Below are positions 1 to 36,032 of a stretch of DNA of 36,032 nucleotides, in pieces. The DNA comes from Granulicella sp. (GTDB taxonomy: Bacteria > Acidobacteriota > Terriglobia > Terriglobales > Acidobacteriaceae): the NCBI GenBank assembly GCA_027365345.1, contig DAHXNO010000057.1:1-36032 (forward strand). Direction: 5' to 3'. Positions within the stretch are counted from its first letter, which is position 1. Every line of letters begins with the position of its first letter. Both the position numbers and the translations under genes were made by a program. The notes beneath the pieces are model-generated. The model did no database searches. It saw only the letters and a program-made list of their open reading frames with translations, and had not been told where the DNA came from.

Positions 1-1514
1 CCGCCTTGCATGGCGATCTCATCGCCAGAGTAAATCTGCGGCATTCCACGGGTGGTGAGCACATAAGCCAGGGCCAGTTGCAGCGCTCCTTCCCTTTCCA
101 ATTCAGACCCCTGAACCGCACTGGCAAACCTCTCCGTGTCATGGTTGCCGATGAACGGAACCAGCCGCTGCGGATGCGGATACAACGAATCTTCACCCAG
201 CACATCCGCCAACCGACTCATCGGCGCACCTTTGGTAAACACATCGCGCAAAGCAAAGTAGGTTGGGAAGTCGAAGGGAGTGTAGAGCCCGGTATCCACA
301 CCGGCGCGGGTTACGCCTCCGGCAAAGGAGGAGGTGATCACCGGATCCCCGTTGAAGACCTCCCCGACCTCGGTCAGATGCGGAAACAACTGCTTCAGCT
401 CGCCGTTGAACGCATGCCAGAAAGCTCGATCGACGTAGGGGAAGGTATCGATCCGCAAGCCATCGGCGCCGGTCTGCTCCACCCACCAGACAGCGTCTTG
501 ACGCAGATACTGCGCCACTGCGGGACTCTCGGTATTCATATCCGGAAGCACGCCGGCAAACCATCCATCCAGCGTACCCACTTTGTCCCGCTCCGGCGCA
601 TGGGGATTAATCAAAGCCGGAAAGTTCGTTTGGCTATCGAGATGGTGCTCTTTGGTTCCATGGAACCAATCGGGTGCCGGCTCATCGTTTACCCATGGAT
701 TTCCAGGTCCAACATGGTTCGGGACGGTGTCCAGAACCAGCTTCATCCCACGCGCATGCAAGGCGGCAGCCAGCGCCCGCAGATCCGCAAGGGTCCCGTA
801 GTGCGGGTCCACGCTGTACATATCCGTGGCCCCATAACCGTGGTAGCTGTCCAACTCCTGGTTCTGGTAGACCGGCGTGATCCAGACAGTAGTGACGCCC
901 AACTGCTGGAGGTAATCCAGGTGATCTTGAATCCCTTTCAGATCGCCACCATGCCAGCCCCGCGGCTTGGCGCGCTCAGCCACCGCAGCCGCGCTATTGG
1001 CATCGCTCCGCGCATCCGGCCCGTCGTTATGCCGATTGCCGTCCGCGAAGCGATCGGTCATGATCAGGTACATCACATCACGAGAGGAGAATCCCTTGAA
1101 ACCGCCTGTCGCTGGCCGAGGCGCCGCGAAGCTGTAGCTCTTCTCCACGCTCTCCCCGCCCAGTCTTGCCGTCAGCGTCACCTGCTCCGGCTCGGATGGC
1201 GAGGCTGAAAGCCAAAGCTGCGCCCAATGTCCATTGGCTGAAGGCGTCACCTTCTTGATCCGCAGGTCCCGGTCGCTGATGGAAAACGTCGCCCCGCGCA
1301 GACCTTCTCCATGGACCAGAAGCATCGGGCTGGGCAACTGCGCCCACCAGTTCGGCGGATCAATCTTATCGATCGCTAACGGACTGCTCTGCGCCACGGC
1401 AAACAACCCCTGCGACAAAAGCGCCGTCCAGAGAAATCCCAAACAGAGTCCCAGCCGGACGCTGCGAATGCCCAAACCATCCCACTTCCTAACTCCGCAT
1501 CCCTGCAGACCCAC
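1..1514 (-). CDS. Secreted GH13 alpha-glucanase (cyclomaltodextrinase/neopullulanase-like), 3' end outside window
   Basis: This gene probably hydrolyses alpha-1,4-glucans (maltodextrin, cyclodextrin or pullulan) in the periplasm or at the cell surface. The visible 504 residues hold a signal-peptide-like hydrophobic start (about residues 20-45), an Ig-like cyclomaltodextrinase N-terminal domain (about 50-130) and the GH13 barrel opening with YLIMTDRFADGN. All four GH13 signatures are present: DTVPNH near residue 262, GLRIDTFPY with the nucleophile Asp near 356, EVGEVF with the acid/base Glu near 385, and FIGNHD with Asp near 459. The start is a GTG at 1514, chosen because GGGGAGG lies six bases upstream and no in-frame ATG gives the leader. 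The C-terminus runs off the left edge. Its neighbours are TonB-dependent receptors on the same strand, which suggests a glucan-uptake locus. The family is certain; the exact specificity is inferred. Confidence 0.94.
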   Translation of the reverse strand, partial: MGLQGCGVRKWDGLGIRSVRLGLCLGFLWTALLSQGLFAVAQSSPLAIDKIDPPNWWAQLPSPMLLVHGEGLRGATFSISDRDLRIKKVTPSANGHWAQLWLSASPSEPEQVTLTARLGGESVEKSYSFAAPRPATGGFKGFSSRDVMYLIMTDRFADGNRHNDGPDARSDANSAAAVAERAKPRGWHGGDLKGIQDHLDYLQQLGVTTVWITPVYQNQELDSYHGYGATDMYSVDPHYGTLADLRALAAALHARGMKLVLDTVPNHVGPGNPWVNDEPAPDWFHGTKEHHLDSQTNFPALINPHAPERDKVGTLDGWFAGVLPDMNTESPAVAQYLRQDAVWWVEQTGADGLRIDTFPYVDRAFWHAFNGELKQLFPHLTEVGEVFNGDPVITSSFAGGVTRAGVDTGLYTPFDFPTYFALRDVFTKGAPMSRLADVLGEDSLYPHPQRLVPFIGNHDTERFASAVQGSELEREGALQLALAYVLTTRGMPQIYSGDEIAMQG

Positions 1515-1653
1515 GATGAACCTCCCCAACTACCAAATTGATTTCACAACAAAAAAGACAGAAAGACCCTCAGAGAAAAAGGATGCGGTATGGAAGAGAT
1601 ACGAGAGGCGTCACGACGATCCATTGTCGTTGCGGATCTCCTTCCAGGGCCGG

Positions 1654-1716
1654 CTAGAACGTGAAGCGGACGGAGAGCTGCATCTCCTGCTCCGAGTCCT
1701 CGCCTGTACCTTCGAT
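1654..1716 (-). pseudogene. Possible decayed C-terminal end of a TonB-dependent receptor
   Basis: On the minus strand an open stretch of 20 codons ends with EQEMQLSVRFTF and a TAG. The alternating hydrophobic residues and terminal Phe are typical of the last beta-strand of outer-membrane barrels; the intact receptor nearby ends QIQLAARLVF. An in-frame TAG lies immediately upstream, and a related reading (WITGT) appears in another frame just before it, as if a frameshift had occurred. I read this as a receptor remnant upstream of the GH13 gene, but the match is short and could be chance. Confidence 0.38.
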
Positions 1717-2089
1717 CTAACCAACGTGCCTGTTATCCAAACCTCTGTCATTCGACCGGCAGGTTTCGGCAGCGGCCCCGTTCGATTCGCAGGCATCGAG
1801 GTGCCCGTTTTGATTGATGAAAACCTACGTCTTGACCAGATGAAAGACCTTGGCCTCGAATTGACTCCCGGTGCGCGTGATCGAAATGCAGCTTGCCAGG
1901 TTCGTTGTCGAACTCGCCTGACTTAGAAAAGCAATGCTCGCCTTTTCAGTCGTCAGGCAGAACGAAAACCGTCACTGCGTTTGCCAGATAGTAGGCTTCA
2001 ACAAGATTGAAGACCGCCTGCCCACAATAATGCTCCACTCACATCCCTCACGCTGCTGAACGGACAGCGAAGGGTGGCGACCGCAACCG
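1717..2089. other. Gene-poor, apparently degraded stretch
   Basis: No convincing full gene is visible on either strand. A 30-codon minus-strand frame at 1946-2038 (GTG start, ending in VTVFVLPDD and TGA) has protein-like composition and may be the tail of a broken gene. With the receptor-like tail at 1654-1716 and the MITE-like element at 2408-2523, it gives the impression of a decaying region. Confidence 0.35.
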
Positions 2090-2383
2090 TCAGAGTACCT
2101 CTCGGGCAAGACGGTTAGTATCCACGCTCACGACCTGCGCGCAACTGCGCTGCTCTTCTACTTGAAAGCGAGTCTCCTGGCCATACCCTCTCGCGATGAT
2201 GAGAATGAAATGATCTGCAACAGATTGACTCCCATTGCTCATCAAGCCAGTAAAACATGCTCGTGTTGACTGGGACTCCTTATTCTTCAATGCAGCAGCA
2301 CTGACGAATGAGGTCGAGAATACGTAGAGCAAGATAGACACACTGGAGATGGCCTTTGCTGCGCTATGCAGAATAAGTAACAC
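2090..2383 (-). CDS. Small putative secreted protein, unknown function
   Basis: A 97-codon frame starts at a GTG at 2383 with AGAGAGG just upstream. Its N-terminus resembles a signal peptide: a short start, a hydrophobic segment with SSVSILLYVFSTSF at about residues 14-27, and a possible cleavage after VSAAA near residue 32. The remainder is about 65 polar residues with two cysteines and no motif I recognise. The frame stays open upstream to 2479, but that part lies inside a repeat element and is probably not translated. It sits in a degraded region, so it may itself be a fragment. I cannot assign a function. Confidence 0.33.
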   Translation of the reverse strand: MLLILHSAAKAISSVSILLYVFSTSFVSAAALKNKESQSTRACFTGLMSNGSQSVADHFILIIARGYGQETRFQVEEQRSCAQVVSVDTNRLAREVL

Positions 2384-2407
2384 CTCACCTCTCTGCCTTG
2401 GTGGACC

Positions 2408-2523
2408 TAGAGCATTCTTCCCGTCGGTGTAGTCCAGCAGATTGAGATGGATGGGCGTTTTCCCCAAGGAAAACGCCACCGCACAATCGATTTTGGATGC
2501 CCATCAACGGGGGAAATGCTCTA
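2408..2523. mobile_element. MITE-like element with terminal inverted repeats
   Basis: The segment starts with TAGAGCATT (2408-2416) and ends with its exact complement AATGCTCTA (2515-2523). The similarity continues inwards imperfectly for about 22 bases on each side. Inside, at 2454-2477, is a perfect palindrome with 10-base arms (GGCGTTTTCC, CCAA, GGAAAACGCC). There is no room for a transposase. The 116-base size, inverted ends and internal palindrome fit a miniature inverted-repeat element or REP-like repeat. I see no second copy in this window and no clear target-site duplication. Confidence 0.45.
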
Positions 2524-2581
2524 AGCTGCACCTCTTGGTCGCCCATGCCCCTCTGGAGAGATCCCATTGTGATAGAGCTGA

Positions 2582-2602
2582 CTCCAGAACTGTTTCCTGG
2601 AG
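2582..2602 (-). terminator. Hairpin downstream of the TonB-dependent receptor
   Basis: CTCCAG and CTGGAG bracket a short loop, giving a stem of about eight pairs with one G-T, 13 bases past the stop of the receptor gene. There is no T-run after it, so it is a weak terminator candidate at best. Confidence 0.28.
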
Positions 2603-2614
2603 CCAGCCCATACC

Positions 2615-5600
2615 TTAAAACACAAGACGCGCAGCTAATTGAATCTGGCGATTGCTATAGTCCTGCACTCCTGTGACTTTGCCAAAAGTCTCCGGATCAC
2701 TCATGCTACTGCCGGGATTGGTGAACTGAGGCGTGTTGAAGACGTTGAATGCGTCCCCGTGTAGTTCCAGATTGAAGCGGTTCGTAAGATGCACGTCCTT
2801 CTGCATGGAGAAAGCGACCGTTCGCTGTCCCGGCCCGTAGAGCTGATTCCGAAGAGCGGTTCCTGGACGCGTATACACAGTAATGGAATTCGCGTTCGTT
2901 GAAGTCGGAATATTGCTGGAGAAGGAAGCCGGATTGAACCAATACCCGTTGATGCTTTTCTTGTACTCGATCGGAGCTACTTCGTCCGGCTCGTTCGCTG
3001 AATCTGTAAACCCCGTGGATAAGTCAAATGGTTGCCCGCTCGACACCATGGCAATGATGTTGGTCTGCCAGCCGCCAATCAACCAGTCCATCTCACGAGA
3101 AATACCGTTTCCAAATCGTTGTCCCCTGCCAAACGGCAGAAAATAAACGGTCGAAAAACTGAAGACCTCCCGCTGATCTTGACCTGAATTGCCGTAGCTA
3201 GCCTTCGGATCATAATACAAGCAAAGCGTCCCGCAGCTATCATCCATGGTGTGCGACCATGTGTAGGACGCTGTAAGGATCAGATTGCTGGCTCGATGTG
3301 TAGCTGACAACTGCAAACCGTTGTAGCTCGAAGTTCCGTTGTAGTTCTCATAAGTGATCGTACCCAGATTCGGAAATGCCTGATTGCCTTCTCCGAGCGG
3401 CCCATTGCCAAACTGGAACAGATTGTAGTTATAGTAGTTTGCCATATGGTCAGCCTTGGTCCCAACATAGGCGATGTTCAGCACGTCCTTGGGGCTCAAC
3501 TGCTGGTCAAATTGCACGTTCCACTCTTGAATCTGGCTGTTCTTATTGTGCTGGTTGACTGCCAGAGTACTGAGGCCGTTGGGCGGTTCCGCTGGGTTGA
3601 AGTTTGGAAAGCCAGGCTGTGGCAGCGGAGTGGTCTGGTCAGCCGAACTGACTTTGCAGCTATCGAAACCATTCGTGCCCACGGTGGGCGTCTGGCCAGT
3701 GAAGGCGACGCAACTTCCCAGCCTCGCCTGGTAATCCACCGCTCCGCCGAAGGGCGGCTGCTGGCCCAGTTGGTTACTGATACCACCGTACGTTGGATAA
3801 TAGTAGATACCATAACCACCACGAACTACAGATCTACCGTCTCCATGCAGGTCATAGGCAAAGCCCAAACGTGGCCCAAAGTCGTCATAGTTCTGGTACA
3901 TGATGCTGCGGGAGACTCCGTTCTGTCCAGCCATTAGAACTTGACCGTTGCTGATGTCAAAGGATGCTTGTCTGTTGTGCATCTCATAGGGCCAGGTCAG
4001 CAGATCCCAGCGAAGACCAAGATTTACCGTCAAGCGCCTGTTTACTCGCCAGTCATCCTGAGCGAAAATACCGTCTTCCTGGCTCACGTTGGCGAAGTAT
4101 CCGTTCTGCGAACCAATTTCATAATTGTCCATGAAGGAAGCCAACAGATCAGACACCTCATAGCCGGTAAAGTCCTGTCCATTTCCAGAGATATTGAAGA
4201 AGCCCTTGCCGGCGATGGGACGAAAATATTCCATCTCGCGGCGAATGAGTGTGCCGCCTAACTTTATGGAATGGTTCCCACGCTCCCAGTCAAGGGTGTC
4301 CGTCCCCTCTATGTTGTTCTGCGGAACTGCATACAAGCCATAGTCGCCCGTGTAGGATATCTCCGTATTGTAGCCGCCGATCAATGCGCCGCCGCTGGTT
4401 TCGATATTACGATTGGCATTGACAATGCCAAGGTCTTTGGAGACCGGGATGCCGTACATCGGCGGCATGTAACCGTAGTTGTCTCGATTGTAGTTGAGGT
4501 GCGCTTCATTCACCACGTTTTGCGTGAAGATATGCGTGTAGCCAAGATCATAGCCACGTGCGTGGGTGTAGCTGGAGCCGGTGCCAAAACCAGCCGGAAG
4601 CTTGGCGAAAAAGGAGGACTTCGTTTCCACGGAATTATCATAGCTGAAACGCGCAAAAAATAGGTCTTTTGCGCTGGCATTCCAATCCATCCGAACATCA
4701 AAATCGTTGTAGTTAATGATATCTGTTTGAAAGGTTTCATAGTTGTCAAGGATGGAGTTCGTCGCCAGGCTTGGCGTTGGCAACGGGAACGCATTCAAAT
4801 AGTTCACTGCGGCCGGATTCAAACGAGATAGCGGAATGATATTGCCGGCAAATGGCTGGCAAGTAATCGGGTCGTAAATCACGCCATCTGGAGCCGCATT
4901 GCCTGGCTGACACAAATTGGAGTGGTTGATGAATTGACCACCCGTCAATGCCGGATTGAGCACTTCGGACAAATTGCCCTGGCGCATCAATGCAGTGGGG
5001 ACCGTCTGGAACGTGCTGCCAACCGGTTCCGACTCCCGCCATGCCTGGTAATCGCCGAACATGAAAAGCTTGTTCTTGACGATGGGAAAGCCCACATCCC
5101 CTCCCCATTGGTTGCGGCTGTAGGCGGGATTGGGGGTCGGCCCCGCGCCCAGGAACTGATAGTACGGATTGGAGTCGAATGCTCCGCTGCGATTATATTC
5201 AAACGCTGAACCATGGATCGAGTTGGTCCCGGATTTGATGGAACTGATCACGATGCCACCACCTGCGCGACCATATTGCGCCGGGGCCACGTCAGTTTCG
5301 ATCTTAAATTCCTGCGTAGCGAAGATGTCCGGAAAGAAGATCAAAGTGTTCATCAAATCGTCGTTGTTGTCCACGCCATCCAGAATGTAATTGTCCGCCG
5401 TTGGCTGCAAGCCGTTGACGGAAAGAGCCCCGCCTCCACTCTCGTTATAGCGAAATGTCTCTGCGTTGCCAGCCTCTCCACTTTGGGCGTTGCCGTAATT
5501 GCCACGTGTCACTCCCGGGGCCAACAGTGCGAGATTGGTAAAATTTAAACCATTTAACGGAAGCTGCGTGATTTGCTTGCCTTGGATGGTTTCTCCCAGA

Positions 5601-6037
5601 GTTGCATTGGCCGTGTCCAGAAGCGGAGCAGCCGATGAAACCTGCACGGTCGTCGCCACCGCCCCTGGCTGGAGCGTGAAGATCAGCGTTTGTACTTGAG
5701 TGACCGCAATTGTGAATGTCTGCGTCTGTGACTGGAATCCTGGGGCAGTAATCTTCGCCGTATAATTTCCGCGCGGAACGGCAAAAATGTTGAATTGACC
5801 CTGGGTATTCGAGGTAGCAGTAAGTTGGCTGCCATTCTCTGTGTTCGTAACCAGAATTGTAGCCCCTGGGATTGCTGCCCCTGTCGTATCGCTAGCATTG
5901 CCAACGATTCGACCGTTGTCGGATTGTGCGTGAGCCTGCACTAGAACTCCACACACCCCAAATAACAATAGACAAACGGAAAAAATCTTACGGAAGAAAT
6001 AGGGTTTTTTCAGCGAAAGCGTCAGAATAGTTTGCAT
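2615..6037 (-). CDS. Oar-type TonB-dependent receptor with carboxypeptidase-regulatory-like domain
   Basis: This 1140-residue outer-membrane protein is of the type abundant in Acidobacteriota, probably importing oligosaccharides or other large substrates. A signal peptide ends near residue 38 (AHAQS). A carboxypeptidase-regulatory-like Ig domain follows at about 42-125 (GRIVGNASDTTGAAIPGA), then a plug region at about 130-270 with ITQLPLNGLNF and NYILDGVDNND, then a large beta-barrel ending QIQLAARLVF with the C-terminal Phe of outer-membrane proteins. The start is supported by AGGAGA eight bases upstream. The secreted GH13 enzyme downstream on the same strand suggests glucan uptake, though the substrate cannot be read from sequence. 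A truncated relative lies just upstream at 6323-7570. Confidence 0.93.
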   Translation of the reverse strand: MQTILTLSLKKPYFFRKIFSVCLLLFGVCGVLVQAHAQSDNGRIVGNASDTTGAAIPGATILVTNTENGSQLTATSNTQGQFNIFAVPRGNYTAKITAPGFQSQTQTFTIAVTQVQTLIFTLQPGAVATTVQVSSAAPLLDTANATLGETIQGKQITQLPLNGLNFTNLALLAPGVTRGNYGNAQSGEAGNAETFRYNESGGGALSVNGLQPTADNYILDGVDNNDDLMNTLIFFPDIFATQEFKIETDVAPAQYGRAGGGIVISSIKSGTNSIHGSAFEYNRSGAFDSNPYYQFLGAGPTPNPAYSRNQWGGDVGFPIVKNKLFMFGDYQAWRESEPVGSTFQTVPTALMRQGNLSEVLNPALTGGQFINHSNLCQPGNAAPDGVIYDPITCQPFAGNIIPLSRLNPAAVNYLNAFPLPTPSLATNSILDNYETFQTDIINYNDFDVRMDWNASAKDLFFARFSYDNSVETKSSFFAKLPAGFGTGSSYTHARGYDLGYTHIFTQNVVNEAHLNYNRDNYGYMPPMYGIPVSKDLGIVNANRNIETSGGALIGGYNTEISYTGDYGLYAVPQNNIEGTDTLDWERGNHSIKLGGTLIRREMEYFRPIAGKGFFNISGNGQDFTGYEVSDLLASFMDNYEIGSQNGYFANVSQEDGIFAQDDWRVNRRLTVNLGLRWDLLTWPYEMHNRQASFDISNGQVLMAGQNGVSRSIMYQNYDDFGPRLGFAYDLHGDGRSVVRGGYGIYYYPTYGGISNQLGQQPPFGGAVDYQARLGSCVAFTGQTPTVGTNGFDSCKVSSADQTTPLPQPGFPNFNPAEPPNGLSTLAVNQHNKNSQIQEWNVQFDQQLSPKDVLNIAYVGTKADHMANYYNYNLFQFGNGPLGEGNQAFPNLGTITYENYNGTSSYNGLQLSATHRASNLILTASYTWSHTMDDSCGTLCLYYDPKASYGNSGQDQREVFSFSTVYFLPFGRGQRFGNGISREMDWLIGGWQTNIIAMVSSGQPFDLSTGFTDSANEPDEVAPIEYKKSINGYWFNPASFSSNIPTSTNANSITVYTRPGTALRNQLYGPGQRTVAFSMQKDVHLTNRFNLELHGDAFNVFNTPQFTNPGSSMSDPETFGKVTGVQDYSNRQIQLAARLVF

Positions 6038-6096
6038 TGACTTGATCTCCTAAAAGTTAGTCCAGGCTGACGGGATAATGTCCACCAGGACGCTAC

Positions 6097-6110
6097 CGAA
6101 ACGGTTTTCG
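6097..6110. promoter_or_regulatory. Inverted-repeat operator candidate upstream of the receptor
   Basis: CGAAACGGTTTTCG has 5-base inverted arms (CGAAA/TTTCG) around four bases, about 60 bases upstream of the receptor start. The shape resembles LacI/GalR-family operators, which often control sugar-uptake receptors. No LacI regulator is present in the window, so this is only a candidate. Confidence 0.25.
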
Positions 6111-6322
6111 CTCCAGATCGTTGGCGCTCTTGCATACCGAAGTTCATTGACGGCGACGCCTGGAATGATGAATTGTGAAACAGGCTATTTAGAAACCTTC
6201 ACAGCGACACATGCAATACTCTACAAATCGTTTATTCGTCGAATAGATATCAACAAATAAACTACCCGTTTTCATTGCATTACATCGATAAGTAATCTTG
6301 CGTCATCGAGCCTTTCTGTATT

Positions 6323-7570
6323 TCACACTGCAAATGGAATACTTCTGGGGAGGGAATCGCGTGGTGCTCCATGCTCCATGGTGGGCTGCTCTGCAAACTG
6401 GTTGGCTGCCTGGAGAACGCCGTACGGCCCACTGTGACCGACATAGGCCATCCGCCCGCCGTTGATCTCTGCGCCGTCCAGAAGGGAGCCTGGGATTGCG
6501 TTCACCATGCCCAGATCAGAAGAGACTGGAATATCGTCGATTGGCGAGCTGTAGTCATAAAACTCTTGCAAATGGCCATGGAGAAAATTGTGAGTCAGGT
6601 TCGGCATCAGGATATGGGTAAACCCAACAGCCTGACTGCGGGGATACGTGCGGCTTGCACCCTCTCCATAGCCTGCCCGCAGGTCCAGGAACAAGCTGCC
6701 TCTGTTCAGACGGGCTTGCCCGGAGCTAGAGTGATCGAAGAGGATGGCTGACCTGTAATAGCTGTCAGTTCCAGACTTGATGGAACTCTGGACGGTCGCG
6801 CCACCTGCATGGCTGAAGACAGTCGGCGCCATCGCTGTAGGCACACGGAACTCTTCGGTCACCCCCACCGACGGGAAGGAGATGACCGTGTTTAGCCGCG
6901 TGGGTTGGTCGTCCAGGCCGTCCAGCTCGCCGTGGGCAGCCAGCGCGAGCATTCCGTTCAAAGGCAGCGCAGTTCTACCCATTTCGCTACATCTCCAACC
7001 TTCGGCATTCTGGCCGGCATCCCGGGTCGCCCTACCGTATCTGCCACGGGGAACGCCGGGAGCAGGCAGGACGAGCCGGGTAGCGCTCGGGCCATCGAGC
7101 CGCAAACTCGAGACCCGCTTGACGTCAAGGACCGGACCGATCTCGGATCTCGCAGCGTTGACGGTCGGCGCGGCCTCAGTTATGAAAACGAAGGTCCCCG
7201 CCGGTTTCAATTGGAAGGTCAGCGCTGGAGCCGACAAAGCCGCCAAAGGAAAGATCAGTTCGGTCTTTCCAAACTTTCCAATCCCAGCCGTCGACACGTC
7301 CAGACCGTAGTTGTCGCGGGAAATGTCTTCATACTGGAACTGGCCCCCTCTATCGCTGACTGCTGTCCGCACAGCACCGTAATTGGAGTTCACCAGTGGA
7401 ACATTGGCTCCAGCAAACACGGCGCCGGGCTTGTCCTGAATAACGCCATGGAGTCGACCGAAATCGGACTGCGCCCGCAGCACAGTCCACGAAGCCGCAG
7501 GCAGACAAGAGACCACTCGAACGCTCGCCAATCCCAGTCCGGCGCCTTCGGCTCTTGATTGATGTTTCAT
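6323..7570 (-). pseudogene. Truncated Oar-type TonB-dependent receptor paralogue with internal deletion
   Basis: The 415 residues align along their length with the receptor at 2615-6037. The N-terminal regulatory-like domain is present (GRLHGVIQDKPGA). Plug motifs are present but altered (GELDGLDDQPTRLNT in place of ILDGVDNNDDLMNT), and IKSGTDSYYRSAI matches the relative's IKSGTNSIHGSAF. The sequence then jumps to YGEGASRTYPRSQAVGFTHI, which in the relative lies about 190 residues further on. It ends shortly after YVGHSGPYGVLQAANQ, lacking some 555 C-terminal residues and thus most of the barrel. The start at 7570 follows GGAGG. The frame is open throughout, but without a barrel it cannot be a working receptor. 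It is most likely a relic, or less likely a repurposed secreted plug-domain protein. Confidence 0.8.
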
Positions 7571-7714
7571 CGGTTTAGCCTCCAAGCTCCTTGCAGATCC
7601 CAGGAACCGCTTTGTGCGATGCCAAAGAAAAGATCTGTTGTAGGTTCGCTGCTAACGATGCGAAAACCTCTCCCCTCAACGCAATCGTCTTGCGTCCTTT
7701 TGTCGCTCAATTTT

Positions 7715-7767
7715 TCATCATCTACTAAGTCCTTATCAGTCAATCACTTTAATCAACCTCATCATCT
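7715..7767. promoter_or_regulatory. Direct repeat in the divergent promoter region
   Basis: TCATCATCT occurs at 7715-7723 and again at 7759-7767, 44 bases apart start to start, roughly four helical turns. It lies between the divergent receptor relic and the winged-helix regulator. OmpR/PhoB-type winged helices bind direct repeats, so this may be an autoregulatory site. The repeat is short and could be chance. Confidence 0.25.
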
Positions 7768-7812
7768 CGCTGAGAAGTGTTACAGTCTAGGACGTGAGGT
7801 TGTTGAAGGAAA

Positions 7813-10068
7813 ATGACGGGCCAGGTGACCAACGCGCGTCTTAGCTTTGGGCTTTACGAGATCAACATCCAGACAGGAGAACTCTGGAAAGCGGGCTTCC
7901 GCATCAAGTTGCAGGGACAACCCTTCAAGGTCCTGGCCATGCTTCTGGAGAGGCCAGGGCAGGTAGTCTCCCGAGAGGAACTGCAAGAACGACTCTGGGG
8001 CAAAGACACCGTGGTCGACTTCGACCACTCCCTCGGAACCGCCATCAATAAGATCCGCGAGGCGCTGGGCGACTCTGCCGATAACCCTCGTTTCATTGAG
8101 ACGCTAGCCCGCCGCGGCTATCGCTTTGTTGCCCCGGTCGGGGTCATCGGACCAGTCCCTGAGTCCCCAGCCGAACCCAACCAGGGCGTGGCCTCCCATC
8201 CCCTAGCCGCAAGCGACTCCGCATACCATGACGAAGGGCATCTGGCGGAGGGGGGACCAAGAACCCCTGGCACAGAGGCTGAGTCCGCATCCGTAGCGGC
8301 CGCGTTCACGGCCAGCCATGTGGATGGCGCGGTTTCGAGCACCCGTCTCTCAGCTCAGATGTTCTGGGCCTCCATCGGCTTGTGTGTGCTTATCGCGCTA
8401 GCGCTGGGCTACTACGCCGGCTCTTCGCGTACGACTACCGTTCCACCGCACATCTCCCAGATCACGCATAACGGGCATCTGGCGCCCAGCGTTTCCAGCA
8501 TGGAGAACTTTGCCGCAGCCACAACCGATGGCGTGCGTCTGTATGCGGCCACGATCGACGGTGGCCACTCTGTTCTCTCCTCGATCTCCATCTCTGGAGG
8601 CGTGGTGGAACCCATCAATATCCCTGCCGAGGTGGCCAGCCCCGCCCTAGGTGACATCTCCCCGGATGGCTCAAGGTTGCTTCTCCGCGACCATCTGTCG
8701 CCGGAGTCTGAGCAGCCGCTATGGGTTGTGCCCACAACCGGGGGATCTGCGCTTCGGGTGGGCGACGTGCTGGCCCACGACGCCACGTTCATGCCGGACG
8801 GAGACGGCATCCTTTACGCCAACGGCAATGACCTGTACCTGACACGGCTCTCTGGCCAGCAACCCGTGCACTACGCCTCGCTGCCGGGCCGGGCCTTCTG
8901 GTTGCGCTGGAGGCCCAACGGAACTCTGCTGCGATTCACCATCCTGGACCCGGTTACCCATACCCTCTCTCTGTGGCAGATCACGCCGACGAACCACACG
9001 CCGCAGCGTATTCTGGCCGGCTTCAACCAACTGGCGGGCGAGTGCTGCGGTGTGTGGACGGCCAACGGCCGGCACTTCGTCTTTGAGTCGTCGAAGGGCG
9101 GAAGCAACAATCTTTGGGAGCTCTCTGACAGCTCCACCTCGCATCCCATCCGCCTGACCGACGGTCCGCTGGACTTCGAGTGCCCTATCGCCGCCCGCAC
9201 GGGGAACCGAATCTTCTTCATGGGTACGGACTCCCGCTCTGAACTCGAATCGGTCTCTGCCGGCGGCGAACTGATCCCCGTCAAAAACTTTCTTTCTGAT
9301 GCGGTCCGTGTGGAGTACAGCCGCGATGGACACTGGGTAGCCTGGACGGACACGCAGGGCCAGCTATGGCGCGCACGCTCCGATGGCACGGAGAAGATCC
9401 AGATTACGCCTGGGACGCTCTCCGCCTTTCTGGCCAGGTGGTCTCCGGATGGCTCGCGCTTGGCGATCATGGCCCGCGAGGCCGGAAGACCGTGGGAGAT
9501 CTACATTACCAGCGCCAATGGAGGGAATTTGGTCCCGTTGCTGCATCAGAGGCAGAATGCGGCTGACCCCTCCTGGACTCCCGACGGCAAGTTCATTGTG
9601 TTTGGCAGCACCAACGATGAGATGGGCAAGGACAACGCCAACCGCTCCTTGCACATGGTTAACGTGGCCAGCGGCGCGATGGAGGAGATTCCCGGCTCCG
9701 ATGGGCTCTTCAGCCCGCGCTGCTCCCCCGATGGACGCTACATCGCGGCGCTCTCTCTGGATCAGCGCCAGGTGCGCCTTTACACCGTGGCGACCCATAC
9801 CTGGACCACCCTGAAGGTACCCTCGGGCGCAGACCCGATATGGTCCCCGGACAGCCACTACTTGTTCCTCCACGCCTCACTGGATCCCGCCCAACCTATC
9901 GACAGGGTCGCGATTCCGGATGGCCATGTCGACGAGGTGGTCCGTCTGGCAGACTCCCGCGAACACGACGCCGTGGACTACGTCTTTGGTGGCCTCACGC
10001 TGGATGGCCGCCCGTTCATTCGGGCGAGGGTGTTCACCGGCAACTTCTACTCGCTTGATGTTTCGTAG
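7813..10068 (+). CDS. Membrane-spanning winged-helix regulator with C-terminal beta-propeller
   Basis: This is a 751-residue one-component regulator of the CadC/ToxR layout. Residues about 10-110 form an OmpR/PhoB-type winged helix (LERPGQVVSREELQERLW, then TLARRGYRFVAPV). A linker rich in Ala, Ser, Glu and Pro leads to one membrane segment at about 183-203 (MFWASIGLCVLIALALGYYA). The remaining 540 residues, outside the cytoplasm, show repeated PD40/TolB-like beta-propeller blades (ISPDGSRLLL, YSRDGHWVAWT, WSPDGSRLAIM, WTPDGKFIVFG, CSPDGRYIAAL). The start at 7813 has AAGGA close upstream. Such proteins are numerous in Acidobacteriota. It is divergent from the receptor relic and precedes a barrel protein, so it may sense a periplasmic ligand and control envelope genes; its targets are not known from sequence. 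Confidence 0.9.
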   Translation: MTGQVTNARLSFGLYEINIQTGELWKAGFRIKLQGQPFKVLAMLLERPGQVVSREELQERLWGKDTVVDFDHSLGTAINKIREALGDSADNPRFIETLARRGYRFVAPVGVIGPVPESPAEPNQGVASHPLAASDSAYHDEGHLAEGGPRTPGTEAESASVAAAFTASHVDGAVSSTRLSAQMFWASIGLCVLIALALGYYAGSSRTTTVPPHISQITHNGHLAPSVSSMENFAAATTDGVRLYAATIDGGHSVLSSISISGGVVEPINIPAEVASPALGDISPDGSRLLLRDHLSPESEQPLWVVPTTGGSALRVGDVLAHDATFMPDGDGILYANGNDLYLTRLSGQQPVHYASLPGRAFWLRWRPNGTLLRFTILDPVTHTLSLWQITPTNHTPQRILAGFNQLAGECCGVWTANGRHFVFESSKGGSNNLWELSDSSTSHPIRLTDGPLDFECPIAARTGNRIFFMGTDSRSELESVSAGGELIPVKNFLSDAVRVEYSRDGHWVAWTDTQGQLWRARSDGTEKIQITPGTLSAFLARWSPDGSRLAIMAREAGRPWEIYITSANGGNLVPLLHQRQNAADPSWTPDGKFIVFGSTNDEMGKDNANRSLHMVNVASGAMEEIPGSDGLFSPRCSPDGRYIAALSLDQRQVRLYTVATHTWTTLKVPSGADPIWSPDSHYLFLHASLDPAQPIDRVAIPDGHVDEVVRLADSREHDAVDYVFGGLTLDGRPFIRARVFTGNFYSLDVS

Positions 10069-10292
10069 CCAGTGGAGCTGAAGATCAGGCGGTCTGGGCC
10101 CGGTGGTGCTGGCAGGATGATTTTGCCGGTCAGGCACGAAGGGAGCGCCGAGGGCGTTGCCCGCTCCATCGTTGCCCTGCGGAACGATCCGATGAACCGC
10201 GGAGACAAATCTGAGGCATTCTTGATGGATTGCTTACGTTTTCTTAACGGGGGTCGCCGATAGGATGGACTCGTTGAGAAGGAGACGGATGC

Positions 10293-11480
10293 TTGAAGGC
10301 TAACGGATTGGTTGCAGCCATGCTGGGCTGCATGATGGGGATGCAGGCGCCGGGACAGGCTACGCCTGCATCCGTGGCGGCTCCGTCGCCGCTGCCCACC
10401 CCTGCGCTCAGCGGGCCGCTGCAGTGGCTTCCGCCAGCCGTCTTGCATGCCGGCCCGCTGGGCAAGCTGGACGCCAACGGAATCGTCTCCGGCTATGGCC
10501 TCTACCAGGACAATCACGTGCCGGGTGACAACATCGGACAGGCGACCCTGAGCAACGGCCTGTTATTTCTTCAGAAGGCGGACGGGCCCGTGCAGTACTT
10601 CATCCAGACCGGAGCCTATACGATTCCCGAACTGGGCGTGCCCTTTCTCTCTGCCGCGAACACCGTGAAAGACTTCTTTGGACCGGTTCCGGTTGCCTTT
10701 CTTAAGCTGCCAGTGGGCAAGACGGCGTCGTTCCAGATCGGCTCTCTGCCGGCGCTGGTGGGAGCCGAGTCCACCTTTACCTTCCAGAACATGAACGTGG
10801 AGCGCGGCCTGTTGTGGAATCAGGAGAACGCCGTCAATCGCGGCATCCAGGTAAACCAGACTCTGGGCAAGTACTTCACCGCCTCGCTAAGCTGGAATGA
10901 CGGCTACTACTCCAACCGCTACTCCTGGGTCAGCGGCGCTCTCACCTTTACCAAGGGTGTCCATAGCCTGGCCTTTGAGGCCATGGGCAACGCCGGGTCC
11001 ACCAAATTCCAGACCCTGGCTACCCCGGTCCAGAACAACAGTTCGGTCTACGCCTTGGTCTACACCTACACCAAAGGAAACTGGATCATTCAGCCCTACT
11101 ACCAGTTCAGCGACGTTCCCACCGATGCTCGCGTGGGGGTGACGCAGGGAGCCACCACCAACGGCGGCGCTCTGCTGCTCAGCTACGCCTTCAAGCACGG
11201 ATTCTCGCTGCCGGCCCGCGTGGAGTACATCAAAACCTCCGGCAGCAGCGCCAACGGAGCGGTAAACCTGCTCTTTGGACCGGGCAGCGATGGAACCAGC
11301 GTCACCCTGACCCCCACCTGGCAAAAAGGCGCCTTCTTTGCCCGCGGCGACCTCGCCTGGGTGCACGCCGGCAGTCCCTCCCCAGGGGACGCCTTCGGCA
11401 CCCAGGGAGAGGCCCCCAACCAGCTCCGCGCCGTGGTTGAGCTCGGCATCCTCTTTGGCAGCAATATCACCGGCAAGTAA
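10293..11480 (+). CDS. Outer-membrane beta-barrel protein (putative porin, BBP2/OmpL-like)
   Basis: The protein has 395 residues. A short hydrophobic leader (about residues 4-22) is followed by a Pro/Ala-rich stretch and then a run of alternating aromatic and polar strands. Examples are FTASLSWNDGYYSNRYSWV, VYALVYTYTKGNWIIQPYYQF and GALLLSYAFKHGFSLPARVEY, typical of barrel porins with outward-facing aromatic girdles. The start is a TTG at 10293 with AAGGAG eight bases upstream; the nearby ATG at 10289 is out of frame and stops after four codons. It lies 224 bases after the membrane regulator and may be one of its targets. The end (LGILFGSNITGK) does not finish with Phe, so the last strand is probably slightly internal. 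The family assignment is by pattern, not by a diagnostic motif. Confidence 0.75.
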   Translation: MKANGLVAAMLGCMMGMQAPGQATPASVAAPSPLPTPALSGPLQWLPPAVLHAGPLGKLDANGIVSGYGLYQDNHVPGDNIGQATLSNGLLFLQKADGPVQYFIQTGAYTIPELGVPFLSAANTVKDFFGPVPVAFLKLPVGKTASFQIGSLPALVGAESTFTFQNMNVERGLLWNQENAVNRGIQVNQTLGKYFTASLSWNDGYYSNRYSWVSGALTFTKGVHSLAFEAMGNAGSTKFQTLATPVQNNSSVYALVYTYTKGNWIIQPYYQFSDVPTDARVGVTQGATTNGGALLLSYAFKHGFSLPARVEYIKTSGSSANGAVNLLFGPGSDGTSVTLTPTWQKGAFFARGDLAWVHAGSPSPGDAFGTQGEAPNQLRAVVELGILFGSNITGK

Positions 11481-11721
11481 CCTTCCCCATCCCTGCTGGT
11501 TCGGCATTCTCCGCAAAAAGCGGGGGCACGGCGTAACATGAAGAAGATGCTGGCGGATGGTGAGGCTCAGCAGGAGACGGACGAGCCAGGGACGCTGTGA
11601 CGGATGGCACCGGATGCCGAGGTTGAGGAGTTTATGCTGGGTCTGTGGCGCGCCTGGAAGCCTTGAGATTCGAAGCAGAAGAGCCGGCAAATTCCTGTTG
11701 CATTTGGTGTATAGTAAAGGG

Positions 11722-11734
11722 GACCAACTTGGTC
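11722..11734. promoter_or_regulatory. Palindrome upstream of feoA, operator candidate
   Basis: GACCAACTTGGTC is a perfect inverted repeat (6-base arms, one central base) ending 14 bases before the feoA start. A TATAGT hexamer lies just upstream at 11710-11715. This position suits a repressor site for iron control, but the sequence does not match the usual Fur or DtxR consensus. Confidence 0.3.
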
Positions 11735-11748
11735 GGATATGTGGTCCG

Positions 11749-12006
11749 ATGAATGTTCTAGCTTTGAGTGATGCGAAGGTCGGCAGTACGGGCGTGGTGG
11801 AACGTATTGAGCTGCCGGACGAGGTGAGTGATTACCTTGCGCATCTTGGATTTCTGCCCGGGACCAAGGTCGAGATTCTGCGCCATGCTCCGGCGGGCGA
11901 TCCACGCGTGTACCGCATTGATGGCATTGAAGTTGGACTTCGCAATGAGACCGCGCGGCATATCTTTTTAACGCTCCCCTCTGAGACGAGCGAGGAGGCG
12001 GCATGA
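11749..12006 (+). CDS. feoA: FeoA, ferrous iron transport accessory protein
   Basis: This 85-residue SH3-like protein assists the FeoB ferrous-iron channel on the cytoplasmic side. It shows the family pattern: a short N-terminal strand, VERIELPDEVSDYLAHLGF, then a turn at LPGTKVEILR, and EVGLRNETARHIFL near the C-terminus. The ATG at 11749 was chosen because it gives the usual FeoA length (75-90 residues) and starts right before the conserved domain; the frame is open further upstream but that part has no family resemblance. No strong ribosome-binding site is visible. Its stop overlaps the feoB start (ATGA), implying translational coupling. A palindrome at 11722-11734 may regulate the operon. 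Confidence 0.93.
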   Translation: MNVLALSDAKVGSTGVVERIELPDEVSDYLAHLGFLPGTKVEILRHAPAGDPRVYRIDGIEVGLRNETARHIFLTLPSETSEEAA

Positions 12007-13913
12007 GCTGCCACTCCTCGGTTGCGGAGCCGATGGAGGAGACTCCTGTCTCTGCGCCGGGAGCCCCGTCCCGGTTGCGTACGGTTGCGCTGGTGGGACC
12101 TCCGAACTGCGGCAAGTCGACGCTTTTCAATCGCCTGACGGGGATGCGCCAGAAGGTGGCCAATTACCCCGGAGTGACGGTGGAACACCACTCGGGAAGG
12201 ATGAAGGGGATCGGGCGCAACGACCTGACGCTGATCGATCTGCCGGGAATCTATTCGCTGGCGACCTACTCTGAAGACGCCCGTGTGGCCGTGGACGTGC
12301 TGACGGGCAAGATGCCCGGGGTTCCCAAGCCGGACAGCATTCTTCTGATTCTGGATGTGACTCACCTGAACCGGCAACTGATGCTGGCGGCTCCGGTGTT
12401 CTCCATGGGGCTGCCGACGCTCGTCCTGCTGAATATGGCGGACCAGTTGGAGGCGCGGGGCGGCAAGATTGATCCGCTGGGATTGGCGCGGGAGCTGGGA
12501 CATCCGGTGGCGCTGATCAGCGCGGCGCAGGGTAAGGGTCTGGAGGCGATTCCGGAGTTTCTTCTGCGCGCCAGCATGCACCTGGACGAGAGACTGCGGC
12601 CGGTGCAGTTGCCCGTGCTGCAGAGCGCCGCCTCCTGCCGAAGCTGGGCGAGCCAGGTAACCGGCCGGACGAAGTACCAGACGCCGGCGGCTTCATTGTG
12701 GACCCGGCGGCTGGACAGCCTGTTGCTGCACCGGATCTTTGGACCGCTGTTCTTCCTGGCGGTGGTGGTGGCGGTGTTCCAGGTGGTGTTTAGCCTGGGC
12801 CAGCCACTGAGCGATGGGCTGGGAACGCTGCTGACCCATGCCGGCGCGCGGGCCGCGCTGCTACTGCCCGACAACTGGCTGCGCGTGATGCTGCGCGATG
12901 GCCTGTGGAATGGCGTGCAGTCTGTTCTGGTGTTCCTTCCCCAGATCCTGCTGCTGTTCTTATTCATTGGCGTGTTGGAGGACTCCGGGTACCTGGCCAG
13001 GGCAGCATTGATTGCAGACCGGGTGATGCGTTCCATTGGGCTGAACGGCAAGGCCTTTATTCCCTTGCTCTCCGCCTATGCGTGCGCGGTTCCGGCCATT
13101 ATGGCCACGCGCACCATTGAAAACAAGCGGGAGCGAGTGGCTACGATTTTGATTGCGCCGTTCATGACCTGCTCAGCCCGGCTACCGATCTACACGCTGA
13201 TCATTGCGGCGTTTATCCCCGATCAGCGCTTCCTGGGCGGGGTGCTGGGGCTGCGCGCCCTGACGATGCTGGGGCTGTATGTGATTGGGTTCCTGGCCGC
13301 TCTGCTGACGGCGAAGATGTTGAACTCCTCGGTGATGAAGGCTTCGCACGCTCCTTTTATTCTGGAGCTGCCGCAGTATCGCTGGCCGACGTTCAAGTCG
13401 CTGGGGTTCCGGCTGTATGATCGCGGCAAACTCTTTCTGCACAAGGCCGGGACGGTGATCCTTGCCGTCACCTTCCTGGTATGGGTGTTCAGCGTGCTGC
13501 CGATCCATGGCGGACAGTTCTCTGACCTCTCCAGCAGCATGATTGCGCACCTGGGAAGATGGATTGAGCCGGCGATCCGGCCCTTGGGCTTCAACTGGAA
13601 GATTGGCGTAGGGTTGCTGAGTTCCGTGGTGGCCCGCGAGGTGATTGTAGGAACGCTGGGAACGTTGTATGGCGTGGATCCGGCCACGCATGCGCTGGGA
13701 CTGCAGGCGGCGCTGCGACACGACATCACCCTGGGCGGAGCGCTGGCCCTGGTGGTGTTCTTTGCCTTTGCGATGCAGTGCACCTCGACACTGGTGGTGG
13801 TGCGGCGGGAGACCAATAGCTGGAAGCTGCCCGCTCTGCAGTTCGCTTACATGACCACGGTGGCGTACGTGGCGGCCCTGCTGACCAACCAGTTGATTCT
13901 GCATCTGCTGTAG
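12003..13913 (+). CDS. feoB: FeoB, GTP-dependent ferrous iron transporter
   Basis: This is an inner-membrane Fe(II) importer. The N-terminal G domain has G1 GPPNCGKST (residues 32-40), G2 near GVTVE (57-61), G3 DLPG (79-82) and G4 NMAD (144-147). The membrane part follows from about residue 240, with the gate motifs around YLARAALIADRVMRSIGLNG and AIMATRTIENKRERV, the conserved CSARLPIYTL, and a second gate near SSVVAREVIVGTLGTLYG. At 636 residues it is at the short end for the family, with a compact linker between the G domain and membrane part. GAGGAGG lies upstream of the ATG, which overlaps the feoA stop. No feoC is seen downstream; the next sequence is an hsdM stub. Confidence 0.97.
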   Translation: MSCHSSVAEPMEETPVSAPGAPSRLRTVALVGPPNCGKSTLFNRLTGMRQKVANYPGVTVEHHSGRMKGIGRNDLTLIDLPGIYSLATYSEDARVAVDVLTGKMPGVPKPDSILLILDVTHLNRQLMLAAPVFSMGLPTLVLLNMADQLEARGGKIDPLGLARELGHPVALISAAQGKGLEAIPEFLLRASMHLDERLRPVQLPVLQSAASCRSWASQVTGRTKYQTPAASLWTRRLDSLLLHRIFGPLFFLAVVVAVFQVVFSLGQPLSDGLGTLLTHAGARAALLLPDNWLRVMLRDGLWNGVQSVLVFLPQILLLFLFIGVLEDSGYLARAALIADRVMRSIGLNGKAFIPLLSAYACAVPAIMATRTIENKRERVATILIAPFMTCSARLPIYTLIIAAFIPDQRFLGGVLGLRALTMLGLYVIGFLAALLTAKMLNSSVMKASHAPFILELPQYRWPTFKSLGFRLYDRGKLFLHKAGTVILAVTFLVWVFSVLPIHGGQFSDLSSSMIAHLGRWIEPAIRPLGFNWKIGVGLLSSVVAREVIVGTLGTLYGVDPATHALGLQAALRHDITLGGALALVVFFAFAMQCTSTLVVVRRETNSWKLPALQFAYMTTVAYVAALLTNQLILHLL

Positions 13914-13980
13914 GGCGGACACCGGCCACAGCGAGCGGGGTTGAGCGAGCGTGTGAGGCTATATTGGATCCTGCCGTTCC

Positions 13981-14179
13981 ATAGAGCTGGAGGAGATTTG
14001 CGGGCGTGGATACGTCCTGACGCCGGGGCGCTACGTTGGCGCCGAGGAAGGGAAGGATGACCATGAGGCCTTTGCAGAGAAAGATCAAGAAGCTCACGTC
14101 GCTACTCTCCGAACAGATGGACAAAGGCGCGGAGTTGGATGCGGTGATCCGCGGGAAGCTTGAGGGCGGTGTGGTCTGA
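13981..14179 (+). pseudogene. hsdM: C-terminal stub of type I restriction-modification methyltransferase HsdM, frameshifted
   Basis: The first frame reads IELEEICGRGYVLTPGRYVG and continues AEEGKDDHEAFAEK. This is the conserved end of HsdM (N6-adenine methyltransferase subunit), where GYVLTPGRYVG is highly characteristic. The homology then moves to another frame (KIKKLTSLLSEQMDKGAELD followed by AVIRGKLEGG) with a stop at 14177-14179. One extra A in the AAA at 14080-14082 accounts for the shift. No catalytic part (no NPPY/DPPF) is present upstream, which is feoB. So this is a dead remnant of a restriction-modification locus, left next to the HEPN/nucleotidyltransferase pair. From 14180 to 14354 I see nothing assignable. 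Confidence 0.85.
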
Positions 14180-14354
14180 GGTAGCTGCTGCGCTGGGAGG
14201 CGCCAAGCAATCCTTGACCGTTCCCACTAAGGATCGTGGTGAACTTACAGGTGTTCTTTGCGCGTTCGCCACAGGCATCGACGTTGGCATTGCGGCGGTA
14301 TCATCTGAATGGATCTGTTGGGCGGCGCTTTTTTGAATCGGAGAGACCGAAGCG

Positions 14355-14777
14355 ATGATCGATTATGAGAAGCTGCAAAAGTCGCTCAAGCATCTGGAGC
14401 TTCAGTTTGAGAATTACCAACGCGCCAAGGACAGGGCGGAACTCACCGATCTTGACCGCGAAGCCATTGGCGAGTCTGTTATCCAGCGATTTGAAACCTG
14501 CTATGACACGCTGTGGAAGACGCTCAAGCGGTATCTGACCGAAGAGGCCGGTCTAGCCGATACGCCAAACAGTCCCAAGCCGCTCCTGAAGCTGGCCGGG
14601 CAGAACCACCTTCTGGCTGCTCCCGTTGAACAGTGGCTGAAGTATGCGGACGCGCGTGTCAGCACGGCGCATGACTACAGTGGCGAAAAGGCCGGGGAGT
14701 ATCTAGCCATCATGCCCGGCTTTCTCAAGGACGCTATCAGCCTGGTGCAGACGATGACAGGACAGACCTGGAGATGA
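14355..14777 (+). CDS. hepT: HEPN-domain toxin of HepT/HI0074 type
   Basis: The 140-residue helical protein belongs to the HI0074 (nucleotidyltransferase substrate-binding) branch of HEPN. Residues 101-108, RVSTAHDY, give a complete RX4HXY motif: Arg101 and His106 are the expected RNase residues, and Tyr108 matches the position that the partner AMPylates in studied HepT/MntA systems. GGAGAG lies upstream of the ATG. The gene overlaps the next one by ATGA, so the two are translationally coupled. Known role of the family: RNase toxin neutralised by its nucleotidyltransferase antitoxin, sometimes linked to phage defence. An hsdM stub just upstream on the same strand suggests the pair came in with, or sat inside, a type I restriction-modification locus. 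The symbol is by analogy. Confidence 0.9.
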   Translation: MIDYEKLQKSLKHLELQFENYQRAKDRAELTDLDREAIGESVIQRFETCYDTLWKTLKRYLTEEAGLADTPNSPKPLLKLAGQNHLLAAPVEQWLKYADARVSTAHDYSGEKAGEYLAIMPGFLKDAISLVQTMTGQTWR

Positions 14778-15100
14778 ATGCGACGATAGACATCACGAGC
14801 GCGCAGCGCGAGATGCTGGCGGGTCTGTTGCAACGATATCTTCCCGGGGTCGCGGTATGGGCCTATGGCTCGCGGGTGAAGGGATCGGCGCGTAAGCACT
14901 CCGATCTTGACCTGGTCGTTTTCAGTACTGCTGAGCAGCGTTCCGCGGTGAGTGAACTGCAAGACGCGCTGGACGAATGCAATCTGCCTTTTCTGGTCGA
15001 CCTGCATGTTTGGGATGAGATTCCAGAGCGCTTTCGCGAGATCGTGCGCAAGGAGTATGTCTTGGTTCAGGAAGCAGCCGACAGGGACGTGGCAACGTGA
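14774..15100 (+). CDS. mntA: MNT-type nucleotidyltransferase antitoxin (MntA/HI0073-like)
   Basis: The 108-residue minimal nucleotidyltransferase carries an exact GSX10DXD signature: Gly32-Ser33, then Asp44 and Asp46 (GSRVKGSARKHSDLD), which binds metal and nucleotide. A third acidic residue near Asp79 (FLVDLHVWDEIP) would complete the active site. In characterised pairs this enzyme transfers AMP to the HEPN toxin tyrosine and so silences it. It starts inside the stop of the toxin gene. The toxin-first order and the intact motifs in both genes suggest a working module. It converges with a short-chain dehydrogenase across a 197-base gap that holds a palindrome. The symbol is by analogy with the HepT/MntA system. 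Confidence 0.9.
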   Translation: MNATIDITSAQREMLAGLLQRYLPGVAVWAYGSRVKGSARKHSDLDLVVFSTAEQRSAVSELQDALDECNLPFLVDLHVWDEIPERFREIVRKEYVLVQEAADRDVAT

Positions 15101-15200
15101 GCGCCGACGGCGATAGCAGGAGAACGTTCCAAGGTGGTGGTGACCGCGGCCGTATCGACGTTCCAACCCTGTCGTCATGGGGTATTAATATCCTGCAAAC

Positions 15201-15225
15201 CCACATCTCATAGAGCGAGATGTGG
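15201..15225. repeat. Intergenic palindrome between convergent genes
   Basis: CCACATCTC and GAGATGTGG form a perfect 9-base stem around ATAGAGC. Further GC-rich inverted pieces (CCGCC/GGCGG, about 15231-15248) follow. It lies between two convergent genes, so it may act as a bidirectional terminator, although no T-run follows. It also resembles REP-like intergenic palindromes. Confidence 0.45.
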
Positions 15226-15297
15226 TGCACCCGCCTTATTACGGGCGGAGAGGCCGGGTGTGGGCCACCCGCCTATGGCATCAGGCGATGCACGGTC

Positions 15298-16167
15298 CTA
15301 CGGTCGGTTTGCCAAGGTCTGGATCATCTGCTGGATCCATGGCTCGGTGTTTCTCGTCGACTCGCCCATCGCAGCATTCATCACCTCCTCCCACGCCTCC
15401 CACGTGGCCAGGCGATCTGCATAGACTGCGCGCGCCCGGGGCAGAATGGAGTTTCCAAGGCCTAGCCGCAGCGGAGGTTCGTTGGCGTCCACCAGTTTAA
15501 GGATGGCCTCCGCGGTGGCATTCGGATCGCCTTGTTCCCTGTTGGCCAGCAGGGTGAGAAACTGCCGGCGAAGTTCGTCGTAGGGCTCCAGACCGTCGGC
15601 AATCTGCCCGGAGAAACCGGTGGCATAGGCCCCGGGCTCAATCAGCGTGACCTTGATGCCGAAGGATTTGACCTCCTGCGCCAGCGCCTCATGAAGCGAT
15701 TCCACAGCCCACTTGGTGGCGCTGTAGAAGCCGACGAACGGCAACGACGTGATTCCCAGACCGCTGGAGACGCCGAGGATGTGACCGCTGCCCTGCCGAC
15801 GCAGCAACGGCAGCGCGGCGCGAATGACCCGGACCATGCCAAGGTAGTTGGCGTCGAAGATGTTGCGGATCTGTTCGTCGCTGGCCTCTTCTGTGGCCGC
15901 GAACAGATTCGTTCCGGCGTTGTTGACCAGAATGTCCAGCCGACCGAAGTGCGTGAACGCCTGCTGAACCGCCTGCCGGACCTGCTGGTCCTTGGTGACG
16001 TCCAGCGCCAGCGGCAGGGCCGCTTCTCCAAATTCCTTTCGAAGTTCGGCGACATCCGCCAGATTGCGGGCCGTGGCCGTTACCTGATCGCCGCGCCGCA
16101 ACGCCGCCTGAGCCCAGATGCGGCCGAAGCCGCGGGAGGCGCCTGTGATAAACCATGTCTTTCGCAT
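15298..16167 (-). CDS. Short-chain dehydrogenase/reductase (SDR)
   Basis: This is a classical cytoplasmic NAD(P)-dependent oxidoreductase of 289 residues. It has the TGASRGFG cofactor loop (8-15), DVT near 56-58, NNAG (82-85), a catalytic Ser in VSSG (133-136) and Tyr148/Lys152 in YSATK. The basic residue after the first strand (ARN near 33-35) favours NADP. The C-terminal 90 residues are longer than the core and typical of the group annotated as oxidoreductase/SDR with unknown substrate. GAGGA sits five bases before the ATG. It lies 152 bases downstream of nadK on the same strand, so it may be read from the same transcript. The substrate cannot be deduced. Confidence 0.93.
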   Translation of the reverse strand: MRKTWFITGASRGFGRIWAQAALRRGDQVTATARNLADVAELRKEFGEAALPLALDVTKDQQVRQAVQQAFTHFGRLDILVNNAGTNLFAATEEASDEQIRNIFDANYLGMVRVIRAALPLLRRQGSGHILGVSSGLGITSLPFVGFYSATKWAVESLHEALAQEVKSFGIKVTLIEPGAYATGFSGQIADGLEPYDELRRQFLTLLANREQGDPNATAEAILKLVDANEPPLRLGLGNSILPRARAVYADRLATWEAWEEVMNAAMGESTRNTEPWIQQMIQTLANRP

Positions 16168-16319
16168 TTGGATCCTCGTGAGAATGAAGGTGGGTTGGAT
16201 AGAGTTGCTACGCCAAGCTCTTCGGGAGAAATGCTATCGCGTCATCTTCCTGTTCCCACGTTTCCTCTTCCCTCAGGCCATTGCGGTGGCCCAGGTTGGG
16301 GGAACGCGCAAGCCGAGGA

Positions 16320-17180
16320 CTACCGTTCTCCCCAGTGGAGCTTGGCGCGCAGGACGTTGAAGAAGCCGTTGGGGTGAAGGCTGAGCAAGTGAACCTCGCG
16401 GTTGGAGCGGCGGCAGAGGATGCGGTCATTCAGGGCCAGTTCGACAGCCTCCTGGCCATCGACGGTGAGGTACATCTCCTGCGGAATGACGTCCACCACC
16501 ACCGCAACCTCGGTATCGCCGGGGAAGACGATGGGACGGATGGTGAGCAGGTGGGGGCAGATGGCAGAGAGGATCATCGCGTTGACGCCCGGGGTGAGGA
16601 TGGGTCCGTTGGCGGCCAGATTGTAAGCCGTGGACCCGGTGGGCGTGGAGACGATGACTCCGTCGGCGCGGAAACGTGCGACGAACTGGCCGTCGAGTTC
16701 GATGGCGAACTCGCCCATGCGGGCGATGGCTCCCTTGGAGAGAACCACGTCATTGAGCGCCTCCCACTCGCGCACGAGCGCTCCCTGGCGGAAGAGTTGA
16801 GCATGCATCAGTCTGCGGCTGTTGATGACGGCGGCGCCGGCAATCCATGCCTCCATGGTGTCATAGAGGTCGGCGATGGGAACCTCGGTGAGGAAGCCAA
16901 GCGACCCGAGGTTGACGGCGAGGATCGGCGTGGTGGTGGAAGCGAAAGCGCGGGCGGCGGAGAGGAGGGTTCCATCGCCACCCAGGCAGACGACTAGTTC
17001 CGGCGCATGGGAGGCCATCTCCGTGCGATTGACGGCGAGGTGGTTCAGGCCGGTGTACGAGACGCAGGTGGGCTCCAGGATGGGAGTAAGACCATGGTCT
17101 TGTAGCCAGTCGACAAGTTCGGTGAGAACGATCTTCAACTCCGGCTTCTGTGGCTTGGAGATGATGGCGACCTTGGGCAT
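16320..17180 (-). CDS. nadK: NAD kinase
   Basis: This enzyme phosphorylates NAD to NADP with ATP or polyphosphate in the cytoplasm. The 286-residue protein has the GGDGT motif (67-71), the LGFLTE segment, NDVVLSKG and the conserved STPTGSTAYNLAANGP loop, all diagnostic of NadK. The length is normal. It starts with ATG at 17180. It follows the 978-residue unknown protein by 227 bases and precedes the dehydrogenase. A tlyA-nadK association is common in bacteria; here the unknown gene separates the two. The 227-base gap upstream shows no clear promoter to me. Confidence 0.97.
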   Translation of the reverse strand: MPKVAIISKPQKPELKIVLTELVDWLQDHGLTPILEPTCVSYTGLNHLAVNRTEMASHAPELVVCLGGDGTLLSAARAFASTTTPILAVNLGSLGFLTEVPIADLYDTMEAWIAGAAVINSRRLMHAQLFRQGALVREWEALNDVVLSKGAIARMGEFAIELDGQFVARFRADGVIVSTPTGSTAYNLAANGPILTPGVNAMILSAICPHLLTIRPIVFPGDTEVAVVVDVIPQEMYLTVDGQEAVELALNDRILCRRSNREVHLLSLHPNGFFNVLRAKLHWGER

Positions 17181-17407
17181 GATGAGTTGAGTGTATCGTG
17201 ACCGGCCAGCCCTGGATTCGCAGGGAAACTCGAATCGTGATGGCGAGACAGCGGGGAGTGTGGGTTACGCCGGGCAATCCGCAGGCTTACTTCAGGCGGA
17301 AGTGGAACATCTGGGCCGCAACTCCGGATCGAGCCAAACGGCGGAGACGCCTGCGCGGTTGATCGAGCCGAAAGAGAAGCACGGATCAGCCCCGTCCCTT
17401 CGGGACG

Positions 17408-20344
17408 TTACTCTGCTCCGGGTGGAACAGTCTGCGGGGATGCGGTGGTGGGCGCAGCCGCAGGGGTCTGTTGGGTTGTGGAGGGCATCTGAGACTGCAC
17501 CGCCGACGGCGTTAGCGTTGGAGTTGGTGTGGTTGGCCTGGGCGCCGGACCGCTGAAGGGCATGGAGATTGGGGTGGCCTGGGTTGCACCTGTCGCGGAG
17601 GGCAGTGTCGGCGCCCCGGATGATTTGATGGCCGCCGGTTGGACCGCCGCGCCGGAGCTTGCTGGTTGGGAAGGCGCAGGAGCGGACGCAGGCTGTGCGG
17701 AGCGATTGGGAACGGCGGCCGAGGTGGATGGTTGCGAAGCCGAGGCCGAAGCTGAGGCCGATGACGGCTGCGGATTTACGGCTGCAGTAGTTGACGGCTG
17801 AACCTCCGCGGGCGCAGGGAGCGCAGCCGGCGGCGGGGGCGCGGGCTTTGGGATGGGTGTGGACAGCGTGAGCGTCGCTATCTCGGTGGGATCATCGCGC
17901 AGCTTGAAGTAGAGGGTCTTCCCATCGGAAGGGGTGGGGACGTTGAAGCTGGAGTCGGTGAAGCCGATGGGAACCTCAGTGGGATGGGTGAAGTCCCTGG
18001 CGGCGCTGAAGTATTGCGCCAGATAGAGATCATCCCCCTGGATGGTGCAGGTGGGATCCGCGAGCGTGGTGCAGTGAACGGCCGTGATGTGAGGCCTGCG
18101 GACGAGGGTGCCGAGGGTAATCCATGCGCCGTCGGCTCCGTCAGCCGCGACAGCGCGGATGCGCAGCTTGCCGAAGGCGGATCTGCCGAAGGCGCGAAGA
18201 AGATTGAGGGAAGCCACGGCGGTGTGTTCGTCCTGCAGGACCAGGCTGTTGTCCCGGAGGGATAGTTCTGTGCTGAGGGCTCCGTCCGCGGTTGCGACTT
18301 GAATTTTCTCTGTGCGGGGGAAGTTTGTTCGAGTCTGGACCACGAAGGTGAGCGTGCCGTCCAGCGGAATATCGCCGGCGTCCGACAGGGTAACCGGGAG
18401 GCCGCCGCGTGGCTGTGCGGGGTTGGCGTGGACGTAGACCAGTTGCAGGCTGGGGCGGGCGGCGAGGACCTGGATGGAGACGTTCCGGGTTCGACCGTCC
18501 TTGAGTCTTACGATGGCCTGAGATCCGAAGCTGGGAGAGACAGCGGATTGGGCCTGGAGTTGCAGCGTTCCAGGCTGGCTGGCGTCATCGTCGGCGTTGC
18601 TGTTCGAGGAGGGGATCACGGGCGTGAAGGTTTGATGATCGATCTCGACCGAGGCGACGTTCTGCAGGCCCTGACCGGTGAGGGTGGCGACGTAGTCGCC
18701 CGTATGGATCCTGAGTTCGCTCAAGGTAATGTCATTGGTGTAGACGGTGAGCGGAAGGGTAACCGGCTTGGGTTCGCCATACTGCTGGATGGCGAGCGAG
18801 TAACTGCCCGGTGCAACGCCTTTGAGCGAGAGGTTGAGATCCAGCATGGCTTGAGCCGACCGCTGGCCGCTGGATTGAGGCTTGAAGGCTACATGGCCAG
18901 CCTCTCCGGCGGCGCTGGTGAGCTGGATGTGCTGCACGCAGCCTGTGCCTTCCGCCGTGAGGGAGAGATGGTTAGCCAATCCGGCGAGCAGTTGCGTGTC
19001 ACCCAGGATCTTCCAGTCTTTGCCGGCTGTCTGCTGAACAGTGAGGGTGGGCCCCTGAAAGGGGGTGAAACCCCAGTAGCCGCGGACCGTGCCGGAGAGG
19101 AGGAGGCTGGAGGCGGGGGCGGGAGGGCCAGCGGCAGCATCGGGAGCGAGCGGCCAGGCACGGTCGGGATTCAGCCTTCGCCGTCCATCGTCTTTGGCCA
19201 CGACCAGGCCTCCGGCGGCGGCGTCTGGCACGATCGCGAGGTCGGTAGAGCCCGCGCTGCGATTCAGGTGCAGGACCATATCATGCGCGAAGCCGGTGGA
19301 GAACACGAGCGGCGCTCCAACCAGCGGAAGGACCATCCGAGGTTGAGCCAGGCAGACCACCTCCTGGAGATCGGGAGGGCGCAGGTGCGGGGGTTTGACG
19401 CTCTGGATCGCAGGAAGACCTACGACGATGACCGACATCGGGTTATGGAAGGAGGGCGGCTTGTTGAGCTTGAGATTCAGGGTGTCTCCCTGCGGAAAGC
19501 TAAGGCCAGGGATGTACTGATACTGCGCGGTGTGCAGACTGCCTACAAGGGCGATCAGGTCCACGACCGTGCCGACGTAGGCGGAGTAGTAGCCTCCGCC
19601 AGCCGCCTGGGTGGTGGAGGCGGTATTAATGAAATCAGAGGAGGGCCCGCCGGAGAGCGCCTCCGCGATGCCCTGCCCATGGCCATCGTTGAGGATGACC
19701 GGCGCCCGGGATTGGGTGAGACAGGTGACCTGCTCCTCTACCGGCTGACTAAAGCATGCGGCGTTGGGTTGCAGGGCCAGCGTAGCGGCGAGTTTGGCGG
19801 AGCGCTGCTGGATGGTCTTCGCATCAGCGTCGGCAACGCTCTGCATGGCCTGGAGGTAGTGCTGGATGCGTTCCTCCTCGAAGGATGCCTCGTTGAGGTC
19901 GGCGTCGGCGCGGATAAAAGTTCCGGGGTTACCCCGCACGGCAGAGCGAAGCGTCTTGAAGTCGCCGCCGGTCTTGGGAGCGATGAAGAGCAATGCCTGC
20001 TGGGCTCCTTGAGGGACCACGACGGTAGTGCCTTCGTCGGTCTTGCGACTCCAGGTATCGATGGCGGTGAACCAGTTATCCGGGGGCTCGTTGGTGGCTC
20101 CGCGAAGGAAGGCAACGACGAGCAAGAAGTGATTGGACTGGGTGCGAGGGAGGTCTGCCTTGACCCAAAGACGATCTCCGGGTTGGAGGTCAGGAACCTG
20201 CGCGATGGGAAGCGTCAGGCCGTTGCGAGTGACTTGCACCTGGATTTTAGGTCCGACGAGATCAAAACGGGCGCCGTCAGCGCGGAGCGCCGAGGGAAGG
20301 AATAGTGCAACGAGAGAGATTGCTACGACTCCAAAGGCCTTCAT
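17408..20344 (-). CDS. Large secreted protein of unknown function with Pro/Ala/Ser/Thr-rich tail
   Basis: I do not recognise this 978-residue protein. A signal peptide is clear (hydrophobic residues 5-18, likely cleavage after ALRA at 22). Residues about 25-500 alternate short beta-like segments with few charged runs. Around 545-640 a segment (LSELRIHTGDYVATLTGQGL, then VASVEIDHQTF) resembles an IPT/TIG or other Ig-like fold, as does the following region to about 820. From about 830 to the end it is low-complexity Pro, Ala, Ser, Thr and Gln, with an SASASASAS run, as in wall- or surface-spanning linkers. GGAAGAG lies directly before the ATG. It sits between tlyA and nadK. A cell-surface or periplasmic structural or binding role is inference. 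The long opposite-strand frame here lacks a protein-like composition. Confidence 0.82.
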   Translation of the reverse strand: MKAFGVVAISLVALFLPSALRADGARFDLVGPKIQVQVTRNGLTLPIAQVPDLQPGDRLWVKADLPRTQSNHFLLVVAFLRGATNEPPDNWFTAIDTWSRKTDEGTTVVVPQGAQQALLFIAPKTGGDFKTLRSAVRGNPGTFIRADADLNEASFEEERIQHYLQAMQSVADADAKTIQQRSAKLAATLALQPNAACFSQPVEEQVTCLTQSRAPVILNDGHGQGIAEALSGGPSSDFINTASTTQAAGGGYYSAYVGTVVDLIALVGSLHTAQYQYIPGLSFPQGDTLNLKLNKPPSFHNPMSVIVVGLPAIQSVKPPHLRPPDLQEVVCLAQPRMVLPLVGAPLVFSTGFAHDMVLHLNRSAGSTDLAIVPDAAAGGLVVAKDDGRRRLNPDRAWPLAPDAAAGPPAPASSLLLSGTVRGYWGFTPFQGPTLTVQQTAGKDWKILGDTQLLAGLANHLSLTAEGTGCVQHIQLTSAAGEAGHVAFKPQSSGQRSAQAMLDLNLSLKGVAPGSYSLAIQQYGEPKPVTLPLTVYTNDITLSELRIHTGDYVATLTGQGLQNVASVEIDHQTFTPVIPSSNSNADDDASQPGTLQLQAQSAVSPSFGSQAIVRLKDGRTRNVSIQVLAARPSLQLVYVHANPAQPRGGLPVTLSDAGDIPLDGTLTFVVQTRTNFPRTEKIQVATADGALSTELSLRDNSLVLQDEHTAVASLNLLRAFGRSAFGKLRIRAVAADGADGAWITLGTLVRRPHITAVHCTTLADPTCTIQGDDLYLAQYFSAARDFTHPTEVPIGFTDSSFNVPTPSDGKTLYFKLRDDPTEIATLTLSTPIPKPAPPPPAALPAPAEVQPSTTAAVNPQPSSASASASASQPSTSAAVPNRSAQPASAPAPSQPASSGAAVQPAAIKSSGAPTLPSATGATQATPISMPFSGPAPRPTTPTPTLTPSAVQSQMPSTTQQTPAAAPTTASPQTVPPGAE

Positions 20345-20459
20345 CTCTTCCAGTTTAGACGCGTCACTGTAATTAAACGGCTACTCCAAAGGCACGTCTG
20401 AACTCAGGTGCTTGATTTCAATCACTTTGCCATCCTGGTGGAACAATGGGGCGGGGAGG

Positions 20460-21233
20460 TCAGGCCCAGCGGAGATGGAGGAGAAACTCCCGATTGCCTT
20501 CCATGCCCAGGATGGGTGAGTCCATGGTGGAGAGCACCTGGCCGTTCAAGGCTTGGACGGCGAACTTGACACGCTCGAGGGCGAGTTGATGGGCGGCCGG
20601 GTCGCGGACGATTCCGCCCTTGCCGACGTGTTCGCGGCCGGCTTCAAACTGCGGCTTGACCAGCAAGACGGCGTCTCCGTTCCAGCGCTGATCCGCCGCA
20701 GCCAGCGCGGCGGTGACGGCGGGCAGGACCAGCGTGGCGGAGATAAAGCTGACGTCCATGGCGAAGAAACGGATGGGTTGAGGAGAGCGGGAGAGAAGCT
20801 CACCCGGAGTGAGGAGGCGGGCGTTGGTTCGCTCCATCAGGGTGACGCGGGGATCGGAGCGAAGTTTTTGGTGGATCTGGCCGTAACCGGTGTCAATGGC
20901 CAGAACGCTGGAGGCTCCATGCTGCAACAGGCAGTCGGTAAAGCCGCCGGTGGAGGCTCCGATATCGGCGGTGGCGAGGTCCTGGACGGGGATGCTCCAG
21001 GTGGCGAGAGCGGCTTGAAGTTTGAGGCCGCCTCGGGAGACGTAGCGCAGGTCTTCGCCGAGCAGGCGGATGGCCGCATCGGCGGCTACCTGGGTTCCTG
21101 GCTTGTCCACGCGTTGTTCCTCGACGAGGACGCGGCCGGCCAGGATGATGGCCTGGGCGCGCTCACGGGAGGCAGCCAGGGAGCGGTCCACCAGCAGCTT
21201 ATCGAGACGGAGTTTGTCGAGACGGAGCTTCAT
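20460..21233 (-). CDS. tlyA: TlyA-family rRNA 2'-O-methyltransferase (S4 plus FtsJ-like domains)
   Basis: The 257-residue protein has an S4 RNA-binding domain (about 8-66, LRLDKLLVDRSLAASRERAQ) and an FtsJ-like methyltransferase domain. The SAM site is ADIGASTGGFTD (89-100); Asp160 in MDVSF and Lys193 in LLVKPQFE fit the K-D-K-E catalytic set, with GNREFLLHL at the end. TlyA methylates ribosomal RNA; some members are annotated as haemolysin A. The ATG at 21233 was chosen since upstream codons show no homology. The N-terminus has an in-frame duplication, LRLDKLRLDK. The ribosome-binding site is weak. Confidence 0.93.
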   Translation of the reverse strand: MKLRLDKLRLDKLLVDRSLAASRERAQAIILAGRVLVEEQRVDKPGTQVAADAAIRLLGEDLRYVSRGGLKLQAALATWSIPVQDLATADIGASTGGFTDCLLQHGASSVLAIDTGYGQIHQKLRSDPRVTLMERTNARLLTPGELLSRSPQPIRFFAMDVSFISATLVLPAVTAALAAADQRWNGDAVLLVKPQFEAGREHVGKGGIVRDPAAHQLALERVKFAVQALNGQVLSTMDSPILGMEGNREFLLHLRWA

Positions 21234-21824
21234 GAGTACGGCGCAGGCGGACCCTTCGCAACTCGATAACCGTTGTGCGGCCCATTGGCCGATCTTTCCA
21301 CATGGCATCTGAAATGGAACGTAGGGAAAGGCTGCAGAAGGAAGCCTATAAAAGAGTTGCTCCCAGAGACAGAATAGCGGAGGATGGGCAACCATGGGCC
21401 GGAGGTATACGGATAAGATGCAAGACCCAGGGAATGAAATGGGAGGGGCAGCCGGGCGGCGGAATGCGCCGAAGCACACGGGCCTGGTGGCGGCCAACGC
21501 GGCATTGCCGTGGATTTTGCGCCACAGGAGGGTGATGCCGCGTCTGCTGGAGACGCTGCCGGGAGGAAGGTTTCGGCAGTGCGGAAGCCGCCGGGATGGG
21601 CCTTGCGGAACTGAAGGCGTACGCCTGCCTCGTTGCGCTAAGGAATGACGTACACTGAGCATTCAGAGGGCAGGGCATTCAGAGGGCGGGCTTTCAGAAG
21701 GCTGAGTAGTCCAAGGCGCAGGGTTCTCTGGAATGAGGCTGGAAGAGCACGGGTTCCAGCTTTGATGCGTAACGGCTGCCTGCTTCCGCATCCTGGGGAC
21801 AATCCATTCGAGCGAGTACGTTCT
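21234..21824. other. Intergenic region between divergent tlyA and sigma-factor genes
   Basis: About 590 bases lie between the divergently transcribed tlyA and the ECF sigma-factor gene. Open frames exist on both strands but are rich in Arg, Pro and Gly with no protein-like pattern, so I take them as non-coding. The only structure I can support is a three-copy 16-base tandem repeat at 21659-21706. Promoters for both genes should lie here, but I see no confident consensus. Confidence 0.5.
21659..21706. repeat. Three-copy 16-bp tandem repeat upstream of the sigma-factor gene
   Basis: The unit GCATTCAGAGGGCAGG (21659-21674) is repeated at 21675-21690 with one change, and a more diverged copy follows at 21691-21706 (CTTTCAGAAGGCTGAG). 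It ends about 118 bases before the sigma-factor start. The period is regular. It could be a regulator-binding array or simple slippage. Confidence 0.7.
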
Positions 21825-22388
21825 ATGAATAGTGGTATGGATGAAGCAAAAGCGTTAGTGCAGCCGGAACCCGATGGCGAGTTGCTGACACGGGTTCAGC
21901 GAGGCGATGAGCGGGCCATGGCCGTATTCTTCGACAGGTACTCGAAGATCGTCTACTCGGTGGCCTTGCGCGTATTGCGCGATAGCGCGTCCGCCGAAGA
22001 TGTGATGCAAGAGATCTTCATGCAGATCTGGAGAAGTCCGAACAGTTTTGCCGCCAGCAAAGGCGCCCTGGGCGGATGGCTGGCGGTGATGGCGCGCAAC
22101 CGGTCAGTGGACATGCTGCGACGCCGACGGCCCAGCGAACTGATGGAAGAGTTGACGCTGGCCACGGCCTGCAATCTGGGCGATGACGCCGAGCGGTCGC
22201 TGCTGGTGCAACGCGCCCAGGCGGCCGTGAAGTTACTGCCGATGGAACAACGAAAGACACTGGAGATGGCGTTCTTCGATGGACTGACCCATGCCGAGAT
22301 CACAGAGATGACGGGAGACTCCGTAGGAACAGTGAAGAATCGAATGCGTAGCGCGTTGGTGACGCTGAGAAAGGGAGTGCAGGCATGA
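21825..22388 (+). CDS. ECF-type RNA polymerase sigma factor (SigK-like)
   Basis: This 187-residue sigma-70 family factor of the ECF group redirects RNA polymerase to a set of promoters. Region 2 spans about 24-90 (FFDRYSKIVYSVALRVL, then SAEDVMQEIFMQIWRSP, the -10 recognition part). Region 4 spans about 125-182 (LLPMEQRKTLEMAFFDGLTH, then AEITEMTGDSVGTVKNRMRS, the -35 helix-turn-helix). The ATG at 21825 is the best match to normal ECF length; a second ATG at 21837 is also possible, and the frame is open upstream without homology. It overlaps the anti-sigma gene by ATGA, so the two are co-translated. Autoregulation is usual for such pairs but not shown here. Confidence 0.93.
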   Translation: MNSGMDEAKALVQPEPDGELLTRVQRGDERAMAVFFDRYSKIVYSVALRVLRDSASAEDVMQEIFMQIWRSPNSFAASKGALGGWLAVMARNRSVDMLRRRRPSELMEELTLATACNLGDDAERSLLVQRAQAAVKLLPMEQRKTLEMAFFDGLTHAEITEMTGDSVGTVKNRMRSALVTLRKGVQA

Positions 22389-23260
22389 ACGAAGGCAATC
22401 ACGTCACGGCTGACAATCTCTACCTGTTCGCTCTGCAGTTACTGCCGGAGGCCGAGATGCGCAACGCTGCAACCCATTTGAAAGAGTGCGCGGTTTGCCG
22501 GAGCCAGTTGGGCGAGATTCAGGGAGAGATGGTGATCTACGCGCTGACGGCGGAAGCGCGGACGCCGCCATCCCAGGCTCGCGAACGGCTGCTGCGGCAG
22601 GTTGCAGAAGAGAAGAAGGAGATTCCCCCAGAGCCGGTTGAGGAAAAGCGGGAGCCGGTGCTCTACCCACGCAATAGCAAGATGTATCTGATCGATACCC
22701 CCGAGGAGCGGGAGCCGCGCCGGGTTGCCGTGCTGATGGCGTGGTTAGGGTGGGGCGTGGTTGCCTGCCTGGCCGTGGTGACCGGGATGCAGGTGGACCA
22801 GCGGCAGATGGTGCAGCAGGACATGGCTGTGGCCACGGCGCAACTGAGCCAGAGCGAACAGCAGAATGAGAGAGCGCAAGAGGTGCTGGAGACGCTGCAC
22901 GATCCCAGCGCGATGCAGGTGGCGCTGCGTCTGCCGCTGAGCGCGTCTGCGCCTCCGAAGGTGGACCCAGAGGCTCATGTGATCTATCTTGCCCGGACCG
23001 GAGGGCTGCTATTCCTGGCCGATCACCTGGACCCGTTGCAAAGCGGAAAGACCTACGAGCTTTGGCTGCTTCCGGCGCAGGCGGGACAGCCTGCGCTTTC
23101 CGTGGGTCTGTTCAAGCCGGACGCCAACGGCAACGCCTCCGTGGTGATGCCGCAGTTGCCGCGGGGCGTAGCGGCCAAAGGCTTTGGAGTGACGATAGAG
23201 AAGGATGGCGGAGCGGGTTCTCCAACGCCGCCCATCATTCTTGCAGGCATGCAGCCCTGA
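22385..23260 (+). CDS. Zinc-type anti-sigma factor with RskA domain
   Basis: The 291-residue membrane protein should hold the upstream sigma factor inactive until an envelope signal arrives. The N-terminal anti-sigma domain has HLKECAVC, an HX3CX2C zinc motif (His31, Cys35, Cys38). A charged linker (about 70-112) leads to a single membrane segment at about 114-136. The outer part (about 137-291) is an RskA/anti-sigma-K domain, with a coiled segment rich in Gln and Glu (137-165) and the family pattern GKTYELWLLPAQ and PVGLF-like strands. AAGGGAG precedes the ATG, which overlaps the sigma-factor stop. The convergent neighbour is a propeller lipoprotein, which could be part of the regulon or chance. 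Confidence 0.93.
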   Translation: MNEGNHVTADNLYLFALQLLPEAEMRNAATHLKECAVCRSQLGEIQGEMVIYALTAEARTPPSQARERLLRQVAEEKKEIPPEPVEEKREPVLYPRNSKMYLIDTPEEREPRRVAVLMAWLGWGVVACLAVVTGMQVDQRQMVQQDMAVATAQLSQSEQQNERAQEVLETLHDPSAMQVALRLPLSASAPPKVDPEAHVIYLARTGGLLFLADHLDPLQSGKTYELWLLPAQAGQPALSVGLFKPDANGNASVVMPQLPRGVAAKGFGVTIEKDGGAGSPTPPIILAGMQP

Positions 23261-23424
23261 GATGCGGCACTGCGCCCGGTGGGAGAGATCGGGCGAGAGC
23301 GGTTGCCGCTGAGAGCGCGACGCGATGGAAGCGTGGAGCAGCCGAGGTTGCGACAGGCCAGATTTGTGAGGCGGCGGTTGGGGCCGGATGGGAAACGAAG
23401 AGACGATTCCCTGGTTATGCCGAC

Positions 23425-25059
23425 TCAGGGGGCTGTGACCTCCACCATGAGACCATTGCCTTGCAGCGGGATGTGGGTGGACACCTGGTTAGTGTCCGTA
23501 TGGATCACGCTCAGGTACTGATTGTCGGATGAGGTAACGTACACCCTGCCGGTAGGCAGGCCACCGGTGGCGGCGACCGAGTTGGGATGGCCAAAGATGA
23601 CGTTGGACTGGCCGTTGGCGAGAAGAGTAGCAGCCGAGCCGGAGACGCCGCAGATGGTTGTGGTGACGGTATCACTTTCCAGACTGATCACCGTGACAGA
23701 GCCTTGACCCAGGCCGCAGGTTCCGGTGCTGTCCAGTTCGTTGGTCACGTAAGCTGCGGGGGGATTGCCCTCAATGCCTTGCAGGACCGAGACCATATTG
23801 GCGCCGATGCCGACGGGGACGGTGGCTACCACATTTCCGAAACCTACGCCATCCTCTGGGTTGGTGGGCACGCAGTTGGGGTTGTTCGGCTGCGCCGCAG
23901 CATTGCAGAGGGGAACATTGATGATACTAAGGCTGCCTGCAGTGAGTTGCTTCCAGCTAGCGGTGTTGGTGGGCGGCGTGCCTTTGAGTCCACTGTTGAG
24001 CGCCATGTAATAGCTGGTCTGCGAGCCGACCGTGTAGGTGACGATCTGATTCTGCTGATAGGTGGCAGTGGCGCTATAGGAGCCCATATAGTACTGCGAT
24101 ATCGACATACCCGTGGCATTATCCAAATGAGGGGCGTTACCGGCATTGAGGACGACCACTTCATCGCCCGTGGTATTCACATCCGCCCAGACCGGGTTTG
24201 TGCCGACTGTGATGGTGGGCTTGTCCACGTCGAGTTCATTACTAGGCACGTTGATGACCGAGACGGTGCCGGAGCCTTGATTCAGGATGAAGGCTCGATA
24301 GGTATTCGTGGTCATGACGCCGTAGATGGGAGCAATGCCGACCGGAATCTGTGCGGAGTCTGAGAGGGTGGTGGTCGAAACCGTCTCGATGGAGTCCACC
24401 TGACCGTTGGTTCCGGGAGCGTTCTGGCTGATGGCATAAACGCGTGGGGTGCCTTTGGCGCCCACCACATACACAGGGTTGGAGCCGCCGGCCTCGATGC
24501 CAACCGAGTCATAGAGGGCAGCGGTAGACGCGTTGACGGCGGCGATGCTATTCAATCCAGCCTGGGGAATAAAGACGGTGTCGAGTCCACTGGCGGGCGC
24601 GAAGGCGGAGATGCTCACCGGATCTGATTCCACCGGAAGCGAGGTCGCCACCACGTCACTGGTAAGGAAGGTGGATGGATTGGAGAGAGCAAATTCATCC
24701 AAGGAGCCATCGGGGTCAATCACGTACCCATTAGCGCCATTGACATCGACCTGAAGGTAGTTGGGGTCCGTGACCAGGTTCGGGGTAGCCAGGACGGTAT
24801 CGCCAGAAAAGTCCACGATGGTGGCGAGGGACGGGGCGTTGGCGATTGGAGGAATCGAGACAGCGACAGCGTACTTTGTGAGCTGGCCCGCGGGGCCGAC
24901 CGGATTGATGGCCTGGACCACGGGACGATAGTTATCGCCGCAGCCGGCGGTCGCGAATAGGATAGAGAGACCGGCCATGCCGACGAGGCTGGCTTGGCGC
25001 AGGGAGCCGAGGCGGCAAAGACGATTCCAAGGCTGATGCATAGACATTGAATGCGACAT
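23425..25059 (-). CDS. Beta-propeller (YncE-like) lipoprotein with an inserted carbohydrate-binding-type module
   Basis: The 544-residue protein has a lipoprotein leader ending at LFATAGC (Cys40) and a body of repeated propeller-like blades, for example GLDTVFIPQAGLNSIAAVN, YRAFILNQGSGTVSVINV and GRVYVTSSDNQYLSVIHTD. This resembles the YncE/SMP-30-type seven-bladed propellers found at cell surfaces. Between two blades, at about residues 326-373 (24084 down to 23941), lies a segment with YQQNQIVTYTVGSQTSYYMA and later ASWKQL. It fits the spacing of chitin-binding type 3/CBM5-12 modules (Y..G..V.Y....Y.A......P.....W..L). The start is uncertain: I chose the ATG at 25059; a TTG at 25107 and ATGs at 25047 and 25041 are alternatives. 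Function unknown; binding of a surface glycan is inference. Confidence 0.85.
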   Translation of the reverse strand: MSHSMSMHQPWNRLCRLGSLRQASLVGMAGLSILFATAGCGDNYRPVVQAINPVGPAGQLTKYAVAVSIPPIANAPSLATIVDFSGDTVLATPNLVTDPNYLQVDVNGANGYVIDPDGSLDEFALSNPSTFLTSDVVATSLPVESDPVSISAFAPASGLDTVFIPQAGLNSIAAVNASTAALYDSVGIEAGGSNPVYVVGAKGTPRVYAISQNAPGTNGQVDSIETVSTTTLSDSAQIPVGIAPIYGVMTTNTYRAFILNQGSGTVSVINVPSNELDVDKPTITVGTNPVWADVNTTGDEVVVLNAGNAPHLDNATGMSISQYYMGSYSATATYQQNQIVTYTVGSQTSYYMALNSGLKGTPPTNTASWKQLTAGSLSIINVPLCNAAAQPNNPNCVPTNPEDGVGFGNVVATVPVGIGANMVSVLQGIEGNPPAAYVTNELDSTGTCGLGQGSVTVISLESDTVTTTICGVSGSAATLLANGQSNVIFGHPNSVAATGGLPTGRVYVTSSDNQYLSVIHTDTNQVSTHIPLQGNGLMVEVTAP

Positions 25060-25297
25060 TCGAAACAAACAGTACTCCCCGGAAAGAAGCCGCTTTGAGT
25101 GGGGCAAGGGAATGAACCCAGGTGCTCTGCCCCGGACACAGCAAACCCAGACCCTACCTGCAAAGTCTGTGACCGATCTTCGTGGCTGCCTTCAGCATCT
25201 GATTGTAAATGAATCCGGCCAACGATCCGGGTGCTAAGCGAGAAACAGGCTGGTGCGGGAGTTCCAGCGGGGATTCCAGCAGGGACAGGAGAGAAGG

Positions 25298-25729
25298 ATG
25301 AACGAACCGGAGAGCATGCTGGAGATGCTGGGAGGAAGGCAGCGGGAGGCACGGACATTGGCCGTTGTGGGGCTTTCCGATGACCCGGGCAAGATAAGCA
25401 ACGCGGTTTCAGCGTATATGCAGGCGCATGGATACAGAATCCTGCCGATTAATCCGGCCATCGAGGGCGCCCTGGGGGAGAGGAGCTATCGCAGCCTGGC
25501 GGAGCTGCCGGAGAAGCCGGATGTGGTGAATGTGTTTCGGCGAGCTACCTACATTCCGCTGGTAGTGGATGCAATGCTGGCGCTGGGGCTAAGAAATCTT
25601 TGGGTACAGATGGGAATCTGGAACCCAGAGGCGGCGGCCAAGGCGGAGGCCGGCGGAATTCGGGTGGTGATGGACCGCTGCATCATGGTGGAGCACCGGC
25701 GGCTTTTTGGAGCGGATACGCGAATCTAA
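25298..25729 (+). CDS. CoA-binding domain protein (YccU-like)
   Basis: This is a 143-residue Rossmann-fold protein of the CoA_binding_2 family (E. coli YccU). Visible signatures are TLAVVGLSDDPGKISNAVS (about 20-38), the LPINPAI turn (50-56), PDVVNVFRR and LWVQMGIWNPEA, and the VMDRCIMVEH end. Members bind CoA or a related nucleotide, but no reaction is established. The ATG at 25298 has GGAGAGAAGG directly before it. It is followed after 33 bases by the DsbD-like gene and probably shares its transcript. The 238-base gap upstream separates it from the divergent lipoprotein gene. Confidence 0.92.
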   Translation: MNEPESMLEMLGGRQREARTLAVVGLSDDPGKISNAVSAYMQAHGYRILPINPAIEGALGERSYRSLAELPEKPDVVNVFRRATYIPLVVDAMLALGLRNLWVQMGIWNPEAAAKAEAGGIRVVMDRCIMVEHRRLFGADTRI

Positions 25730-25762
25730 AGGCAATCGGTTGACCATGGCGTTGGCTCTACA

Positions 25763-27922
25763 ATGGCAACTATGATGGAACGGCGCTGGAGTGGTGTACT
25801 GCGTTTGGCAGGGCTGGCCTGGCTGACTCTGGCGGGGCTGATGGGTGGGTCCGCGCAGGGGCAGATCGTCGAAGTGGGCAATGGCGGGCCCGGGCCGGTG
25901 AAGGCCAACCATGTGACGGCGGAGCTGACGGCGCTGGCTCCGCAGATCGCCATAGGTGGAACGTTGCAGGCCGGGCTGGTGCTGACCATGCAGGAGGGCT
26001 GGCACGTTTACTGGATCAACGCCGGCGATTCCGGCGAGCCGCCAGAGATCCATTGGAAGCTGCCGAAGGGGATGACTGCGGGGCCGATGCAGTTCCCTCC
26101 CCCCAGCCGCTTGCCGCTGGGGCCCCTGATGGACTTTGGGTATGAAGACAGCGTGGCGTTCCCGGTGCTGCTGACGGCGTCCCCTAGCATGCAGCCGGGC
26201 AAGGCGCATCTGGATGCGCACGTAAGCTGGCTGGTGTGCAGCAGCGTCTGCATACCGGGCAAGGCGCATCTGGGCATGGATCTCAAGGTGGTGAAGGGCC
26301 CACTGCCGGCGCCTCCGGCGGTGGGGGCAGTGGGGACTGCGCTCTCGGAGTTGCCCTCGCCACTGTCCGACGGCATGAGCGCGAGTGCGGTAACCGATGC
26401 AAAACGGATTCTGGTGACGCTGAAGACCGGCTCGCGAGAGACGGGCGCACAGATTTATCCCTATGACTCCGAGGTGATTGACAACGCGGCCGAGCAACGG
26501 GTGGAACCGATGGCGGATGGCGCCAGGGTATGGCTGAAGAGGGCTGGAGATTCGACGAGCGCGCCCCAGACTCTGCATGCGGTGGTGGAGTTCCCGGATA
26601 TTGGAGCGTTTGACTTCACCGTGCCGGTGACGCAGGGGGTGGTTCCAGCGCCTCCGCCGACGGCGCAGAAGACCCCGGATAACGGAACAGAGCAGTCCCT
26701 GACGGCGTTCAGCGCAATCGGGTTGGCGTTTCTGGGAGGGCTGCTGCTGAATCTGATGCCGTGCGTCTTCCCCGTGCTGTTTTTGAAGGGCCTGAGTCTG
26801 CTGCACTCCGCCAGCGAGGATCGCACCCGGCAGAGGGCGCATGGATGGATGTATACGGCGGGGATCGTGGTGAGCTTCTGGGCGATTGTGGCCGTACTGC
26901 TGATTCTTAGGGCCGGGGGCCGGGCGCTGGGCTGGGGGTTCCAGTTGCAGTCGCCGGGATTTGTGGCGGTTTTGGCGGCGCTGATTTTCTTCCTGGGTCT
27001 GAGTCTTGCGGGCCAGTTCGAACTGGGGTTGAGCCTGACCAGCGCGGGCGGCGAACTGGCCGGAAAGCCGGGGCTGAAGGGCAGCTTTTTTACCGGGGTG
27101 CTGGCCACGGTGGTGGCTACACCCTGCATGGCTCCGCTGATGGGCGCAGCGGTGGGCTTTGCGCTGGTGCAGCAGGCATGGCTTACCTTTGTGGTGTTCA
27201 CAAGCCTGGCGCTGGGTCTTGCCTTTCCCTTTCTGGCGCTGACGATGCAGCCGCAGTGGACGAGGTTCCTGCCGCGGCCGGGCGCGTGGATGGAGACGCT
27301 GAAGCAACTGGTTGCAGTACCTTTGTTTGCCACGGCGATCTGGCTCTGCTGGGTGTATGGCCGACTGTACTCGTCCGATGGGATAGACCACATGGCGTTG
27401 CTGCTGAGCTGCTTTCTGGTGCTGGCGATGGCCGGATGGGCGCTGGGCCGCTGGCCGGCAAGATGGGGCTCTACGCTTGCCGCAGTGGTGCTGATTGCGG
27501 TTGCGCTGGCGCTGCCGCTGCACCAGCCAGCGGTGGACAAGCTGGTATGGAAGCCCTATAGCGACGCGAACTTTACCGCGGCCAGGGCGACGGGTGATCC
27601 GGTGTTCATTGACTTTACGGCGGCCTGGTGCCTGAGTTGCCAGGTGAATGAACGGGCTGTGCTGGAGTCGCAGGAGGTGGAGCGGGAGCTGGCGAAGAAC
27701 CACATGCAACTGCTGAAGGCCGACTGGACACACTACGATCCGACGATTACGAAACAATTGGCGTCGCTGGGAAGGAGCGGCGTTCCAACCTACGTCATCT
27801 ATCCGCCGGGCAAGGTCTCCAATGCGGACGTTCTGCCGGAGCTGCTGACCAAGCAGATTGTGCTGAAGGCGATCAAGACGGATGCGCAACCTATGGGTTC
27901 GCAGACTGCGGGATCCAACTGA
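25763..27922 (+). CDS. dsbD: DsbD/ScsB-type thiol-disulfide transporter
   Basis: This inner-membrane protein passes electrons from cytoplasmic thioredoxin to periplasmic partners. Of 719 residues, the leader is at 10-32 and a periplasmic DsbD-alpha-like domain spans about 45-300 (WHVYWINAGDSGEPPEIHW; VCSSVCIPG with a Cys pair near 158-162). About eight membrane segments follow from 320, with the conserved NLMPCVFP (Cys334) and ATPCMAPL (Cys455). The C-terminal thioredoxin domain has WCLSC (Cys623, Cys626) and a cis-Pro in SGVPTYV. The whole electron-relay cysteine set is present. The N-terminal domain resembles ScsB-type more than classical DsbD. A redoxin follows after about 70 bases and is a plausible client. 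The symbol is by family. Confidence 0.93.
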   Translation: MATMMERRWSGVLRLAGLAWLTLAGLMGGSAQGQIVEVGNGGPGPVKANHVTAELTALAPQIAIGGTLQAGLVLTMQEGWHVYWINAGDSGEPPEIHWKLPKGMTAGPMQFPPPSRLPLGPLMDFGYEDSVAFPVLLTASPSMQPGKAHLDAHVSWLVCSSVCIPGKAHLGMDLKVVKGPLPAPPAVGAVGTALSELPSPLSDGMSASAVTDAKRILVTLKTGSRETGAQIYPYDSEVIDNAAEQRVEPMADGARVWLKRAGDSTSAPQTLHAVVEFPDIGAFDFTVPVTQGVVPAPPPTAQKTPDNGTEQSLTAFSAIGLAFLGGLLLNLMPCVFPVLFLKGLSLLHSASEDRTRQRAHGWMYTAGIVVSFWAIVAVLLILRAGGRALGWGFQLQSPGFVAVLAALIFFLGLSLAGQFELGLSLTSAGGELAGKPGLKGSFFTGVLATVVATPCMAPLMGAAVGFALVQQAWLTFVVFTSLALGLAFPFLALTMQPQWTRFLPRPGAWMETLKQLVAVPLFATAIWLCWVYGRLYSSDGIDHMALLLSCFLVLAMAGWALGRWPARWGSTLAAVVLIAVALALPLHQPAVDKLVWKPYSDANFTAARATGDPVFIDFTAAWCLSCQVNERAVLESQEVERELAKNHMQLLKADWTHYDPTITKQLASLGRSGVPTYVIYPPGKVSNADVLPELLTKQIVLKAIKTDAQPMGSQTAGSN

Positions 27923-27991
27923 GACAAAATCCCCGGGCGAAGCGTCTGACAGAGCAGGCTGGAAGCAGACCTTTGGAGGAGGATGGTTGTG

Positions 27992-28603
27992 ATGAGACCG
28001 TCGTTACGTGGATGGGTGGTAGCCGCAGGGTTGGCGATGCTGCCGGTGAGCGCGCTGGCGCTGAAGCCGGGAGATGTGGCCCCAACGTTTCGTGGCCTGG
28101 ACTCCAACGGAGGCTTTCAGAGACTGGCGGAGTACCGTGGCAATTTCGTGGTTCTGGAGTGGACCAACCGCGATTGCCCGTATACCCGGAAACACTACGA
28201 GAGCGGCAATATGGAGCGGCTGCAGAGAGAGTGGACGGCCAAGGGTGTGGTATGGCTGACGGTGATCTCTTCTGCGCCAGGGAAACAAGGGTATGCAACG
28301 GCGGCGGTGGAGAATGCGTATCTGAAGAAGATGCATGCCTCTCCCACGGCGGTGATCTTCGACCCGAGCGGGACGATTGGACGGATGTATGACGCCAAGA
28401 CGACGCCGGATATGTTTGTGATCGATCCCCAGGGGAAGCTGATCTACGAGGGCGCCATCGACGACCGGCCGACGCCGGACCCGGCTAGCCTGCAGGGGGC
28501 GACAAACTATGTGAGCGCGGCGCTGCAAGAGGCAATGAAAGGTGAGCCGGTGAAGACACCCGTGACTCGACCTTACGGCTGTAGCGTGAAGTATGGAGAT
28601 TGA
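27992..28603 (+). CDS. Periplasmic redoxin (AhpC/TSA-like thioredoxin fold)
   Basis: The 203-residue protein has a signal peptide (about 1-24, cleavage after SALA) and a redoxin domain: VAPTFRGLDSNG, NFVVLEWTNRDCPYTRKHY with Cys62, and DMFVIDPQGKLIYEGAIDD. Only one Cys is in the CPYTRKH active-site region. The other visible Cys is near the C-terminus in YGCSVKY (Cys197), so it may act as a resolving cysteine or the pair may react with DsbD. Start choice: GGAGGAGG at 27975-27982 lies nine bases before the ATG at 27992, whereas an ATG at 27983 abuts it. It probably forms an operon with the DsbD-like gene and receives electrons from it. Confidence 0.9.
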   Translation: MRPSLRGWVVAAGLAMLPVSALALKPGDVAPTFRGLDSNGGFQRLAEYRGNFVVLEWTNRDCPYTRKHYESGNMERLQREWTAKGVVWLTVISSAPGKQGYATAAVENAYLKKMHASPTAVIFDPSGTIGRMYDAKTTPDMFVIDPQGKLIYEGAIDDRPTPDPASLQGATNYVSAALQEAMKGEPVKTPVTRPYGCSVKYGD

Positions 28604-28632
28604 GCGGCAGGCGCGGCAGGCGGTGAGGGCTC

Positions 28633-30003
28633 TCAGGATCCGGAGTCTGAATCCGAGCCGCCCCGGCGCAGCCGGGCGATCTCTGCCATGCGCTGGGCCA
28701 GAAGCTTCTCGCGGCCTTCGCCTGTGGGGTGATAGTAACGATGGTTGACCAAGCGCTCCGGCAGGCAGTCCATGGCGGCTACTTTGCCGGGAAGGTCGTG
28801 AGCGTACTGGTAGTCCTTGCCGTAGTCCAGCTCCTTCATCAGCCGGGTGGGAGCGTTGCGCAGATGCAGGGGGACGGGGTCGGCGGGGGTGGATTCAATC
28901 TCTGCGAGAACCTGGCCAAAGGCCTTGTAGACGGCGTTGGACTTGGGCGCGAGCGAGAGGTAGACGACGGCCTGGGCGAGCGCCAGTTCTCCCTCTGGAG
29001 AGCCGAGAAAGTGCATGGCGTCGCGCGCCGAGAGACAGAGGTTGAGCGCCTCAGGCGCGGCTAAACCGATGTCTTCCACCGCCATGCGCACGATACGGCG
29101 GCTGATGAACATGGCGTCTTCGCCCGCGGCCAGCATGCGGCCCAGCCAGTAGAGCGCGGCGTCGGCGTCAGAGTTGCGAACCGATTTATGCAGCGCGGAG
29201 ATCAGGTCATAGTGCTGCTCTCCCTTTTTGTCGTAGAGCAGAACGCGTTGTTGCAGAGCTTCCGACGCAACGTCGAGCGTGATGACCGTCTGGCCCCGGC
29301 TCTGGACCAGCTTGGAGGCAACCTCCAAGGCGTTGAGTGCGTTGCGCGCGTCGCCGCTTGAGTAGCTGGCGATAGCCTGCAGCGCCGACTCCTCTGCGGT
29401 GAGGTGAAGGTTGCCCAGCCCCCGCGCCTGTTGCGGGGATTCGCCCTCGCCCAGCGTAAGAGCACGCTGCAGCAGCGCGAGGACCTCCGGCTGCTGCAGG
29501 GCGCGCAGGGTGTAGACGCGGCAGCGGGAGAGTAGCGCCGCGTTGATCTCAAAGCTGGGATTTTCCGTAGTGGCCCCGATGAGGCGGATGCTGCCGCGCT
29601 CGACGTAGGGTAGGAAGGCGTCCTGCTGGGCTTTGTTGAAGCGATGAATCTCGTCGACGAAGAGGATGGTGCGAGAGCCGTAGGTGATGGCCTTCTCCGC
29701 ATCGGCCATCACCTGCTTGATCTCCTTGATGCCGGAGAGAACGGCGGAGAACTCGATGAAGGTAGCCGAGGTGCGAAGAGCGATGATCTTGGCCAGGGAG
29801 GTTTTGCCCGTACCAGGCGGCCCCCAGAAGATGAGAGAAGCGGCGTCATCGGCTTCGATCTGCAGGCGGAGCGGCCGTCCGGGAGCGAGCAGATGGGTTT
29901 GGCCGAAGAACTCGTCCAGCGACTGCGGACGCATACGTTCCGCCAGAGGAGCATGGTGCGCGACGGGACGGTCTGGATCCGGGTTGGAGTTGAAGAGGCT
30001 CAT
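28633..30003 (-). CDS. rarA: RarA/MgsA replication-associated AAA+ ATPase
   Basis: This 456-residue clamp-loader-like ATPase acts at stalled replication forks (E. coli RarA/MgsA). Walker A is GPPGTGKTS (61-69) and Walker B is ILFVDEIHRFN, followed by a sensor-1 region GATTENPSFEINAALLSRC and an arginine-finger region. The C-terminal half has the family's KSVRNSDADAALYWL and MLAAGEDAMFISRRIVRMA helices and the ending RLVNHRYYHPT. The ATG at 30003 overlaps the stop of the upstream RNA methyltransferase (ATGA), so the two are translationally coupled. The C-terminal tail SDSDSGS is a low-complexity extra. Confidence 0.96.
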   Translation of the reverse strand: MSLFNSNPDPDRPVAHHAPLAERMRPQSLDEFFGQTHLLAPGRPLRLQIEADDAASLIFWGPPGTGKTSLAKIIALRTSATFIEFSAVLSGIKEIKQVMADAEKAITYGSRTILFVDEIHRFNKAQQDAFLPYVERGSIRLIGATTENPSFEINAALLSRCRVYTLRALQQPEVLALLQRALTLGEGESPQQARGLGNLHLTAEESALQAIASYSSGDARNALNALEVASKLVQSRGQTVITLDVASEALQQRVLLYDKKGEQHYDLISALHKSVRNSDADAALYWLGRMLAAGEDAMFISRRIVRMAVEDIGLAAPEALNLCLSARDAMHFLGSPEGELALAQAVVYLSLAPKSNAVYKAFGQVLAEIESTPADPVPLHLRNAPTRLMKELDYGKDYQYAHDLPGKVAAMDCLPERLVNHRYYHPTGEGREKLLAQRMAEIARLRRGGSDSDSGS

Positions 30004-30830
30004 GGAGCGCAAGAGGCTAGTTTGGGAGGCTGTACGCGCTGGCGCATGGCCTCATAGAGCAGCGTGGAGCCGGCGACAGCGGCATTGAGCGACTCTACCG
30101 CGCAGGGGATGCATACCTTATGATGCGCCAACGCGAGCGCTTGGGTGGACAGACCTGCGCCCTCATTGCCGATGAGGAGAGCCGCGCGTGGGGCAAAGAC
30201 GGTGCGCAGCAGAGAGTCCGCGCCATGCGATTGGGCTACGGCAGCGTAGAGGCGAGTTCCCTGCCCCTGCAACTGCTGAGCGATATCCGCCAGCGGAGCG
30301 CGCGCCACGGGGATGCGGAAGACGGAGCCGGCCGAGGCGCGAACGGCTTTTGGGTTCCACGGGTTGACGGTCTCTGGCGTGAGGTAGACCTGTTGTGCGG
30401 CGAAGGCCTCCGCGCTGCGCAGCAGCGTACCAAGGTTGCCGGGGTCCTGGAGTCCCTCCAGAACGAGAACGACGGCCCGTGGCTGGAGTGGAGCGAGCGG
30501 CAGCGCGGGGATTTGGACCGTAGCGGCGATTCCCTGAGGGGAGGCCGTCTCCACGGCGCTGGCGAAGACCTCTGGGCTGAGCGTGAACCTGGCGCAGGCA
30601 GCCGCTCCCGCAACGGCGCCGACCAATGCCGGGCGATCGAGCAGGCTGTGACTGCCCTGACGCAGAAAGAGGGCATCGAACGTCAGCCCGGAGCGGATGG
30701 CCTCCGCGATGAGGTGCTCCCCTTCCAGGCCGAGCCGGTCTCCTGGCTGCGCCGGCCTTCCGCTGAAAGATGCGCGCAGAGCTTTGACGCGGGCGTTGGA
30801 CTTGCTGGTGATGAGGAGCGGTGCAGACAT
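30000..30830 (-). CDS. TrmH/SpoU-family RNA 2'-O-methyltransferase
   Basis: This 276-residue SPOUT methyltransferase has a substrate-binding N-terminal domain (about 5-75, SNARVKALRASFSGR and LGLEGEHLIAEAI) and a knotted catalytic domain. It has all three SpoU motifs: EGLQDPGNLGTLLRSAEAF, LLIGNEGAGLS and IPCAVESLNAAVAGSTLLYE. These bind S-adenosylmethionine and transfer the methyl group to ribose 2'-OH of rRNA or tRNA. The particular nucleotide cannot be deduced. The ATG at 30830 has no strong ribosome-binding site upstream. The gene ends overlapping the rarA start; rarA is therefore read from the same message. Confidence 0.95.
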   Translation of the reverse strand: MSAPLLITSKSNARVKALRASFSGRPAQPGDRLGLEGEHLIAEAIRSGLTFDALFLRQGSHSLLDRPALVGAVAGAAACARFTLSPEVFASAVETASPQGIAATVQIPALPLAPLQPRAVVLVLEGLQDPGNLGTLLRSAEAFAAQQVYLTPETVNPWNPKAVRASAGSVFRIPVARAPLADIAQQLQGQGTRLYAAVAQSHGADSLLRTVFAPRAALLIGNEGAGLSTQALALAHHKVCIPCAVESLNAAVAGSTLLYEAMRQRVQPPKLASCAP

Positions 30831-30996
30831 AGGGTGAGAGGGATCCGATCACGAGCCTTTGCCTTCCGCAGCCGTTCGGATAGGCCAGGATCCAGTGTAA
30901 GCGTTGCCGGAAGGAGGGTTGTGTGAAGGAGATTTGGCTTTGACGGAGGCAGATGGGATAAAGTCATTGCTGGGGAAGATTATCTTGAAGGCCGAG

Positions 30997-31629
30997 ATGC
31001 TCCGCATTCATCCAGACGAGCCGGAACCGCGGCTGGTGTCCCAGGTTGTCGACTCACTGCAACGCGGCGATGTGGTGGCTTTGCCCACGGACACATTCTA
31101 CGGACTGGCGGTGGACCCGGTGAATCTGCGCGCGGTTGAGCGCATCTACGATTTGAAGACCCGGGCCAAGCATAAACCGCTCTCCCTGTTACTCTCTGAC
31201 ATGGCCCAGGCTTATGAGCTGGCGCGTGAGATTGATAACACCTTCGACCAGTTGGCAGAGAAGTTCTGGCCGGGGCCGCTGACGATTGTGGTGAAGGCAG
31301 GAGGCAAACTGCCGTTGCGGGTGACGGCGAATACCGGCAATGTGGCGCTGCGAGTTCCGGAGGCGCAGATCTGCAGGAGCGTGGTGCGGGCTTTGGGACT
31401 GCCCATCACAGCGACCTCCGCTAACCTGAGCGGACGCGCCGAGTGCACCTATGCGGCCTGTGTGCGGGAGCAGTTCGGCAACAAGATCCCGCTGATTGTT
31501 GACGGCGGGCCCACGGCCCGAGCGGTAGCGACCACCATCGTGGATCTTAGCGGCGGTGGAAACTCCTGGAGCATCCTGCGCGAGGGTGCGATTCCGACCC
31601 ATGAGATCGTACTGGCCTTGCAGCATTAG
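30997..31629 (+). CDS. YrdC/Sua5-family threonylcarbamoyl-AMP synthase-like protein
   Basis: Members make threonylcarbamoyl-AMP from threonine, bicarbonate and ATP for the t6A37 tRNA modification; the YciO branch is less well defined. The 210 residues carry VVALPTDTFYGL (27-38), the nucleotide-binding KTRAKHKPLSLLLSD, FWPGPLTIVVKA, VALRVPEA, TATSANLSG and a late IVDGGPTA...TTIVDLS, as expected. The IHPDEPEPR start resembles YciO. The ATG at 30997 starts where the family does and has GAAGG upstream; a TTG at 30940 with AAGGAG eight bases before it is an alternative that would add 19 residues. The gene runs opposite to the RNA methyltransferase. Confidence 0.93.
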   Translation: MLRIHPDEPEPRLVSQVVDSLQRGDVVALPTDTFYGLAVDPVNLRAVERIYDLKTRAKHKPLSLLLSDMAQAYELAREIDNTFDQLAEKFWPGPLTIVVKAGGKLPLRVTANTGNVALRVPEAQICRSVVRALGLPITATSANLSGRAECTYAACVREQFGNKIPLIVDGGPTARAVATTIVDLSGGGNSWSILREGAIPTHEIVLALQH

Positions 31630-31865
31630 AGCGGGACCGGCGAGACTTCGGTGAGCAGAGACTCTGCGCGGCAGTCTTCATTGGAGAGCGGCTAGCCGGA
31701 GGATGGGCGCCGGAACGCGATGCCCCTGGTTGCGTTGTCGCCATCTGCCGGAAGGCCGAGATCGAAGGATGGCCACGCACCGGCAGCTCCGGAGTTTGTC
31801 ATAGGAGTGGCACGTTGGATTCGGCACGATCGATGGCGGCATACTGAATGCTGGTTGCGAAACTC

Positions 31866-32633
31866 ATGAATACCGTAGCGTCCACATCGGGGAACCGGAG
31901 ACCAGAGAAGAGCGCGGCCGGAGGACGCAGACGTGGAGGCGGCTTGGGACGCGCGGCCTGGTTGCGCTGGAGTGTGGTTGCCCTGCTGCTGGTCTGCACG
32001 GGATGGTTCACCTGGGTTTATCGTCAGATCATTGCCACCTCGGAGTTGGACAACGCGCGGCCGGCGGGTGCGATCGCAGTGTTTGGAGCGGCGGAGTATG
32101 CGGGCAGGCCCTCGCCCGTGTTGCGCGCCAGGCTGGATAAAGCCGTCTCGCTGTACAACGAGGGGATGGCGCCGTTGATCATTACCCTGGGTGGGGGTAC
32201 GGAGAAGGACTCCGGCAAGACCGAGGGTGGCGTGGGGCGCGATTATTTGCTGGCCAACGGCGTGCCGTATGACAAGATCATTGCCGAGACAAAGTCACTG
32301 GACACCGAGCAGCAGGTAAAGAGTCTGGCCGGGATTGCGGCGCAGCGCCATCTGCGTCACCTGATTGTGGTGAGCGATGGGACGCACCTGTTTCGCATTG
32401 CGCTGCTGTGCAAGCGGGCAGGATTGAGCGTTTACACCTCGCCACGGGATCCTTTGGGACATATCGACAGGGTGGATGCGGCCAAGCGGATGGCGCATGA
32501 GATGCTGAGCTACACGTTCGAGCGGATGGGCATGAACGTGAGCCGACTGCGCCTGTGGCTGGACGGAAGAACGGGAGAAAACCAGGGGGCTCCAGGTTCT
32601 TCCAGGAAAAGACGCCCCCTAAGCCTTGGCTGA
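31866..32633 (+). CDS. YdcF-family (DUF218) membrane protein
   Basis: The 255-residue protein has an Arg-rich cytoplasmic start, one membrane helix at about 33-55 ([18 protein letters not shown]) and a DUF218 domain facing the periplasm: [37 protein letters not shown], the DTEQQ region and [21 protein letters not shown]. Family members (YdcF, SanA, ElyC) act in envelope or peptidoglycan lipid-carrier metabolism, but the reaction is unclear. The ATG at 31866 is chosen by homology; no good ribosome-binding site is visible. Its last 15 bases overlap the convergent 3' end of gpmI. Between 31630 and 31865 I see nothing assignable. Confidence 0.92.
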
Positions 32634-34259
32634 ACCCGCGGCTGCCGCCACAACCTGCGGTGCTGGGATGCGCAGGTCTCCTCCGGTCATCTGTTTGGGC
32701 AGATCCCGCTGGAGCAGCCCCAGAATGGTGGGTGAGATGTCACGCAGGGAGCCACCGGAACGGAGGCCCACTTGCTTACCCTGTTCGGTGACGAGGAGGA
32801 AAGGAACGGGGTTGGTGGTGTGAGCGGTGTGCGGACCACCGGTGACCGGGTCGATGAGGAGTTCGGCGTTGCCGTGATCGGCGGTGATGATCCAATTGGC
32901 GTTATGCCGCCGAACGGCCTGGTAGATGCGGGCGAGTTGGGCATCGACAGCTTCTACCGCCCTGATGGTGGGTTCGATCTTGCCCGAGTGGCCCACCATA
33001 TCCGCATTGGCGAAGTTGACGATGATGACGTCAAAGGCGGTGTCATTGATGGATTTGACGACGACGTCGGCGATGCCCTCGGCGGACATCTCTGGCGCGA
33101 GGTCATAGGTGGCGACCTTCTGGGATGGAATCAGCTCGCGGTCTTCTCCGGGAAAGGGCTTTTCGACGCCACCGTTGAAGAAGTAGGTGACGTGGGCATA
33201 CTTTTCCGTCTCTGCCACGCGAAGATTGCGCAGGTCGGCGGCGGCCATGACGTTCGCCAGAAGGTTGTCCATGCTCTCTGGCGGGATCACCATGGGCAGG
33301 GTGAACTTGGGGTCATACTGGGTCATCATGACGTAGTGCAGGTTGGCCGGGACGGTGTTGAGCGGAATCTGGTCATTCAACTCAGCGGCACGGGGCAGGC
33401 CAAGGCCGGCGTCCGCGGCGAGGCCGCTGCGGCGGGTGAGAGCACGGGTGATCTGGCGGGCGCGATCCGCACGGAAGTTGAAGCAGATGACCACATCGCC
33501 TTCTGCGATGGGGCCGATGGGATTGTCGTTGGCGTCGACGCAGACAAAGGGGTCAATAAACTCATCCGTGACGCCATTGTTGTAACTTTCTTTGACGCGG
33601 GCAACGGCGTCGCGGTATTTGCCGGCCGAAGCGTCTGATGTAACCATGGCGCGAAAGGCCTTGAGGATCTTCTCCCAGCGGAAGTCACGGTCCATGGCGA
33701 AGTAGCGGCCACTGACGCTGGCCAGTTGGCCGACGCCGTACTCGGCAAACTTCTGCTGGAGTTCCTGGAGGTAGCCTGCTCCGTTGGTGGGCGAGGTGTC
33801 GCGGCCATCCATGAAGGCATGGACATAGACCCGCTGGAGATGGTGCTGCGCAGCGAGCCGGAGCAACGCATAGAGGTGGCGCTGGTGGGAGTGGACCCCG
33901 CCGTCTGAGAGCAGACCGATGAGGTGCAGGGCATGGCCCTGCTGAGCGGCCTGGACGGCACGCAGCAGAGTGGGATCGGAGAAGAGTTCGCCGGAATCGA
34001 TAGCCATATCGATGCGGGTGATGTCCATGCGCACGATGCGGCCGGCTCCGATGTTGAGATGGCCGACCTCGCTGTTGCCCATCTGTCCATCTGGAAGGCC
34101 GACGAAGTGGTGGCTAGCCTGGATGAGCGTATTGGGATACTCGCGCAGCAGATTGTCATAGCAGGGCTTGCGCGCCAGAGCGATGCCGTTGCCGTGGGTT
34201 TCGGCACGATAACCCCAGCCGTCGAGGATAGTAAGGATCACGGGTGGCGTTGTTCTCAT
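32619..34259 (-). CDS. gpmI: 2,3-bisphosphoglycerate-independent phosphoglycerate mutase
   Basis: This enzyme interconverts 3- and 2-phosphoglycerate in glycolysis, using two Mn ions and a phosphoserine. Of 546 residues, DGWG (13-16) gives a metal ligand and [14 protein letters not shown] gives the catalytic Ser63. [14 protein letters not shown] and [15 protein letters not shown] are typical of the inserted domain, and [13 protein letters not shown] and ITADHGNAE supply the remaining metal ligands. The ATG at 34259 has AGGAAAG about ten bases upstream. The frame is open further upstream without homology. The next gene upstream on this strand is enolase, which consumes its product, so the two steps are adjacent on the chromosome. 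Its 3' end overlaps ydcF. Confidence 0.97.
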
Positions 34260-34343
34260 AAAGGGCAGCTTTCCTGGTTTGGGTGAGGAGGCGAGGAGCG
34301 CAATGGCATCGACTGAAGCAAAGGAGGATGCGAAGCGCTGGGA

Positions 34344-34378
34344 GGCGGGCGCCTTCGCTTTTGGGAAAGGCACCCGCC
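34344..34378 (-). terminator. Strong hairpin between eno and gpmI
   Basis: GGCGGGCGCCTT (34344-34355) pairs with AAGGCACCCGCC (34367-34378), a 12-pair stem with one G-T or A-C mismatch depending on the strand. It lies 22 bases past the enolase stop. No T-run follows, so it may be a terminator, attenuator or RNA-stabilising stem that separates eno and gpmI expression. Confidence 0.5.
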
Positions 34379-34399
34379 CGTAGCAGTGCGGTGAGTCGA

Positions 34400-36032
<1,633 letters not shown>

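Follow-up and report, generated by a model that had tools for sequence, protein, structure and literature searches.

The window, i.e. the whole stretch of 36,032 nucleotides that was analysed, carries on its minus strand a gene of 978 codons with an ATG start (17408-20344), which we call X. The original prediction gave no strand for it; its size and position are correct. Residues 1-22 (20279-20344, minus strand) read as a putative Sec signal peptide, with a lysine at position 2, a hydrophobic core at residues 5-19 that is helical in the structural model, and A22 before D23. The sequence thus looks like the signal peptide described earlier, and the protein would be exported via Sec. Compared with a single relative of 70% identity (L087, taken to be the same genome as L079 because the two yield identical numbers), X has a dN/dS of 0.22 overall, with values of 0.079 for residues 23-314, 0.25 for residues 315-834 and 0.46 for the tail. 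X is under purifying selection. The overall value, together with the relatives encoded in 109 stretches of the genome collection, rules out a chance open reading frame. We note that X is overlapped by an antisense frame of 668 aa (18299-20305, plus strand); judging by the low dN/dS on the minus strand, this looks like a shadow frame.

The AlphaFold2 model of X, calculated from 75 of the 82 alignment rows (L033, L043, L051, L077, L083, L085 and L086 were left out, and a second alignment also omitted L024 and L082), has a pLDDT of 86.8 and a pTM of 0.65, and predicts a beta module with a helical insert followed by five Ig-like domains. The N-terminal module (residues 23-314; 19403-20278, minus strand) stands out by column identity and dN/dS as well as in the model. 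It is predicted to be mainly beta at residues 23-128 and 272-314, around a mostly helical insert (residues 129-271; 19532-19960, minus strand) that contains C197 and C208 and is of low confidence at residues ~211-270 (block pLDDT 47-71). Modelled alone, the module has a pLDDT of 71.7, and a Foldseek search of the PDB with it gave 0 matches with E <= 0.001. The best VIA match was 2zag_B (STT3; Z 5.2, rmsd 4.0, 99 residues aligned). Most VIA matches span from near the start of the module as far as residue 292 and align about 75-110 residues; such spans would suit a single Ig/Fn3-like sandwich into which the helical insert is placed.

The model supports five Ig-like beta-sandwich domains in residues 315-834 (17843-19402, minus strand), at 315-438, 439-537, 538-630, 631-750 and 751-834 (borders inferred). 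In the fold comparison, residues 439-537 matched a biofilm-associated protein (7c7u_B; Z 8.3, rmsd 2.6, 87 aligned) and a bacterial alpha-2-macroglobulin (4rtd; Z 8.0, rmsd 2.8, 89 aligned); for such single domains a Z below 8 may reflect a common arrangement, and a Z of 8 was reached by 7 out of 975 chains. Plexin IPT domains are also among the best matches of the Ig-like domains. The Ig/IPT-like pieces seen in the original prediction are in this respect borne out, but they have no counterpart in Pfam: no Ig, IPT or TIG profile came above its curated cut-off, the only matches being MBG and Sharpin_PH (E 0.13 and below cut-off in either case), of which MBG was the best with 13.2 bits against a cut-off of 23.3. 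For the whole model, TM-scores among the 50 Foldseek matches listed did not exceed 0.15 (query) or 0.21 (target), i.e. so low that these matches mean Ig-like stacking only. In its consecutive Ig-like domains, with single-domain Z values of about 8, X resembles multi-Ig/IPT rods such as plexin IPT domains, bacterial alpha-2-macroglobulin and SGBP-B of Bacteroides. It differs from them in that no PDB chain matches it significantly in sequence, that the whole-model TM-scores stay at or below 0.21 among the matches listed, and that its N-terminal module with the helical insert was matched confidently to no solved fold.

Searches with X against Pfam, NCBIfam, PHROGs, PADLOC and the PDB sequences gave no significant match, as the earlier failure to link it to a known family had implied. 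A profile search, the kind of check proposed earlier, gave a best E of 0.57 against PDB sequences. As no PADLOC or PHROGs profile matched at E <= 1, a defence or phage origin is unlikely. The family was not encountered in the accessible text of the open-licence literature searched, including PMC7315648 and PMC7074687, nor was a paper on GWxTD found in the open-licence literature searched. The relatives of X apparently constitute a large, undescribed acidobacterial family.

The conservation of the protein is unevenly distributed. Mean column identity is 67% in the N-terminal module as compared to 44% for residues 1-834, and 44 columns of the module are invariant; Gly, Pro, aromatic residues or Cys account for 24 of them, and polar residues, among them two Asp and two Arg, also occur. 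It is conspicuous that X has six cysteines only and that all are invariant wherever a row has a residue at the position (C in 81 out of 82 rows, or 80 out of 82 for C758 and C766, the remainder being gaps). Such a pattern suits an oxidising compartment, and X probably carries disulphides. The C-terminal tail (residues 835-978; 17411-17842, minus strand) shows the low complexity that had been claimed for it: Pro, Ala, Ser, Thr and Gln make up 82% of it versus 40% of residues 23-834, and an SASASASAS run lies at residues 862-870. Across the family, counted after L033, L077, L086, L043 and L052 had been dropped, the tail is at least 20 aa long in 43 out of 77 rows (at least 60% P/A/S/T/Q in 42 of these 43) and at most 10 aa long in 32, a distribution that points to an optional part of the protein. 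The window copy has no cysteine before residue 197 and hence no lipobox cysteine, so it is unlikely to be a lipoprotein; the strict lipobox pattern occurs in 4 out of 77 rows. In four copies of a second type (L028, L042, L044 and L086) clustered cysteines lie at the end of the signal-peptide core, and these copies might be lipoproteins despite missing the strict pattern. No lipobox, sorting signal or barrel was recognised as an anchor in the window copy, so that periplasm and surface are indistinguishable as its location.

The scan of the genome collection with X returned 148 stretches, including the 109 that encode relatives, and the best 80 of these 109 were analysed as loci. Five of the 80 carry proteobacterial labels (L029, L071, L072, L073 and L078, all Pseudomonadota), the other labels being acidobacterial or unspecific. 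L029 has flanks with 74-85% matches to acidobacterial neighbours and is thus probably a contig assigned to the wrong group; the remaining four would be either mislabelled or transferred. In a sample of 150 genomes of the order, the X profile matched 104, i.e. 102 out of 136 in the bacterial family of the window (f1), with 1-3 matches per matching genome, and 2 out of 14 in f2, where the matches are weak (E 4e-8 and 2e-7). Phylum-wide, 12 out of 119 genomes matched, 9 from f1 and 3 from f23. The f23 proteins are open frames of 869-906 residues with genome-wide E values of 1.2e-20 to 2.5e-15; L094 matches the profile in both halves, and in L095 and L096 the match sets in at around profile position 223-250. 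Within the genus of the window 27 out of 28 genomes match, and the own genome has one more copy, which seems to be divided over two contigs, at the end of C57 and the start of C156. Judged by these searches, the X family is largely confined to one bacterial family, with remote kin of similar length in f23. The proposal of a lineage-specific protein holds to that extent, but must accommodate the f23 kin, the wide spread of the family and the second copy in the own genome.

X lies between nadK (16320-17180, minus strand; Pfam NAD kinase), 227 bp beyond its end, and a tlyA-type rRNA methyltransferase gene (20460-21662, minus strand), whose open reading frame is 115 bp from its start. Pfam detected FtsJ and S4 domains in the latter, so that both neighbours are as originally named. 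The tlyA frame as called has 400 aa, with S4 starting at residue 151, and many congener frames, compared by means of a query cut at residue 135, have 250-300 aa. Because of the late S4 domain and the shorter congener frames, it is probably over-extended at its 5' end, with the true start downstream of 21662. The 5' extension also overlaps the start of a plus-strand frame at 21645.

The survey of this slot covered 28 genomes, five of which (G012, G268, G270, G271 and G011) were unassessable. In 15 of the 23 assessable congeners tlyA lies directly beside nadK (<200 bp), in agreement with the original remark that the two are often neighbours, and X adjoins tlyA in 5. The order tlyA-X-nadK is consequently not conserved. 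It was seen in four genomes (the own genome, G269, G003 and G001), further open reading frames being present on both sides of X in G001, and in G010 tlyA and X are followed by the contig end. Three more genomes (G004, G266 and G267) have a tlyA-nadK gap of 1.5-2.2 kb without X, which in G004 holds a partial second match to tlyA. Of the 80 collection loci, some of which extend only a short way beyond X, L005 and L079 have X between tlyA and nadK; by their identical numbers they appear to be genomes G001 and G003. At L099 the slot holds, besides X, two extra frames (2502-4355, 617 aa, and 7200-7670, 156 aa). It may be a place that readily takes up insertions.

As the arrangement is a minority one in the genus, the placement of X between tlyA and nadK looks derived. 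In the X tree the window copy, L079, L014 and L005 are grouped (SH-aLRT 97), which would suit one move into the slot; the picture is muddied by L014, which joins the window copy and L079 with a support of 82 but has a long branch and lies outside the slot. Functional coupling of X to tlyA or nadK is unlikely, the position being shared by a minority of congeners.

Many X loci have another arrangement, in which co-directional genes for an HlyD-type adaptor and an ABC ATPase lie upstream of X, together with a divergent GWxTD-domain gene. The second copy of the own genome is in this HlyD-ATPase-X arrangement. The ATPase, whose sequence we read as LolD/MacB-like, belongs to a loose cluster of which one representative was scanned with Pfam (ABC_tran). 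It precedes X in 26 loci, of which 23 were kept as HlyD-ATPase-X. L023, L024 and L082 were dropped, as they have between ATPase and X an open reading frame that, in our judgement, resembles PhoU, and their ATPase is for that reason probably PstB. The ATPase-X gap is 54-288 bp in 17 of the 23 kept loci, 0.5-0.7 kb in L016 and L043 and 1.4-3.7 kb in L013, L029 and L040; in L035 the called frames overlap. In six loci (L053, L055, L059, L060, L064 and L075) X is followed on its own strand by a gene from one and the same cluster, the L075 member being a glycosyltransferase (Glyco_trans_1_3).

To the following reading we give an even chance. X would be exported by Sec as a soluble, probably disulphide-bearing rod into the periplasm or onto the cell surface. 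Its conserved N-terminal module would act as the functional head that binds an envelope partner or ligand, with the five Ig-like domains as a spacer and the tail as a variable, flexible extension. The other copy found in the genus would be the one behind the HlyD-type adaptor and the ABC ATPase, and the window copy a relocated paralogue, i.e. a duplicate moved between tlyA and nadK and probably without a functional tie to either.

An alternative that we consider unlikely assigns X to a type VII (MacB/LolCDE-like) ABC system as its dedicated partner in the periplasm; the system would consist of HlyD, the ATPase and a permease encoded elsewhere. The gene order on one strand with its mostly short ATPase-X gap points this way. 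Moreover, of the 100 genomes that hold both genes, 51 have X on the strand of HlyD and no more than 6 kb behind it, including 11/11 in the genus of the window (g1) and 34/35 in g10. The own genome has 15 MacB_PCD matches, none on C57 or C156, the contigs of the HlyD-ATPase pair and the second X copy. Two contigs carry tandem MacB_PCD permease genes (L102 3781-6301 on C69 and L103 3060-5118 on C122), and the stretches examined around them (C122 has 5120 bp) hold neither an ATPase nor an adaptor that resembles those linked to X; these permeases are possible partners in trans. On the other hand, X is away from HlyD in the remaining 49 genomes, and 46 out of 69 collection loci (those that have an ATPase match or extend 1.8 kb or more upstream; L023, L024 and L082 are treated as lacking the ATPase) have no such ATPase before X. 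HlyD (E <= 1e-60, identity down to 40%) is present in 145 out of 150 genomes; of the 46 genomes that lack X, 45 have it, i.e. the transporter does not need X. The linkage is seen in four genera only (besides g1 and g10, 5/12 in g89 and 1/1 in g9), and the genes on the far side of X, which we take to be an APC-type permease pair and further genes, are conserved too, so that the coupling of HlyD and X is supported weakly and the linkage may amount to no more than shared gene order. Neither HlyD nor the ATPase is linked to the window copy.

The partners of type VII ABC systems given in PMC12646458 are EnvC, LolA, TolC with MacA, and TesA. Taken by that general description, X is similar in being exported and, in part of its family, encoded beside an adaptor and an ABC ATPase; it differs in that the linkage is confined to some genera. 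The boldest form of this alternative, to which we assign a smaller chance, would make the X family a novel kind of type VII ABC partner in the periplasm of Acidobacteriaceae. Its N-terminal fold would be new, it would work with an orphan HlyD-ATPase pair whose permease is supplied in trans, and the window copy would be a specialised relocated duplicate.

It is likewise improbable that X acts as an adhesin of the surface or as a matrix protein, with an Ig rod that projects the N-terminal head and a Pro/Ala tail that retains the protein in the envelope. The fold matches to Ig-like rods do include biofilm-associated and S-layer proteins, and the low-complexity tail would fit. However, no anchor or outer-membrane sorting signal was recognised in X, 32 out of 77 rows have no tail or one of 10 aa or less, and the strong conservation of the head contrasts with the variability of many adhesin heads. 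We consider it very unlikely that X is a secreted enzyme whose active site, located in the N-terminal module, escaped detection: the polar residues among the invariant columns of the module would allow for one, but more than half of these columns are of the Gly, Pro, aromatic or Cys kind, and X matched no enzyme family or convincing enzyme fold.

We return to the exported rod with a binding head. The X family, present in 102 of the 136 sampled genomes of its bacterial family, is absent from the profile libraries searched. If the head does bind a component of the envelope or act for a transporter, X would provide a handle on acidobacterial envelope biology.
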